From Aliiruegeria haliotis (GTDB taxonomy: Bacteria; Pseudomonadota; Alphaproteobacteria; Rhodobacterales; Rhodobacteraceae), in the NCBI RefSeq assembly GCF_003003255.1, contig NZ_PVTD01000010.1, positions 1-64,000 of the forward strand: a stretch of DNA of 64,000 bases, in the 5' to 3' direction. The translations under genes were made by a program, and so were the position numbers. Positions 1-64,000 of the stretch are shown in pieces. Each line of letters starts with the position of its first letter. Position 1 is the stretch's first letter. The notes beneath the pieces were generated by a model that saw only the letters and a list, made by a program, of their open reading frames with translations, searched no databases and was not told the DNA's origin.

Positions 1-29
1 TCTTCGGGCTTCTCTCGTTTCCCAGCCAT
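1..29 (-). CDS. IS3-family transposase OrfA, N-terminal fragment
   Basis: Only the first nine codons lie in the window (MAGKREKPE); the rest continues beyond the left edge. A strong ribosome binding site (GGAGG, 37-41 on the complement) sits 7 bases before the ATG, so this is a real gene start. The peptide matches from memory the usual opening of one group of IS3-family OrfA proteins, the small helix-turn-helix subunit of the two-frame transposase. This is recognition of a nine-residue string only, so the family call is tentative. Confidence 0.5.
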
Positions 30-82
30 CGCTGATCCTCCAATTTGCAGGACAATCTATCCCAGTTGGTGGACCACTCTCA
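1..82 (-). mobile_element. possible end of an IS3-family insertion sequence
   Basis: If the gene at the left edge is an IS3-type orfA, the element should end a few tens of bases upstream of its start. Read on the minus strand, the DNA there begins TGAGAGTGGTCCACCAACTG (from 82 inward). It has the TG dinucleotide and the length of leader expected of an IS3-type terminal inverted repeat. The partner repeat and the target duplication are outside the window, so the boundary is a guess. Confidence 0.3.
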
Positions 83-283
83 GGGGGCTACTCCACCGCG
101 GCATCGCCGAGCCACGAGCGACTAGACGACCGCCAATTGGTTGGACATACGCATTACACCAACGTGCTCTCGAGTGGGCTGAGAAGAAGGGGCAAAGGTC
201 CCCTCGCCGCTTGAGCAAACCTGAAACACACGGTTGGAGAGGAGGGCGCGTGCCGACGAAAGAGCGTCTGCCGATGTGCTCAC
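83..283. other. non-coding gap between the IS fragment and the 397-aa gene
   Basis: No open frame with a plausible start is visible. The only structure I see is a short inverted repeat (GGGG near 191, CCCC near 202). It could be a weak terminator for the minus-strand gene that ends at 284, but no T-run follows it. Confidence 0.4.
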
Positions 284-1477
284 CTAGCCTTTCGCCGCTG
301 CGATCAAACCAGCACCTTTAAGTGATGCCCCTAGGATGTTTCGCGCGAGACGAGCCAGTTGGGCGAAGTCGATTTTAGTGCCTTCCAACTCCCTCTGCGC
401 CATCATTGCTAGAAGCACGCCTGCCACCAAACCAATCCAAACCGGTCCACCAACGATCATGCTCATCAGAGTGACAAGTCCACCACGCACACCACCGCCA
501 CAGAACTGACCAAACCGCTGCTGGCGATCGGCCCCCGATAGTTTCATGTTTTGATGAGCACGAGCCAACCCCACCAGTAGGACCGCTGCAGAGATCGGAT
601 TTGCAGCAACTGCGGAATAGACCGCGAGGCCACCCAGCATCTTCAGAAACGCCGCTTTGTCGGCCTCATCCCAGTTCAAAAGGACGGCGAGGCCCGGAAG
701 GGCCGACGTGACAAACTCTTCGAGACTAAAGGTTGCGCTATCCAGAAGCCAATCCCGGGAAATCCCCACTCTTTCTGCCACGTCCACAAGGTTGGCGAGG
801 GTATCTTGGCCAATTGAGAACAGAGGCATCCCGGCAACGGAAGACATGTCCGAAGTATAAGCCCTAAACCACCCGACAAACTCCTGAGTGAAGGTATCGT
901 CCGGAAGAGCCGCACGGACTTTCTCAAGTGAGCCGAGGAACGAATGGCCTTCATCTGTTATTCGATGCGTGACCGCCTCAAGGTTCTCTTCCAAGAACTT
1001 TGCATCCATAGCCTTCGTGTAGACATTGCTCAGGTTATTGAAGGCATCTCCTGTCCAGTTGCCAATCTCCCGAGCCAAATCTCTGTCTGCCAGGATGGCC
1101 ATTGCGTATGCCGAGCTTTTCAGGGCCGCAGCTTTTGCGCTGGCCGTACTGTCCCTGACTTTCCCGCCTACGTTGCCGAACCAATCGAAGCCGCTATTGC
1201 GGCAGACATCGCCGGAATCTTGGAAAGACATAGCCAGGTTTAATGGTGAAACCGACTGCCGTGGCGGATGGACTACTTCGTCGGCTCCGGTGGCTTGAGC
1301 GATCACCTCAAGGTACCGCATATACGCCCGCTCGTGTTCTGTGACCGGAAGGGACATGCCAACACACACCTTCTGGAAGTGCTTCTGCGCATCCGTCGTG
1401 GGCGACCGCGCCCCAAAATGGAGGTCCTGATAAAACTTAAGGTGTTTCTTGATCAGTTCCCGATCTGACGTGTCCAA
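284..1477 (-). CDS. unrecognised 397-aa protein with hydrophobic C-terminal half
   Basis: Function unknown. The first 60 residues form a helical, charged segment with the pattern GxRxPTTxAQxHFxxVCxG, then PxTxHExAY. I associate that pattern with short uncharacterised helical domains but cannot name it. The middle (residues 120-260) is soluble-looking. The C-terminal third has three alanine/glycine-rich hydrophobic stretches (about 280-305, 330-358, 375-395) that could insert in or lie on a membrane. By eye the G+C is roughly half, clearly below the rest of the window. The gene lies alone between a probable IS end and tRNA-Arg, with no partner gene. This suggests recent acquisition. Downstream and upstream gaps contain no obvious operon mate. 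Confidence 0.6.
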   Translation of the reverse strand: MDTSDRELIKKHLKFYQDLHFGARSPTTDAQKHFQKVCVGMSLPVTEHERAYMRYLEVIAQATGADEVVHPPRQSVSPLNLAMSFQDSGDVCRNSGFDWFGNVGGKVRDSTASAKAAALKSSAYAMAILADRDLAREIGNWTGDAFNNLSNVYTKAMDAKFLEENLEAVTHRITDEGHSFLGSLEKVRAALPDDTFTQEFVGWFRAYTSDMSSVAGMPLFSIGQDTLANLVDVAERVGISRDWLLDSATFSLEEFVTSALPGLAVLLNWDEADKAAFLKMLGGLAVYSAVAANPISAAVLLVGLARAHQNMKLSGADRQQRFGQFCGGGVRGGLVTLMSMIVGGPVWIGLVAGVLLAMMAQRELEGTKIDFAQLARLARNILGASLKGAGLIAAAKG

Positions 1478-1605
1478 CTAAGCCAACATGGATCTACTCT
1501 TTTGCTTTCGTTGTAAAAAACTTACGTCGAGACCTGCCGATTCCGCTAGGCCAAAGAAGGCGAAACCCAAAAGTAGGAAGGTAGCCAAAAGCGAGTCAAA
1601 AACAC

Positions 1606-1640
1606 AAAAAGGCTCGGCCGTTTCCGGCTAAGCCTTTGTT
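1606..1640 (-). terminator. intrinsic terminator of tRNA-Arg
   Basis: Stem AAAGGCT (1608-1614) pairs with AGCCTTT (1631-1637) and GCCG (1617-1620) with CGGC (1625-1628) around a TTTC loop, with a 2x2 internal loop. Read on the minus strand it is followed by a T-rich tract, as expected just downstream of the tRNA gene. Confidence 0.7.
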
Positions 1641-1644
1641 TTAT

Positions 1645-1721
1645 TGGCGCGCTGGGGAGGATTCGAACCCCCGACCCCTTGATTCGTAGTCAAGTACTCT
1701 ATCCAACTGAGCTACCAGCGC
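1645..1721 (-). tRNA. tRNA-Arg(ACG)
   Basis: A complete 77-nt cloverleaf reads on the minus strand. The acceptor arm GCGCTGG pairs with CCAGCGC, the anticodon loop CTACGAA gives anticodon ACG, the T loop GGTTCGAATCC is canonical, and the 3' CCA is encoded at 1645-1647. The ACG anticodon is read as ICG after deamination and decodes CGU/CGC/CGA. tRNA-Arg genes are frequent integrase targets. The accessory-looking DNA (IS fragment and lower-G+C gene) lies exactly on the 3' side of this gene. No second copy of the tRNA 3' end is visible in the window. Confidence 0.95.
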
Positions 1722-1778
1722 GTGGAGCGTTCATCTACCGGCGGTCGCCGGCGGATGCAAGAGCCAATCTCCGGAAAT

Positions 1779-3185
1779 TCACACTTCCTCCGCATCGGCG
1801 AGGTTCACGGCCTTTGGCAGCGAAATCGTGAAGGCCGTTCCCTCCGGACCGGTACTGGCAAGATCCAGACGCCCGCCATGGCCACGGACCAGATCCGAGG
1901 AGATCGCCAGTCCGAGACCCGAGCCGCCCTTTCGGGTGCCCCCCTGAAACGGCTGGAACAGGTATTCCTGCGCTTTTGGCGGCAGCCCCGGCCCTGTGTC
2001 GGCGACCGTGATGGTCCAGCCCTCGTCGTTTTCTTCCGCCGAGACACAGATCTCCCCTTCCTGCCCGCTGGCAACAATCGCCTGCCTTGCATTGCGCACC
2101 AGGTTCGAGATCACTCTATAGAGCTGCTCCGGGTCGGCTCGCAGCGACATGCCGGCAGGGACGTCCTCGCCGAAGCTGATATCGTCGTTCGCGGTTGCAA
2201 GGCGTTCGCTTTCGACGACATCGCTGATCAGCGGGGCCAGCTGGACGTGCTGCAAACGCGGCGCGGGCTCCTCGGCCTTTCCGAAGGCAAGGGTCGATTC
2301 GCAAAGGGATACCGCGCGCGAGATGGAGTTGACCAGCTTCGGAGCTGCCCGCTGGACGGTCGGATCCTGGCTCGTCTCCATCCGGTCCGCAAAGAGCTGT
2401 GCTGTCGTCAGGATGTTCCTCAGGTCATGGCTGATCTTGGCCACGGCGCCCCCCAGTTGCGCAAGGCGTTCCTTTTGGCGCAGCGCCCCGGTCAGGTCCG
2501 TTTGCATGCTCTGCAACGCTTCCTCGGCCTCGCGCAACTCGGTGACGCTTGCCTCTGGCATGATGATGCGCCGTCCATCTTCCGGCGCCGCCGCATAGCT
2601 TTGCATCGCAGACACCAGATGGCGGATCGGCGCCACAAGGAACCCGCGCACGGTCAAGAACAGGAGCGACGCCGTGACCGCTGAGATCACCGCGGAAAGG
2701 AGCAGGATGCGAATGCCGTAGTCGACCATCGCCGTCCGCATGTCCTCCGACGTCATTGTGACCTCGATCAACAGCCCGGCCTCACGGACCGGCTCACCAA
2801 TGACACGAATAACTTGCGGGTCGGGATCGAACAGGCAGGCCAACGCGTCGCGGATCAACTCCCACGGACTTGGGTCGCGCAGATCGAAGGTCGCGTGTAT
2901 CGGTGCGGGGATGGGTGAGGACAGAACCAGCTGCCGCATCTCGTCGCGACGCAACACCACGTTCATGACCTCGGCATTCTCCAGAAGCTCCGATTCCAGT
3001 TCCTCGTCGATCATGTCCTCTGCGGCGAGCAGCGCGAGCGACGCAATCTGTGCCCGCTCAAGGCGTGACAGCAGGTAGTCTTCTCGGAAGCGCGCGATCG
3101 AGGGCACGAAGATCAGGACCTCCGCCAGCATGACGAAAGCAACCGTCAGCATCAGGAACCGGCCGGAGAGAGAGTTGAGGAACAT
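1779..3185 (-). CDS. membrane sensor histidine kinase, orphan
   Basis: A 468-residue two-component sensor kinase of the inner membrane. Two transmembrane helices (about 10-30 and 158-180) flank a periplasmic domain of some 125 residues. A HAMP-like linker and coiled stretch follow (182-245), then the dimerisation/phosphoacceptor site KISHDLRN with His253. The ATPase domain has an N box around Asn361/Asn365, G1 DTGPG (396-400) and G2 GSGLGL (421-426). All catalytic motifs are intact. No response regulator gene is adjacent. It is the last gene of a minus-strand unit with a MerA-like flavoprotein (16 bases upstream) and a TVP38 protein. The signal it senses is unknown; I infer redox or metal stress from the neighbours only. 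Confidence 0.85.
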   Translation of the reverse strand: MFLNSLSGRFLMLTVAFVMLAEVLIFVPSIARFREDYLLSRLERAQIASLALLAAEDMIDEELESELLENAEVMNVVLRRDEMRQLVLSSPIPAPIHATFDLRDPSPWELIRDALACLFDPDPQVIRVIGEPVREAGLLIEVTMTSEDMRTAMVDYGIRILLLSAVISAVTASLLFLTVRGFLVAPIRHLVSAMQSYAAAPEDGRRIIMPEASVTELREAEEALQSMQTDLTGALRQKERLAQLGGAVAKISHDLRNILTTAQLFADRMETSQDPTVQRAAPKLVNSISRAVSLCESTLAFGKAEEPAPRLQHVQLAPLISDVVESERLATANDDISFGEDVPAGMSLRADPEQLYRVISNLVRNARQAIVASGQEGEICVSAEENDEGWTITVADTGPGLPPKAQEYLFQPFQGGTRKGGSGLGLAISSDLVRGHGGRLDLASTGPEGTAFTISLPKAVNLADAEEV

Positions 3186-3200
3186 TCTGTTTTCGGTGCC

Positions 3201-4616
3201 TTACGGGATGCGTCTCTGGATGAAGCCAACGAATTTCTTGACCCAAGGACTATCAAACAGCCGCGGCGAGAAATAGGCCCCAGCGGCCTGCTTGTTCACT
3301 TCGCCCAGCGTTGGATAGGGCAATACGGTCCCAGCGACGGCGGACATTTTCAGCTTGTTGGCCATGACCAGCGCCCAGAGACCGATCATTTCGCCCGCCT
3401 GACTGCCGACGATCGACACGCCAACCGGTCGCCCTTTCACGACCATGACCTTGATCAGCCCGGTTGTCCGCCCCTCGGCGATGGCGCGGTCGTTCTCGGC
3501 ATAGGGAAAGCGGACAACCTCCAGCCGGTCGCCATGGGTCGCGCGGGCCTCGGCCTCCGTCAGCCCGATCTGCGATAGCTCGGGGTCGGTGTAGGTTGCG
3601 TGTGGGATGTGGTCGGTTCTGGTGCGCGCGGGCAGTCCAAAAAGCATGGACCGTATGATCACACCGGCATGGTAGCCGGCCACATGCGTGAACTGCGCGC
3701 CGCCGACAACATCACCGATGGCGTGGACCCGGCGGTTGCTCGTGCGCAGGTTTGCATCGACCTTGATACCACGTCGATCGACGTCGATCCCGGCTGCTTC
3801 CGCATTCAGGCGCTCCACGTTGGGGACGCGCCCGACTGCGACCAGCAGATGGCTGCCGGAAATCGGACCGGCGGAGGTCTCCACAACAACGCCGTTCGGT
3901 CGCTGCCGAACCCCCTCAGCGGCGCAGGTCTCGCGAATGTCGACGCCTTCCTCGCGCAGCCGTTGCAGGACGACCGCTCGGATCTCCGGGTCCTCGGCGC
4001 CAAGGGCTTCCATCGCCTCGACGACAGTCACCCGGCAACCGAGCCGCCGGTGTGCCTGCGCCATCTCCAGTCCGATCGGTCCACCGCCGATGACGATGAG
4101 GTGCTCGGGAGCATCACGGAGATCGAAGATGGTCTCGTTTGTCCAGAAAGGCACTTCCGAGAGGCCGTCGATAGGCGGTACGAACGGGGACGACCCCGTG
4201 GCAATGACAAACCGTCGGGCGGATATGGTGGTGTCGCCGGCCTCCACCTCGGTTTCGGAAACAAAGCTGCCGTATTCGCGAAGAACCGTCACCCCAAGGC
4301 CCTCGAAGCGTTCCTGACTGTCCACCGGCTCAATGGTCTCGATCGCCCGGCGAACATGGTCCTTGGCGGCAGTATAGCTGATCTCCGGATCGACGGGCGT
4401 CACGCCGAATGGGCGCCCCTCCCGCATTGCCTGCGCAGCCTTGCCGGCCGCCAGCAGTGCCTTGGACGGGACGCAGCCGTAGTTCAGGCAGTCGCCTCCC
4501 ATCCTGTGACCTTCCAGAAGCACGACCTGCGCCCCCATCTGGCTGGCACCAGCGGCCACGGAGAGCCCACCCGAGCCGGCGCCGATCACGCAAATGTCGG
4601 TCTTGATCCGCTTCAT
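3201..4616 (-). CDS. FAD-dependent pyridine nucleotide-disulfide oxidoreductase, MerA-like
   Basis: A 471-residue cytoplasmic flavoprotein of the lipoamide dehydrogenase/mercuric reductase family. The N-terminal FAD site GAGSGG (12-17) and the redox-active disulfide GDCLNYGCVPSK (Cys43, Cys48) are present. The NAD(P) site GGGPIGLEMA lies near the middle and the C-terminal dimerisation domain is complete. The usual catalytic base His of the C-terminal HPTxxE motif is replaced: the sequence is PYPTLGE, with Tyr434. Lipoamide and glutathione reductases need that His; mercuric reductases and MerA-like proteins do without it, so a thiol substrate is unlikely. The stop of the TVP38 gene lies 2 bases upstream of this start, so the two are co-transcribed. 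In other bacteria the two are found as one fused protein. The true electron acceptor is not known. Confidence 0.85.
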   Translation of the reverse strand: MKRIKTDICVIGAGSGGLSVAAGASQMGAQVVLLEGHRMGGDCLNYGCVPSKALLAAGKAAQAMREGRPFGVTPVDPEISYTAAKDHVRRAIETIEPVDSQERFEGLGVTVLREYGSFVSETEVEAGDTTISARRFVIATGSSPFVPPIDGLSEVPFWTNETIFDLRDAPEHLIVIGGGPIGLEMAQAHRRLGCRVTVVEAMEALGAEDPEIRAVVLQRLREEGVDIRETCAAEGVRQRPNGVVVETSAGPISGSHLLVAVGRVPNVERLNAEAAGIDVDRRGIKVDANLRTSNRRVHAIGDVVGGAQFTHVAGYHAGVIIRSMLFGLPARTRTDHIPHATYTDPELSQIGLTEAEARATHGDRLEVVRFPYAENDRAIAEGRTTGLIKVMVVKGRPVGVSIVGSQAGEMIGLWALVMANKLKMSAVAGTVLPYPTLGEVNKQAAGAYFSPRLFDSPWVKKFVGFIQRRIP

Positions 4617-4617
4617 C

Positions 4618-5349
4618 TCAGATATCCCGCGATGGACGAAGGGCCTTTACCAGCATCGGCAGCGCGGCAAGTGCGCATAGACCGAGGATTGGCAGGAGGA
4701 CAAACGGTTCGAAGATGATCCCGAGGTCGGGTTGCTCTCCGGCTGCAAAGACCTCCCCCAGGCCGGCACCAACAGAGGTGTAGACAAGCGCGCCGGGCAT
4801 GATGCCAAAGAACGTGGAGACCAGAAAACGCGGAAGCGACACGCCAACGAGGGCCGGAAGGAGGTTTGCAACAAAGAACGGAACGATGGGCACGAGCCGG
4901 ATGAGGAACAGCATCTCCCACTGGTTGGCGTCGATCCCGTTCTTGATCTGGCGGATGCGCCCCTGCGAGGCGTCCATCCGCGCCGCGAGACGCTCTCCGA
5001 GGCCCCAGCGGGCCGCGAGGAAGATCACCGCCGCGCCGAGGGTGGCGCCCACGATGTTGAAGAACACGCCCGGGAACGTTCCGAAAAGGAACCCGCCCGT
5101 CAACGTGGCGGCAGTGGCGCCGGGCAGGCTGAAACCGACAATGGCGACATAGACGGCGAGGAAGACCACGAGCGTGCCGAGATAGTGGGCATCCCGAAAG
5201 GCCAGAAGCGCCTCGCGATTCGCGGCGAGCGACTCGAAACTCAGAACATCGCCCAGTGTCATCGCTCCCACGACCGCAACCGCCCCGATGAGGGCCAGAG
5301 GCAGGTAGCGCCACGCGCCGGAAGATGGCTGGTCGGTCATGTCTGTCAT
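4618..5349 (-). CDS. TVP38/TMEM64 family inner-membrane protein
   Basis: A polytopic membrane protein of the DedA-like (VTT/SNARE-associated) superfamily, about 243 residues. The family signature is visible: a hydrophobic segment with FSLPGATAATLTGGFLFG, then a long amphipathic loop, then LIRLVPIVPFFVANLLPAL followed by FFGIMPGALVYTSVGAGLG. Five to six membrane spans are expected. I chose the ATG at 5349 because AAGGG lies 8 bases upstream; a longer frame opens at 5379 but has no binding site. It is the first gene of the unit with the MerA-like flavoprotein and the kinase, and is divergent from rpmH. Family members are proposed lipid scramblases or transporters; the role here is unknown. Confidence 0.85.
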   Translation of the reverse strand: MTDMTDQPSSGAWRYLPLALIGAVAVVGAMTLGDVLSFESLAANREALLAFRDAHYLGTLVVFLAVYVAIVGFSLPGATAATLTGGFLFGTFPGVFFNIVGATLGAAVIFLAARWGLGERLAARMDASQGRIRQIKNGIDANQWEMLFLIRLVPIVPFFVANLLPALVGVSLPRFLVSTFFGIMPGALVYTSVGAGLGEVFAAGEQPDLGIIFEPFVLLPILGLCALAALPMLVKALRPSRDI

Positions 5350-5543
5350 ATTGCTGGCCCTTGACGTGCGTTCATGCAAGGAGCATGCGTCTTGTTCGCC
5401 GAACGCGACAGGGGGATCACGCTGCGTTGATCACGCGGGGCCAATATCGTGAGAATCGCGCCTCCGACGGGGATCCTTGTTACAAGGCGGGGCGCAAAGC
5501 CTCCCATCGGTGCGGAATGTTGCAGGATTCCACCGCGAGTGAA

Positions 5544-5572
5544 TTGACTTGCCCCGAAGATCGGCTTAAGGG
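5544..5572 (+). promoter_or_regulatory. possible promoter of rpmH-rnpA-yidD
   Basis: TTGACT (5544-5549) is a good -35 box. At a 17-base spacing lies TAAGGG (5567-5572), a weak -10 match. It is about 80 bases upstream of rpmH in the 300-base gap that separates it from the divergent TVP38 gene. The rest of that gap shows no other gene. Confidence 0.35.
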
Positions 5573-5649
5573 GCGTGCTTCGAGATATCAGAGCCTTCGA
5601 ATCCATCGCCGGGTTTGGGCCGAACAAGTACAAATACGGAGACGGAGCG

Positions 5650-5784
5650 ATGAAACGCACCTATCAGCCTTCCAACCTGGTTCGCAAGCGCCGCCACGGC
5701 TTCCGTGCGCGCATGGCCACCAAGGCCGGCCGCAAGATCCTGAACGCCCGCCGCGCCCGCGGTCGGAAGTCGCTCAGCGCATAA
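5650..5784 (+). CDS. rpmH: 50S ribosomal protein L34
   Basis: A 44-residue, very basic ribosomal protein with the family hallmark [20 protein letters not shown] and the terminal [19 protein letters not shown]34 binds 23S rRNA in the large subunit. The start is the ATG at 5650 (GGAG 4 bases upstream). It heads the conserved rpmH-rnpA-yidD cluster; rnpA begins 14 bases after its stop. Confidence 0.98.
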
Positions 5785-5798
5785 GGCCGGGTGGGCCG

Positions 5799-6158
5799 AT
5801 GCTGGCCACCCTGACCAGACGCGCCGACTTTCTGGCGGCCTCCAGAGCGGGGCGTGCCGGAACCAGCGGATTCCTGTTGCAAGCGCGCAAGCGCAAGGAC
5901 ACCGAAGCCGATCCGACCTTGGTCCGGGTCGGCTTTACCTGTTCGAGGAAGGTCGGAAACGCGGTTGCCCGCAATCGTGCCAAGCGTCGGTTGCGGGAGA
6001 TTGCCCGTGCCGTCCTGTCCACCGAGGGTCGTCCCGGTTGGGACTATGTTCTTGTCGGGCGAGCGAATGTAACAGCGGAACGTCCCTACGACGATCTGGT
6101 TCAAGACCTGCGCGAGGCGGTGGATCGGGTCCACAAGCCCCGCCCACGGAAACCATGA
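5799..6158 (+). CDS. rnpA: ribonuclease P protein component
   Basis: A 119-residue basic protein that binds the RNase P RNA and helps mature tRNA 5' ends. The RNase P protein signature is clear: [20 protein letters not shown] followed by RRLREIAR. The ATG at 5799 gives the normal family length; the same frame is open further upstream into the rpmH region but those codons overlap rpmH and are not used. Its TGA overlaps the ATG of yidD (ATGA). Confidence 0.97.
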
Positions 6159-6412
6159 GCCCGGTCGCCTGGGTTTTTTCGCTGCCGATCCGGGCGTATC
6201 GCCTGATCTTCAGCCCCTGGGTCGGTTTCAACTGTCGCTATCAACCCACCTGCTCGGCCTACGCACTCGAAGCGCTTCGCAAGCACGGTGCCGTGCGCGG
6301 CGGGTGGATCGCGGCCAGACGCATTGCGCGCTGCAATCCTTGGGGTGGGTGCGGCTACGACCCGGTTCCCGGAACCGACCCCGGACACGACAGGACAGAC
6401 CCGGGCCATTGA
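6155..6412 (+). CDS. yidD: membrane protein insertion efficiency factor YidD
   Basis: An 85-residue small membrane-associated protein of the YidD family, encoded with rnpA and yidC in most bacteria. It carries the family core [25 protein letters not shown] as recognisable motifs (Cys-rich NCRY, PTCS and YA) and the [13 protein letters not shown] end. It is thought to support YidC-dependent insertion. The start codon overlaps the rnpA stop. Unlike the common order, yidC does not follow at once: ttcA and an EAL gene lie between. Confidence 0.95.
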
Positions 6413-6487
6413 CGCTACATTGGAAAAAACGCGACACCGTGGGACACGCCCGTTGGTCCCGAACGGTGATCTCACCCAGGAGCGCCC

Positions 6488-7327
6488 ATGCTGGACGACC
6501 TCGACGACATTCATCCGCTGTTCCACGGCGCCCCCTCGACCACGGAGTTCAAGAAACTTCGCAAGCGCATTGTGCGATACGCCCGGGAGGCGATCGAGCA
6601 GTACGGAATGATCGAACGCGACGCGCGCTGGCTGGTCTGCCTGTCGGGCGGCAAGGACAGCTACACCCTGCTCGCGGCCCTGTACGAGCTGAAGTGGCGG
6701 GGACTGCTGCCGGTTGACCTGCTGGCCTGCAACCTCGATCAGGGCCAACCCGGATTTCCGGCCACGGTCCTGCCCGAGTTCCTCGAACGCATGGGCGTGC
6801 CTCACCGGATCGAGTACCAGGACACCTACTCGATTGTCATGGACAAGGTCCCGCAGGGCCGGACATTCTGCGCCCTGTGTTCCCGTCTCCGGCGTGGCAA
6901 CCTGTATCGAATCGCACGGGAAGAAGGGTGTTCGGCGGTGGTCCTGGGGCACCACAGAGACGACATTCTCGAAACCTTCTTCATGAACCTCTTTCACGGC
7001 GGGCGGCTTGCGACGATGCCGCCGAAACTGGTGAACGAGGAGGGCGACCTGTTCGTCTACCGCCCCCTTGCCCATGTCGCTGAAGCCGACTGCGAACGCT
7101 TTGCCACGGCGATGAACTATCCGATCATCCCCTGCGATCTCTGCGGGTCGCAAGACGGCCTCCAAAGGCAGCAAGTCAAACAGATCCTCGACGGGTGGGA
7201 AGCCAACAGCCCGGGCCGGCGGCAGGTCATGTTCCGGGCACTGATGAATGCACGGCCGTCACATCTTCTTGACCCGAACCTGTTCGATTTCGCCGGGCTT
7301 GCGCGGGACCCTGCACAAAACGAGTAA
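6488..7327 (+). CDS. ttcA: tRNA 2-thiocytidine biosynthesis protein TtcA
   Basis: A 279-residue ATP-dependent tRNA thiolase that makes 2-thiocytidine at position 32 of certain tRNAs, using a [4Fe-4S] cluster. The PP-loop SGGKDS (53-58) that activates the cytidine with ATP is intact. Both family CxxC pairs are present: Cys128/Cys131 (FCALCSR) and Cys216/Cys219 (CDLCGS). The ATG at 6488 has AGGAG 6 bases upstream. It sits between yidD and yidC, a place where no tRNA-thiolation gene is needed. This is therefore positional only; it may be transcribed with the upstream cluster (75-base gap). Confidence 0.93.
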
Positions 7328-7425
7328 AATTGCTCCTATTCTGCCTTTGGCCGTTAAGGCCCTGCTGACATCGATTTCCTAGCGTTCCGGCACCGGGCAA
7401 TCCTGCCCTTGCAAGGAACACCACG

Positions 7426-8964
7426 ATGTCTCGGCGTACGCTCCGTATGCGCCATGTGCGCCGCCGCCTGAACAATGCGTTCATCCGCCCCCAAACGCTC
7501 GCCTTTCTGCCGGCCCTGATGCTGGGTGGATACTGGTTCGGCGGGGAAGGTCTCTTGTTGATAACCAGCGTGACCTTCCCCGTTGTCCTGTTGCTCGGAG
7601 GTCTGCTCGAAGGTGACAGAAACCTTGAGCTGCTGGATTCGTTGACAGGATTGGCGAACCGGCAGCATTTGCTGCAGGTCCTCGGTGAACACCTCGAACA
7701 CTTTGAGGGTCGTGGTCAATCCACCGTTGCGTTCGTCGTCCAGCTGGACGATTTCAGCGAAGTGTCGGAGGCGCTTGGCAGCGCCGGGACAGAGGAAATC
7801 CTGCGCCGAACAGCGGATCGGATTCACGATGTGATCCGTCCAGGCGACCTGGCGGGACGGCTGATCGAGCACCGCTTTGCACTAGTTCTCGGGCCGGTTC
7901 GTCAGGCCAACATGGAAGTCGGTCTTCGAATCGCCGAACGAATGCAGGCGGCCATAGCCGAGCCAATCAGCCTGAACGCGGGGTCCGTCTATGTCACTGC
8001 TTCGGTCGGCTTCTGCCTGGCGCGCCGCGCGCCCCAACGCACGGCCGATGCGATGCTTGAAGCCGCCGAGATCGCGATGGACGAGGCACGTCGATCCGGG
8101 CGCGGATCTGTTCGCGCGTACTCAAACGAGATGAACGATGCCGTCGTGTCGCGGAACAGCCTTTCGGAGGAGATCGGGATCGCCTTCGACGAGGGACAGA
8201 TCAAGCCTTGGTTCCAACCCCAGGTATCCACTGAAACCGGGCTTGTGACCGGCTTCGAGGCCTTGGCCCGCTGGCACCACCCCGAACGCGGCATCCTCCC
8301 TCCTGCGGACTTCCTCGACGCTGTCGATGCGGCAGGGATGCTTGAGCGGCTTGGCGAGGTGATGCTCTTCAATGGCCTGTCGGCACTCCGCCTCTGGGAC
8401 AAGTCAGGCTACCGTGTACCTCGCGTCGCGCTGAACTTTTCCTCGGCAGAACTGCGCAATCCGCAACTTGTCGACAAGATCCGTTGGGAACTGGATCGAT
8501 TCGACCTCACGTCCGACCGGTTGATCGTCGAGATCCTGGAATCTGTGGTTGCCGATTCAAGCAACGATACGATCACCGCGAACATTGCAGCGCTGGCGAC
8601 CATGGGGTGCGAAATCGATCTGGATGATTTTGGCACCGGGCACGCATCGATCGCCAATATCCGTCGGTTTGCGATCAATCGTATCAAGATCGACCGGAGT
8701 TTCGTGACCCGGGTCGATAGCGATCCCGACCAACAGAAAATGGTATCTGCGATCCTTTCCATGGCCGAACGTCTGGATCTCGATGCGGTGGCCGAAGGCG
8801 TCGAAACGCCTGGCGAGTATGCAACTCTGTCCGGCCTCGGGTGTCACCATGTCCAGGGCTTCAGCATTTCCGAACCCATGCCGCTCGAAGAGACGCTGAC
8901 GTGGATGGATGAACATGCATCCAACCTGGAGAACGTACCGGGTGTGCGCCACCCCATCATCTGA
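7426..8964 (+). CDS. membrane c-di-GMP phosphodiesterase: degenerate GGDEF plus intact EAL
   Basis: A 512-residue protein with a short basic N terminus, two predicted membrane helices (about 26-40 and 44-61), a GGDEF-fold domain (70-230) and an EAL domain (245-495). The cyclase active site is destroyed: the GGDEF position reads IEHRF (147-151) after RL, so no diguanylate cyclase activity is expected. The EAL domain looks active: EALAR (278-282), Asn337, Glu369, DDFGTG (400-405), Lys421 and EGVE (458-461). I predict hydrolysis of c-di-GMP to pGpG at the membrane, with the dead GGDEF domain as a possible GTP sensor. It stands alone between ttcA and yidC. Confidence 0.9.
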   Translation: MSRRTLRMRHVRRRLNNAFIRPQTLAFLPALMLGGYWFGGEGLLLITSVTFPVVLLLGGLLEGDRNLELLDSLTGLANRQHLLQVLGEHLEHFEGRGQSTVAFVVQLDDFSEVSEALGSAGTEEILRRTADRIHDVIRPGDLAGRLIEHRFALVLGPVRQANMEVGLRIAERMQAAIAEPISLNAGSVYVTASVGFCLARRAPQRTADAMLEAAEIAMDEARRSGRGSVRAYSNEMNDAVVSRNSLSEEIGIAFDEGQIKPWFQPQVSTETGLVTGFEALARWHHPERGILPPADFLDAVDAAGMLERLGEVMLFNGLSALRLWDKSGYRVPRVALNFSSAELRNPQLVDKIRWELDRFDLTSDRLIVEILESVVADSSNDTITANIAALATMGCEIDLDDFGTGHASIANIRRFAINRIKIDRSFVTRVDSDPDQQKMVSAILSMAERLDLDAVAEGVETPGEYATLSGLGCHHVQGFSISEPMPLEETLTWMDEHASNLENVPGVRHPII

Positions 8965-9101
8965 TCTGCGTTTCTCCCGCCTCGATAGCGACCGTGAACC
9001 GCCAACTGACAGCGATTTCGGGTGAATCTGCTTGACGTTTCTGCCCGCGCCGGTTTGAACCTGCCCGAACCTAGGATAACAAGCAGGTCGGTGATCCCCT
9101 G

Positions 9102-10916
9102 ATGGACGATCAGAACAAGAACCTCATTCTCGCCACGGCGCTCAGCTTTCTCGTGATCCTCGTATGGTTCGTGCTGTTCCCGCCCGAAGAACCCACCGTC
9201 GCGAATGCGCCGAACGAGATGTCTGTCCCGCAAAGCGACGCGAATGGCAACGAGATCGCCACCGTGCCACAATCCGCAGAGCCGGGTGACCAGAGCGTGA
9301 CCACGGCGCAACCGGCGGAAGTTGCAGATGCGCCGCGCATCTCAATCGAGACGTCGCGGCTGAACGGATCCATCTCTCTTGCCGGCGGGCGCATCGACAA
9401 TCTCCTCCTGAGTGACTACCGCGAAACACTGGATCCGGATTCCGACAACGTTCGCCTCCTCCAGCAGGTCGGGAGCGGAAACTCCTACTACGCCCTGTTT
9501 GGGTGGGCACCGGGCGGAGGCCTGGAAACCACCGATGTCCCGGGCACGGACACTATGTGGACAGTGGAATCAGGCGAGACACTGACAGCAGAGGCGCCGG
9601 TGACCTTGCGCTGGGACAGCCCGTCCGGCCTCGTGTTCCGGCGCGAGATTTCGGTCGACGAAAACTACCTGTTCACCGTCACTCAATCCGTCGAGAACCC
9701 GACTGGAGAAGTTCGTCGCGCCGCCCCTTACGGCATCATTGCGCGCCACGGCCTGCCCGACCTGACCCGTTTCTTCATTCTTCACGAGGGCGTCGTGGCC
9801 ATGGCCGACGACTCGCTCACGGAAACCGAGTACAAATCCTTCGCAGACTTTGACATCGACCCCGCCCTGGGCGTGCAGGCCGAGACGACCGAGGACATTC
9901 AGAACGGCTGGATCGGCTTCACGGACAAGTACTGGATGACGACACTGATTCCGCAGCCCGGGCAGACCCATAAACAGGTCCAGCTCTACCAAGCCGGTGC
10001 GGAGATCTATCAGACGCAAACCATTTTCCCGACCGCGGAGATTGCCCCCGGGCAAACGATCACGCAGACGACCCATCTGTTTGCGGGCGCCAAGGAGTGG
10101 GAAACGATCCGCGCCTATCAGAACGAGAACGGAATTGCGGGCTTTCTGGACTCGATCGACTGGGGCTGGTTCTTCTTCCTGACAAAGCCGATTTTTGCCG
10201 TACTGCATTGGCTCAACAGCGTGATCGGCAATATGGGGTGGTCGATCATCGGGCTGACGATTCTGATCAAGGGCCTCCTCTTCCCACTGGCGTACAAGTC
10301 CTACTCCTCCATGGCGAAGATGAAGGAACTGCAGCCGCAGATGGAGAAGCTCAAGGAGAACGCGGGCGACGACCGTCAGAAGATGCAAAAGGACATGATG
10401 GAGCTGTACAAGAAGGAGAAGGTAAATCCGGCATCCGGCTGCCTTCCGATTCTCCTGCAAATCCCGATCTTCTTCTCGCTCTACAAGGTGATCTTCGTCA
10501 CGATCGAACTCCGCCACGCACCGTGGTTCGGCTGGATCCAGGACCTTTCGGCCCCGGACCCGTCGTCGATCTTCAACCTCTTCGGCATCCTGCCCTTTGC
10601 CGTTCCCGAACTCGGCATGTTCGAGATCATCTCGCTCGGGATCCTGCCGATCCTTCTCGGCATTTCCATGTGGATACAGCAGAAGCTGAATCCAGCGCCG
10701 ACGGACCCCACCCAGCAAATGATCTTTGCCTGGATGCCCTGGATCTTCATGTTCATGCTCGGCAGCTTTGCCAGCGGCCTGGTTCTGTACTGGATCACCA
10801 ACAACGTGATCACCTTCACGCAGCAGTATCTGATCATGCGCAGCCATGGCTACAAGCCGGATATCTTCGGCAACATTGCTACCAGCTTCAAACGCAAGAA
10901 AAAGGATGAAGCGTGA
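9102..10916 (+). CDS. yidC: membrane protein insertase YidC
   Basis: A 604-residue inner-membrane insertase of the Oxa1/YidC family, working alone or with SecYEG. The N-terminal helix (about 6-24) is followed by a low-complexity linker and the large periplasmic beta domain found in Gram-negative YidC (about 75-345). The conserved five-helix core follows, with GWSIIGLTILIKGLLFPL, the charged cytoplasmic loop, GCLPILLQIPIFFSLYKVI and the last helices with SGLVLYWITNN. A basic tail ends the protein. Length is typical. The GTG of the MOSC gene overlaps its stop, starting a run of overlapping genes to engB. Confidence 0.98.
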   Translation: MDDQNKNLILATALSFLVILVWFVLFPPEEPTVANAPNEMSVPQSDANGNEIATVPQSAEPGDQSVTTAQPAEVADAPRISIETSRLNGSISLAGGRIDNLLLSDYRETLDPDSDNVRLLQQVGSGNSYYALFGWAPGGGLETTDVPGTDTMWTVESGETLTAEAPVTLRWDSPSGLVFRREISVDENYLFTVTQSVENPTGEVRRAAPYGIIARHGLPDLTRFFILHEGVVAMADDSLTETEYKSFADFDIDPALGVQAETTEDIQNGWIGFTDKYWMTTLIPQPGQTHKQVQLYQAGAEIYQTQTIFPTAEIAPGQTITQTTHLFAGAKEWETIRAYQNENGIAGFLDSIDWGWFFFLTKPIFAVLHWLNSVIGNMGWSIIGLTILIKGLLFPLAYKSYSSMAKMKELQPQMEKLKENAGDDRQKMQKDMMELYKKEKVNPASGCLPILLQIPIFFSLYKVIFVTIELRHAPWFGWIQDLSAPDPSSIFNLFGILPFAVPELGMFEIISLGILPILLGISMWIQQKLNPAPTDPTQQMIFAWMPWIFMFMLGSFASGLVLYWITNNVITFTQQYLIMRSHGYKPDIFGNIATSFKRKKKDEA

Positions 10917-11671
10917 CGGGCAGACTCGCTCACATCGTCCGCCACCCGATCAAGTCGATCGGGTGGGAACCCCTGCCGGCCGCAACTCTTGCGGCCGGTT
11001 GCGTTTTGCCGGGCGACCGGCGTTGGGCGGTCGCCCATGACGCCGCCGCCTTCGACGGCCAACCGGACGGCTGGCACGCCAAGCGGAATTTCGTCCGCGG
11101 AGTTGCCGCGCCTCAGCTGATGGCCGTCCGGGCAACCACGTCTGAAAACTCCGACACGGTGACCCTCACACATCCGAATGCACCGGTGCTGGACATCGAG
11201 CCGGATACCGAACAGGGGTCGCATGCTTTGGTCGCGTGGCTCGCGCCATTGTGGCCCGACACCCGACCCGCAGCATCCAGAATTGTCAAAACAACCGCAC
11301 AGGCGATGACGGACGTGCCGGATCCGTTCGTTTCTATCCTGAACCTCTCGTCCCTGCGGGCGCTTGGGCAGCGGTTGAACCAGGATCTCTCAATCCATCG
11401 CTTCCGGGGCAACCTCTGGCTGGACGGATTCGCCCCTTGGGAGGAGTTTGACTGGATCGGCCGCAGCATTCGCATCGGTGACGCCGTGCTACGCATCGAC
11501 GAGCGGATCACCCGCTGCAATGCCACGAAATACAATCCGGAGACAGGGCGCGAGGACCTCGACACCCTGGGCGCCCTTGAAGCCGGGTATGGCCACAGGG
11601 ATTTCGGCGTCTACGCGACAGTGGTGGACGGTGGCCCGATCCGTATCGGAGACAGGGCGGAACCCGAATGA
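10913..11671 (+). CDS. MOSC domain protein
   Basis: A 252-residue protein with an N-terminal MOSC beta-barrel segment (RLAHIVRHPIKSIG, GDRRWAV, RNFV) and a MOSC domain containing RITRCNATKYNPETG, the conserved Cys region. MOSC proteins handle molybdenum-cofactor sulfur or reduce N-hydroxylated compounds with bound cofactor; which applies here cannot be read from the sequence. The start is GTG at 10913, overlapping the yidC stop (GTGA). The gene also overlaps the next one (ATGA). The yidC-MOSC-engB order is familiar from Rhodobacterales. Confidence 0.9.
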   Translation: MTGRLAHIVRHPIKSIGWEPLPAATLAAGCVLPGDRRWAVAHDAAAFDGQPDGWHAKRNFVRGVAAPQLMAVRATTSENSDTVTLTHPNAPVLDIEPDTEQGSHALVAWLAPLWPDTRPAASRIVKTTAQAMTDVPDPFVSILNLSSLRALGQRLNQDLSIHRFRGNLWLDGFAPWEEFDWIGRSIRIGDAVLRIDERITRCNATKYNPETGREDLDTLGALEAGYGHRDFGVYATVVDGGPIRIGDRAEPE

Positions 11672-12306
11672 CACTGCCAGATCCAGATGCGTTGCATCCG
11701 ATGCCCGCGCACCCCCGTGTGGTTCACCTTCGGCCGCTTGCGAAAGATCGCCCGAATGTCACGGTGGGCCAGTTTGCATATTATGACGACCCCGACGACG
11801 CGACCGCTTTCTTCGATCGGAATGTCCTTCACCATCATGACTTCCTCGGCGACCACCTGACGATCGGCCGGTTTGCTGCCATCGCCAGCGGGGCTCGTAT
11901 CGTTATGAACGGCGCCAATCACGACATGCTCGGCGTTTCGACCTATCCCTTTGACGTGTTCCCGGATTGGGGCAGCACCCCGGATCTCGACCGCTATCGG
12001 AAGCAGAGCCGTGGCGATACCGTGATCGGACCGGACGTATGGATCGGCGCCGAAGCGTGGATCATGCCCGGTATCACGATCGGCGCGGGTGCTATTGTTG
12101 CCAGTCGTGCGGTGGTGACCCGCGATGTCGCGCCCTACGTCATCGTGGGCGGCAACCCTGCCACATCGATTCGCCAACGGTTTGACGACGCCATGATTGC
12201 GCGTCTTCTGGAGGTCGCATGGTGGGATTGGCCGACCGATCGCATTCAGGCCAATATCGGGGCCATCCGTGGCACAGATATCGAAGCATTGGAGACGGCC
12301 CGATGA
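11668..12306 (+). CDS. CatB-like xenobiotic acetyltransferase (hexapeptide repeat)
   Basis: A 212-residue left-handed beta-helix acetyltransferase. Hexapeptide repeats appear as VTVGQFA, LTIGRFAAI, TVIGPDVWIG and ITIGAGAIV. The xenobiotic acetyltransferase hallmark is NGANHDMLGVSTYPFDVF, whose His is the catalytic base in chloramphenicol and streptogramin acetyltransferases. The C terminus (MIARLLEVAWWDWP) is also typical. Such chromosomal copies are common and need not confer drug resistance; the natural substrate is unknown. It overlaps both neighbours by ATGA, so it is translated as part of the yidC-engB run. Confidence 0.88.
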   Translation: MTLPDPDALHPMPAHPRVVHLRPLAKDRPNVTVGQFAYYDDPDDATAFFDRNVLHHHDFLGDHLTIGRFAAIASGARIVMNGANHDMLGVSTYPFDVFPDWGSTPDLDRYRKQSRGDTVIGPDVWIGAEAWIMPGITIGAGAIVASRAVVTRDVAPYVIVGGNPATSIRQRFDDAMIARLLEVAWWDWPTDRIQANIGAIRGTDIEALETAR

Positions 12307-12959
12307 CGGCATTGCCCTTCCCGCTCGTCGAAGAGCCCGATGCGCAATCTCTGGAACGCGGGCGCAAGCTCTTTGCTGGCGAGACCACGTTCCTGAAGGG
12401 CGTTGTCGCCATGGCCGGACTGCCCCCGGCTGACCGACTAGAGGTCTGCTTCGCCGGTCGTTCGAATGTGGGAAAGTCCAGCCTGATCAACGCGCTTACC
12501 GGTCACAAGGCGCTGGCACGGGCATCGAATACACCCGGCCGGACCCAGGAAATCAACTACTTCAATCTCGGCCAGGAAAGCCACTACCTGGTTGACCTGC
12601 CCGGCTACGGATTTGCCAAGGCCCCGGTGGCGGTCGTGGAGAAGTGGCAGCGCCTGCTGAAATCCTACCTCTCGGGACGGCCGACCCTGCGCCGCGCATT
12701 CGTGTTGATCGATGCGCGCCATGGGATCAAGGAGGTCGATGACGAGATCCTGACGCTCCTCGACACATCCGCCGTCCCATTTCAGGTCGTGCTGACCAAG
12801 TCGGACAAGGTGAAGGCCGGTGAGTTGCAGAAAGTGCTCGACCAGGTGCGCGGCAAGCTCCAACGGCACCCTGCCGCGTTCCCCGAACTGGTTGTCACGT
12901 CTTCGGAAAAAGGCGGCGGCATCCCCACTCTGCGCAGTATCATTGCAAATCTGGAGTAG
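12303..12959 (+). CDS. engB: ribosome biogenesis GTP-binding protein EngB/YsxC
   Basis: A 218-residue GTPase of the TrmE-Era-EngA-EngB group needed for large-subunit assembly. Motifs are in order: G1 GRSNVGKSS, G2 region with TPGRTQ, G3 DLPGYGFAKA, G4 TKSDKV and G5 TSSEKG. The ATG at 12303 overlaps the stop of the acetyltransferase gene. It ends the plus-strand run; the SDR gene comes toward it with a 54-base gap in which I see no clear terminator. Confidence 0.97.
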   Translation: MTALPFPLVEEPDAQSLERGRKLFAGETTFLKGVVAMAGLPPADRLEVCFAGRSNVGKSSLINALTGHKALARASNTPGRTQEINYFNLGQESHYLVDLPGYGFAKAPVAVVEKWQRLLKSYLSGRPTLRRAFVLIDARHGIKEVDDEILTLLDTSAVPFQVVLTKSDKVKAGELQKVLDQVRGKLQRHPAAFPELVVTSSEKGGGIPTLRSIIANLE

Positions 12960-13013
12960 CGGCGTGGGCCTGCGCCGCGGCACCAATGCGGATGGGCACC
13001 TTTGCCGCCTGAC

Positions 13014-13754
13014 TCAGACGTGCTGCCCGGCGTTGACCTCGATTTCGGTTCCGGTGACATAGCTCGACGGCTGCGTGCAGAGGAAATAGATCACCTCGGC
13101 AACCTCGTCGGGCTGACCCAACCGTCGCAGCGGCAGGGTTTCGACGATTTTCTCTGTCCCCGGGGACAGGATCGACGTCTCGATTTCGCCCGGCGCGATC
13201 GCGTTCACACGCACGCCGTGCGGGCCGAAATCATGCGCCATCTCGCGCGTCAGCGCCTTCAGTGCCGCCTTGGAGGTGGCGTAGGCCGCTCCTGCGAAGG
13301 GATGCACCTGATTGCCCGCAATGGAGGTCACGTTGACGACGGCGCCACGTGCTGCTGTCAACTCCTCGATCAGGCCACGAGCCAACACAACCGGCGCGAA
13401 GAAGTTGACGTGGAACACCTTGCCCCAGCTCATCAGGTCGGTGTCGATCGTGTTCAGTCGCGATCCATCCGGACCCTTGGGAGAGATCCCCGCATTGTTC
13501 ACCAGTGCGTCCAGCCGGCCGTCGACCTTTTCCTGGATTGCCCCGACAGCGTTGATCGTGTCGGCCGGGTCGGAGAGGTCCAGCTGGACATGGTTCTCCG
13601 CGCCCCCGGGCCAGGGGCATTGTGGCGCAAACGGCTGCCGCGAACAGGTGATGACCCGCCACCCTTCGTCGCTGAACTTGCGCACGGTGGCATGCCCGAT
13701 ACCCCGGCTTGCTCCGGTCAAAAGCAAGGTGCGCTGGCGTTTTTGTTCCGACAT
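13014..13754 (-). CDS. short-chain dehydrogenase/reductase
   Basis: A 246-residue classical SDR. The cofactor site TGASRGIG is near residue 13 and NNAG in mid-sequence. The catalytic Ser is in NVTSIAG, and YATSK supplies Tyr and Lys. The C-terminal PGEIETSI and YVTGTEIEVNAG are standard. The start is the ATG at 13754 with GGGAG 8 bases upstream; the same frame is open far upstream across argB but that part is antisense. The NADP or NAD preference and substrate are not predictable. It is divergent from argB (117-base gap). Confidence 0.92.
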   Translation of the reverse strand: MSEQKRQRTLLLTGASRGIGHATVRKFSDEGWRVITCSRQPFAPQCPWPGGAENHVQLDLSDPADTINAVGAIQEKVDGRLDALVNNAGISPKGPDGSRLNTIDTDLMSWGKVFHVNFFAPVVLARGLIEELTAARGAVVNVTSIAGNQVHPFAGAAYATSKAALKALTREMAHDFGPHGVRVNAIAPGEIETSILSPGTEKIVETLPLRRLGQPDEVAEVIYFLCTQPSSYVTGTEIEVNAGQHV

Positions 13755-13871
13755 GTCCTGTCTCCCATCTGCCCCTTTCCAATTAGGCTTTCTCAGCGCG
13801 AACACAATCGCCCTTGGCAGCGAAGGGTTCGGAGCGTAACACCGATGCCCGATACAACCCGAGCCTGACAG

Positions 13872-14741
13872 ATGAAGAAGCAGATGATCAATCGCGACTG
13901 GATCGCCACCGCCCGGACCCTGTCCGAGGCCCTCCCCTACCTGCAGCGCTATACCGGTGCCATCGTGGTCATCAAGTTCGGTGGTCACGCGATGGGCGAC
14001 CAGGAGCAGATGCAGAGCTTTGCCCGCGATATCGTCCTGATGAACCAGGTCGGCCTGCACCCGGTGATCGTCCACGGCGGCGGACCGATGATCAACGAAC
14101 TGCTCGGCAAGCTCGATATCAAGAGCGAGTTCGTGGGTGGAAAGCGCGTGACCGACGAAGCGACCATGGAGGTCGTGGAGATGGTGCTCTCCGGCCTTGT
14201 GAACAAGCGCATCGTTCAGGCTATCAATGGTCAGGGCGGGCGCGCTGTCGGCATTTCGGGCAAAGACGCGAACATGATGGTCTGCGACCCGGTGGACCCG
14301 GCCCTCGGGCTGGTGGGCCACCCCGTGGAAGTGACCCCCGACGTGATTCACCAAATGCATGGCCACGGCATCATCCCCGTCGTGGCGCCGCTCGGCGCCG
14401 GTCGGGATGGCGAGACGTTCAACGTCAATGGTGACACTGCCGCCGGCGCGATTGCCGCGGCGCTGAAGGCGGATCGCCTGCTGCTGCTGACCGATGTGGC
14501 CGGGGTCAAGGACGAGTCCGGCGAGGTCGTGACCCAACTCTCGCCGGAGCAGGTGAAAGACCTCACGGAAAAGGGCGTGATCGCCGGTGGAATGATCCCC
14601 AAGACGGAAACTGCGCTGGACGCGATCTCCGGCGGCGTCCGCGCGGTGGTCATTCTCGATGGGCGCGCGCCGAACGCCTGCCTGCTGGAACTGTTCACCG
14701 ATCACGGCGCCGGATCGCTCATCCGGGACGTTCCGCGCTGA
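13872..14741 (+). CDS. argB: acetylglutamate kinase
   Basis: A 289-residue amino-acid kinase that phosphorylates N-acetylglutamate, the second step of arginine synthesis. Motifs are [10 protein letters not shown] (phosphate-binding Lys), [33 protein letters not shown] and [15 protein letters not shown]. The N-terminal helix ([15 protein letters not shown]...) is the extension found in arginine-inhibited hexameric enzymes, so feedback by arginine is likely. An alternative ATG lies four codons in. It is the only arginine gene here, as usual in this order where it follows engB. Confidence 0.97.
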
Positions 14742-14830
14742 CCTCTCTGGTCCGGCAAAACGAAGAGATATCGCCCGTGCGCTGCGCAAATGGGGCTTCG
14801 CAAGCGCCCGCGCCTGCGTATGATCGACCC

Positions 14831-15514
14831 ATGGCGGCCACCGTTGCATCCCTACGGAGCCTTGAAACGCTGTCGGATATGGCGGCGCGGAGACAGCTTC
14901 GCCCACTTGGTCATCTGGCGATCACGTCGCCAGGAGCCGGCCTGCCGTGCGGAACCCGCAGCCTTGTCCTGCTTGGCCCATCCGAACCGGGGTTCTGGCC
15001 ATTCCTTCAGAAAGAAAAAGAGTTTCGCGACGGTCGCCCTGATCCGCTGGATCGCTGGTCGCGTCGGGCCATTTCGGAGATCGCGTCCGACCTCGGGGCA
15101 ACGCCTGTGTTCCCGTTCGACGGGCCACCCTACCTGCCTTTCCACGACTGGGCGCTCCGAACGGGGCGGTTCTGGCAGTCGCCGATCAACCTGCTGGTGC
15201 ATGACGAAGCCGGCCTGCTGGTCTCGATACGCGGGGCCCTGGCCCTTCCCTGGTCATTGCAGCCCGACGCGGCCATGCCTGCTCCCTGCAAGCACTGCCG
15301 CGAAGCGCCCTGTTTGACTTCTTGTCCGGTCGATGCCTTCGGCCCCTCTGGCTACGCCGCCGAGGATTGCCGGGGCTATCTCGACACTTCGGACGGGGCC
15401 GACTGCCTGATGGCAGGGTGCCTTGCGCGACGCGCCTGCCCGATCAGCCGCGCGTACCCGCGCCGTCCCTCCCAATCCGCCTTCCACATGGCAGCCTTTC
15501 ACGGAAACCGATGA
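14831..15514 (+). CDS. QueG-like iron-sulfur protein, function unknown
   Basis: A roughly 227-residue protein whose C-terminal third has a ferredoxin motif, CKHCREAPCLTSCPVDAF, and a second Cys-rich stretch (CRGYLD, CLMAGCLARRACPISRAY). Together they could hold two [4Fe-4S] clusters. The pattern resembles the ferredoxin part of epoxyqueuosine reductase, but the cobalamin-binding domain is lacking. The N-terminal part contains LVLLGPSEPGFW and DPLDRWSRR, recurring features of Rhodobacterales homologues. The start is uncertain: ATG 14831 fits family length; GTG 14777 has a GAAGAG site. The SixA-like gene overlaps its stop (ATGA), so the two are co-translated. Confidence 0.75.
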   Translation: MAATVASLRSLETLSDMAARRQLRPLGHLAITSPGAGLPCGTRSLVLLGPSEPGFWPFLQKEKEFRDGRPDPLDRWSRRAISEIASDLGATPVFPFDGPPYLPFHDWALRTGRFWQSPINLLVHDEAGLLVSIRGALALPWSLQPDAAMPAPCKHCREAPCLTSCPVDAFGPSGYAAEDCRGYLDTSDGADCLMAGCLARRACPISRAYPRRPSQSAFHMAAFHGNR

Positions 15515-16008
15515 AAACGCTCATTCTCCTCCGCCACGCCAAGTCCAACTGGGTCAATCCCGATCTGGAGGATATCGACCGCCCGCTGAACAAGCGCGGA
15601 AAACGCAGCGCGAAGGCGCTCGGGAAATGGGTTCGAAAGTCGCCATGGACGCCGGACAAGGTCCTTTGCTCCACGTCCCGCCGCACCCGGGAGACCTGGG
15701 AGGGCCTGTCGCTGGAGGGCACCCCGGAACTGCGCGACGACCTCTACCATGCAAGCCCCGACGCCATGCTGGACGTCATTCGAAAAACCGAAGGCGACGT
15801 GGTCATGCTGATCGCGCACAACCCGGGAATAGCCGCCCTTGCCCATGAACTGGTTGCAGAAGCACCGTCCCACTCTCGGTTTTCCGACTATCCGACGGGC
15901 TCGCTCCTGGTGGTCGAGTTCGATGTGAAGAAGCTCGGCAAGATTGCTCTCGGCAGCGGATCGGTGCGGGCATTTCTTACGCCGCACGACCTCGTCGATC
16001 AGAAATAG
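15511..16008 (+). CDS. SixA-like histidine phosphatase
   Basis: A 165-residue phosphohistidine phosphatase of the histidine phosphatase superfamily. The catalytic LLRHAKS motif (His9 by count) is followed by the family aspartate/arginine region DRPLNKRGKRSA, STSRRTRETW and the second His in LIAHNPGI. SixA enzymes dephosphorylate phosphohistidine on HPt or PTS proteins. The start overlaps the stop of the preceding iron-sulfur protein gene. The gene converges on fmt with only 3 bases between stops. Confidence 0.88.
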   Translation: MKTLILLRHAKSNWVNPDLEDIDRPLNKRGKRSAKALGKWVRKSPWTPDKVLCSTSRRTRETWEGLSLEGTPELRDDLYHASPDAMLDVIRKTEGDVVMLIAHNPGIAALAHELVAEAPSHSRFSDYPTGSLLVVEFDVKKLGKIALGSGSVRAFLTPHDLVDQK

Positions 16009-16011
16009 CTG

Positions 16012-16911
16012 TCACCCAAGCCGTTCGGGGAGCGTCAGTCCACGCAGGATCTCCTCCGCCGACATCGGGCGCTTGCCCTGCCGTTGTGCGCTGAGGACTT
16101 CGACCGCACCGGTGCCGCAGGCAATGACGAACCCGGACAAAACCTGCCCCGGCGTTCCACGGCCATCCGTCAGACGCGACCGCAGGAGCTTCAGGCGCTC
16201 CCCCTCGACCTCGCACCACGCCCCCGGAAAGGGTGACAGCGCACGGATCTGGCGGTCGACGTCCTCCGCAGGACGGGTCCAATCGATCCTGGCCTCGGCC
16301 TTGTCGATCTTCTCGGCATAGGTAACACCCACTTCGGGCTGAACCTCGGACGAAAGCTCCGTGATCCGGTCGAGCGCCTCGGTGATCAGACGCCCGCCCA
16401 TCACCGCGAGGCGATCATGCAGATCCGCCGTGGTATCCTCCGCGCCGATCGGCGTCGCTTCCCGCAGCAAGACCGGCCCGGTGTCCAGGCCGGCCTCCAT
16501 CTGCATGATGCAGATCCCGGTCTCTGCGTCACCTGCAAGGAGTGCACGGTGGATCGGGGCAGCACCGCGCCAGCGCGGCAGGAGCGAGGCGTGGATGTTC
16601 AGGCACCCGTGGATCGGCGCATCCAGAATCGTCCGCGGCAGGATCAACCCGTAGGCAACCACGACAGCAATCTCCGCACCAAGCGCCGCGAAGGCATCCT
16701 TTTCCTCCTGCGGGCGCAGCGAAACGGGATGGTGTACGTGCAGCCCGAGCGCCTCCGCGCGGGCTTGCACGGGGCTTGGGCGCGGCTTCTTCCCGCGGCC
16801 TGCCGGACGCGGCGGCTGGGTGTAGACGGCAAGGATCTCGTGGCCGGCCTCGACAAGTGCATCGAGCGCCGGCACCGAGAAATCCGGCGTTCCCATGAAG
16901 ATGATTTTCAT
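16012..16911 (-). CDS. fmt: methionyl-tRNA formyltransferase
   Basis: A 299-residue enzyme that formylates initiator Met-tRNA with 10-formyltetrahydrofolate. It starts [19 protein letters not shown] and carries the active-site region [20 protein letters not shown] with the Asn-His pair, then [12 protein letters not shown] and GLDTGPVL. The C-terminal OB-like tRNA-binding domain (about 205-299) is complete. It is the last gene of a minus-strand operon in which three deformylase genes precede it; its ATG overlaps the stop of the third (ATGA). The operon pairs addition and removal of the formyl group. Confidence 0.97.
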
Positions 16912-17405
16912 CCGCGCCCTTTCCGAGCCTTCTTCAGCAGCATCTCGCGTTTGGTGCGACTGAGGTTGTCGAAGTACATTCGTCCGTCGAGGTGATCGAT
17001 CTGGTGCTGAACCGATGTGGCCCAGACACCTTCGAATAGGCGTTGCACGCGATTGCCATCCTGATCGGTGAACGCAACCTCGACCCTTGCCGGACGCTCC
17101 AGCCTGGCGTGGACGCCGGGCAGGTTCGGGCTTGCCTCGTCATGGGCGCGCATCTCGTCCGAGGCATCCACGATCACGGGATCGGCCAGCCGCACGGCTT
17201 GACCGCGCTCCTGCGAGCAATCGACAACGGCAAGCCGCAACATCACCCCGATCTGGGGTGCCGCCAGACCGAGACCGGGCATCGCCTCCATCGTGTCGAT
17301 CATGTCGTCCCAGATCCCCCTGACGCTGTCCGTGATCTTGTCCACGGGCTGTGCCGCCGTGCGCAGACGCTTGTCCGGCCAGGGCACGAAGGGCCGAGGG
17401 CTCAT
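16908..17405 (-). CDS. degenerate peptide deformylase paralogue
   Basis: A 165-residue deformylase-fold protein. Motif 1 is intact (GLGLAAPQ, 44-51). In motif 2 the canonical EGCLS reads EASPN (90-94), so the metal-binding Cys is Ser92. In motif 3 HExDH reads HQIDH (134-138), so the catalytic Glu is Gln135. Both metal-binding His remain. Loss of the Cys ligand and the general base predicts little or no deformylase activity. The frame is clean and joined to its neighbours by ATGA overlaps on both sides, so it is under selection and not a decaying pseudogene. It may bind nascent chains or metal, or partner the active copies. Similar third copies occur in related genomes. Confidence 0.85.
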
Positions 17406-17896
17406 GCAGAGTATTCCTCGATCAGCGCCAACCGGGTCTGTCGATCGACGCGGTCGAGCGTGACGATCCCATCAAGGTGATCCAGTTCATGTTGCGCACA
17501 GATCGCTGCAAAACCGGAAAGATCCTCGTCCCTCAGGGCACCATCGATCCCGGTCCAGCGCATGTGCACCTGTGCCGGGCGCTCCACTCTGGCGGAGATC
17601 CCCGGGATGGAAAGACATGCCTCACCCCTCGCCGACACCTCGGGCGACGTCCAGGTGATCTCGGGGTTGATGCAAACCACGGGATCGGGGCTGCGCTCCT
17701 TCCATGCAACGTCCATCACGAAGATCCGCAATGGCCGACCGACCTGGGGGGCTGCCAGACCACGGCCTTCGGCGGCATACATGGTCTCCAGCATGTCTTC
17801 GACGAGTTCCCGCACACCGGCATCGATTTCTGCCACGGGCTCGCAATCACGCGCCAGGATCGGGTCGGGCCATGTGACGATCTTCAGCACTCCCAT
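17402..17896 (-). CDS. peptide deformylase, second copy
   Basis: A 164-residue deformylase. Motif 1 is RGLAAPQ (ending Gln51), motif 2 is EACLS (Cys94, with Ala for the usual Gly), and motif 3 is HELDH (136-140). All metal ligands and the catalytic Glu137 are present, so it is probably active, though the Gly-to-Ala change in motif 2 is unusual. The enzyme removes the N-formyl group from new proteins. Its stop overlaps the start of the third copy, and it starts 4 bases after the first copy ends. Confidence 0.9.
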   Translation of the reverse strand: MGVLKIVTWPDPILARDCEPVAEIDAGVRELVEDMLETMYAAEGRGLAAPQVGRPLRIFVMDVAWKERSPDPVVCINPEITWTSPEVSARGEACLSIPGISARVERPAQVHMRWTGIDGALRDEDLSGFAAICAQHELDHLDGIVTLDRVDRQTRLALIEEYSA

Positions 17897-17900
17897 TCGG

Positions 17901-18422
17901 CTACCCCCGTGCCCGCTCGCGCTTCAGCTTCTGCATCTTGCGGGTGATCATCTGGCGCCGAAGCGGCTTGAGATAGTCGATGAACAGGATTCCGTTCAGG
18001 TGGTCGATCTCGTGCTGCACGCAGGTCGCCCAGAGCCCGTCAAAATCCTCCTGATGCTCCGTGCCATCACGGTCGAGCCAGCGCACGCTCACCTCGGCCG
18101 GGCGTTCGATTTCCGCATATTGCTCGGGGATCGACAGGCACCCTTCCTCGTAGGTGCTCTTTTCGTCCGAGCTGGCGACAACCTCGGGGTTGAACATCGC
18201 GAGTGGACGGGCATCGCCCTCTCCTTCGCGGACACAGTCGAGCACGATCAGGCGCGTGTTCACTCCGATTTGCGGCGCCGCAAGACCAATGCCCGGGGCG
18301 TCGTACATCGTCTGCAACATATCGTCAGAGAGCGAGCGCAACTCGTCGCTGAGATCGGAAACAGGCTCACAGACCTTCTTGAGGCGCGGATCGGGATGGA
18401 TGAGGATCGAACGAAGGGACAT
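17901..18422 (-). CDS. def: peptide deformylase
   Basis: A 173-residue deformylase with every canonical motif: GIGLAAPQ, EGCLS (Cys95) and HEIDH (137-141). It is the standard housekeeping enzyme that removes formyl groups from nascent polypeptides. It leads the operon def-def-def-fmt on the minus strand. I chose the second Met (18422, MSLRSILIHPDPRLKK) because family members start there; an ATG three codons earlier is also possible. Neither has a strong binding site. It is divergent from the PatB-type gene. Confidence 0.95.
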   Translation of the reverse strand: MSLRSILIHPDPRLKKVCEPVSDLSDELRSLSDDMLQTMYDAPGIGLAAPQIGVNTRLIVLDCVREGEGDARPLAMFNPEVVASSDEKSTYEEGCLSIPEQYAEIERPAEVSVRWLDRDGTEHQEDFDGLWATCVQHEIDHLNGILFIDYLKPLRRQMITRKMQKLKRERARG

Positions 18423-18521
18423 GGTTGGCATTTAGGACAAGCGTCGCCGACGTGCAACAACGGCCCTTGCCCCTGCTGGCCGGGATAGTAGCTTGCGCGG
18501 GCAAGAGAACGAGGTACCAGC

Positions 18522-19691
18522 ATGTCCTTTGACGAAATCATCGACCGCCGCGGAAGCCATTGTGTGAAATGGGACATGATGGAGACGCTCTATGGCGTGC
18601 CCGAGGATGACGGCATCGCGATGTGGGTGGCCGATATGGATTTCCGCCCGCCGCAGAGTGTGCTGGATTCTGTGCAGCGGGCTGTCGACCACGGGATCTT
18701 TGGCTATCACGGCGACGACCGGTCTTATCGCGCCGCCATCTGCTGGTGGATGAGGGAACGCCATGGATGGGAGGTGGACCCGTCCTGGATCTTCACCACC
18801 TCCGGACTTGTGAACGGCGCGGCTGTCTGCCTGGAGAGTTTCACCCGGCGCGGCGACGGTGTCGTCCTGTTCACCCCGGTCTACCACGCCTTCGCCCGCG
18901 TGATCCGCGCCGCGGAACGGGAGGTTGTCGAATGCGAGATGGTGAAGGAGGGCGGTGTCTACGGCCTCGACATCGCGCGTTGGGACACGCAGATGACCGG
19001 CAACGAGAAGATGCTCATCCTGTGCTCGCCGCACAATCCGGGTGGTCGCGTCTGGACCCTGGACGAACTGGAACAGATCGCCGAATTCGCCAGACGCCAT
19101 GACCTGCTGATCGTCTCCGACGAGGTCCATCATGATGTTGTTTATCCCGGCGCACGTCATATCCCGATGGCGACCTTGTCCGGCATCGAAGACCGGCTGG
19201 TGATGATGACCGCGCCGTCCAAGACGTTCAACATTGCCGGCGCCCATACCGGGCAGGTGATCATCGCCGATCCCGAGCTTCGGGCCGCGTTCGGCAAAAG
19301 GATGGCCGGGCTTGGGAAGTCGCCGAACTCCTTCGGGCTTTTCATGACCGAAGCTGCCTATTCGCCGGAAGGCGCTGCATGGGTGGACGAGTTGATTCCC
19401 TATCTGGACGGCAATCGGAAGCTCCTCGACAGCGCCGTGAATGCGATTCCGGGGCTGGCGTCCATGCCGATGCAATCAACCTACCTGGCCTGGGTCGATT
19501 TCTCGGGCACCGGTATGCAACGCGCCGAGTTCACCGCCCGGGTCGAGAAACAGGCCCGGATCGCGGCCAACCACGGACCGAGCTTTGGCAAGGGAGGCGA
19601 CAGCTACCTGCGGTTCAACTTCGCCACGCCACGCAGCGTAGTCGAAACGGCGATGGAGCGATTGACCGCGGCCTTCGCCGATCTTCAGTGA
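18522..19691 (+). CDS. MalY/PatB-type pyridoxal phosphate C-S lyase
   Basis: A 389-residue fold-type I PLP enzyme of the MalY/PatB (cystathionine beta-lyase) group. It begins FDEIIDRRGSHCVKWDMMET and has MWVADMDFRPP, typical of this group. The PLP region includes SPHNPGGRVW, SDEVHHDV and TAPSKTFNIAGAH, where Lys in SKTF forms the Schiff base. The expected reaction is beta-elimination of cystathionine or cysteine conjugates. ATG 18522 has AACGAGGT upstream, a weak site. The L,D-transpeptidase gene overlaps its stop by GTGA. Confidence 0.9.
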   Translation: MSFDEIIDRRGSHCVKWDMMETLYGVPEDDGIAMWVADMDFRPPQSVLDSVQRAVDHGIFGYHGDDRSYRAAICWWMRERHGWEVDPSWIFTTSGLVNGAAVCLESFTRRGDGVVLFTPVYHAFARVIRAAEREVVECEMVKEGGVYGLDIARWDTQMTGNEKMLILCSPHNPGGRVWTLDELEQIAEFARRHDLLIVSDEVHHDVVYPGARHIPMATLSGIEDRLVMMTAPSKTFNIAGAHTGQVIIADPELRAAFGKRMAGLGKSPNSFGLFMTEAAYSPEGAAWVDELIPYLDGNRKLLDSAVNAIPGLASMPMQSTYLAWVDFSGTGMQRAEFTARVEKQARIAANHGPSFGKGGDSYLRFNFATPRSVVETAMERLTAAFADLQ

Positions 19692-20224
19692 TCGGTCTCG
19701 GCCATCTTTTGACCCTCGGGGCGCTGGCAGGCCCCGCCGGTGTGGCCGGGGTCGCGCTCTGGCACCAGTTCGCATTCCCGATTCTGCCCCCCGTCGTGCT
19801 CCGTGCGGATATCGACAAGATCGTGATCGACAAGAGCGAGCGGGAGATGGTCGTCTACCGAGACGGGGAGGCGCTGAAGTCCTACACGATTGCGCTGGGT
19901 TTCTCGCCGGAGGGCGACAAGGTGCAGGAAGGCGATGGGCGGACGCCAGAGGGCACCTTTCGCATTGACCGCCGCAACGACAAGAGCAAGTTCCACCTCT
20001 CCCTCGGAATCGATTATCCGAGGCCGGAAGACCGGGCCGAGGCGCGAGAGATGGGGGTAAGCCCCGGTGGCGACATTTTCATTCATGGACAGCCCAACCG
20101 GGTGCCCGACCACATGATGATTCCCGGGGACTGGACCGCCGGATGCATGGCGGTCACCAATCCCGAGATCCAGGAATTGTTCCGCTTCACGCCGATCGGC
20201 ACGATCGTGGAAATCAGGCCCTGA
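19688..20224 (+). CDS. L,D-transpeptidase (YkuD domain)
   Basis: A 178-residue envelope protein. An N-terminal hydrophobic stretch (about 2-30) would anchor or export it. The YkuD catalytic domain follows, with the conserved IFIHGQPN His and the nucleophile Cys in WTAGCMAVTN. L,D-transpeptidases cross-link peptidoglycan stem peptides or attach proteins to them. The start is GTG at 19688, overlapping the stop of the PatB-type gene; in-frame codons further upstream lie in that gene. It converges on the next gene with no gap. Confidence 0.85.
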   Translation: MIGLGHLLTLGALAGPAGVAGVALWHQFAFPILPPVVLRADIDKIVIDKSEREMVVYRDGEALKSYTIALGFSPEGDKVQEGDGRTPEGTFRIDRRNDKSKFHLSLGIDYPRPEDRAEAREMGVSPGGDIFIHGQPNRVPDHMMIPGDWTAGCMAVTNPEIQELFRFTPIGTIVEIRP

Positions 20225-20578
20225 CTACTGCCGGGTGAGATATCCGGCCGGCTCGGGGCGTTCGTGGACAAAATCGGCGGCCGGCGCCTTGTCGGTTGCG
20301 CTGGTGGAAGACTTCACCTCGAAGACCCGTTCGCCGTCCTCTTCCCGCGTCGCCACGATGAGCGCCTGGCACACGTGCTTTCCATGGTCATAGAGATCGA
20401 CGAGTCCACGCAATCCCGGCGCCTCCTGCGCGTCGAGCGCGAAACCGCCCTGCCAGTGGCGCAGGATTGTGAACTCCTGACCGCCGGTCCGGACCTTCAT
20501 GCGGGTCCGCCGACGCTTTGTCGCTTTCCGCGCCTGCTCCAATTCCTGCCGTACGGCCTCGGGAAGAAATTCCGACAT
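20225..20578 (-). CDS. conserved hypothetical protein, 117 aa
   Basis: A 117-residue soluble protein that I recognise as a recurrent Rhodobacterales hypothetical with no known function. It opens MSEFLPEAVRQELEQARKAT with a basic KRRRTRMKVR stretch, then a compact beta-rich core containing GFALDAQEAPGLRGLVDLYD and a variable acidic tail. The ATG at 20578 is chosen because GGAGG stands 7 bases upstream; the frame extends 12 codons further without a site. It ends one base after the L,D-transpeptidase stop on the other strand. Confidence 0.75.
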   Translation of the reverse strand: MSEFLPEAVRQELEQARKATKRRRTRMKVRTGGQEFTILRHWQGGFALDAQEAPGLRGLVDLYDHGKHVCQALIVATREEDGERVFEVKSSTSATDKAPAADFVHERPEPAGYLTRQ

Positions 20579-20788
20579 GTCCGCCTCCGACTCCTCGCAA
20601 TTGGATAGGTCCACGGCACGTTCGTCCTGTCAAGCGCATCCCGCCGAATGATCGGATTGACAGGAAAATGCGACATATCAACGATATGGCCGATTGTGCA
20701 GAAAACCGGACGTTGCCCTGCGGAGGCGCCGGTTCTTTTGGAATTCGCGGTAGCTATCTCTAGTGCGACACGAAATCGGAGAGACAAC

Positions 20789-21787
20789 ATGGGCCTTCTG
20801 GTCAACGGTAAATGGCAGGATACCTGGTACGATACGAAATCGACCGGTGGGAAGTTCGTGCGTTCTGACGCCGGGTTTCGCAACTGGATCACGAGGGACG
20901 GATCGCCCGGACCAAGCGGCAAAGGTGGCTTCAAGGCCGAAAGCGGCAGGTACCACCTCTATGTCGCCTACGCATGTCCCTGGGCGCATCGCACCTTGAT
21001 CTATCGCAGCCTGAAGGGGCTCGACGAGCATATCTCCGTCTCGGTGGTCCACCCGGATATGTTGGACAACGGCTGGAGTTTTGCCACCGACTACCCCGGC
21101 ACCACCGGCGACACCCTATTTGGCGCGCCGTTTCTGCACACGATCTACACGCGGGCGGTTCCGGATATCACCACCCGCGTGACCGTCCCGGTTCTTTGGG
21201 ACAAGGAAAGCGAGCAGATCGTCTCCAATGAATCCTCGGAGATCATCCGCATGTTCGACGAAGCGTTCACCGAGGTGACCGGGCTATCGCCGAGCCTGCG
21301 GCCGGCCGGCCTTCGCGACCAGATCGACGACGTGAACGCGCGGCTCTATCCGGGGCTGAACAACGGTGTCTATCGCGCCGGGTTCGCGACCTCCCAATCG
21401 GCATATGACGAAGCCGTGGCAGAGGTGTTCGACACCCTCGACTGGATGGAGCGGCGTCTTGGCGCGCAACGCTACCTGGCTGGCGATGTCGCGACAGAGG
21501 CAGACTGGCGCGCTTTCACGACGCTGATCCGGTTCGACCCGGTCTACCATGCGCATTTCAAATGCTCGCGGAACCGGATTGCCGACATGCCGAACCTGTC
21601 GGGCTATCTGCGCGAACTCTACCAATGGCCTGGGATCGCGCAGACGGTGAACTTCGACCACATCCGCCGACACTATTTCCACAGCCATGAGACGATCAAC
21701 CCGACCCGAATCGTGCCCATGGCTCCGATGATGGACCTCAAGGCGCCCCACGGACGGGGCCACGCATCGAGCATGGCGGCCGAGTAG
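20789..21787 (+). CDS. glutathionyl-hydroquinone reductase
   Basis: A 332-residue xi-class glutathione transferase of the YqjG/PcpF type. It reduces glutathionyl-hydroquinones back to hydroquinones. The catalytic Cys lies in YVAYACPWAHRTLIYR, the xi-class CPWA motif. The C-terminal helical domain includes AEADWRAFTTLIRFDPVYHAHF in essence (Asp and Arg conserved), typical of the family. ATG 20789 has GGAGAG 5 bases upstream. It converges on the receiver gene with an 18-base gap. It stands alone. Confidence 0.92.
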   Translation: MGLLVNGKWQDTWYDTKSTGGKFVRSDAGFRNWITRDGSPGPSGKGGFKAESGRYHLYVAYACPWAHRTLIYRSLKGLDEHISVSVVHPDMLDNGWSFATDYPGTTGDTLFGAPFLHTIYTRAVPDITTRVTVPVLWDKESEQIVSNESSEIIRMFDEAFTEVTGLSPSLRPAGLRDQIDDVNARLYPGLNNGVYRAGFATSQSAYDEAVAEVFDTLDWMERRLGAQRYLAGDVATEADWRAFTTLIRFDPVYHAHFKCSRNRIADMPNLSGYLRELYQWPGIAQTVNFDHIRRHYFHSHETINPTRIVPMAPMMDLKAPHGRGHASSMAAE

Positions 21788-21805
21788 CGCCAGGCGGTGC
21801 GCGTG

Positions 21806-22165
21806 TTACCTTGCGCCGTAGTGCTCGACCATCACGGTAAGGTCTTCCGGCGGCGTCGCCGTCTGTACATAGGCGCAAGCGTTCGGCGCATGCTGGAAGA
21901 TCGAGCCATCAGAGAAGAAGGTCGTATTGGTCACGAAAATGACTTTCGCTCCGGGATGGCGGTAGGACGCGAAATCCGAAACGGCCAGCGCACTGCCTTC
22001 ACCGAGGACCACGTCCAGGATAATCATGTCGATATCGATGTTTCGGAGTGCGGCGATTGCTTCCCGCTGGCCTGAGACGAGTGTCACGTCATGGTCCTGA
22101 CGCTCAAGGTGCCGTTTCCAAACCCACCCCAAATTCCGGTCGCTTTCAACGATCAATACACGCAT
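21806..22165 (-). CDS. single-domain receiver protein lacking the conserved lysine
   Basis: A 119-residue protein that is only a response-regulator receiver domain. It has the acidic pocket (Glu7, Asp9), a phosphoacceptor candidate Asp51 (MIILDVVLG) and Thr79 in FVTNTT. The Lys that normally follows beta-5 (AYxxKP) is replaced: the sequence is AYVQTATPPEDL, with Thr102. Without that Lys, phosphorylation-driven switching is doubtful, so it may be a pseudo-receiver. There is no output domain. ATG 22165 has GGAGG 6 bases upstream. No kinase gene is adjacent. A CtrA-like site lies 62 bases upstream of its start. Confidence 0.8.
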   Translation of the reverse strand: MRVLIVESDRNLGWVWKRHLERQDHDVTLVSGQREAIAALRNIDIDMIILDVVLGEGSALAVSDFASYRHPGAKVIFVTNTTFFSDGSIFQHAPNACAYVQTATPPEDLTVMVEHYGAR

Positions 22166-22226
22166 GAAGCCTCCGTGCCGCCCACACACCGGCACCGTTA
22201 CCCATTCCTTAACTGCGCCCAAAACC

Positions 22227-22241
22227 CTAACCAAAGGTTAA
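22227..22241. promoter_or_regulatory. possible CtrA binding site
   Basis: CTAA, seven bases, TTAA. This matches seven of eight positions of the alphaproteobacterial CtrA consensus TTAA-N7-TTAA. It lies between the divergent receiver gene and cobC, in a stretch with three further TTAAC copies. The binding is unproven. Confidence 0.35.
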
Positions 22242-22336
22242 CGGCGTGGGCGCAGCGTTAACGAATCGGTAGAGGTTTCCTTGCCGTGCCAATCGCGGTA
22301 GGCGACAGGTCGGGACGAAAAGCGAGGAGCCCGACA

Positions 22337-23311
22337 ATGGCGCGACAGGGACGCGACTCAGGCCAACCTACGGTGCGGGACCACGGCGGTGGGGTTGATG
22401 CGGCGGCTGCACGCTGGGGTGGAAACCGCGAGGACTGGCTTGACCTGTCGACCGGCATAAACCCGGTGCCCTTCCCGATCCCGGCGGTTTCCGCAGAGGC
22501 ATGGACCGACCTTCCCGACAGGGGCGCGCGGGAGCGCCTGATCGCGGCAGCCCGGCAGTTCTGGCAGGTTCCGGAGACGCTTTCCATTCTGCCGGTTCCC
22601 GGTGCGTCGGCCGCGATATCGCGCATCCCGGCGCTGTTTCCCGACCGTCAGGTCCAGATCCCGACACCGACTTACAACGAGCATGCGGCCGGTTTCCGCG
22701 CCCATGGTTGGGAGGTCGTCGAGGGTGACGCCCCCGCCGCCGTGCGGGTGCATCCTAACAATCCCGATGGACGGCTCTGGTCGGTCGAGGACGTGCCGGA
22801 GGCGGGCCCCCTCGTGGTGGACGAGAGCTTCTGCGACCTCTGCCCGGACGAGAGCTTGCTGGGGCAGCTGGCGGATCGCCCCAATACACTGATCCTGAAG
22901 AGTTTCGGAAAGTTTTGGGGTCTTGCAGGTCTCCGCCTCGGCTTCGTGATTGGCGCACCCGGCCTGCTTTCCGCGCTGGAAGAGATGATCGGCCCCTGGG
23001 CCGTTTCCGGTCCCGCCCTGAGGATCGGCGAAAGTGCACTTGGTGACATCGCATGGGCGTCGGCCACCCGGCGTCGCGTGGCCGACGACACCATGCGCCT
23101 CGACGCCCTGCTCGCAACCGCCGGGGCACGGCTTGAAGGTGGCACCACCCTGTTCCGATTGTACGCCGTCGACGATGCCAACGCGCTGCAGAATAGGCTG
23201 GCACGGGCGCGGATCTGGTCGAGGACCTTCCCTTATTCCCGGCAGTGGATCCGGCTTGGGCTGCCGGGTACGGCCGAAGGATGGGCGCGGCTTGAAACTG
23301 CGCTGACATGA
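22337..23311 (+). CDS. cobC: threonine-phosphate decarboxylase-like aminotransferase (cobalamin synthesis)
   Basis: A 324-residue PLP protein of the CobC/CobD aminotransferase-like group. It is thought to supply (R)-1-amino-2-propanol phosphate for the nucleotide loop of cobalamin. It begins with [25 protein letters not shown], the family signature in essence, and has INPVPFPIP, the PLP Lys in [19 protein letters not shown], and a short C-terminal domain. ATG 22337 has GAGGAG 8 bases upstream. The ATG of cbiB overlaps its stop, so the two form an operon. Confidence 0.92.
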
Positions 23312-24225
23312 TCGGGAAGGCCGCGATCCTGATGCTTGCCATGTTCCTGGACGCATCGCTCGGGGAGCCACGCTGGCTGTGGTCCCGCCTGAAGCACCCC
23401 GCCGTTGCCATGGGGGATATCGTCGGCTGGCTGGACCGGCATCTCAACCGGGGCACATACCGGCGATCGTCAGGCACCTTCGCCGTGGTCGTCCTTGCCA
23501 TCGGAGCCGCTCTCTTTGGACTGCTGCTTCAGATCCTGACCCCATTCGGCCTGATCGATGTCCTGATCGTCGCGATCCTGCTGGCCCAAAGAAGCCTTGT
23601 GCAGCATGTGGCTGCGGTTGCATCGGGTTTGCGACAAGGCCTGCCAGAGGGGCGCCAAGCGGTGTCCATGATCGTGGGCCGCGATGTCGCGCAACTGGAC
23701 GAGGCCGGGGTTGCTCGTGCTGCCATTGAAAGTGGGGCGGAGAATCTCTCCGACGGGGTCATTGCACCGGCTTTCTGGTTCCTGCTGGCCGGTCTGCCGG
23801 GGATATTCGTCTACAAGGCCGTGAATACCGCCGACAGCATGATCGGGCATCGCACGCCGGAATACGAGGACTTCGGCTGGGCGGCCGCGCGGCTCGACGA
23901 CCTGTTGAACTGGATCCCCGCCCGGCTGACGGCCCTGCTGATCATGGCAGGTCACGGGCGGTTTGGCGGTTGGACCGCTCTGGCGCAGGACGCGCGCAAG
24001 CATCGCTCCCCCAATGCGGGCTGGCCGGAGGCCGCCATGGCGCGATGCCTTGATGTCGCCCTCTCCGGACCGCGCAGCTACGACGGCGAAATGCACGACT
24101 GTCCCCATGTTCACGCTTCGGGGAACATGACCCCCGGCGCGGAAGATATTGATCGCTGTGCCCGCGCCTTGTGGCGGAGTTGGGGTGTCATGCTGGTGGC
24201 GGTTGCCCTGCTCACCATCCTGTGA
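23308..24225 (+). CDS. cbiB: adenosylcobinamide-phosphate synthase
   Basis: A 305-residue inner-membrane enzyme that attaches aminopropanol phosphate to cobyric acid. Landmarks are [20 protein letters not shown] with the HPAV site, the repeated membrane helices, [33 protein letters not shown] in outline, [27 protein letters not shown] and the Pro/Asn-rich [12 protein letters not shown]. It partners CobC, directly upstream with an ATGA overlap. Alphaproteobacterial literature also calls it cobD. The rest of the cobalamin pathway is not in the window. Confidence 0.95.
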
Positions 24226-24298
24226 CGCCTGGCGCGGCAGGATTGCTTGCCGCCCACGGAACGATCGCATATGTCGCGGAAAGTCCCGGGAGAATTAC

Positions 24299-25480
24299 AT
24301 GATCCGTCGCCACGCAATCGCCGCCGCCGCCCTCGCACTCTTGAGCGCACCGGCTCAGGCGCTGGTCCCCTGTGGGGGGGATTTTCCTACCTTCGTACAA
24401 GCGATGAAGGCAGAGGCCGTGACACTGGGCCATGAGCCCGACACGGTCGAGAGCTTCTTCCGCGCAACGCAGCCCGATCCGAAAGTCATCCGCGCGGACC
24501 GGGCGCAGGGTATCTTTCAGCTTCCGTTTATCGACTTCTCGCGCCGTTTGATCAGCCAGAGCCGGATCCAGAACGGTATTGCAAATCTGGAACGGCACGC
24601 GTCGACCTTCGAAACCGTGCAACAGACATACGGCGTTTCGCCCGGCGTGCTCCTTGCCTTCTGGGCGCTGGAGACGGATTACGGCGCGGTGCAGGGCGAC
24701 TTCAACACCCTGAACGCCTTGATGACGCTCAGCCACGATTGCCGGCGCCCGGAGCTGTTTCAGCCTCAAGTATTCGCCGCCTTGTCGCTGTTTGAACGAG
24801 GTGATTTCGACCCGGCGAACACGACCGGCGCATGGGCGGGCGAGATCGGCATGGTGCAGATGCTGCCAAAAGACATCCTCGAACGTGGCGTCGATGGCGA
24901 TGGTGACGGGAAGGTCCGTCTCAAGACCTCCGTGCCGGATGCGCTGCTGTCGGGCGGTGCCATGTTGCGGGACCTGGGCTGGCGCGCCAATGAACCCTGG
25001 CTGCAGGAAGTCGTTGTCCCGCAAGACCTCGACTGGTCGCAGACGGGACTTGCACATGAGAAGAGCGTGGCAGAATGGGAGGCGCTCGGTGTGCGGGCGC
25101 GGTCTGGTCAGTTGGCCGGGGGGGAGCTTCCGGCATCGGTGGTGCTGCCGCAAGGCCGCAATGGCCCCGCGTTTCTCGCCTATCCAAACTTCCATGTCTA
25201 TTTCGAGTGGAACAAGAGCTTTGTCTACGTGCTTACCGCCGCCTATTTCGGCACCCGGCTCGAAGGCGCGGAGATCTATGCCGCAGGAAATCCGTCGCCT
25301 GCGCTGTCCGGCGAACAGATCCAGCTTCTTCAGCAACGGCTCGAAGCGCTCGGCCATGACGTTGGCGGAGCAGATGGTATTCTCGGGGCCAAAACCCGCG
25401 CCGCCGTTCAGGCAGAGCAACGCCGCCTTGGGCAACCGGCCGACGCCTGGCCAACGGCGGACCTCCTGAACGCTCTCTAG
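24299..25480 (+). CDS. lytic murein transglycosylase, MltB family
   Basis: A 393-residue periplasmic enzyme that cleaves peptidoglycan glycan strands with 1,6-anhydro ring formation. A cleavable signal peptide (MIRRHAIAAAALALLSAPAQA) is followed by the MltB catalytic domain, where FWALETDYGAVQGDFNTLNAL holds the catalytic Glu and GEIGMVQMLPKDIL the active-site loop. A C-terminal peptidoglycan-binding domain (about 335-393) follows. ATG 24299 has GGGAG 6 bases upstream. A second MltB-type gene lies at 47026-48264; that one is a lipoprotein. It converges on the next gene. Confidence 0.9.
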   Translation: MIRRHAIAAAALALLSAPAQALVPCGGDFPTFVQAMKAEAVTLGHEPDTVESFFRATQPDPKVIRADRAQGIFQLPFIDFSRRLISQSRIQNGIANLERHASTFETVQQTYGVSPGVLLAFWALETDYGAVQGDFNTLNALMTLSHDCRRPELFQPQVFAALSLFERGDFDPANTTGAWAGEIGMVQMLPKDILERGVDGDGDGKVRLKTSVPDALLSGGAMLRDLGWRANEPWLQEVVVPQDLDWSQTGLAHEKSVAEWEALGVRARSGQLAGGELPASVVLPQGRNGPAFLAYPNFHVYFEWNKSFVYVLTAAYFGTRLEGAEIYAAGNPSPALSGEQIQLLQQRLEALGHDVGGADGILGAKTRAAVQAEQRRLGQPADAWPTADLLNAL

Positions 25481-25490
25481 CGCCGCGCGG

Positions 25491-25856
25491 TCATCGTGTG
25501 ATCGGCTCCAGCGTCTTCACGGGAAATCGCAATCCGTCTGCCGTGACCAGAACCAGGCGACCGGACGCTTCGACATAGGTGTCGCAACGGTCGAACCCGT
25601 TCTCGAAGGTCACGCAGATCCTGCTGTCGGACGCTGTTTCATAGGTCCCGACAAAGGCAGGATCATCCGGAGTGTAGCGATAGGAATAGTCACCGCTGGC
25701 GGCGTATTGCGCCGTACTGCCGTCGTAGAATGTCGCAACATGCCCCCCCAGCCGATCAACAAGATCGTTGGCCGCAAGCAGGCGGTCACTTTCTCGCACT
25801 CCTTGCGCCGCTGCCATTGCTGGAATCAGAATCAGAGCTGAAATCAAGACGCGCAT
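25491..25856 (-). CDS. small exported hypothetical protein
   Basis: A 121-residue protein with a clear signal peptide (MRVLISALILIPAMAAA, cleavage near residue 17). The mature part is about 104 residues with two Cys in CVTFENGFDRCDTY, which could form a disulfide, and it is beta-rich. I do not recognise a family. The ATG at 25856 is chosen because AGGAGGGG lies 8 bases upstream and because the signal peptide then starts at once. Its role in the periplasm is unknown. It stands between the MltB-type gene and smc. Confidence 0.7.
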   Translation of the reverse strand: MRVLISALILIPAMAAAQGVRESDRLLAANDLVDRLGGHVATFYDGSTAQYAASGDYSYRYTPDDPAFVGTYETASDSRICVTFENGFDRCDTYVEASGRLVLVTADGLRFPVKTLEPITR

Positions 25857-25920
25857 TGGCCGCCCCTCCTCTCGCCATGAGGGACCAGTGCCGACCTCCG
25901 GTCCACTCACCTTTTCGAGA

Positions 25921-28900
25921 TCAGGCGACCAGGGCCTCGGCTTTCTTGAGGTCGACGGACACCAGTTGACTGACGCCCTGTTCCTGCATCGTCACGCCAA
26001 AGAGCCGGTCCATCCGGCTCATCGTGATGGCGTGGTGAGTGATGATCAGGAAACGCGTGTCGGCGCGCTGGACCATCTCGTCAAGAAGATCGCAGAAGCG
26101 GGTGATATTGGCATCGTCCAGCGGTGCGTCGACCTCGTCCAGAACGCAAATCGGCGCCGGGTTGGCCAGGAACACTGCAAAAATCAGGGCCATTGCCGTA
26201 AGCGTCTGTTCACCGCCCGAAAGAAGCGACAGAGTGGACAGCTTCTTGCCCGGAGGCATGCACATGATCTCCAGACCGGCATCGAGCGGATCCTCGGATT
26301 CTACCAGTTCAAGGTGCGCCTGCCCGCCACCGAAAAGGTGCGTGAAGAGCAGCTTGAAGTTGCTGTTGACCTGCTCATAGGCGGTCAGAAGGCGTTCCCT
26401 GCCTTCCTTGTTCAGACTGGAGATTCCGATGCGAAGGGCGCGGATCGCCTCTTCAAGGTCATTTTTCTCCTCCACGAGTGCGGAATGCTCGGCGGATACG
26501 TCCTTGGCGTCTTCTTCTGCCCTCAGGTTGACCGCGCCAAGGGCATCACGGCTTCGTCGCAGACGCGCGATATCGCCTTCGATCACTTCCACCGCAGGCA
26601 TGTTCTCGGGATCGACGTCGAGTTGCTCCAGCAGCTTCTCCGGCGTGGTCTCCTGTTCCTCCTGAATCCAGGTCGTAGCGGATTCGAGGGCATCCCGTGC
26701 GGCGTGCTCCCGCGCTTCGGACGCCGCCCTGTGCTCCCGGGCGTGGCCCGCGAACTTCTCCGCATCGCGTTCGGCGCGCTCCGCATCCCGCAGGGCCGTT
26801 TCCCCGATCGCCAGGGCATCGGCGGCCGAATTGCGACGCGCCTCTGCCGTCGCCAGCGCTTCCGTGAGCCGCTCCTTTCGTTCCAGGATGTCCTCCGGCG
26901 CCATACGCGCCTCCTCCAGAGTGTCCTGGGCTTCGGCCTTTCGGTGTTCCAGATCCCGGGTGCGGGCTTCGGCATTTTCAAGTCGGCGCCGCCAGCTGTC
27001 GATGTCCTTTGTGATCTCGGAAATGCGCCGGCTCCGGGCCTCGCCGATCCGCCGAAGCTCGTCCTGTGCAGACCGCGCGGCCATCATGTCGCGGCGAGAG
27101 CCCTCTACCAGTGCCTTGGCCGTTTCAATACTGGATCGGGCCTCGGTCAGGTCGGGCAACTCCGCCCGGACCGAACGCGCCTCTTCCAACCGCTCACGGG
27201 CAGCCTCCGATTCCTCCCGATGCCGTGACACGGCCAGATCAGCTGCCTCGAGCCGGGCCTCGGCCATGGATCTCTCGTTCTCGGCCCGGCTCAGGTTCCG
27301 GCTCGCCGTCGCGACAGCTGTGTCCGCATCCTTCCGCGCCTGACGGGCCTGACGGTCGGCTTCCGTCAGGGCCCGCAGCTCCTGGCTCAGCATATCGTGA
27401 GCTTGGCTGGCACCCGCAGCCCGCGCCGCGACCTCCTCAAGATCGCGCTTGAGTTCCACCAGCCGGTTGAGTTGCTGCAAGCGAAGCGCCGCCGCGGACG
27501 GGGCATCTTCGGCACCGGCGCGAAAACCGTCCCAACGCCAGAGGTCCCCCTCGACACTGACAAGACGCTGGCCGGGCTTGAGCAAATCCTGAAGCGCGGG
27601 CCCGTCGGTCGCGTCCACGACGCCGACCTGCGCCATGCGGCGACGGAGAACCTCGGGAACCTCCATCCGATCGGCAAGTGCATCGACCCCGTCCGGCAGC
27701 GACTGGTGCGTGTCGTAGTCCGGCAGAGCGGCCCAACCGGAGGCCGCATCACGCCCCACCGGCGGGGCGCGAAGATCATCGGCCAGTGCTGCACCGAGGG
27801 CCTTCTCGTATCCGGGATCGACCCGGAGGTGATCCAGCACCTGTTCGCCCTCGTTGGCATCCCGCTCCACAAGGCGCGCCAGTGCCGCGACCTCGGCACG
27901 CAACGCCTGCGCCTCCCCTTCCGCCGCAGACCGCTCCGCACGGGCATCGGCCTCGCGGGCGGCGCAATCGGCCCGGGCGGCATCCGCCTCCGCCAGTCCG
28001 GCCTCGGCCTCTTCGGCGGCGATCGTCGCCTCCTCCAGCGAGGCTTCCGCCCGCGCGGCCTCCTCCTCGGAGGATTGCAGAACCCCGCGCGCGTGTTCGC
28101 TGGTCTGACCGGCTTTCGCGGCCTCCTCTTCGTGACGCGTGAGTGCCTTTTCCGCGTCAGCCTCGAAACGTTCCGCTGACTGGTGCCGTGCCGCCAGCCG
28201 GGCGACATCCTCCGTTTGCTGGGCCAGCTCGCTTTCCCGCCCTTGCAGGTTCGATGCAGCAATCCGCGCCGCTTCCACCGCTGCGGCGAACTTTTCATCG
28301 TGGCCGGCGTTGGCCGCGTCCAACTCCTCGCGTTCGGCAGCGAGCCGGGCCATGGTTTCACCGGCGTCCCGGTTCAGCCCTTCTTCGCGCTCCATATCCT
28401 GCGTCATCTGGAGGATCTGTCGTTCCAGCGTGACAATGGCGTCCCGGGCGCGGGATTCCTCCTCGCCAATAGCGCCAAGCTCGACCTGCAAACGCTGCAA
28501 GACCGCAGAAGCAATCGCCTCCTCCTCGCGCAACGGCGGCAGGGCTTCGTCGGCGCTCTCGCGCAGGCTGGCAGCCTCGCGAGCCGCGCGTTCCGCCGTT
28601 GCGGCTGCGGTCACATGCTGCCGTAGCTCGTCCTGCGCGCCTTGCAGACTGTCCTTGGCCTCCCGCCAGCGGCGATAGAGCAGGAGCCCCTCGGCATGGC
28701 GCAGCTCCGCACCAATGGTACGGTAGCGCGCGGCTTGCTTGGCCTGCCGCGCGAGTTGCGCCAATTGACCAGCGAGCTGTTCGATCACGTCGTCGACCCG
28801 GGAAAGGTTCTGTTCGGCGGAGTTCAGCTTCAGTTCGGCCTCATGCCGCCGCTGGTACAGCCCCGAAATTCCGGCGGCCTCTTCGAGAATGCGGCGCCGG

Positions 28901-29376
28901 TTCTTTGGCTTGGCATTGATCAGTTCGCTGATCTGTCCCTGGCGGACAAGGGCCGGCGAATGGCTGCCGGTAGAGGCGTCGGCGAAGAGCATCTGAACGT
29001 CCCGCGCCCGAACGTCCCGCGTATTGGCCTTGTAAGCGGAGCCGACGTCACGCGTGATGCGCCGGACAATTTCCAGCATGTCCTGATCGTTGAACCCCGA
29101 TGGCGCAAGGCGCTCCGAATTGTCGATCTGAAGGGTCACTTCGGCGAAGTTTCGTGCTGGACGGGTGGAGGCACCGGCAAAGATGACGTCCTCCATTCCG
29201 CCGCCCCGCATCGCGGTTGGGCGATTCTCCCCCATGACCCAGCGCAATGCCTCGAGGAGATTCGATTTCCCGCAGCCATTCGGACCGACAACGCCGGTCA
29301 ATCCGTCCGCGATCACGAGATCGGTCGGGTCCACGAAGGACTTGAAGCCGTTGAGCCGCAGCCGGGTGAATCGCAA
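25921..29376 (-). CDS. smc: chromosome segregation protein SMC
   Basis: A 1151-residue condensin ATPase. The N-terminal Walker A GPNGCGKSNLLEALRWVMGE is at residues 32-51. Two long alanine/glutamate-rich coiled coils flank the hinge (about 500-640, with the Gly-rich VDPGYEKALGAAL). The C-terminal head has the signature LSGGEQTLTAMALIFAVFL and Walker B region PICVLDEVDAPLDDAN. It organises and segregates the chromosome with ScpA/ScpB, which are not here. The start is TTG at 29376, the first codon of MRFTRLRLNGFKSF; this is where family members begin. A TTG start could reduce expression. It is divergent from the membrane protein gene. Confidence 0.97.
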   Translation of the reverse strand: MRFTRLRLNGFKSFVDPTDLVIADGLTGVVGPNGCGKSNLLEALRWVMGENRPTAMRGGGMEDVIFAGASTRPARNFAEVTLQIDNSERLAPSGFNDQDMLEIVRRITRDVGSAYKANTRDVRARDVQMLFADASTGSHSPALVRQGQISELINAKPKNRRRILEEAAGISGLYQRRHEAELKLNSAEQNLSRVDDVIEQLAGQLAQLARQAKQAARYRTIGAELRHAEGLLLYRRWREAKDSLQGAQDELRQHVTAAATAERAAREAASLRESADEALPPLREEEAIASAVLQRLQVELGAIGEEESRARDAIVTLERQILQMTQDMEREEGLNRDAGETMARLAAEREELDAANAGHDEKFAAAVEAARIAASNLQGRESELAQQTEDVARLAARHQSAERFEADAEKALTRHEEEAAKAGQTSEHARGVLQSSEEEAARAEASLEEATIAAEEAEAGLAEADAARADCAAREADARAERSAAEGEAQALRAEVAALARLVERDANEGEQVLDHLRVDPGYEKALGAALADDLRAPPVGRDAASGWAALPDYDTHQSLPDGVDALADRMEVPEVLRRRMAQVGVVDATDGPALQDLLKPGQRLVSVEGDLWRWDGFRAGAEDAPSAAALRLQQLNRLVELKRDLEEVAARAAGASQAHDMLSQELRALTEADRQARQARKDADTAVATASRNLSRAENERSMAEARLEAADLAVSRHREESEAARERLEEARSVRAELPDLTEARSSIETAKALVEGSRRDMMAARSAQDELRRIGEARSRRISEITKDIDSWRRRLENAEARTRDLEHRKAEAQDTLEEARMAPEDILERKERLTEALATAEARRNSAADALAIGETALRDAERAERDAEKFAGHAREHRAASEAREHAARDALESATTWIQEEQETTPEKLLEQLDVDPENMPAVEVIEGDIARLRRSRDALGAVNLRAEEDAKDVSAEHSALVEEKNDLEEAIRALRIGISSLNKEGRERLLTAYEQVNSNFKLLFTHLFGGGQAHLELVESEDPLDAGLEIMCMPPGKKLSTLSLLSGGEQTLTAMALIFAVFLANPAPICVLDEVDAPLDDANITRFCDLLDEMVQRADTRFLIITHHAITMSRMDRLFGVTMQEQGVSQLVSVDLKKAEALVA

Positions 29377-29533
29377 GGTGCCTGTCCTGTCCGAGTCTCA
29401 AGTGGTCTCTGAGTTTTGCAGGATGCGGCCAAGAGTCAAGGAATACACCCATCATCTGGCGGGAGACTGCCAGTTATCCACAAGATATGCCTGCCACACA
29501 ACTCACCGGCAGGTGTCCTTCGGATGCCATCCT

Positions 29534-29650
29534 TTCGCAAGTGTTCGCATTTTCAGATACTTCGCATCCTCACCCCACGAAAACTGAACCGACCAGTTCA
29601 AATTCGCTTGCAAAACACCGTTGCTCAACTATCATATTCACAAATGCGAA
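29534..29650. repeat. short repeated motif TTCGCA(T/A) upstream of the membrane protein gene
   Basis: Copies are TTCGCAA (29534-29540), TTCGCAT (29544-29550), TTCGCAT (29561-29567) and an inverted copy ATGCGAA (29644-29650). Spacings between the first three are 10 and 17 bases. The last copy lies between the putative -10 box and the ribosome binding site. They could be operators for an unknown regulator. The gap 29377-29667 contains no gene. Confidence 0.4.
29608..29635 (+). promoter_or_regulatory. possible promoter of the membrane protein gene
   Basis: TTGCAA (29608-29613) and TATCAT (29630-29635) are separated by 16 bases, resembling sigma-70 boxes. The transcription start would be about 25 bases upstream of the AAAAGGAG ribosome binding site. 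The area is markedly AT-rich compared with the flanking coding DNA. Confidence 0.4.
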
Positions 29651-29667
29651 TTTAAAAGGAGACAACC

Positions 29668-30879
29668 ATGACCACTCTCTCCCGTCCCGCGGACAGCTAC
29701 TCTCCGCTCTACTTCCTCGCCTCTCTCGGGGCCGGCGGCCTCTCGGTCACTTTTTTCATGTGGCTCTTCATGTGGGTGCCGCATGCGGGCATCCCGGTTC
29801 CGACCTTCGAGCATATCTGGGCCGCACTCACCACAGGCGGCCCGCTGCAACAGGGTATGATCCTGCTGGCCTGGGCCGGCATCGCAACCTTTGTCTTCCT
29901 GAACCTGAAGTACCTCATCTGGAATCTTCGTTCCTTTGCCAGGTTCCGCAAGACCCAAGCCTTCGAGACCCTCCGCAACTCCAACGCCGAAACGACAATA
30001 ACCGCTATGCCACTGGCGATGGCCATGTCCATCAACGGCCTCTTCGTGGCAGGCCTCGCCTTCGTGCCGGGGCTCTGGTCGATCGTCGAATACCTCTTTC
30101 CCCTTGCCATGGTCGCGTTCGGCCTTGTCGGGCTGCTGGCGCTCAACATCATTGGTGATTTCCTCGCCCGCGTTCTGACCAAGGGCGGTGTCTTCGACAT
30201 GACAGCGAACAATTCCTTCGCCCAGCTTTTGCCCGCCTTCGCACTGTCCATGGTCGGCGTCGGATTCGCCGCGCCGGCGGCGATGAGCCACAACACGGTG
30301 ACCGTTGGTATCGCGCTGGTGCTGTCGACCTTTTTCTCCGTCGCTGCGGCCGTCTACATGATCGTCGCCGCGATCACCGCATTCAACTCGATGCTGCACC
30401 ATGGCACCGCCAAGGAATCCGGTCCGACACTCATGGTCATCGTCCCGATCATGACCATCCTGGCCATCACCTTCCTGCGCCAGAGCCACGGCCTGCACGC
30501 GACGTTCGAGGTGCATGGCACCCCGGCAGAGACCATGATCTTTCTCTCGCGGTTGCTGACGATCCAGGTGATCTTTCTGCTTCTCGGTGGCCTTGTGCTG
30601 CGCCGCCAGGGGTACTTTGCCGACTTCGTGCTCGGCTCGCGCACGTCGCCGGGGTCCTATGCGCTCGTCTGTCCGGGCGTCGCACTCTCTGTCATGCTTC
30701 AGTTCTGGCTGAACAAGGGTCTCGTCGCGGCCGGTGTCGTGGACAAGTTCTCGGTCGCGTTCTGGGTCGTTTCAGCCATCGCGGTTGTCGCACAATTCCT
30801 CATGATTGCGCTTGTGTTCCGCCTGAACCGGCAGCACTTCGGCAAAGGCAATCAACCCCTCGCCGTTCCCGCCGAGTAA
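29668..30879 (+). CDS. polytopic membrane protein, TDT/SLAC1-like
   Basis: A 403-residue inner-membrane protein with about ten hydrophobic helices spread over its whole length, short loops and a polar C-terminal tail. The layout resembles the TDT/SLAC1 family of dicarboxylate and tellurite-resistance permeases; I see no diagnostic motif that proves this. Repeated conserved-looking features are GAGGLSVTFFMWLFMWVPH at the first helix and ALSMVGVGFAAPAAMSHN in the middle. The start ATG has AAAAGGAG 8 bases upstream. It is a single gene with its own probable promoter and a 3' hairpin. The substrate is unknown. Confidence 0.6.
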   Translation: MTTLSRPADSYSPLYFLASLGAGGLSVTFFMWLFMWVPHAGIPVPTFEHIWAALTTGGPLQQGMILLAWAGIATFVFLNLKYLIWNLRSFARFRKTQAFETLRNSNAETTITAMPLAMAMSINGLFVAGLAFVPGLWSIVEYLFPLAMVAFGLVGLLALNIIGDFLARVLTKGGVFDMTANNSFAQLLPAFALSMVGVGFAAPAAMSHNTVTVGIALVLSTFFSVAAAVYMIVAAITAFNSMLHHGTAKESGPTLMVIVPIMTILAITFLRQSHGLHATFEVHGTPAETMIFLSRLLTIQVIFLLLGGLVLRRQGYFADFVLGSRTSPGSYALVCPGVALSVMLQFWLNKGLVAAGVVDKFSVAFWVVSAIAVVAQFLMIALVFRLNRQHFGKGNQPLAVPAE

Positions 30880-31261
30880 TTTCCAAAGGCCCCAAAGGCG
30901 ATGCGGGCGGCTCCAAGGTCGCCCGCGTCGTGTTGTGTCACGTGTGTTTATTCGCCGACCGGTGACACGTTCGGCCTGTCTTGTCGGACGGGAAGGCAGG
31001 GGGCATGGCAGGGTTCGGTTTCCGCTGTATCCCGCCGGGGGCGGCTCTTTGCACCGTCCCGCGTTCAGATGACGCCCGAGAACCGCGGCAGGCCAGGGAC
31101 TGGCTGCGGTGCAGGCCGATCTGTCATTGCAATTCTGACGTCGCAGTCTGGCGTCGGCGCGGGTGGAGGGCCGCATGTACTATCGGTTGCAGGATCTCCT
31201 CCGTGGCTTTCCGTTTCGAAGAACGCCAGCCTCCGGATGCTCTCGCCAGTCGCGGGTTGAC
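30880..31261. other. non-coding gap after the membrane protein gene
   Basis: About 380 bases with no ORF that has both a start site and protein-like composition. The only structure is a hairpin, GCGGGCG (30903-30909) and CGCCCGC (30920-30926) around a 10-base loop, followed by a weak T-rich tract. It may end the upstream gene. A frame from about 31005 to 31265 is open but I do not think it is coding. Confidence 0.45.
30903..30926 (+). terminator. possible terminator hairpin
   Basis: A perfect 7-bp G+C stem located 24 bases after the stop of the membrane protein gene. The following sequence (GTCGTGTTGTG) has Ts but no run, so efficiency is uncertain. Confidence 0.35.
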
Positions 31262-31432
31262 CTAGAGATAAAGGCCCGGGTTTCGGGCCCGTTTCTTCTC
31301 CTTTTCGGCAGTCAGTCGGCGCAGGGTATGCTCCATGTTCTCGGCACCTTCCGGAACCGGTTCGGGATGTTGCTCCGGTGAGTCGGGTTCGGTGTCCGTT
31401 GCAGGCTTCGTTTCGATCCGGTCTTGAGTCAT
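31262..31432 (-). CDS. small charged protein, 56 aa
   Basis: A 56-residue protein starting MTQDRIETKPATDTEPDSPE, with an acidic, Pro-rich first half and a basic helical second half (HTLRRLTAEKEKKRARNP). It has a perfect binding site: AGGAGG 6 bases before the ATG at 31432. A nearby earlier ATG would be too close to the site. I do not recognise the family; the composition suggests a disordered N terminus and one amphipathic helix. It lies downstream of dnaE2 on the same strand, 165 bases after it, and might be read from it. Confidence 0.5.
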   Translation of the reverse strand: MTQDRIETKPATDTEPDSPEQHPEPVPEGAENMEHTLRRLTAEKEKKRARNPGLYL

Positions 31433-31597
31433 GGACATCCTCCTGGCTGCGTGCCCCGTCAGCCCGGCCGGTCTCGGCACTGCCGCGACACCGTCGCGCC
31501 TTCGCGCTGCCAGTCGGGCATACCAAATGCTGCCACGGCGGGGCATCCGGCCGAATGACTCAGGTCAAATCCGTCGGCCACGGCGCTGGAAATCGTG

Positions 31598-34500
31598 TCA
31601 CGTCCCCTCAGACCGGATCCGGCGCACCGCAGGTGCCCGGCCCAACTGCTTTGACTGCATCTCGGATGCGGTCGAAACAGGCGGGAGCGCCTGGCCTTCG
31701 CGGGGACGCGCTTGCCGTCGAAACCCGGGCGACAATCGGCTCCGCAGCAACTCCAGCGGGTGCGCCCGAAGGGTGAGGCGCATGGAGACGTAATCTTCCA
31801 CCACCTCTTCCCCTAGCGTCATGGCCGGCAAATGCGCGGCCGGTTCGTCAATCGCCTCGCCATCCAGATCGCCGGCAAAGAGCGGCAGCGGTGCGGCCCC
31901 GCGCAAGGCCTTGGCCTCCCAGAGCGCTTCCCGCCGTGCGAGCCCAAGCCCGGCAAAGGCATCCGCCTCTGCCAATGCCTCCAGCAAGGCCGGCCCGATC
32001 CCGGCGCGGCGCCAGACCTCCTCGACGCCCTGATATCCATTGCCGCGCGCCGCGGAGATCCAGGTCGCCTCCTCTTCCTTCATCGCCTTGATCTGCCGAA
32101 ACCCAAGCCGCAGTGCCAACCCGCCTTGATCATCCACTTCCATCACGTTGTCCCAGAAAGACCGATTGATGCAGACCGGGTGGACTTCGACGCCATGCTG
32201 GCGGGCATCGCGGACGATCTGCGCGGGCGCATAGAAGCCCATCGGCTGTGAATTCAACAGCGCGCACGCGAAGATCCCGGGATGATGCCGTTTCAACCAG
32301 GCAGAGGCATAGACCAGAAGCGCAAAGCTCGCCGCGTGACTCTCCGGAAAACCATAGCTGCCGAACCCCTCGATCTGGCTGAAGCAGCGCGCGGCGAACT
32401 CCTCGTCATAGCCATTGGCCTTCATGCCGGACATGAACCGGTCATGGAACTCGCTGACGTTGCCGTGTTTCTTGAACGTCGCGAGCGACCGCCGCAACCG
32501 GTCCGCCTCCTCCGCCGAGAACCCCGCCCCCACGATGGCGATCTGCATCGCCTGCTCCTGGAAAAGCGGCACGCCCAGCGTCTTGGCCAGCACCTGGCCC
32601 AGTTCGTCAGACGGGAAGGTCACGTCCTCTTCCCCGTTCCGCCGGCGCAGGTAGGGATGCACCATGTCCCCCTGGATCGGGCCGGGGCGGATGATCGCCA
32701 CTTCGATCACCAGGTCGTAGAAACTGCGCGGCTTCATCCGGGGCAGGAAGTTCATCTGCGCCCGGCTTTCCACCTGGAAGACCCCCAGAGAATCGGCGTC
32801 GCACAGCATGTCATAGACGGCCGGATCCTCGGGCGGCAACGTGGCGAGGCCATATTGAGCATGGTGGTGATGCTCGATCAGCGCGAAAGCCTTGCGGATT
32901 ACCGTCAGCATTCCGAGCGCCAGGACATCCACCTTCAGGATACCGAGCGCGTCGATGTCATCCTTGTCCCAGGGGATGACCGTGCGGTCCTCCATCGTGG
33001 CGTTCTCGACGGGACACAACTCGTCGAGCCGTCCCTCGGTGATGATGAACCCACCCACATGTTGTGATAAGTGCCGTGGAAAGCCCTGCACCTCCCGGAT
33101 CAGTTCCATGGTCCGGACCAGCCGCGGGTCGGTCGGATCGAGGCCGATTTCCCGCATGCGTTCATTTTCGGTATCCTTGAGTGAACCCCACCCCCAGATC
33201 TGGCTTGAAAGCGCGGAGAGCGTGTCCTCCGACAGCCCCATCGCACGCCCCACTTCCCGCACCGCCCGCTTGCCGCGATAGTGGATCACCGTCGCGCAAA
33301 GCCCGGCCCGATGGCGGCCGTAGCGCTCGTAAATGTGCTGGATCACCTCCTCGCGCCGCTCATGTTCGAAATCCACGTCGATGTCCGGCGGCTCGTTCCG
33401 CGCCTCCGAGACGAACCGCTCGAAGACCATGGTACCGATTTCCGGACTGACGGAGGTCACGCCGAGGCAGTAGCAGACCACCGAATTCGCGGCACTCCCC
33501 CGCCCCTGACACAGGATGTTCCGGGAGCGGGCAAAGTCGACAATGTCGTGCACAGTCAGAAAATAGGGTTCGTAGCCGAGCTTGCCGATCAGGGCGAGTT
33601 CATGCTCCAGCAGACGCTTGACCTTGTCGGGGGCGCCCGAGGGATACCGCCAACGCAGGCCCGCCCAGGCAAGGCGGGCAAGGCGCTCGCTCGCGGTCTC
33701 ACCGCCGGAGATCTCACTGGGATATTCGTAGCGCAACTCGTCCAGACAGAAGGTGCAGCGCGCGGCCACCTCTTCTGCCCGGCGCAACGCGGCAGCGTGC
33801 CCTGCAAAGATTGCCCGCAGTTCGCGGGCAGAGCGGAGCCGCTGCTCCCCGTTGGCCTGTGCCAGCCGCCCCAGGTCCTCCACCCGGCAGCCTTGCCGGA
33901 CAGCCGAGAGGACATCGGCCAGGCGGCGCCGGCGGCCATGGTGCATGCGGGGCAAGCCGGAGGCGATCGTCAGGATCCCGAGCCGGTTGGCAAGGCTGTC
34001 CCAGGCCCCGAACCGGGCGCTGTCCAACCCGTCATAGCACGGCGCCATCAAGAGGTGGACGGCGGAGCCAAAGCGGCGCGTCAGGCGCTGCGCCTGTGGC
34101 ACCCACGATCTCGCGCCGCCCGGCCAGGGGCGTTCCTGCTCGTCAACGTCGCGCGGGTGCAGCAGCAACTCCATGCCTTCGCCCCATTCCAGCAAGTCCT
34201 CAAGCCTTAGCATGCAGGCGCCTTTCTCAGCGCGCAGCCGTCCAAGGGAAATCAGGCGGCACAGCCGTCCCCATGCAGCACGATCCCGGGGCAGTGCCGT
34301 CACCGTAAACCCATCGTCCAGAACAATGCGCGTGCCGGGGATCAGTCGTGGCACGTTGCGGATATCGAGCGATGGCGCCGGGGCAACATCATCGGGAGCC
34401 GGCGGGCCAATCGGGCCTTCCGAGGCCTCCTGCGCTGCCCGTTCGGCAACGATCCGGCCGATCTCCCGCACGCGCGCATGGGCTCGGACGATCCCCGCCA

Positions 34501-34630
34501 CCGAATTCTCATCAGCAATCACGATGCCCGCAAGGCCAAGAAGGGCGCCACGTTCCATGTATTCTTCGGGGTGGGACGCCCCGGTGAGGAACGTGAAGTT
34601 CGACATTGCAGAGAGTTCGACCGACCGCAT
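31598..34630 (-). CDS. dnaE2: error-prone DNA polymerase DnaE2
   Basis: A 1010-residue C-family polymerase of the DnaE2 (ImuC) type, used in damage-induced mutagenic synthesis. The N-terminal PHP domain opens with SNFTFLTGASHPEEYMERGALLGL, the DnaE2-type opening. The palm contains GRGSAANSVVCYCLGVTSVSP and PDIDVDFEHERREEVIQHIYERYG with the catalytic Asp pair. The C terminus ends in the shortened OB region typical of DnaE2. I chose the ATG at 34630 because homologues start there and GGAGG lies about 9 bases upstream; the frame opens 40 codons earlier. Its usual partners imuA and imuB are absent here. A near-consensus SOS box lies about 125 bases upstream. Confidence 0.93.
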   Translation of the reverse strand: MRSVELSAMSNFTFLTGASHPEEYMERGALLGLAGIVIADENSVAGIVRAHARVREIGRIVAERAAQEASEGPIGPPAPDDVAPAPSLDIRNVPRLIPGTRIVLDDGFTVTALPRDRAAWGRLCRLISLGRLRAEKGACMLRLEDLLEWGEGMELLLHPRDVDEQERPWPGGARSWVPQAQRLTRRFGSAVHLLMAPCYDGLDSARFGAWDSLANRLGILTIASGLPRMHHGRRRRLADVLSAVRQGCRVEDLGRLAQANGEQRLRSARELRAIFAGHAAALRRAEEVAARCTFCLDELRYEYPSEISGGETASERLARLAWAGLRWRYPSGAPDKVKRLLEHELALIGKLGYEPYFLTVHDIVDFARSRNILCQGRGSAANSVVCYCLGVTSVSPEIGTMVFERFVSEARNEPPDIDVDFEHERREEVIQHIYERYGRHRAGLCATVIHYRGKRAVREVGRAMGLSEDTLSALSSQIWGWGSLKDTENERMREIGLDPTDPRLVRTMELIREVQGFPRHLSQHVGGFIITEGRLDELCPVENATMEDRTVIPWDKDDIDALGILKVDVLALGMLTVIRKAFALIEHHHHAQYGLATLPPEDPAVYDMLCDADSLGVFQVESRAQMNFLPRMKPRSFYDLVIEVAIIRPGPIQGDMVHPYLRRRNGEEDVTFPSDELGQVLAKTLGVPLFQEQAMQIAIVGAGFSAEEADRLRRSLATFKKHGNVSEFHDRFMSGMKANGYDEEFAARCFSQIEGFGSYGFPESHAASFALLVYASAWLKRHHPGIFACALLNSQPMGFYAPAQIVRDARQHGVEVHPVCINRSFWDNVMEVDDQGGLALRLGFRQIKAMKEEEATWISAARGNGYQGVEEVWRRAGIGPALLEALAEADAFAGLGLARREALWEAKALRGAAPLPLFAGDLDGEAIDEPAAHLPAMTLGEEVVEDYVSMRLTLRAHPLELLRSRLSPGFRRQARPREGQALPPVSTASEMQSKQLGRAPAVRRIRSEGT

Positions 34631-34753
34631 CTCACGCCCCTCCCCGGCCCGAAACGGCGCAGGTATTCCTTTCTCCCGCGAGTGACGAGGGAGAGTTCCA
34701 GGGGGGTTAAGCGAGCAGGCGGCATGGAACGAGTCGCGCATACCCTGCATGAT

Positions 34754-34768
34754 ATTCCCGTTTTGTTC
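34754..34768. promoter_or_regulatory. probable LexA (SOS) box upstream of dnaE2
   Basis: ATTC, seven bases, GTTC. It matches seven of eight positions of the alphaproteobacterial SOS box GTTC-N7-GTTC. It stands about 125 bases upstream of the dnaE2 ATG and beyond the 3' end of rppH on the same strand. SOS control of dnaE2 is established in other alphaproteobacteria; the site here is inferred. Confidence 0.5.
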
Positions 34769-34816
34769 TTGTTTGGAGTCCCGATCTCCAGAGTCCGGAC
34801 CTCCCGATTCCGGTTC

Positions 34817-35296
34817 TCAGAGGTGGGTGCCGAGTCGAGCGACAACCTCTTCGTAGACCGCACGTTTGAAAGGCACGATGTTCTCGACAAGACTATCGAC
34901 CGGCAGCCAGCGCCACTCTGAAAACTCCGGATGCTCGGTCGCGATCTGGATCTGATCATCCGTGCCCAGGAACCGCAGCAGGACCCATTTCTGCTTCTGG
35001 CCGCGATACTTGCCCTTCCAGAGCTTGCCAACCAGATGCTCCGGCAGGTCGTAGCGAACCCATCCGTCGGTTTCCGCCACGAACTCAACGAGATCGGAGG
35101 TTACACCCGTTTCTTCCCCGAGTTCTCGCAGCGCCGCATCGCGATGCGCCTCACCCTTGTCGATGCCACCCTGCGGCATCTGCCATGCAGGCGCCTCGCT
35201 GTCGAGACGCTGGCCCACGAACACCTCGTTTTCGGCATTGACCAGCATCACGCCCACGCAGGGGCGATACGGGAGATCCTTCGACTTCTTGGCCAT
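34817..35296 (-). CDS. rppH: RNA pyrophosphohydrolase
   Basis: A 159-residue Nudix hydrolase that removes pyrophosphate from mRNA 5' ends and so starts RNase E decay. The Nudix box begins GGIDKGE and continues to REL-EE-G in the canonical spacing. The N-terminal [19 protein letters not shown] and the WQMPQG preceding the box are typical of RppH rather than other Nudix enzymes. ATG 35296 has GGAGG 8 bases upstream. It follows rpoC on the minus strand, with the rpoC terminator just before its start region. Confidence 0.95.
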
Positions 35297-35355
35297 GTTC
35301 GCATCCTCCGGCTTCGGAGTATCCTCCGTCGCACCAATCGGGGCACCTCGCAACG

Positions 35356-35383
35356 AAAAACCCCGCCGGTAGCACCGACGGGG
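35356..35383 (-). terminator. intrinsic terminator of the rplJ-rpoC operon
   Basis: Stem CCCCGCCGGT (35361-35370) pairs with ACCGACGGGG (35374-35383) with one mismatch around a 3-base loop. On the minus strand it is followed by TTTTT (35356-35360). It lies 25 bases after the rpoC stop, exactly where the operon should end. Confidence 0.88.
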
Positions 35384-35407
35384 TCATTCAGGTCAACCAG
35401 AACCGGA

Positions 35408-39655
<4,248 letters not shown>

Positions 39656-39692
39656 CTTCAAATCCTTGAAATGGTGCGGGAAGGGAGGAGCC

Positions 39693-39712
39693 GGGCGGCG
39701 ATCAGGCCGCCC
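39693..39712 (-). other. hairpin between rpoB and rpoC
   Basis: A perfect 7-bp stem, GGGCGGC (39693-39699) and GCCGCCC (39706-39712), with a 6-base loop. There is no T-run, so it is not a terminator. It may stabilise or process the mRNA between the two genes. Confidence 0.5.
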
Positions 39713-39730
39713 GATTGGGACGCGAGGCCC

Positions 39731-43867
<4,137 letters not shown>

Positions 43868-44055
43868 GTGGTCTGTCACCTTTCGTCTGTCGCGTTTGCA
43901 CATGCCGTCGGGCATCGGCTGTGCGCCGCTCACGAATGAAGGGGGTCAGGTTCCATTCCCGCCGCCGTCCCACCGGCAGCTCCCGAACCTTTGAACCGCG
44001 CCTTGGAGAAACCCCCGTAAGATCCCTCGCAGAGGGGTCTCTCCAAGACAGGTTC

Positions 44056-44085
44056 GGCTGGAGCCGGTTTTCACCGGCTCCAGCC
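44056..44085 (-). promoter_or_regulatory. strong hairpin (attenuator or processing site) between rplL and rpoB
   Basis: A perfect 12-bp inverted repeat, GGCTGGAGCCGG (44056-44067) and CCGGCTCCAGCC (44074-44085), with a 6-base loop. It stands 24 bases after the rplL stop and has no T-run on the transcribed side. In other bacteria the rplL-rpoB gap holds a partial terminator and an RNase III site that set the ratio of ribosomal protein to polymerase; I infer the same here. Confidence 0.65.
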
Positions 44086-44109
44086 TCACAAATCGTGTCG
44101 TCGCTCGAA

Positions 44110-44490
44110 TTACTTGAGCTCGACTTCGGCGCCAGCTGCTTCCAGCTTGCCCTTGATTTCTTCGGCTTCGTCCTTGGAGCACTGCTCCTTGACGGCCTTG
44201 CCACCAGCTTCAACGAGCTCTTTGGCTTCTTTCAGGCCCAGGCCGGTGATGGCGCGGACTTCCTTGATGACGTTGATCTTCTTGTCGCCAGCGGCTTTGA
44301 GGATCACGTCAAACTCGGTCTTCTCTTCTTCAGCGGCGCCACCGGCGTCGCCAGCAGGACCGGCCATCATGACAGCGCCGCCAGCAGCGGGCTCGATGCC
44401 GTATTCGTCCTTGAGGATGGTTTTCAGTTCCTGGGCTTCCAGGAGGGTCAGGCCAACGATTTGTTCAGCCAGTGCTTTCAGATCAGCCAT
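44110..44490 (-). CDS. rplL: 50S ribosomal protein L7/L12
   Basis: A 126-residue acidic ribosomal stalk protein. The N-terminal dimerisation helix ([20 protein letters not shown]) is followed by the flexible Ala/Gly-rich hinge and the C-terminal domain with [20 protein letters not shown] and [12 protein letters not shown], which recruits translation factors. It forms the stalk with L10, encoded 67 bases upstream. Length is usual. Confidence 0.98.
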
Positions 44491-44556
44491 TGTACTGTTT
44501 CCGTTCTTTCAGATGTGTTCCAACGCGAAGTTCTTGTCTCCACGAAGGTCTCGCGA

Positions 44557-45075
44557 TCAGGCGGCCTCGCCGCGCTCCTCGATGGTGCTGAGAATGCTCG
44601 CGACGTTCGAAGCAGGTGCGCCAATGGCCCCGGCAATGTTGGATGCAGGCGCGCCGATGCAGCCGGCGATGGAAGCAATGAGCTCCTCGCGCGACGGCAT
44701 TTTCGACACAGCCTGGACACCAGCACGGTCCAGGGCGTTCTCACCCATTGCACCACCAAGGATCTGGAACTTGTCGTTTTCCTTGGCGAAGTCCTCGGCC
44801 ACCTTGGCTGCTGCCACGGGGTCCTCGGAAAAGGTCAGAACGGTCATGCCCGTCAGGTAATCGCCGATGCTTTCGCAGGGCTTTCCGTCGAGGGCGATCT
44901 TGGCGAGCCTGTTCTTGGCGACGCGCACGGACGCTTCGGCGCCGCGGGCGCGAGCACGAAGATCCTGCATCTCGGCAACCGTGAGACCTTCGTAGTGGGC
45001 AACCACAACGACGCCAGAGCTTTCAAAGATCTGGCCGAGTTCGTCGACCAATTTCTCTTTCTGGGCTCTATCCAC
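44557..45075 (-). CDS. rplJ: 50S ribosomal protein L10
   Basis: A 172-residue ribosomal protein that anchors the L7/L12 stalk. It starts [20 protein letters not shown] and has [15 protein letters not shown], followed by [14 protein letters not shown]. The C-terminal helix ([20 protein letters not shown]) binds L7/L12 dimers. I chose GTG at 45075: GGAG lies 8 bases upstream and the alternative upstream Met adds 14 codons not found in homologues. L10-L7/L12 normally represses its own mRNA by binding the leader just upstream. Confidence 0.96.
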
Positions 45076-45339
45076 AGTTTTACTCCAAGTATGGGAGGCT
45101 TTCGCCCCCCGGCTCAAGTTTGCCAGCCGAAGCCGGCGTTCAGGTCCGTTTTACGGGGCTGCGCCAATCCGCCCGAGGAAATGCCCCCGGTCAATCTTGT
45201 CGTATCCCGTCTCAGGCAGGAATTATGGCCAACGAGCCACCCACCGTCTTGGACGAAACGCAAATCAGCGCACGACGAATCGCACGCTGACAAGCGAGTG
45301 GTCTAATTAGTTGCTAACGGAACGTTTGCCAAGCCGAAA
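45076..45339 (-). promoter_or_regulatory. rplJ leader region, possible L10 autoregulatory RNA
   Basis: The 264 bases between the upstream gene and rplJ contain no ORF of note. In many bacteria this position carries a folded leader bound by the L10-L7/L12 complex. I can see a run of short complementary segments near 45107-45150 (GCCGGCTTCGGCTGGC on the minus strand) but have not folded it. The usual upstream rplK-rplA pair is absent. Confidence 0.4.
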
Positions 45340-46785
45340 TCACACACGGTTCGTGGAGCGCAGAGGTTGCGGCCGACGGCGGCGCGATCTTGCGAGTCCC
45401 AACAGGCCCATCCCCGCGAGCAGGAAAAAAGCGGTCTGCGGCACTGGTACGGCGGCGACCCGGTGGCTGTGTGCAGGCAGATTTGCCGTCGTCAACACGG
45501 TTTGCTCGGCACCGCCACGCTGTCCGACGCTGTAGGTCTGCCCGCCGACGAAGGTTCCAGCGCCGATGGGGGTCCGCCCGCGCAGATCCGGTAGCGCAAA
45601 AGTGGTCTCGCAATCGCCGCCATAGGCGCAGCCAAGCAGGGAAAACAGCGCGGTGTTGCTGGCGATGGACAGGATTTGCCCGTTTGCGAACGCTGTTCCC
45701 CGTGGCGCGAAGTTCCCTGCAAAAAGTGACACTTCCCCAAGGACGGGCTCACCGCTCCCGAAGATTCCGTCCGTGGGGTACAGACCAACCATGTTGATCA
45801 CCCAGTTCAGCGACAACTCCTCCTGCACCAGTGACACTGGCCTGCCGCCGCCCGTCCCACTGCCGGTTTCCCCGGGGATCCCATGGCTGTGATGCGGCAT
45901 CTCGGCGGTGCTGAGCGACACCTGCGACTGCCCGCGCTCGGTGCCGAGCACCCGGTTTGCGAGCCCCGCCCCACGGCCTGTTCCGACAATCACGCGCCCT
46001 GCGGTGTCGGGGAGGTCGAAATCGGTCCGACAATCGCCGCCATAGGCACACCCGAGCAGGGAAAACAGGGCCTGGTTGGAGTTGATGCTCAAGGTCTGAC
46101 CCTGCGCATTCAGAAAGCTCCGACCGGATGGGGAGTAGACGCCAGCATTGAACTGAATTTCGGCGATTGCGGGATCGAAACCTCCGATCACGTTCGAACC
46201 GGGGGCCGCCAAACTGCTGGAAGGAAAGATCCCGGTGACAGCGATCTCATGATTGATTGCCAACGTCGGCATCTTGACCGAGAAAGGCTGACCGCCGCCA
46301 ACCGATGTGGTTGTTCTGCCCGAAGAAAAGTCATGCGTGTGGGCGGGAAGGTTGGCGTCGAGAAGCGTTCGTTGAACTGCACCGGCAGTCTGGCCCAGGC
46401 GCGTTGCACCTCCCACTCCGACCATCGCTCGCCCGCGCAGATCGGGAAGTCCGAATGTTGCCCGGCCATCGCCGCCATAGGTCGTTCCGAGCACCGAAAA
46501 AAGTGCCTGGTTGCTGGATACATCCAGCAACTGTCCCTCCGCGCGCGGCCCGTAGCCAGGGCCAGAAACTCCGGCATGCCAGCGGACTCGGCCGATTTGC
46601 CCGAACGCCCCGGTGGTCTGAACATAGGGCGTCATGGCAAGCCATGGTTGCATCACGCCAAAGGCCTGTGACTGACCGGCGATGTCAGTATCCACGGTCG
46701 CGGCACCGGAAGGGGCGGCTCCAATCGAGCCCCCGATCACAACCAGTGCGGCAAGTATCCATGAAGAACCCGATTTATGCAGCAT
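45340..46785 (-). CDS. exported protein with three phage tail-collar modules and a C-terminal sorting signal
   Basis: A 481-residue exported protein. A signal peptide (about 1-30, ending GAAPSGAA) precedes three related modules of about 60 residues (near 66-125, 210-270, 353-410). Each has SNxALFSxLGxxYGGDxxTxFxLPDxxGR, the signature of the phage tail Collar domain, and is followed by a His motif (PAHTHD, PHHSHG, PAHSHR). The C terminus is VPVPQ, one hydrophobic helix, then RSRRRR, like PEP-CTERM/VPLPA-CTERM sorting signals. It looks like a surface-anchored or exosortase-type substrate. The ATG at 46785 is preferred: AAGG lies 6 bases upstream. The gene lies between the rplJ leader and a transglycosylase gene, without phage genes around it. 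Confidence 0.82.
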   Translation of the reverse strand: MLHKSGSSWILAALVVIGGSIGAAPSGAATVDTDIAGQSQAFGVMQPWLAMTPYVQTTGAFGQIGRVRWHAGVSGPGYGPRAEGQLLDVSSNQALFSVLGTTYGGDGRATFGLPDLRGRAMVGVGGATRLGQTAGAVQRTLLDANLPAHTHDFSSGRTTTSVGGGQPFSVKMPTLAINHEIAVTGIFPSSSLAAPGSNVIGGFDPAIAEIQFNAGVYSPSGRSFLNAQGQTLSINSNQALFSLLGCAYGGDCRTDFDLPDTAGRVIVGTGRGAGLANRVLGTERGQSQVSLSTAEMPHHSHGIPGETGSGTGGGRPVSLVQEELSLNWVINMVGLYPTDGIFGSGEPVLGEVSLFAGNFAPRGTAFANGQILSIASNTALFSLLGCAYGGDCETTFALPDLRGRTPIGAGTFVGGQTYSVGQRGGAEQTVLTTANLPAHSHRVAAVPVPQTAFFLLAGMGLLGLARSRRRRPQPLRSTNRV

Positions 46786-47025
46786 ATCCAACCTTTTAAA
46801 AATGTCTGCTCTTCGCTAGCACGGTTTGTGCGCCATTGCACCAGGAGAGTCGCGCAGTCTCAGGATTGTCGTTCCGGGCAATTGCCCGCCGCAATCAAAG
46901 CAGGGTGTACGCTCCTTGATCCGAGGTCGGCGATCCGTCCCGCCGCCTTGCCCCATCGCCGGAACCGGACGGCATTCGCGCAGGCGGCCGGAGATTGCGA
47001 AGAATACGGGATATCGGCCGGACCG

Positions 47026-48264
47026 TCAGCGGAGCCGCTTCAGAAGCGCCAGCGATGGCTGCCCCGTGACCGGCAGGCCAACGCTCTTCTGATAGGCGGA
47101 GATCGCGGCCTCCGTTCCTGACCCGATCACGCCATCGGGTGTGCCCGCGTCAAACCCATTGGCGTTGAGCCTGCGCTGAAGCTCCTTGCGATCATCGATG
47201 GTCATGCCCTGCGCATCCGGCGGGAAGCCGGCCTGAATCGGGGGCTTGCCGGCGATGCGATCGGCCAGATGCCCAACACCCAGCGCATAGCTCTCCGCGT
47301 TGTTGTAGCGCAGGATCACGCTGAAATTCTTGTAGACGATGAAGGCCGGTCCACGCGTGCCTTGCGGGATCAGGATCGACGAGGATCCGTGGTTCGGCAC
47401 AGGCCGCCCGTTTGTGTCCGCAACGCCCATCGCGGCCCAGCTCGCCGCGCTTCGGGAGTTGCCGCGGCCGGCGAGCCCGGTGCTGAACCCGGACGGCAGG
47501 CGCACCTCCATACCCCAGGGCTGGCCACGCACCCACCCGTTGCGTTGCAGGTACGCAGCCGTGGAAGCCAGCGCGTCCGACGGATCGGAGGACCAGATAT
47601 CCCGCCGCCCGTCGCCCGTGAAGTCCACGGCGAAGGCCTGGAAGGAGGTCGGGATGAACTGGGTGTGTCCCATCGCGCCGGCCCAGCTGCCGACCATCCG
47701 CTCCGGTGTGATATCCCCGCGCTGCAGGATGCGGAGCGCGGCCAGAAGCTGCTTTTCCATGAATGCGCCGCGACGGCCGTCATAGGCCAGCGTGCTCAGC
47801 GCCGAGACGATTGGGATATCCCCCATCCGGGTGCCGTACTTGCTCTCAAGTCCCCAGATTGCGGTCACGATCTCCTTGTCGACCCCGTAGCGGCCCTCGA
47901 TCGCGGACAAGGTGGAATTGTACTTGCGCAGCGCCGACTTTCCCATGCTGACCCGCTCGTCGGAGGCCGCGATCGCCAGGTAATCCTCCAGGGTCCGCTT
48001 GAACTCCGTCTGGTTGCGGTCCCGCTCGATCACACCAGGGAGGTAACCCACATCGCGGAATGCCCGATCGATGGTGGCTTGCGAGATACCGCTGGCCGCC
48101 GCGCGGCCCTTGAAACTGGCCACCCAGGCATCGAAAGCAGGGTTCGGAACCGCCTTCATCCTGGTCGCGGTGGCCTGCGCATTCGCACCGCCGCCGCCAC
48201 CGGAACAGGCCGTCAGACCAGTTGCCGCCAAGCCCGCCACGAAAATCCGCCGGTTTACCTGCAT
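47026..48264 (-). CDS. lipoprotein lytic murein transglycosylase, MltB family
   Basis: A 412-residue protein. The lipoprotein signal ends LTAC (Cys20) and is followed by a Gly-rich linker. The catalytic domain has IWGLESKYGTRMGD with the catalytic Glu and GAMGHTQFIPTSFQAFAVDF as the active-site loop. The C-terminal domain (about 340-412) is a peptidoglycan-binding repeat with DRKELQRRLNANGFDAGTPD. It would cleave peptidoglycan at the inner face of the outer membrane. It is a distant paralogue of the protein encoded at 24299-25480. There is a 240-base gap before the collar gene with no other gene. Confidence 0.9.
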   Translation of the reverse strand: MQVNRRIFVAGLAATGLTACSGGGGGANAQATATRMKAVPNPAFDAWVASFKGRAAASGISQATIDRAFRDVGYLPGVIERDRNQTEFKRTLEDYLAIAASDERVSMGKSALRKYNSTLSAIEGRYGVDKEIVTAIWGLESKYGTRMGDIPIVSALSTLAYDGRRGAFMEKQLLAALRILQRGDITPERMVGSWAGAMGHTQFIPTSFQAFAVDFTGDGRRDIWSSDPSDALASTAAYLQRNGWVRGQPWGMEVRLPSGFSTGLAGRGNSRSAASWAAMGVADTNGRPVPNHGSSSILIPQGTRGPAFIVYKNFSVILRYNNAESYALGVGHLADRIAGKPPIQAGFPPDAQGMTIDDRKELQRRLNANGFDAGTPDGVIGSGTEAAISAYQKSVGLPVTGQPSLALLKRLR

Positions 48265-48352
48265 GTCGAAATCCCTGCGCTCGTTATGCCTGTCCCCTGC
48301 ATAGCGGAGGCCCCGGAAAGCTCAAAGCACTACAGCACTCCGGGGCGCGGTT

Positions 48353-49018
48353 TCATGCCGGCAACGGCTCGATCAGGTCGGGGCCCGCGGCTCGGTTCGA
48401 ATTAACCGCCGGATCGACCCGGTGCCAGGCCAGCGCACCGGGCTGCGCTGGCACCATCAGGCGCGCGGCCCCCTTGCCTGCCTCTCCCAGCCAGAGGGAC
48501 CAATCATCGGGTGCAAGGATAACCGGCATGCGGTGGTGGATTTCCTCCAGGCCATTGCCTGCCTCGCAGGTGACGATCGCCACGGTGGTGACCGTTTCGC
48601 CATCGCGTTCCCAATCCTGCCACAGCCCCCCCATCACCACGGGAAGCCCCTCGGAGCCGTGAATGAACCACGGGAGCTTCTTGCCGTCCGTGGTGCGGGT
48701 CCACTCATAGTAGCCATCTGCGGCCACCAGACACCGTCGCCGACGGATCGCGGCACGGAACGCGGGCTTTTCCGCCACGGTTTCGGCGCGGGCATTGATC
48801 AGGAGAGGGCCGTCGTTCGGTGCCTTGTACCAATGGGGAATGAACCCCCACCGCATGGCGCGCAAGCGCCGGGTGCCGTCCTCCGACACCGCAACCGAAA
48901 GGGGGGTCGTCGGGCACACGTTGTAGCGCGCGCCCGCCGGCAGGTCATTCGACGGCACTGCATCGAACAACCGTGCCATCGCATCGACCGGCATCGTGTT
49001 CACAAGCCGTCCACACAT
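48353..49018 (-). CDS. SOS response-associated peptidase (SRAP/HMCES/YedK)
   Basis: A 221-residue SRAP protein. It starts MCGRLVNT, so Cys2 becomes the N-terminal catalytic residue that links to abasic sites in single-stranded DNA. The other conserved residues are Asn and Arg in NARAET, Glu in DGYYEWTR and His in HHRMPVIL. These proteins shield abasic sites from cleavage during replication. The GTG/ATG choice is fixed by the required MCGR start. It stands alone between the lipoprotein transglycosylase and the polyamine-binding protein gene. I see no SOS box in front of it. Confidence 0.93.
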   Translation of the reverse strand: MCGRLVNTMPVDAMARLFDAVPSNDLPAGARYNVCPTTPLSVAVSEDGTRRLRAMRWGFIPHWYKAPNDGPLLINARAETVAEKPAFRAAIRRRRCLVAADGYYEWTRTTDGKKLPWFIHGSEGLPVVMGGLWQDWERDGETVTTVAIVTCEAGNGLEEIHHRMPVILAPDDWSLWLGEAGKGAARLMVPAQPGALAWHRVDPAVNSNRAAGPDLIEPLPA

Positions 49019-49123
49019 CCAGCAACCTTACATAAGGCAGGACCGGAACGGCAACCGCTCCGACGCGTGCATCACCGCCTTTCACCAAAGGCCTGTTCAG
49101 TTGCCGTGGCTTCCCAGGTGCAC

Positions 49124-50209
49124 TCAGGTCCCGGACTTCACCCGCGTCCAAAGTCGTGTCGCCAACCGCTGGGTCTTGTTGTCCCAGCCGTTGAACACCC
49201 AAAGCGTGTTCATCGTTTCTTCCGGCGGATAGATCGCCGGGTCGCCGATGACATCCTCCTCCAGAAACTCCTGCGCCGGAAGGTTGCCGTTGGCATAGTA
49301 GACGTAGTTGGACACCGCCGCGATGTTCTCCGGCTCCAGCATGAAGTTCAGAAATTTGTGCGCGCCTTCCGGGTTCGGTGCATCCGCCGGAATCGCCATC
49401 TGGTCGAACCACATCGCGGAGCCTTCCCTGAAAGCATGGTACGCGATCTCGACGCCATTTCCGGCCTCCTCTGCACGGTCACGCGCCTGCAATACGTCCC
49501 CCGACCAGCCGACAGCGACACAGATGTCACCATTGGCGAGCGCCGTGATGTACTCGGAGCTATGGAACTTGCGCACATGAGGTCGAACCGCCGACAGGAC
49601 GGACTCGGCCTTCTCCAGCGCCGCCTTGTCGCGACTGTTGGGATCTTCGCCGGCATAGTTCAGTGCTGCCGGGATCATCTCCACCGGCGCATCGAGAAAA
49701 TACACGCCGCACGCGGCCAGCTTCTCCATATTGACTGGATCGAAGATCAGCGCCAGGGAGTTCACAGGAGCATCCTCGCCAAGCGCGGCCTTCACTTTCT
49801 CCACGTTGATTCCAACGCCGGTGGTGCCCCACTGGTAATTGATGGAATAGGCGTTCTCGGGGTCGAACTGCGCCGTGCGGGACGTGATAACGCCCCACTG
49901 GTTTTCGGCGTTGGGCAATTGAGACTGGTCGAGCGGCATGAACGCTCCGGCCTGGACCTGACGGCGCAGGAAGCTGTCGGACGGCACCACGACATCGTAT
50001 CCCGACCTGCCGGCCAGCAACTTCGCCTCCAGCACCTCGTTGGAGTCGAATACGTCGTAAATGACCTTGATCCCTGTTTCGGTCTCGAACTTCTCCAAGA
50101 GCGTGTCGTCGATGTAGTCAGACCAGTTGAAGACGTGAATCTCCTCGGCCATCGCGGGCACGGTCAGAAACACCAGAGTCGTGGTCAGAATCAGGGAACG
50201 GGAGTGCAT
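49124..50209 (-). CDS. periplasmic polyamine-binding protein (PotD/PotF family)
   Basis: A 361-residue solute-binding protein of a spermidine/putrescine ABC importer. A signal peptide (MHSRSLILTTTLVFLTVPAMA) is cleaved before EEIHVFNWSDYIDDTLLEKF, the typical start of the mature protein. The ligand-binding acidic and aromatic positions (WSDYID, GWSGD, WFDQMAIP) are in the expected places. The ATG at 50209 has AGGAGG 7 bases upstream; codons before it are not used. No permease or ATPase gene is adjacent, so the partners lie elsewhere. Confidence 0.9.
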   Translation of the reverse strand: MHSRSLILTTTLVFLTVPAMAEEIHVFNWSDYIDDTLLEKFETETGIKVIYDVFDSNEVLEAKLLAGRSGYDVVVPSDSFLRRQVQAGAFMPLDQSQLPNAENQWGVITSRTAQFDPENAYSINYQWGTTGVGINVEKVKAALGEDAPVNSLALIFDPVNMEKLAACGVYFLDAPVEMIPAALNYAGEDPNSRDKAALEKAESVLSAVRPHVRKFHSSEYITALANGDICVAVGWSGDVLQARDRAEEAGNGVEIAYHAFREGSAMWFDQMAIPADAPNPEGAHKFLNFMLEPENIAAVSNYVYYANGNLPAQEFLEEDVIGDPAIYPPEETMNTLWVFNGWDNKTQRLATRLWTRVKSGT

Positions 50210-50301
50210 GGCGATTCCTCCTGTGCGGGTCATGCCGTATGGGCGAGCCATTGCGCCCGGAGGGACACAAACGCAAGTCACGAATTTCCGGGTCGCCACC
50301 G

Positions 50302-50334
50302 CCAAAAGAAAGACCCCGGCGAGAATCGCCGGGG
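50302..50334 (-). terminator. intrinsic terminator of the 5'-nucleotidase gene
   Basis: A perfect 9-bp stem, CCCCGGCGA (50314-50322) and TCGCCGGGG (50326-50334), with a GAA loop. On the minus strand a T-rich TCTTTCTTTT follows. It lies 20 bases after the stop. Confidence 0.85.
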
Positions 50335-50354
50335 CCGTTTTCCTGCAGAGAGCA

Positions 50355-51929
50355 TTACCGGGTTGCGATACGTCCGTCGGTATAGGGCTCGTACGGGCCG
50401 GCTTCGGCGAGGTATTCCGCCGTCACATCCGCGAGATCCGGTCCGAAGTCGTAGGCGTTCTCGGCATCGACGAACATCCCGTAGCCGTCACCGCCGCCAC
50501 GTACGAAGTTGTTGGACACGAGCGAGTAGGTCGCAGCCGGATCAATCGGAACCCAACCGTCGCCATCGGCAACCATCACTTCGACGATACGTCCTTCGTT
50601 GGGCGCGACCGACGGATCCCAAGTGAACTTCAGGCCTGCGACCTGCGGGAAGCGGCCCTTGACCTCTTCGACCTGGCTCACGCCGTTCTCAAGCGCGTCG
50701 ATCACCACCTGTCCGGAAACCTGGAAGGTCGAGAGCGTGTTCTGGAACGGCAGGACGGTCAGGACTTCGCCCATCGTCACCTCGCCAGCATCGATGGATG
50801 CGCGCAGGCCACCGGAGTTCGCGATGGCAATGGTCACGCCTTGATCCTTCACACGGTCCAGCATGGCGTCGGCCACCAGGTTGCCCATGGCGCATTCCTG
50901 AACCCGGCAAACTGCCCGGTCGCCCTCGATGGAGGCGGCTGCCTCGGCCACGACCTTGTTGCGAATCTCGTCGAGAGGTTTGGCCAGCTCGGCAATCCTC
51001 GCCACGACCTCCGGGTTCTCCGAAACCGAAGCATCCATGATCAACGGCTCACCCACCGCTTCCTTGATTGCACCGTCGTCATCGAAGGTGACGTTCAACT
51101 CACCCAGGAACTTGCCGTAGGCATAAGCCTGCACAATGGCCGTGTCGCCGACCATTGTAGGGTAAGGGCCCTTTGCCTTCTCGGATTCGTTCGACAGGTA
51201 GGTGTTCGAATGCCCGCCCACGATCACGTCCACGCCGGTTGTGTTCTCGGCCACCTGCTGGTCCACGACATAGCCCGAATGGCTCAGGACGATGATCTTG
51301 TTCACGCCCATTTCGGTCAGCTTGTCGACCTCCCCCTGCACCGCCTCGGACGGATCGGTGAAGGTAATGTTGGGGCCGGGGCTGGCCAGTTCGGGTGTAT
51401 CCACCGGCGTCAGGCCGATCAGTCCGATCTTTTCGCCGCCGCGCTCGATCACGGTGGATTTCATGAGCGTATCGGCAAGCAACGGCTCGGCGGAAACATC
51501 TGCGTTCGACATCAGCACCGGGAAGTCGACCGCATCCATGAAGCCGCGCAAAACCTCGGGCCCATCGTCGAACTCGTGGTTGCCCACGGTCATCGCGTCA
51601 TATCCGAGCTGGTTCATGAACTCGGCCGCGACCTTGCCCTTGTAGTAGGTGTAGAACAGCGTGCCCTGGAACTGGTCGCCGCCGTCGAACAGCACCGAAT
51701 TGTTCGTTCTGGCGCGCGCTTCCTCGACGGCCGTGACAAGGCGCGCGGTGCCGCCGAAACACTTGCCTTCGGCGTTGTCTTCCATCGAGCACCCGGAATC
51801 GTACTTGGAGATCGGTTCGAAGCGCGAGTGGAAGTCATTGGTGTGAAGGATTGTCAGGCTGTAGTCGGCCAGGGCCGCGCCGGACGAAATCGCCACGATT
51901 GCAGCAGAGGTGAACAGGCGAGCGAGCAT
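50355..51929 (-). CDS. periplasmic 5'-nucleotidase (UshA family)
   Basis: A 524-residue metallophosphatase. A signal peptide (MLARLFTSAAIVAISSGAALA) precedes the calcineurin-like domain with ILHTNDFHSR, GGDQFQGTLF, GNHEFDDG and the paired VGGHSN. The C-terminal 5'-nucleotidase domain carries ANSGGLRASIDAGEVTMG, which binds the nucleotide base, and NNFVRGGGDGY near the end. It would hydrolyse extracellular nucleotides to nucleosides and phosphate. The ATG at 51929 has GGGAG 6 bases upstream. It is a single gene with its own terminator. Confidence 0.93.
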   Translation of the reverse strand: MLARLFTSAAIVAISSGAALADYSLTILHTNDFHSRFEPISKYDSGCSMEDNAEGKCFGGTARLVTAVEEARARTNNSVLFDGGDQFQGTLFYTYYKGKVAAEFMNQLGYDAMTVGNHEFDDGPEVLRGFMDAVDFPVLMSNADVSAEPLLADTLMKSTVIERGGEKIGLIGLTPVDTPELASPGPNITFTDPSEAVQGEVDKLTEMGVNKIIVLSHSGYVVDQQVAENTTGVDVIVGGHSNTYLSNESEKAKGPYPTMVGDTAIVQAYAYGKFLGELNVTFDDDGAIKEAVGEPLIMDASVSENPEVVARIAELAKPLDEIRNKVVAEAAASIEGDRAVCRVQECAMGNLVADAMLDRVKDQGVTIAIANSGGLRASIDAGEVTMGEVLTVLPFQNTLSTFQVSGQVVIDALENGVSQVEEVKGRFPQVAGLKFTWDPSVAPNEGRIVEVMVADGDGWVPIDPAATYSLVSNNFVRGGGDGYGMFVDAENAYDFGPDLADVTAEYLAEAGPYEPYTDGRIATR

Positions 51930-52077
51930 CTTTATCTCCCGGAATTCATTTTTTCTGCGAACACATTGTCCGCGAACGTGCTTCAGGTCAAACCCCTCGA
52001 AAGGGGCGATTGACGGACAGGTGACCACCGCGCGACCATTGCTTGACCGCGGGGACGGTTCCGGGCACATCGCAGGC

Positions 52078-52416
52078 ATGCTTATTTTCAAGATCCTCCG
52101 CCGCTCCGAGTGGCAGGCGTTTCGCGCGGCCGGGCAGACGTCCGGCGCTCCGGTCGACCTTGCCGATGGGTTCATCCATTTCTCGACCGCCGCCCAGGTT
52201 GCCGAAACGGCCGCGAAGCACTTCGCCGGTGAAAGCGATCTGGTGCTGGTCGCCTTTGATCCCGACGCCCTGGGCGCGGCGCTGAAGTGGGAGCCTTCGC
52301 GCGGCGGCGCGCTGTTTCCCCACCTTTACCGGGATCTGCAACTGAGCGAGGTCGTCTGGGACAAGTCCCTGCCGCTCGGTGCCACTGGCCACATCTTCCC
52401 GGAGGGCGTGGTGTGA
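52078..52416 (+). CDS. DUF952 family protein
   Basis: A 112-residue protein of the DUF952 family. It has [20 protein letters not shown], then [25 protein letters not shown] and the C-terminal FPHLYRDL. Family members have an ADP-ribosyltransferase-like fold but no proven activity. The gene always tends to sit beside pyrD in Rhodobacterales, as here: its TGA overlaps the pyrD GTG (GTGA). Any link with pyrimidine synthesis is inference from that order. No clear binding site precedes the ATG. Confidence 0.85.
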
Positions 52417-53459
52417 GCTGGCTGGAGCAACTGGGCATGGCGGCTTTCCGGCAAATGGACGCCGAGGCCGCACATGGGCTGGCACTGAAGGCACTCAATT
52501 CCGGCCTGACCCGACTTCCGGGACAGATCTCGTCGCCACGGTTGCGGACAACGCTTGCCGGATTTTCGCTTCCCAATCCGGTTGGATTGGCGGCCGGAAT
52601 GGACAAGAACGCCGTCGCGCTTCATGCCCTGTCGCGCAGCGGCTTCGGGTTTCTCGAGGTCGGGGCCACGACCCCGCGCCCGCAGCCGGGCAATCCGAAA
52701 CCGCGTCTTTTCCGCCTCAGGGAGGACCGCGCCGCGATCAATCGCTTCGGGTTCAACAACGAGGGCATGGAGGCCATGGCCACGCGCCTGTCCACGCGCC
52801 CGGCCGATGCCGTGATCGGCCTGAACCTCGGCGCGAACAAAGACAGCGTCGACCGGTCCGCCGACTTTGCAACCGTGCTTGGCAGTTGCGGGCCGATGCT
52901 CGATTTCGCGACCGTCAACGTGTCTTCTCCCAATACCGAGAACCTTCGCGATCTTCAGGGCAAAGCAGCATTGGAGGCGCTCCTGTGCGGCGTGCTGGAC
53001 GTGCGTGGCGGATTGGAACGCCGCATTCCGATCTTCCTGAAGATAGCCCCGGACCTCGATGAGGGAGAGGTTGCCGACATCGCGGCCGTTGCGGCGAAGG
53101 TTCAGATAGACGGCATCATCGCCACGAACACGACGCTAGACCGTGTTGGCCTCAGAAGCGCCAACGCACGGGAAGCCGGCGGGCTGTCCGGCGCACCGCT
53201 CTTCGAGAAGTCCACGGCCGTGCTGGCGAGACTGGCCCGTGAGACCGGCGGTGCGATCCCGCTGGTCGGCGTTGGCGGCGTCGCATCAGGCGAACAGGCC
53301 TATGCCAAGATCCGGGCCGGTGCCTCTGCGGTGCAGATCTACACCGCGCTGGTCTATGGCGGCATCAGCCTGGTGGAGACCATCGTACGGGATCTGGACA
53401 GGCTGCTCGAACGCGACGGGTTCGGCTCCGTCAAGGATGCTGTCGGGGCCGATCTCTGA
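52413..53459 (+). CDS. pyrD: dihydroorotate dehydrogenase (quinone)
   Basis: A 348-residue class 2 enzyme that oxidises dihydroorotate to orotate with the membrane quinone pool. The N-terminal helices for membrane contact ([20 protein letters not shown]) are present. The FMN and substrate core has [36 protein letters not shown], and the catalytic Ser in [11 protein letters not shown], then [20 protein letters not shown]. The start is GTG at 52413, overlapping the DUF952 stop, with GGAGGG 6 bases upstream. It converges on the MATE gene. Confidence 0.97.
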
Positions 53460-53463
53460 CCGC

Positions 53464-54786
53464 TCAGGTCGCAGCCCGCTCCAGCGCAGGGTACCGCAAC
53501 CCCAGCGTTATGCCGCGCGCCGCGAAGGAGATCATCAGCGCGGCCCACAACCCATGGTTTCCGAAGGCCGGCAGAAGCACGGCAAGCGCGGCGGCATAGA
53601 TGCCGGCCGACAGGACCATCATGTTGCGCATGTCGCGCGATCGGGTCGCCCCGATGAAGATCCCGTCCAGCATCCAGGACGCCACACCGACAAGTGGCGC
53701 AGCCACCATCCACGGCAGATAGACCCTCGCCTCCGCGCGCACATCACCGGCGGTGGTCATCAGGTCGATCACCGCACCGCCGCCAAGCGCGAACAACAGC
53801 GCCAGCAGCACAACGCAGAGCACACCCCACTGGCTGGTCATCACCGCCCCTTGCCGGAGCCGGCCGGGCAGACGGGCACCCATCGCCTGCGCCACAAGGG
53901 CCTCGGCCGCGAAGGCAAATCCATCCAGCGCGAAGGCCGTAACCTCCAGAAATTGCAACAGCACCTGGTTGGCTGCCAGCGTCACGTCACCGAACCCGGC
54001 GCCAAAGAACAGGAAGGATACGAAGATCCCCTGCAACAGCAGCGAGCGGATCAGGATGTCCGTATTCACCCTCGCCATGTGGACCAGCCTGCCACGGTCA
54101 AAGACCCGAGCCTTGTCCCGCCACGCAGGGTTGCGGAACGCGTCACGGCACAGCCAGAACCCGAGGGCGGCGCCACAGGTCTCCGCGATGACCGTCGCGA
54201 GCGCCACGCCTTCAACACCCCAGTCGAAGCCGAGCACAAAGACCAGGTCGAGGACGATATTCAGGGTGTTCATGGCGACCTGGATCACCAGCACCCCGCG
54301 CGTCCTTTCCTGGGCAATCAGCCAACCGGTCAGCCCGTAGATGGATATGGCGGCCGGAGCGGACCAGATCCGGATCGACATGTAGTCACGGGCAAGGCTC
54401 TCCACCTCGGCGCTGGCAGGAGAGATCAGGAAAGCTCCGGCAAAAATGGGTCCCTGAAGGGCGATGAACACGCCTCCGGCGGCGAAAGCCAGCATCAGGG
54501 CACGGCTGAGCAGCGCCGAAACCTCGTCGGAATCGCCGGCACCATGCGCCTGCCCGACCAGACCGGTGATCCCCATCCGCAGGAAGCCCATGACCCAGTA
54601 GATGGCCGTCAGAATGATCGCACCTATACCTACCGCGCCGATCGGCGCTGCCTGTCCCATCTGGCCGATGACGCCGGTATCGACGATCCCCAGAATGGGC
54701 ACCGTGGCATTGGAGAGCACGATGGGAAGTGCAACCGACAGAATCCGCCGGTGCGTGATGGGATCGACCGCCGGAACGTCAGTCAC
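53464..54786 (-). CDS. MATE family efflux transporter
   Basis: A 440-residue inner-membrane antiporter with 12 predicted helices in two similar halves. The first half opens VALPIVLSNATVPILGIVDTGVIGQ and the second repeats the fold with RSLLLQGIFVSFLFFGAGFG. Such transporters export cationic drugs or metabolites in exchange for sodium or protons; the substrate is unknown. Its start overlaps the end of the preceding thioesterase gene by 8 bases, so the two thioesterases and the transporter form one minus-strand operon. It ends 4 bases from the convergent pyrD stop. Confidence 0.92.
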   Translation of the reverse strand: MTDVPAVDPITHRRILSVALPIVLSNATVPILGIVDTGVIGQMGQAAPIGAVGIGAIILTAIYWVMGFLRMGITGLVGQAHGAGDSDEVSALLSRALMLAFAAGGVFIALQGPIFAGAFLISPASAEVESLARDYMSIRIWSAPAAISIYGLTGWLIAQERTRGVLVIQVAMNTLNIVLDLVFVLGFDWGVEGVALATVIAETCGAALGFWLCRDAFRNPAWRDKARVFDRGRLVHMARVNTDILIRSLLLQGIFVSFLFFGAGFGDVTLAANQVLLQFLEVTAFALDGFAFAAEALVAQAMGARLPGRLRQGAVMTSQWGVLCVVLLALLFALGGGAVIDLMTTAGDVRAEARVYLPWMVAAPLVGVASWMLDGIFIGATRSRDMRNMMVLSAGIYAAALAVLLPAFGNHGLWAALMISFAARGITLGLRYPALERAAT

Positions 54787-55285
54787 GGGCAGGCATCAGG
54801 AAGTGGCCGGTCGCCTGCGCGAAGGGTCGGTTGCGATTGTCCTGCCAGGCCTCGACATGAACGGAAGCATAGCGCCGCCCGGAGCGATTGACACGCGCCC
54901 GGGCATAGGCGTCACGCGGCAATCCCGTCCGCAGGTAATCGACGGTGAAGTCGATGGTCTTGGGCTGGCGCGGGATCGAATCGGCCGTGATTGTCGCGGG
55001 ATCCACTTCGCCACGCTCGATCTCCTCCCAGAGGATGGACCAGCCAAGCCCGATTAGCGACGTCACCTCCAGGAAGGACGCCGTCACGCCCCCATGGAAG
55101 GCGGGCAGCACCGGGTTGCCGATGTGGCGGCCCGAAAAGGGCAGGATCGCGGTAAGTTCATCGCCCTTGCGGTCGAACTCGATCCCGAGAAAGGAGATAT
55201 AGGGAACGCCTTTCACGAGAGCATTCAGCGCCTTGTCCCGCCGTTCCTTGATAACCTGTACAGGCTCCGGTCGCTTCGCAGTCAC
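54779..55285 (-). CDS. PaaI-type hotdog thioesterase, long form
   Basis: A 168-residue hotdog-fold protein of the PaaI group. The catalytic-loop region is LPAFHGGVTASFLEVTS, with the conserved HGG, and the later strands include IDFTVDYLRTG and ATGHFLM. It probably hydrolyses acyl-CoA thioesters. The N-terminal 30 residues are basic and specific to this copy. It overlaps both neighbours: the start by ATGA with the other thioesterase, the end by 8 bases with the MATE gene. Confidence 0.88.
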   Translation of the reverse strand: MTAKRPEPVQVIKERRDKALNALVKGVPYISFLGIEFDRKGDELTAILPFSGRHIGNPVLPAFHGGVTASFLEVTSLIGLGWSILWEEIERGEVDPATITADSIPRQPKTIDFTVDYLRTGLPRDAYARARVNRSGRRYASVHVEAWQDNRNRPFAQATGHFLMPARD

Positions 55286-55710
55286 TTGATCGCCTCCCGC
55301 CGTTCGAAGGTGAATGCCCCGACCGCAGAGGCCACGGGCGTTCCGCCGGCCTCATCGGTAGCCGTTGCGCGAATGAAAGCGACGTTGCGGGTGATGTGAT
55401 AGCATTCCGCCGTGCAGGTGATCGTCTGTCGCGGCTCCGCCGGGCGCATGTAGTCGATTCGCAGGTCGATGGTGGCGGTCACCCCCGTCCCCTCGCGCCG
55501 CGACATCACCGCCGCGCCGCTGCAGGTGTCCATCAATGCGCTGACCGCACCGCCGTGGATCACACCCGTGCGCGGGTCGCCAATCAGGGCTTCGTCATAG
55601 GGCATCGACAACGTGGCACGCCCATCGCCGAAGTCGACCACTTCCATGCCAAGCGCCGAAGAAAACGGAAGCGCCGAAATGAACTGCCGGGTCGCCTTGA
55701 GTTTGTCCAT
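55282..55710 (-). CDS. PaaI-type hotdog thioesterase
   Basis: A 142-residue hotdog thioesterase, first gene of the operon. The HGG loop reads RTGVIHGGAVSALMDTCSG, with the Asp that aligns the water, followed by IDLRIDYMRPAEPRQ. It is a paralogue of the downstream copy; the two may form a heteromer or cover different chain lengths. The ATG at 55710 has GGAG about 10 bases upstream. The in-frame extension upstream is not used. It is divergent from the first MerR gene, whose promoter must share the 145-base gap. Confidence 0.88.
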   Translation of the reverse strand: MDKLKATRQFISALPFSSALGMEVVDFGDGRATLSMPYDEALIGDPRTGVIHGGAVSALMDTCSGAAVMSRREGTGVTATIDLRIDYMRPAEPRQTITCTAECYHITRNVAFIRATATDEAGGTPVASAVGAFTFERREAIK

Positions 55711-55855
55711 CGGTTCCGGTCTCCTGATGCAGACGCCTGTCTTATCGGTGGCAGCAGCAAGTCGCGCAAGCCCCCAAGCATGTGCAGCAGGGGGGCTTGA
55801 ACATCGCTCACGCAAACCTTACCCTAAGGTCAAGAGACGACATGGAGTGATCGCC

Positions 55856-56224
55856 GTGGTCGAGAGCAGGCTTAGTTTCAAGGAAATGTGTGCGAAATTC
55901 GAGGTAACGCCGCGAACCCTTCGCTACTACGAATACATCGAACTTCTGCAGCCGGAAAAGGAAGGTCGCACCCGCTGGTATCACCCGCGAGAGGTGGCGC
56001 GAATGACCCTGATCCTGCGCGGTCGGCGCTGGGGATTCAGCCTCGAGGAAATCCGCCAATGGCTGCTGATCTACGAAGAACAGGGCGAGCGCCCACAGCT
56101 TGATGCGTGGATGGAACTGGCCGACAGCAAGCTCGCCGAACTCCACCGGCAAAAGGCCGAACTCGAGGAAGCGATCCTCGATTTGCAGAAAGCTCGTGAC
56201 GAGACGGCCCACATACTTACGTGA
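55856..56224 (+). CDS. MerR family regulator, first copy
   Basis: A 122-residue MerR-type regulator. The winged helix reads KFEVTPRTLRYYEYIELLQP, RTRWYHPREVARMTLILRGR and GFSLEEIRQWL, followed by a coiled dimerisation helix (about 80-122) with no effector-binding domain. The start is GTG at 55856, with GGAG 8 bases upstream. It has no Cys metal site, so it senses no metal in the usual way. The second MerR gene lies 228 bases downstream and is about half identical by eye. Both probably regulate the fatty acid oxidation genes that follow. Confidence 0.82.
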   Translation: MVESRLSFKEMCAKFEVTPRTLRYYEYIELLQPEKEGRTRWYHPREVARMTLILRGRRWGFSLEEIRQWLLIYEEQGERPQLDAWMELADSKLAELHRQKAELEEAILDLQKARDETAHILT

Positions 56225-56451
56225 CGCGAACTGCGTCGTGAATCGTGCCAGAACGGCCGAACCAGATGCCGCCATAAAGGCGGCCAGCCCCCTTGAGGAC
56301 CAGGAATCCTGCCGAGCGGCGTCCGGCATGCGCGGAGGGGGAAAGTATGACGCAGCGTTTCGTTTACGTTCGCGTCAAGCATTGATGTAAGAAGGCCCCG
56401 AAAGCGCCAACCGGGGTCACAACCAGGATCCGCATGACGCGGAATAGGAAA

Positions 56452-56853
56452 ATGACCGAAGACAACGTGATGACAATCCGGGAAATGTGCGACACCTTCG
56501 AGGTGACGCCCAGGACGCTGCGCTTTTACGAGGCCAAGGAACTGCTGTTCCCGATCCGTCAGGGCACCAAGCGGCTGTTCACACGCCGCGACCGGGCCCG
56601 GCTCAAGCTGATTCTGCGTGGCAAGCGGTTCGGCTTCAGCCTAGAGGAGATCCGGCAGCTTCTCGACCTCTACAACCCGAGCGACGAGCAGGGAACCCAG
56701 CTTGCCAAGACTTATGAGCTGGCCTGCCAACGTCTGGCGGACATGGAACGACAGCGCGAAGAGCTAGATGAAGCCATCGAAGAGCTTCGAAACCGGCTTG
56801 CCTGGGGAGAAGAGCAACTCTCGGCGCTGAAGTCCAAGGAAGCCGCCGAGTAA
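56452..56853 (+). CDS. MerR family regulator, second copy
   Basis: A 133-residue MerR-type regulator. It has TIREMCDTFEVTPRTLRFYE, KRLFTRRDRARLKLILRGKR and GFSLEEIRQLLDLYN, with a C-terminal coiled coil ending in ERQREELDEAIEELR. There is no ligand domain beyond the coil. I chose ATG 56452; ATGs at 56434 and 56470 are also possible. It is separated from the acyl-CoA dehydrogenase gene by only 30 bases, so it is in the same operon. In Rhodobacterales this gene usually precedes the same beta-oxidation set. Confidence 0.88.
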   Translation: MTEDNVMTIREMCDTFEVTPRTLRFYEAKELLFPIRQGTKRLFTRRDRARLKLILRGKRFGFSLEEIRQLLDLYNPSDEQGTQLAKTYELACQRLADMERQREELDEAIEELRNRLAWGEEQLSALKSKEAAE

Positions 56854-56883
56854 CACCTGATTCCCGAGGGAGGAAACACCGCG

Positions 56884-58662
56884 ATGCCCAGCTACACGGC
56901 TCCTGTGAACGACATTCAATTTGTTCTGCACGCACTGCTCAAGGCCAGCGAGCAGGACATTCCCGGCTATGATGAACTGGAGGCGGACTTCACCGCGGCC
57001 GTTCTGGAAGAGGCCGGGAAGATTGCCGCGAATGTGATCGGCCCGCTCAATGCGGTCGGCGACAAGGAAGGCTGCGTGCTGGAGAACGGTGTCGTCCGCA
57101 CCCCCACGGGTTTCAAGGAAGCCTTCGAACAAATGAAGGAGGGCGGCTGGACGGCCCTCGATTGCGACCCCGAATATGGCGGGCAAGGCATGCCGGTCCT
57201 GCTCGGCACAGCGGTGGGTGAGCTGTTCTCCGGCGCCAACCAGGCGTTCACGATGTACCAGGGCCTGACCCACGGCGCTTATTCGGCGATCCACGCCCAC
57301 GGCACCGATGAGCAGAAGGCCAAGTGGCTGCCGAAGATGGTGTCCTGTGAATGGACGGGCACCATGAACCTGACGGAGCCACATTGTGGCACCGATCTCG
57401 GGCTCATGCGCACCAAGGCGGTTCCGCAGGAAGACGGCTCCTACAGGATCTCCGGCCAGAAGATCTTCATCTCGGCCGGTGATCACGACATGTCGGAAAA
57501 CGTCGTGCACCTTGTCCTGGCGAAGATCCCGGGTGGCCCCGAGGGCATCAAGGGCGTGTCGCTCTTCATCGTGCCGAAGTTCCGCGTTGACGATGCCGGA
57601 ACCATCGGTCCGCGCAACGGTGTTTCCGTCGGCAAGCTCGAAGAGAAAATGGGCATCCACGGCAACTCGACCTGCGTCATGAACTTCGACGAGGCCGAAG
57701 GCTATCTGCTCGGCACCGAGCACAAGGGCATGCGCGCGATGTTCACGATGATGAACGAGGCGCGCCTCGGCGTTGCCATGCAGGGCATGGCCCAGGCCGA
57801 GGCCGCGTACCAGAACGCGGTGATCTACGCCAAGGACCGTTTGCAGGGACGCGCCGTCACCGGCGCGGAAAACCCCGATGGTCCTGCCGATCCGCTGATC
57901 GTGCACCCCGACATCCGCCGCAACCTGATGGATCAGAAGTCCTTCGTGGAAGGCGCGCGGGCCTTCATGCTCTGGGGCGCCAACATGCTCGACAAGTCCC
58001 ACCGCTCCGGCGACGCCAAGGCAGAGGGCCTGATTTCCCTGCTGACCCCGGTTCTGAAGGGGTTCCTGACCGACAAGGGCCTGGAGATGACCATCCAGGC
58101 GCAGCAGGTCTATGGCGGCCACGGCTACATCGAGGAATGGGGCATGTCGCAATTCGTCCGCGACGCGCGCATCACCCAGATCTACGAAGGCGCCAACGGT
58201 GTGCAGGCCCTTGATCTTGTCGGTCGCAAGCTGGCCACCGACGGGGGCAAGCATGTCATGGCCTTCTTCGAACTGGTGAAATCCTTCATCAAGGAGAACG
58301 GCGAGGACGAGGCGCTGAAGGCCGACTTCCTCGAACCGCTCAAGCAGGCCAGCAAGGATCTTCAGGCCGCCGGCATGTTCTTCATGCAGAACGGGATGAA
58401 GAACCCGAATGCCGCGCTTTCGGGCTCCTACGATTTCATGCACCTGTTCGGGCATGTCTGCCTCGGCCTTGTTTGGGCGCAGATGGCGAAGGCAGCGAAC
58501 GAGGCCTTGGCTTCGGGCGAAGGCGATGCCAGCTTCTATGAAACGAAACTCGCCACGGGTCGCTACTACATGGCCCGCCAATTGCCCGCGACCTCCATGC
58601 ACCTGGCCCGCATCCAGAGCGGTGCCGACACGGTGATGGCGCTCGACGCGGAGGCCTTCTGA
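56884..58662 (+). CDS. acyl-CoA dehydrogenase
   Basis: A 592-residue FAD enzyme for the first step of beta-oxidation. It is longer than the classical 380 residues and has the extended C-terminal domain found in this group. Motifs are the N-terminal helical domain, [23 protein letters not shown] and [10 protein letters not shown] around the flavin, [12 protein letters not shown], and the C-terminal [37 protein letters not shown] in outline, whose Glu region is catalytic. It feeds the thiolase and FadJ downstream. GGAGG lies 9 bases upstream of the ATG. Confidence 0.93.
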
Positions 58663-58677
58663 TCCGAAAGGACGCAC

Positions 58678-58890
58678 ATGCCCAAACGACTGCGGCTCAC
58701 CCGACGCCTGAACATTGCCCTGAGCGAAGATGCCTATCGCAAGCTTCGCAAGTTCAGTGAGGAGGCGGAGGTCTCGCAGGACGAGGCGCTGTGCTTCCTG
58801 TTCGAGAACTTCGGCAGCGTCACAGACGATCAGGCGCTGCCGCACCGCCTCCGGTTGTTCAAGGCCGAGCTGGAGGATCGCAAACGCTGA
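58678..58890 (+). CDS. small ribbon-helix-helix-like protein
   Basis: A 70-residue basic protein. The order of a strand (RLTRRLNIALS) followed by two helices (EDAYRKLRKFSEEAEVS, QDEALCFLFENFGSV) resembles ribbon-helix-helix DNA-binding proteins. I do not recognise a named family. It starts 15 bases after the dehydrogenase stop with AAAGGA about 8 bases upstream of its ATG, and is followed 20 bases later by the GST gene. It could be an operon-specific regulator. Confidence 0.6.
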   Translation: MPKRLRLTRRLNIALSEDAYRKLRKFSEEAEVSQDEALCFLFENFGSVTDDQALPHRLRLFKAELEDRKR

Positions 58891-58910
58891 CCGACACCCT
58901 GGGAGGGGAC

Positions 58911-59549
58911 ATGACCATCAAGCTCTATTGTTTTGGAGAATCCGGACATAGCTACAAGGCGGCATTGGCACTGCAACTGTCGGGACTGGACTGGGAACCG
59001 GTCTATGTCGATTTTTTCGGCGGGGAGGCCCGCAGTCCCGAGTTCCGGCAGAATGTGAACGAGATGGGCGAATGCCCGGTGATGGTGGACGAAGAGGTCA
59101 GGCTCACACAGTCCGGCGTCATCATGGACTACATCTCGGAGAAGACCGGCAAGTTCGGGGGCGCAACCCGTGAAGACGCCCGCGAAGTCCTGCGCTGGAT
59201 CCTTTGGGACAACCACAAGCTGTCCAGCCAGGCCGGTATGACCCGGTTCCTGATGAACTTCGTGCCCGAGGACAAGCGCCCGCAGGATGTCATCGCATTC
59301 ACTCAGGCACGGCTGGGCAATGCCTACGCGATCCTCGACGGCCACCTGGCAGGGCGCGACTGGATTGTCGGGGACGGCATGACCAATGCCGACCTGACCT
59401 GCTGCAGCTACCTCTACTACCCAGAGCCCTTCGGCTTCGACCGGACGGCCCACCCGAATATCGACGCCTGGCTGGACCGGATCTCCAACCAGCCCGGATG
59501 GAAACACCCCTACGACCTGATGCCCGGCTCCCCCGCGGACCGCGCCTGA
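58911..59549 (+). CDS. glutathione S-transferase family protein
   Basis: A 212-residue GST-fold protein. The thioredoxin-like domain has KLYCFGESGHSYKAALALQL, MGECPVMVDEEVRLTQSGVI with the cis-Pro and the Ser/Glu pair that bind glutathione, followed by a helical C-terminal domain. Its place inside a beta-oxidation operon, between dehydrogenase and thiolase, is curious and recurs in some Rhodobacterales; the substrate is unknown. GGGAGGGG lies 3-10 bases upstream of the ATG at 58911. Confidence 0.88.
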   Translation: MTIKLYCFGESGHSYKAALALQLSGLDWEPVYVDFFGGEARSPEFRQNVNEMGECPVMVDEEVRLTQSGVIMDYISEKTGKFGGATREDAREVLRWILWDNHKLSSQAGMTRFLMNFVPEDKRPQDVIAFTQARLGNAYAILDGHLAGRDWIVGDGMTNADLTCCSYLYYPEPFGFDRTAHPNIDAWLDRISNQPGWKHPYDLMPGSPADRA

Positions 59550-59563
59550 GACAAGGACAGATC

Positions 59564-60775
59564 ATGACCGAAGCTTATATCTTTGATGCCGTGCGGTCGC
59601 CGCGCGGCAAGGGGCGCAAGGACGGCGCCCTTCATGAAGTGACCGCAGCACGGCTTTCCGCACAGATGCTGAACGCCATCAAGGACCGCAATGGCCTTGA
59701 CGGGCATTTCGCCGAGGACGTGATTTGGGGCAATGCCACCCAGGTCAAGGAACAGGGCGGGTGCCTCGCACGGACAGCCGTGCTGGCCTCCGACCTGGAC
59801 GAGCGCATCCCGGGCCTCTCCATCAACCGCTTCTGCGCCTCGGGCATGGAAGCCGTGAATATCGCGGCCAACCAGATCCGTGGCGGCGCCGGCGATGCCT
59901 ACATCGCCGGTGGGGTCGAGATGATGGGCCGGGTGGCCATGGGGTCCGATGGGGCCGCCATCGCCGTCGACCCCTCGATCGCCATGAACACCTATTTCGT
60001 GCCGCAAGGTATCTCCGCGGATATCATCGCGACCGAATACGGTTTCAGCCGCGAGCAGGCAGATGCGCTTGCGGTGGAATCGCAGCGCCGGGCCAAGGCG
60101 GCTTGGGACGACAACCGCTTTGCCAGGTCGATCGTTCCGGTTGTCGATCAGAACGGCCTGACCATCCTCGACCATGACGAGTACATGCGTCCGGGCACCG
60201 GCCTGGAAGACCTGGCCCGACTCAATGCCTCCTTCGAGCAGATGGGCAAGGTGATGCCCGGTTTCGACAAGGTCGCACAGATGAAGTACCCGCACCTCGC
60301 GGAGATCAACCACATCCACCATGCCGGCAACTCCTCCGGCATCGTGGACGGTTCCGCCGCGGTGCTGATCGGCTCCAAGGCCTTTGGCGAAGCCAATGGC
60401 CTGACACCCCGCGCCCGCATCAGGGCCACAGCGAAGATCGGGCTCGACCCGACGATCATGCTGACCGGCCCCGTCCCTGTGACCGAAAAGATCCTCGCCG
60501 ACAGCGGAATGGCAATCTCCGATTTCGACCTGTTCGAGGTCAACGAAGCCTTCGCATCGGTCGTTCTTCGCTTCCAGCAGGCCTTTGACGTCGATCCGGC
60601 GCTGGTGAACGTGAACGGCGGCTCCATCGCCATGGGGCACCCGTTGGGTGCAACCGGCGCAATCATAGTCGGGACGCTGCTCGACGAGTTGGAACGTACG
60701 GACAAGGAGGTCGGCCTCGCCACACTCTGCGTCGCTTCCGGCATGGGTGCGGCCACGATCATCGAGCGGGTCTGA
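59564..60775 (+). CDS. acetyl-CoA C-acyltransferase (thiolase, FadA-like)
   Basis: A 403-residue thiolase. The nucleophile Cys91 is in INRFCASGMEAVNIAA. The C-terminal half has NEAFA, the GHPLGATGA loop with His359, and the second Cys389 in CVASGMGAA. It cleaves 3-ketoacyl-CoA to acetyl-CoA and a shortened acyl-CoA in beta-oxidation. ATG 59564 has AAGGA 6 bases upstream and follows the GST gene by 14 bases. The next gene is the FadJ-type partner, 90 bases downstream. Confidence 0.95.
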   Translation: MTEAYIFDAVRSPRGKGRKDGALHEVTAARLSAQMLNAIKDRNGLDGHFAEDVIWGNATQVKEQGGCLARTAVLASDLDERIPGLSINRFCASGMEAVNIAANQIRGGAGDAYIAGGVEMMGRVAMGSDGAAIAVDPSIAMNTYFVPQGISADIIATEYGFSREQADALAVESQRRAKAAWDDNRFARSIVPVVDQNGLTILDHDEYMRPGTGLEDLARLNASFEQMGKVMPGFDKVAQMKYPHLAEINHIHHAGNSSGIVDGSAAVLIGSKAFGEANGLTPRARIRATAKIGLDPTIMLTGPVPVTEKILADSGMAISDFDLFEVNEAFASVVLRFQQAFDVDPALVNVNGGSIAMGHPLGATGAIIVGTLLDELERTDKEVGLATLCVASGMGAATIIERV

Positions 60776-60865
60776 GCGCCGCTGACGTCACAGGCAGGGC
60801 CGAGCAATATGCAGCGGCCGCCTCGGGAACAACGCCCCGACGGGCAAGAACAAGGAATACGCCAG

Positions 60866-63070
60866 ATGAGCGATTTTTCCATGAAGGTCGGCGACGACGG
60901 CGTCGCTATCATTACCTGGGACACCCAGGGCAAGTCCATGAACGTGATGAGCATGCAGGGCTTTGCCGATCTCGACGCGCTGATCGACCAGGTCCTGGCC
61001 GATGACGCGATAAAGGGCGCGGTCATCACTTCGGGCAAGGAAGGCTCCTTTGCCGGTGGAATGGATCTGAACATCATCGCCAAGATGAAGGAAATGGCCG
61101 GTGACAACCCAGCCAAGGGCCTGTTTGACGGTGTGATGGGCATGCACGCGATCCTGCGGAAGATCGAGCGCGCCGGCATGGATCCCAAGACCAACAAGGG
61201 CGGAAAGCCGATTGCCTGCGCCCTGCCCGGCACCGCGCTTGGCATCGGGCTGGAAATCCCGCTGGCCTGCCACCGGATTTTTGCGGCCGACAACCCCAAG
61301 GCCAAGATCGGTCTGCCCGAAATCCTGGTCGGCATTTTCCCCGGCGCCGGCGGAACGACCCGTTTGTCCCGCAAGCTGGGCGCAATGGGCGCCTCCCCGC
61401 TGCTGTTGGAAGGCAAGCTGAACGATCCGAAGAAAGCCAAGGCCGCAGGCGTAGTCGACGAGGTCGTGTCCCCAGAGGCGCTGCTCGACACGGCGCGCGA
61501 ATGGGTGCTCAGCAATCCAAAGATCGTCAAGCCCTGGGACGAGAAGGGCGAGAAGATCCCCGGCGGCGCCCCGTATCATCCGGCAGGCTTCATGACCTAT
61601 GTCGGCGCCTCCGCGATGGTGAATGCAAAGACACAGGGGGTCTATCCCGCCGCCAAGGCGTTGCTCTCCGCCGTCTATGAAGGTGCGCAGGTCGATTTCG
61701 ACACCGCGATCCGTATCGAGTGCCGCTGGTTCGTCAACGTGCTGATGAACCCGTCTTCTTCGGCAATGATCCGGTCGCTGTTCATCAACAAGGAAGCGCT
61801 GGAGAAAGGGGCCAACCGCCCGGCCGTGGAGGACCAGACCGTCAGGAAAGTCGGCGTCCTGGGCGCTGGAATGATGGGGGCCGGCATTGCCCTGGTGTCT
61901 GCACAGGCTGGCATTGAAGTCGTCTTGCTCGACCAGAGCCAGGAGGCCGCCGACAAGGGCAAGGCCTATACCGAGACCTTCGCCGACAAGGGGATCAAGC
62001 GCGGCAAGACCACGCCGGAGAAGAAGCAGGCGTTGCTCGACCGGATCACCGCGACCAGCGACTACGGTGCACTCAAGGGATGCGACCTGATCATCGAGGC
62101 GGTTTTCGAGGATGTTGGCGTGAAGGCCGAGGTCACGAGAAAAGTCGAAGAAGTCGTCGGCGCGGACTGCATCTTCGCCACCAACACCTCGACCCTGCCG
62201 ATCACCGAACTTGCCAAGGCCAGCCAGCGCCCAGAGCAGTTCATCGGCATCCACTTCTTCTCTCCGGTAGAGAAGATGCTGCTGGTGGAGATCATCAAAG
62301 GGGCCGAAACAGGCGACCGCGCGGTGGCCAAGTCGCTCGACTACGTGCGCCAGATCCGCAAGACGCCGATCGTGGTCAATGACGAGCGGTTCTTCTACGC
62401 CAACCGCTGCATCATTCCCTACATCAACGAGGGGATCCGGATGGTGGCCGAAGGCGTCGAGCCCGCGTTGATCGAAAATGCGGCGAAACTTGTCGGCATG
62501 CCGCTCGGGCCGTTGCAACTCACCGATGAAACCTCCGTGGATCTTGGAGTGAAGATCGCGAAGGCAACGAAGGCGGCGATGGGCGATGCCTATCCGGAGA
62601 GTGGCGCCGATGACGTGCTGTTCTGGCTGTTCGACGAAGGGCGCCTTGGCCGCAAGTCCAACGCCGGCTTCTACGAGTACGACGAGAAGGGCAAGCGGAC
62701 CGGCCTTTGGACGGGGTTAGCCGAGAAGTTCCCGGTGGCCGACGAGCAACCGGACCTGATCGAGGTGCAGCACCGCCTGCTCTTCGTCCAGACGCTGGAA
62801 GCCGTCCGCGCGCTTGAGGAAGGTGTGCTGGAAGACATTCGCGAAGGCGACGTCGGTGCCATCCTCGGCTGGGGCTTCGCACCGTGGTCGGGCGGCCCGT
62901 TCAGCTGGCTTGATATCCTCGGCACGCCCTACGCGGCCGAACGCACTGCCAAACTGGCCGAGACCTATGGCGAGCGGTTCGCGACACCTGCGCTGCTAAA
63001 GGAGATGGGCGACAAGGGGCAGAGCTTCTATGGCCGTTTCGGCCCAAAGGCTTCGGCTGACGCGGCCTGA
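60866..63070 (+). CDS. fadJ: FadJ-like enoyl-CoA hydratase/3-hydroxyacyl-CoA dehydrogenase
   Basis: A 734-residue bifunctional enzyme. The N-terminal crotonase domain (about 1-190) has SFAGGMDL, GTALGIGLEIPLACHRIFA and GLPEILVGIFPGAGGTTRL, which hold the catalytic Glu pair. The NAD site is VGVLGAGMMGAGIALVSA (about residue 330). The C-terminal HAD domain has HFFSPVEKMLLVEII, FFYANRCIIPYINEG and a second helical half. It catalyses hydration and oxidation of enoyl-CoA and, with the thiolase, completes beta-oxidation. ATG 60866 has AAGGA 10 bases upstream. It ends the operon with a hairpin 24 bases after its stop. Confidence 0.95.
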   Translation: MSDFSMKVGDDGVAIITWDTQGKSMNVMSMQGFADLDALIDQVLADDAIKGAVITSGKEGSFAGGMDLNIIAKMKEMAGDNPAKGLFDGVMGMHAILRKIERAGMDPKTNKGGKPIACALPGTALGIGLEIPLACHRIFAADNPKAKIGLPEILVGIFPGAGGTTRLSRKLGAMGASPLLLEGKLNDPKKAKAAGVVDEVVSPEALLDTAREWVLSNPKIVKPWDEKGEKIPGGAPYHPAGFMTYVGASAMVNAKTQGVYPAAKALLSAVYEGAQVDFDTAIRIECRWFVNVLMNPSSSAMIRSLFINKEALEKGANRPAVEDQTVRKVGVLGAGMMGAGIALVSAQAGIEVVLLDQSQEAADKGKAYTETFADKGIKRGKTTPEKKQALLDRITATSDYGALKGCDLIIEAVFEDVGVKAEVTRKVEEVVGADCIFATNTSTLPITELAKASQRPEQFIGIHFFSPVEKMLLVEIIKGAETGDRAVAKSLDYVRQIRKTPIVVNDERFFYANRCIIPYINEGIRMVAEGVEPALIENAAKLVGMPLGPLQLTDETSVDLGVKIAKATKAAMGDAYPESGADDVLFWLFDEGRLGRKSNAGFYEYDEKGKRTGLWTGLAEKFPVADEQPDLIEVQHRLLFVQTLEAVRALEEGVLEDIREGDVGAILGWGFAPWSGGPFSWLDILGTPYAAERTAKLAETYGERFATPALLKEMGDKGQSFYGRFGPKASADAA

Positions 63071-63093
63071 TCTTCAGCCATTACAAAACAAGC

Positions 63094-63118
63094 AAGGCGC
63101 GCCGGATCGGCGCGCTTT
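63094..63118 (+). terminator. intrinsic terminator of the beta-oxidation operon
   Basis: Stem GCGCGCC (63097-63103) and GGCGCGC (63109-63115) around a 5-base loop, with flanking A-T pairs and TTT after it. It is placed 24 bases after the fadJ stop and also faces the end of the convergent Hint gene. Confidence 0.78.
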
Positions 63119-63143
63119 CATTTGTTGGGGATCAGGCCCCGGC

Positions 63144-63821
63144 TCAGGACAAATGGGCGGGTCGAGTCCCGGTATGGGTCTGCGCAAAGGAGCTGTCAGC
63201 GAAGTCCAGCCCCGCGACCACCGAATTGGCATCTTCGGCAGAGAGCACTGGGTAGCGCGTATTCGGCTCTGCCCACATCGCCTCTTCCACGGTTGCCGGC
63301 ATGGCGATCTCGGCGGCTTCACAAATCGCTAGCGCGTTTCCTTCGATGAAGATCACCTGGTCCTGCTCGAAGCCAAGTGTGACCACGACGACGGCCTCCT
63401 CAGGAAGCACACGCCGCACACCCTGGGCTCCATCGAGCCGCATCGCCTGCACGGGTGCAAAGGGATCGCCGAGCAACTCCTCTGCAAGGTCGCTTTCGAT
63501 CACCAGCGCCTGACCTGCCAGCGTCAGCAGGGGGCGGCGGTTTCCGATCATTCCGGCGGGAACGGACAGCAGCGGACGCACCGAAGCACGCGCCTTCTGG
63601 TTCATCGGATAGAGGCGGCGCGTCACACCCTTCACAACCTGCACACCGTCGTCGAAGGTCAGGACCTCGTCGCCGACGCAAAGCGCCTCGACCGGCCGCC
63701 AGCCGGTCGTGGTTGCGACGAGGGTGCCAGCAACAAGCCCACATTCCGGCGCCAGAGGCTGCGGTCCGGTGTCTTCACGGCTGTCACGCATCCCTACGGC
63801 CTCGGCTATCCAGTCCAGCAT
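63144..63821 (-). CDS. Hint (Hedgehog/intein) domain protein
   Basis: A 225-residue protein. From about residue 27 it has a Hint_2-type domain: CGLVAGTLVATTTGWRPVEA and LCVGDEVLTFDDG, with the N-terminal Cys of the self-cleavage module. Similar proteins abound in Rhodobacterales, often on secreted proteins, and none of these has a proven function. No signal peptide is visible, the C-terminal splice residues cannot be judged, and no toxin domain follows. It is probably a stand-alone Hint protein. A CtrA-like site lies 43 bases upstream. Confidence 0.8.
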   Translation of the reverse strand: MLDWIAEAVGMRDSREDTGPQPLAPECGLVAGTLVATTTGWRPVEALCVGDEVLTFDDGVQVVKGVTRRLYPMNQKARASVRPLLSVPAGMIGNRRPLLTLAGQALVIESDLAEELLGDPFAPVQAMRLDGAQGVRRVLPEEAVVVVTLGFEQDQVIFIEGNALAICEAAEIAMPATVEEAMWAEPNTRYPVLSAEDANSVVAGLDFADSSFAQTHTGTRPAHLS

Positions 63822-63863
63822 CGGTTCGTTCCCTGTCCCAACCGGGCTTTCCCGGCTTCATGG

Positions 63864-63878
63864 TTAACCAAGACGTAA
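63864..63878. promoter_or_regulatory. possible CtrA binding site
   Basis: TTAA, seven bases, GTAA: seven of eight positions of the CtrA consensus. It lies 43 bases upstream of the Hint gene start, in the gap shared with the last plus-strand ORF. Confidence 0.35.
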
Positions 63879-63886
63879 CGAACGGA

Positions 63887-63938
63887 CCGGAATTCGGGCA
63901 AAAGGAGACTTAATTGAGGCAATGTCCCGAATTTGGGA
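63887..63938. repeat. two copies of a CCsGAATTyGGG dyad
   Basis: CCGGAATTCGGG (63887-63898) and CCCGAATTTGGG (63926-63937) match at 10 of 12 positions, are nearly palindromic and are 39 bases apart. The second is extended to TCCC-N6-GGGA. They flank the ribosome binding site of the last ORF and look like a pair of operators. Confidence 0.45.
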
Positions 63939-64000
63939 ACAATAAGACACATGGAGCTGTTGTGTTTCCAGTTTCGACGCGGATTTCGCACCCTTCGGAC
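63914..64000 (+). CDS. start of an unrecognised gene, cut by the window edge
   Basis: A frame from TTG 63914 has AAGGAG 6 bases upstream and stays open for 29 codons to the end of the window (MRQCPEFGNN...). I do not recognise the peptide. An ATG at 63951 in another frame is also open, so the start is not certain. The second copy of the CCsGAATTyGGG dyad would lie inside its first codons. Confidence 0.3.
   Translation, partial: MRQCPEFGNNKTHGAVVFPVSTRISHPSD

Follow-up and report, generated by a model that had tools for sequence, protein, structure and literature searches.

The Locus and Its Architecture

The window analyzed here, a stretch of 64,000 nucleotides at the start of contig NZ_PVTD01000010.1 of Aliiruegeria haliotis, carries on its minus strand a gene (45340–46785) for a protein of 481 aa that will be referred to as the collar protein. 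The frame starts with an ATG at 46785 and ends with a stop codon at 45340–45342; upstream, an AAAAGG resembling a ribosome site is recognizable by eye. Three matches to the Collar family (PF07484) were found in the translation, with 84.1, 62.2 and 57.2 bits, all above the curated cut-off of 24 (E 1.2e-55 for the protein as a whole, hmmscan). These are the only collar matches in the genome according to a PF07484 search. The N terminus, MLHKSGSSWILAALVVIGGSIGAAPSGA followed by AT, is, judged by eye, organized like a Sec signal peptide, with predicted cleavage after SGA at residue 28 (residues 1–28, 46702–46785). At the equivalent place, two orthologs offer AWA and AQA, also by eye. The three-collar frame with a predicted signal peptide, VPVPQ, helix and RRRR that had been claimed in a preliminary description of this DNA is confirmed.

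Downstream of the signal peptide, and likewise on the minus strand, three modules follow one another. A segment termed closing strand (residues 38–61, 46603–46674) precedes the first collar match (46426–46542, 62.2 bits, model positions 18–56 of 57) and the first HxH motif (HTH, residues 149–151, 46333–46341). A second closing strand (residues 163–188, 46222–46299) is followed by collar match 2 (45988–46158, 57.2 bits) and the motif HSH (residues 299–301, 45883–45891), and a third (residues 312–337, 45775–45852) by collar match 3 (45568–45738, 84.1 bits) and another HSH (residues 439–441, 45463–45471). The chain ends with a CTERM-type tail composed of VPVP, a hydrophobic helix and RRRR (residues 446–471, 45373–45450). 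A foreign base composition of the gene was considered and rejected, as its GC content of 0.631 compares with 0.626 for the window.

Genomic Neighbourhood

The identified neighbours encode a transglycosylase (SLT_2), an SRAP protein and a solute-binding protein (hmmscan), while frames for rplJ, rplL and rpoB were recognized by eye; there are no phage genes among them. The preliminary description had placed the gene beside the rplJ leader and next to several transglycosylase genes, and had regarded the missing rplK-rplA as an oddity. A search of 43500–48500 against Rfam (E≤1) did not turn up any leader of a ribosomal protein but a Rhodo-rpoB RNA (43897–43989, minus strand, 65.6 bits) that overlaps the start region of rpoB, and of the transglycosylase genes a single one was identified. 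The absence of rplK-rplA is not odd either, because rplA lies on another contig (C4) together with frames that look like rplK and nusG by eye, and because 7 of 8 congeners have a transglycosylase gene, not rplA, 0.4–2.2 kb upstream of rplJ. In none of the eight does the corresponding stretch hold the collar gene. Instead, the space that separates rplJ from the transglycosylase gene, a slot corresponding to 45118–47025 in the window and to L225–L231 in the congeners, is mostly occupied by other frames, which vary from congener to congener, e. g. frames that resemble an L,D-transpeptidase or an FMN reductase by eye. Any collar match at all was found in one of these congeners, as a single module elsewhere in its genome. 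The ribosomal neighbourhood, which had been taken as meaningful, is incidental: the slot varies in content, both orthologs of the collar protein have other surroundings, and the collar gene is a patchy guest. Elsewhere in the window, a frame on the minus strand (63147–63857) contains ECGLVAGTLVATTTGWRPVEALC, which resembles a Hint-type domain.

Orthologs and Distribution

In a sample of 394 genomes of the family, a collar match occurs in 60, and three genomes, including the present one, have three collars in one frame. The other two encode full-length orthologs, Q (L092) and R (L093), from two other genera with 41 and 43% identity to the collar protein. Compared by eye, their genomic surroundings differ from those of the collar protein, and both have signal peptides by the same judgement. 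Their tails, AVPLPAPALLLG...RRRR and AVPLPSALPALLAG...RRRR, follow the pattern VPLP, helix and RRRR. In a sample of 390 genomes of the order, at least five matches reached E≤1e-40, and among those listed only the ones in this genome and in that of Q are full-length. Family and order counts are lower bounds, since the first pass scored at most 4 (order) or at most 16 (family) candidates per genome. Of the 132 distinct collar frames in the fetched genome loci, the three fused proteins alone bear a CTERM-like tail. Modules 1, 2 and 3 pair best in matching order across the three orthologs and, to judge from these pairings, the fused three-module form is therefore probably older than their split.

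Outside these genomes, tblastn matched 65 plasmid records, six of them covering at least 80% of the query. Annotated plasmid records among the matches listed are mostly termed "tail fiber protein" and often comprise two or three genes. Scans of viral contigs with ortholog R and an RTX-type relative (see below) as queries found no relative.

When the 116 collar matches of the family draw were grouped by contig and strand with gaps of less than 1600 bases, 68 clusters emerged, comprising 38 single, 12 double and 18 triple ones and none that is larger. Thirteen of the triples consist of three frames and one of a single frame plus a fused pair; three are fused in one frame, and one is of the RTX type with module 1 in another frame. 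A fused two-collar frame beside a single-collar gene at 2092–3162 (minus strand) of L100 (G368:C17) stands midway between the triads and the fused proteins. A further 84 loci, taken from named contigs of bacteria and from viral contigs, yielded 85 clusters: 70 single, a count inflated by the many short or truncated loci in this set, 4 double, 8 of three genes, and one each of six genes, nine genes and four collars in a chain. The six single-collar genes stand in tandem at 3974–7247 (plus strand) of L138, and the nine at 1–5453 (plus strand) of L136, where they reach both contig ends; both loci come from a viral collection. The four-collar chain is encoded by a phage-like frame on a viral contig (L143, 2792–7324, plus strand), and a frame of another viral contig (L167) has two collars in one chain. 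We read this predominance of threes and their multiples six and nine as a probable sign that each particle requires three different modules. L143 does not fit this reading, and three is therefore not a ceiling everywhere.

Circular Permutation and the Segment after HxH

Free-standing single-module relatives follow the order collar, HxH and closing strand, the latter with the majority sequence xxQPxLxxNYIIALxGIFPSRN. A profile HMM of this strand was built from 165 non-redundant C-terminal tails (181 before removal of redundancy) and matched the collar protein at residues 22–61 (20.7 bits), 155–189 (40.6 bits) and 309–338 (12.7 bits), i. e. ahead of collar 1 and between the modules, with no match after collar 3. 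The corresponding scores are 14.7, 30.4 and 18.8 bits for R, 12.8, 18.5 and 9.4 bits for Q, and 13.2, 11.9 and 26.7 bits for L113, a three-collar relative of the RTX type. The best of 3000 shuffled sequences scored 9.6 bits, which all four N-terminal matches (20.7, 14.7, 12.8 and 13.2 bits for the collar protein, R, Q and L113) exceed and the third strand of Q does not reach. The HMM also matches within collars, for instance at residues 86–112 of Q with 17.5 bits; beyond the third closing strand, it yields merely 3.2 (Q) and 5.3 bits (R) within collar 3 and nothing in the collar protein. Because of the N-terminal matches and the lack of a closing strand after the third collar, the modules can be described as circularly permuted at the sequence level: the strand that closes the single-module relatives comes first.

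A profile of the fused proteins aligns at three triad loci (L234, L235 and L236) across the stop codon between neighbouring genes, where it joins the closing strand of one gene to the collar of the next. In the solved chain 8KEC, N-terminal positions 25–50 of the family profile align to residues 353–377 near the chain end, with 1.9 bits that are meaningless alone. The RTX-type relative shows the permutation although HxH is missing from it by eye, and the layout therefore does not depend on a metal. Descent from a fused ancestor shared with this relative was considered but not adopted, as the best module pairings with the collar protein, Q and R disagree.

The fused proteins also differ from their relatives in the distance between HxH and the closing motif G-x-(F/Y)-P. 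Among the 196 distinct single-module proteins that carry this closing motif, HxH is present in 143 and missing from 53. In the former, the distance has a median of 72 residues (5–95% range 66–97, minimum 38), as opposed to 32–38 residues in all six intervals of the three fused proteins. By this measure, most of the segment that would form the fibre head is absent from the fused proteins, "head" being the name for the tip segment of gp12.

Fold and Putative Metal Site

The sequence profile of the three fused proteins matched the cyanophage fibre 8KEC (E 8.6e-8) and T4 gp12 (1OCY, E 0.0031), and no other solved chain at E≤10. An AlphaFold model of the whole chain reached a mean pLDDT of 47.9 and is confident at residues 351–400 only, within collar 3 (pLDDT 88–96). 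Modules 1 and 2 remained mostly below 50 because the aligned sequences were concentrated on module 3; the alignments were made without orthologs Q and R, and other sets of rows were also unevenly spread over the modules. A single module in free-standing order (residues 60–191) was modelled with a pLDDT of 72.2 and a pTM of 0.53. Foldseek aligned this model to 8KEC (E 1.5e-4), 1OCY (3.8e-2) and gp37 (2XGF, 0.15), while VIA-align gave Z values of 9.8 for 1OCY over 77 residues (339–527), 8.6 for 8KEC (157–379) and 8.4 for 2XGF (811–1026). These values are modest but can be trusted, since the sequence matches point to the same proteins.

The gp12-type elements collar, HxH and closing strand are present in the collar protein, and all six histidines of the HxH motifs are invariant in an alignment of the three orthologs. 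According to the available text of the respective sources, the collar of the T4 gp12 homotrimer spans residues 342–397 and its metal sits on the threefold axis, bound by His445 and His447 of each of the three chains (PMC3004832), and a similar six-histidine site of R-pyocin fibres holds iron (PMC6116203).

The C-Terminal Tail and XrtD

The C terminus of the collar protein, AAVPVPQTAFFLLAGMGLLGLARSRRRR, is the best of 16 matches to PF07589 (PEP-CTERM) in the genome, with 26.1 bits against a cut-off of 20.7; hmmscan of the collar protein gave 20.5 bits, just below this value. The more specific VPLPA-CTERM model (TIGR03370) scored 15.6 bits on the tail, 25.1 bits on Q and thus less than its cut-off of 25.35 in both cases, and did not match R. 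The Arg run is followed by 10 residues in the collar protein compared to 3 and 6 in the orthologs, and 4–12 residues separate the third HxH from the sorting motif in the fused proteins.

A sorting enzyme, the lack of which was named in the preliminary description as an argument against sorting, is present. The sole exosortase match of the genome at E≤10 is XrtD, which is specific for VPLPA-CTERM (TIGR04152, 675.6 bits, cut-off 400). Its gene is surrounded by rmlA, which scores above its cut-off, and by genes for an export protein, a TPR protein, an ATPase and a chain-length determinant that are relatives of PEP-CTERM families, each below the respective cut-off. Adjoining xrtD, a rhomboid-family protease is encoded (L004, 42–731, minus strand) whose likeness to rhombosortases is weak (30 bits, cut-off 84). 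Eight other places in the genome match VPLPA-CTERM above the cut-off, among 15 matches listed at E≤10, and VPVPA, which is close to the tail of the collar protein, can be read in five CTERM candidates. Of 15 genomes tested, nine have XrtD above the cut-off, namely all three with the collar protein and 6 of the 12 without it.

Sorting by an exosortase-like system, which the preliminary description proposed as the way to a putative surface display, therefore stands up well in sequence comparison: it is backed by XrtD, by the eight further VPLPA-CTERM matches and by two VPLP-tailed orthologs from genomes with XrtD, whereas the bit scores of the tail itself lie close to the curated cut-offs or under them. 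Hence, the collar protein can be regarded as a putative XrtD substrate. A common promoter motif of the CTERM genes was looked for in the upstream stretches of 13 candidates, including the collar gene with 168 bases and leaving out L008, and had to be discarded: the most widespread 8-mer occurred in 8 of the 13 stretches, which lies within the maxima of 6–9 that 20 shuffles gave.

Proposed Function and Alternatives

On balance, we favour the interpretation that the collar protein is a domesticated phage-fibre tip, namely a headless pseudo-trimer made of a single chain that leaves the cytoplasm via Sec, is cleaved by XrtD and remains in the envelope or the exopolysaccharide. Upon export, the N-terminal signal peptide would be removed, and the VPVP-helix-Arg tail would anchor the protein to the inner membrane up to its cleavage at the motif by XrtD, in line with the model of Haft et al. 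(available text of PMC1569441). The mature protein could then move on to the outer envelope or the exopolysaccharide. Its three collar-HxH modules may fold round a pseudo-threefold axis in the same manner as three chains of gp12, whereby the three HxH motifs would contribute six histidines to one buried metal. As the long segment after HxH is mostly missing, a compact stapled platform would be expected instead of a full receptor-binding fibre. Our best guess by analogy is that this platform holds polysaccharide to the cells. An exosortase mutant of Nostoc is described as defective in adhering to its own polysaccharide (PMC12188702, available text), and overexpression of a PEP-CTERM protein in an Aquincola mutant as leading to more bound polymer and restored flocs (PMC9850573, available text).

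Unlikely, yet the first alternative to be weighed, is an XrtD substrate that forms a homotrimeric surface fibre, in which three collar beads are stacked and each has its own metal site. The homotrimeric state of T4 gp12 (PMC3004832, available text), the four collars in the chain of L143 and the permuted repeat of closing strand, collar and HxH, which is complete alone, would all be compatible with such a fibre. It accounts poorly for clusters that end at three modules in the family, be they separate or fused, for larger arrays elsewhere that count six and nine genes and thus multiples of three, and for the shortness of the segments between the modules.

Less probable still is that the tail serves as a mere membrane anchor, so that the collar protein would remain fixed to the inner membrane on its periplasmic side without any action of XrtD. 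This would suit the borderline or sub-threshold scores of the tail and the 10 residues past the Arg run. Yet, VPxP and RRRR are invariant across three orthologs of approximately 42% identity, the tail is the top PF07589 match of the genome, and XrtD accompanies the collar protein in all three genomes in which it occurs. A secreted adhesin that binds receptors on other cells as the head of a tail fibre does appears very improbable: collar modules are indeed known from receptor-binding fibres, but the segment between HxH and G-x-(F/Y)-P is cut down to 32–38 residues in the fused proteins as opposed to a median of 72 in the 143 free-standing relatives. We give hardly any credence to a prophage tail fibre leftover that gained signal peptide and hydrophobic tail by chance, even though tail families of PHROGs are matched by the modules (phrog_9116, E 6.8e-42) and 288 phage records are hit by tblastn, none of them over at least 80% of the protein. 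The genome has no other collar match, and an identical arrangement, with three modules between signal peptide and CTERM tail, recurs in two other genera in other surroundings.

The interpretation as a single-chain, XrtD-sorted fibre tip may be extended beyond the collar protein, and we do so tentatively, with somewhat more doubt than confidence. A permuted single chain that closes round one six-histidine metal site and has shed the receptor head could have been adopted as a surface platform by two or more export routes, among them XrtD/CTERM and RTX-type; the three-gene clusters of bacteria and the arrays of six and nine genes would then be its heterotrimeric form. If true, a phage homotrimer would have been turned into a single-chain protein, each third of which is free to diverge, and exosortase biology would gain a substrate with a predictable fold and an assayable metal site. 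Moreover, a testable explanation is suggested for the "tail fiber protein" gene triads of bacteria, i. e. that they encode heterotrimers. A literature search that included few subscription journals found nothing joining "PEP-CTERM" or "MdpB" with "tail collar".

Comparison with Known Systems

With VPLPA-CTERM proteins, the substrates of XrtD, the collar protein shares the signal peptide, the VPxP-helix-Arg tail and a genome in which xrtD adjoins exopolysaccharide genes. It differs from them in a tail that scores below the TIGR03370 cut-off and in its cargo, a phage-fibre module; the other CTERM candidates of the genome are open frames of approximately 95–340 aa without a collar match.

The receptor-binding domain of T4 gp12 (1OCY) likewise combines collar, HxH and last strand. 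However, gp12 distributes them over three separate chains, whereas the collar protein unites three permuted modules in one chain and adds a sorting tail. In addition, 80 residues extend from His447 of gp12 to its last residue 527, in contrast to the short segment after HxH in the collar protein.

Further relatives are the single-module, MdpB-like "tail fiber proteins", whose genes often occur in threes. They have the same module and closing strand and, in 143 of 196 distinct proteins, also HxH, but carry one module per chain in free-standing order, as opposed to three modules with the closing strand first.

The three-collar RTX proteins L113 (G722:C1 near 670576) and L094 (G212:C71) resemble the collar protein in having three modules and a similar permutation, which is indicated by the N-terminal match of 13.2 bits in L113 and by eye in L094. 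In L094, module 1 is out of frame with modules 2 and 3. Both differ in that a long C-terminal part, which in L113 contains calcium-binding repeats of the RTX type, replaces the CTERM tail, and HxH is absent by eye. Taken together, the parts are known and their combination is new, and it is the permuted, headless, three-in-one fibre tip that constitutes the more interesting content of this locus.
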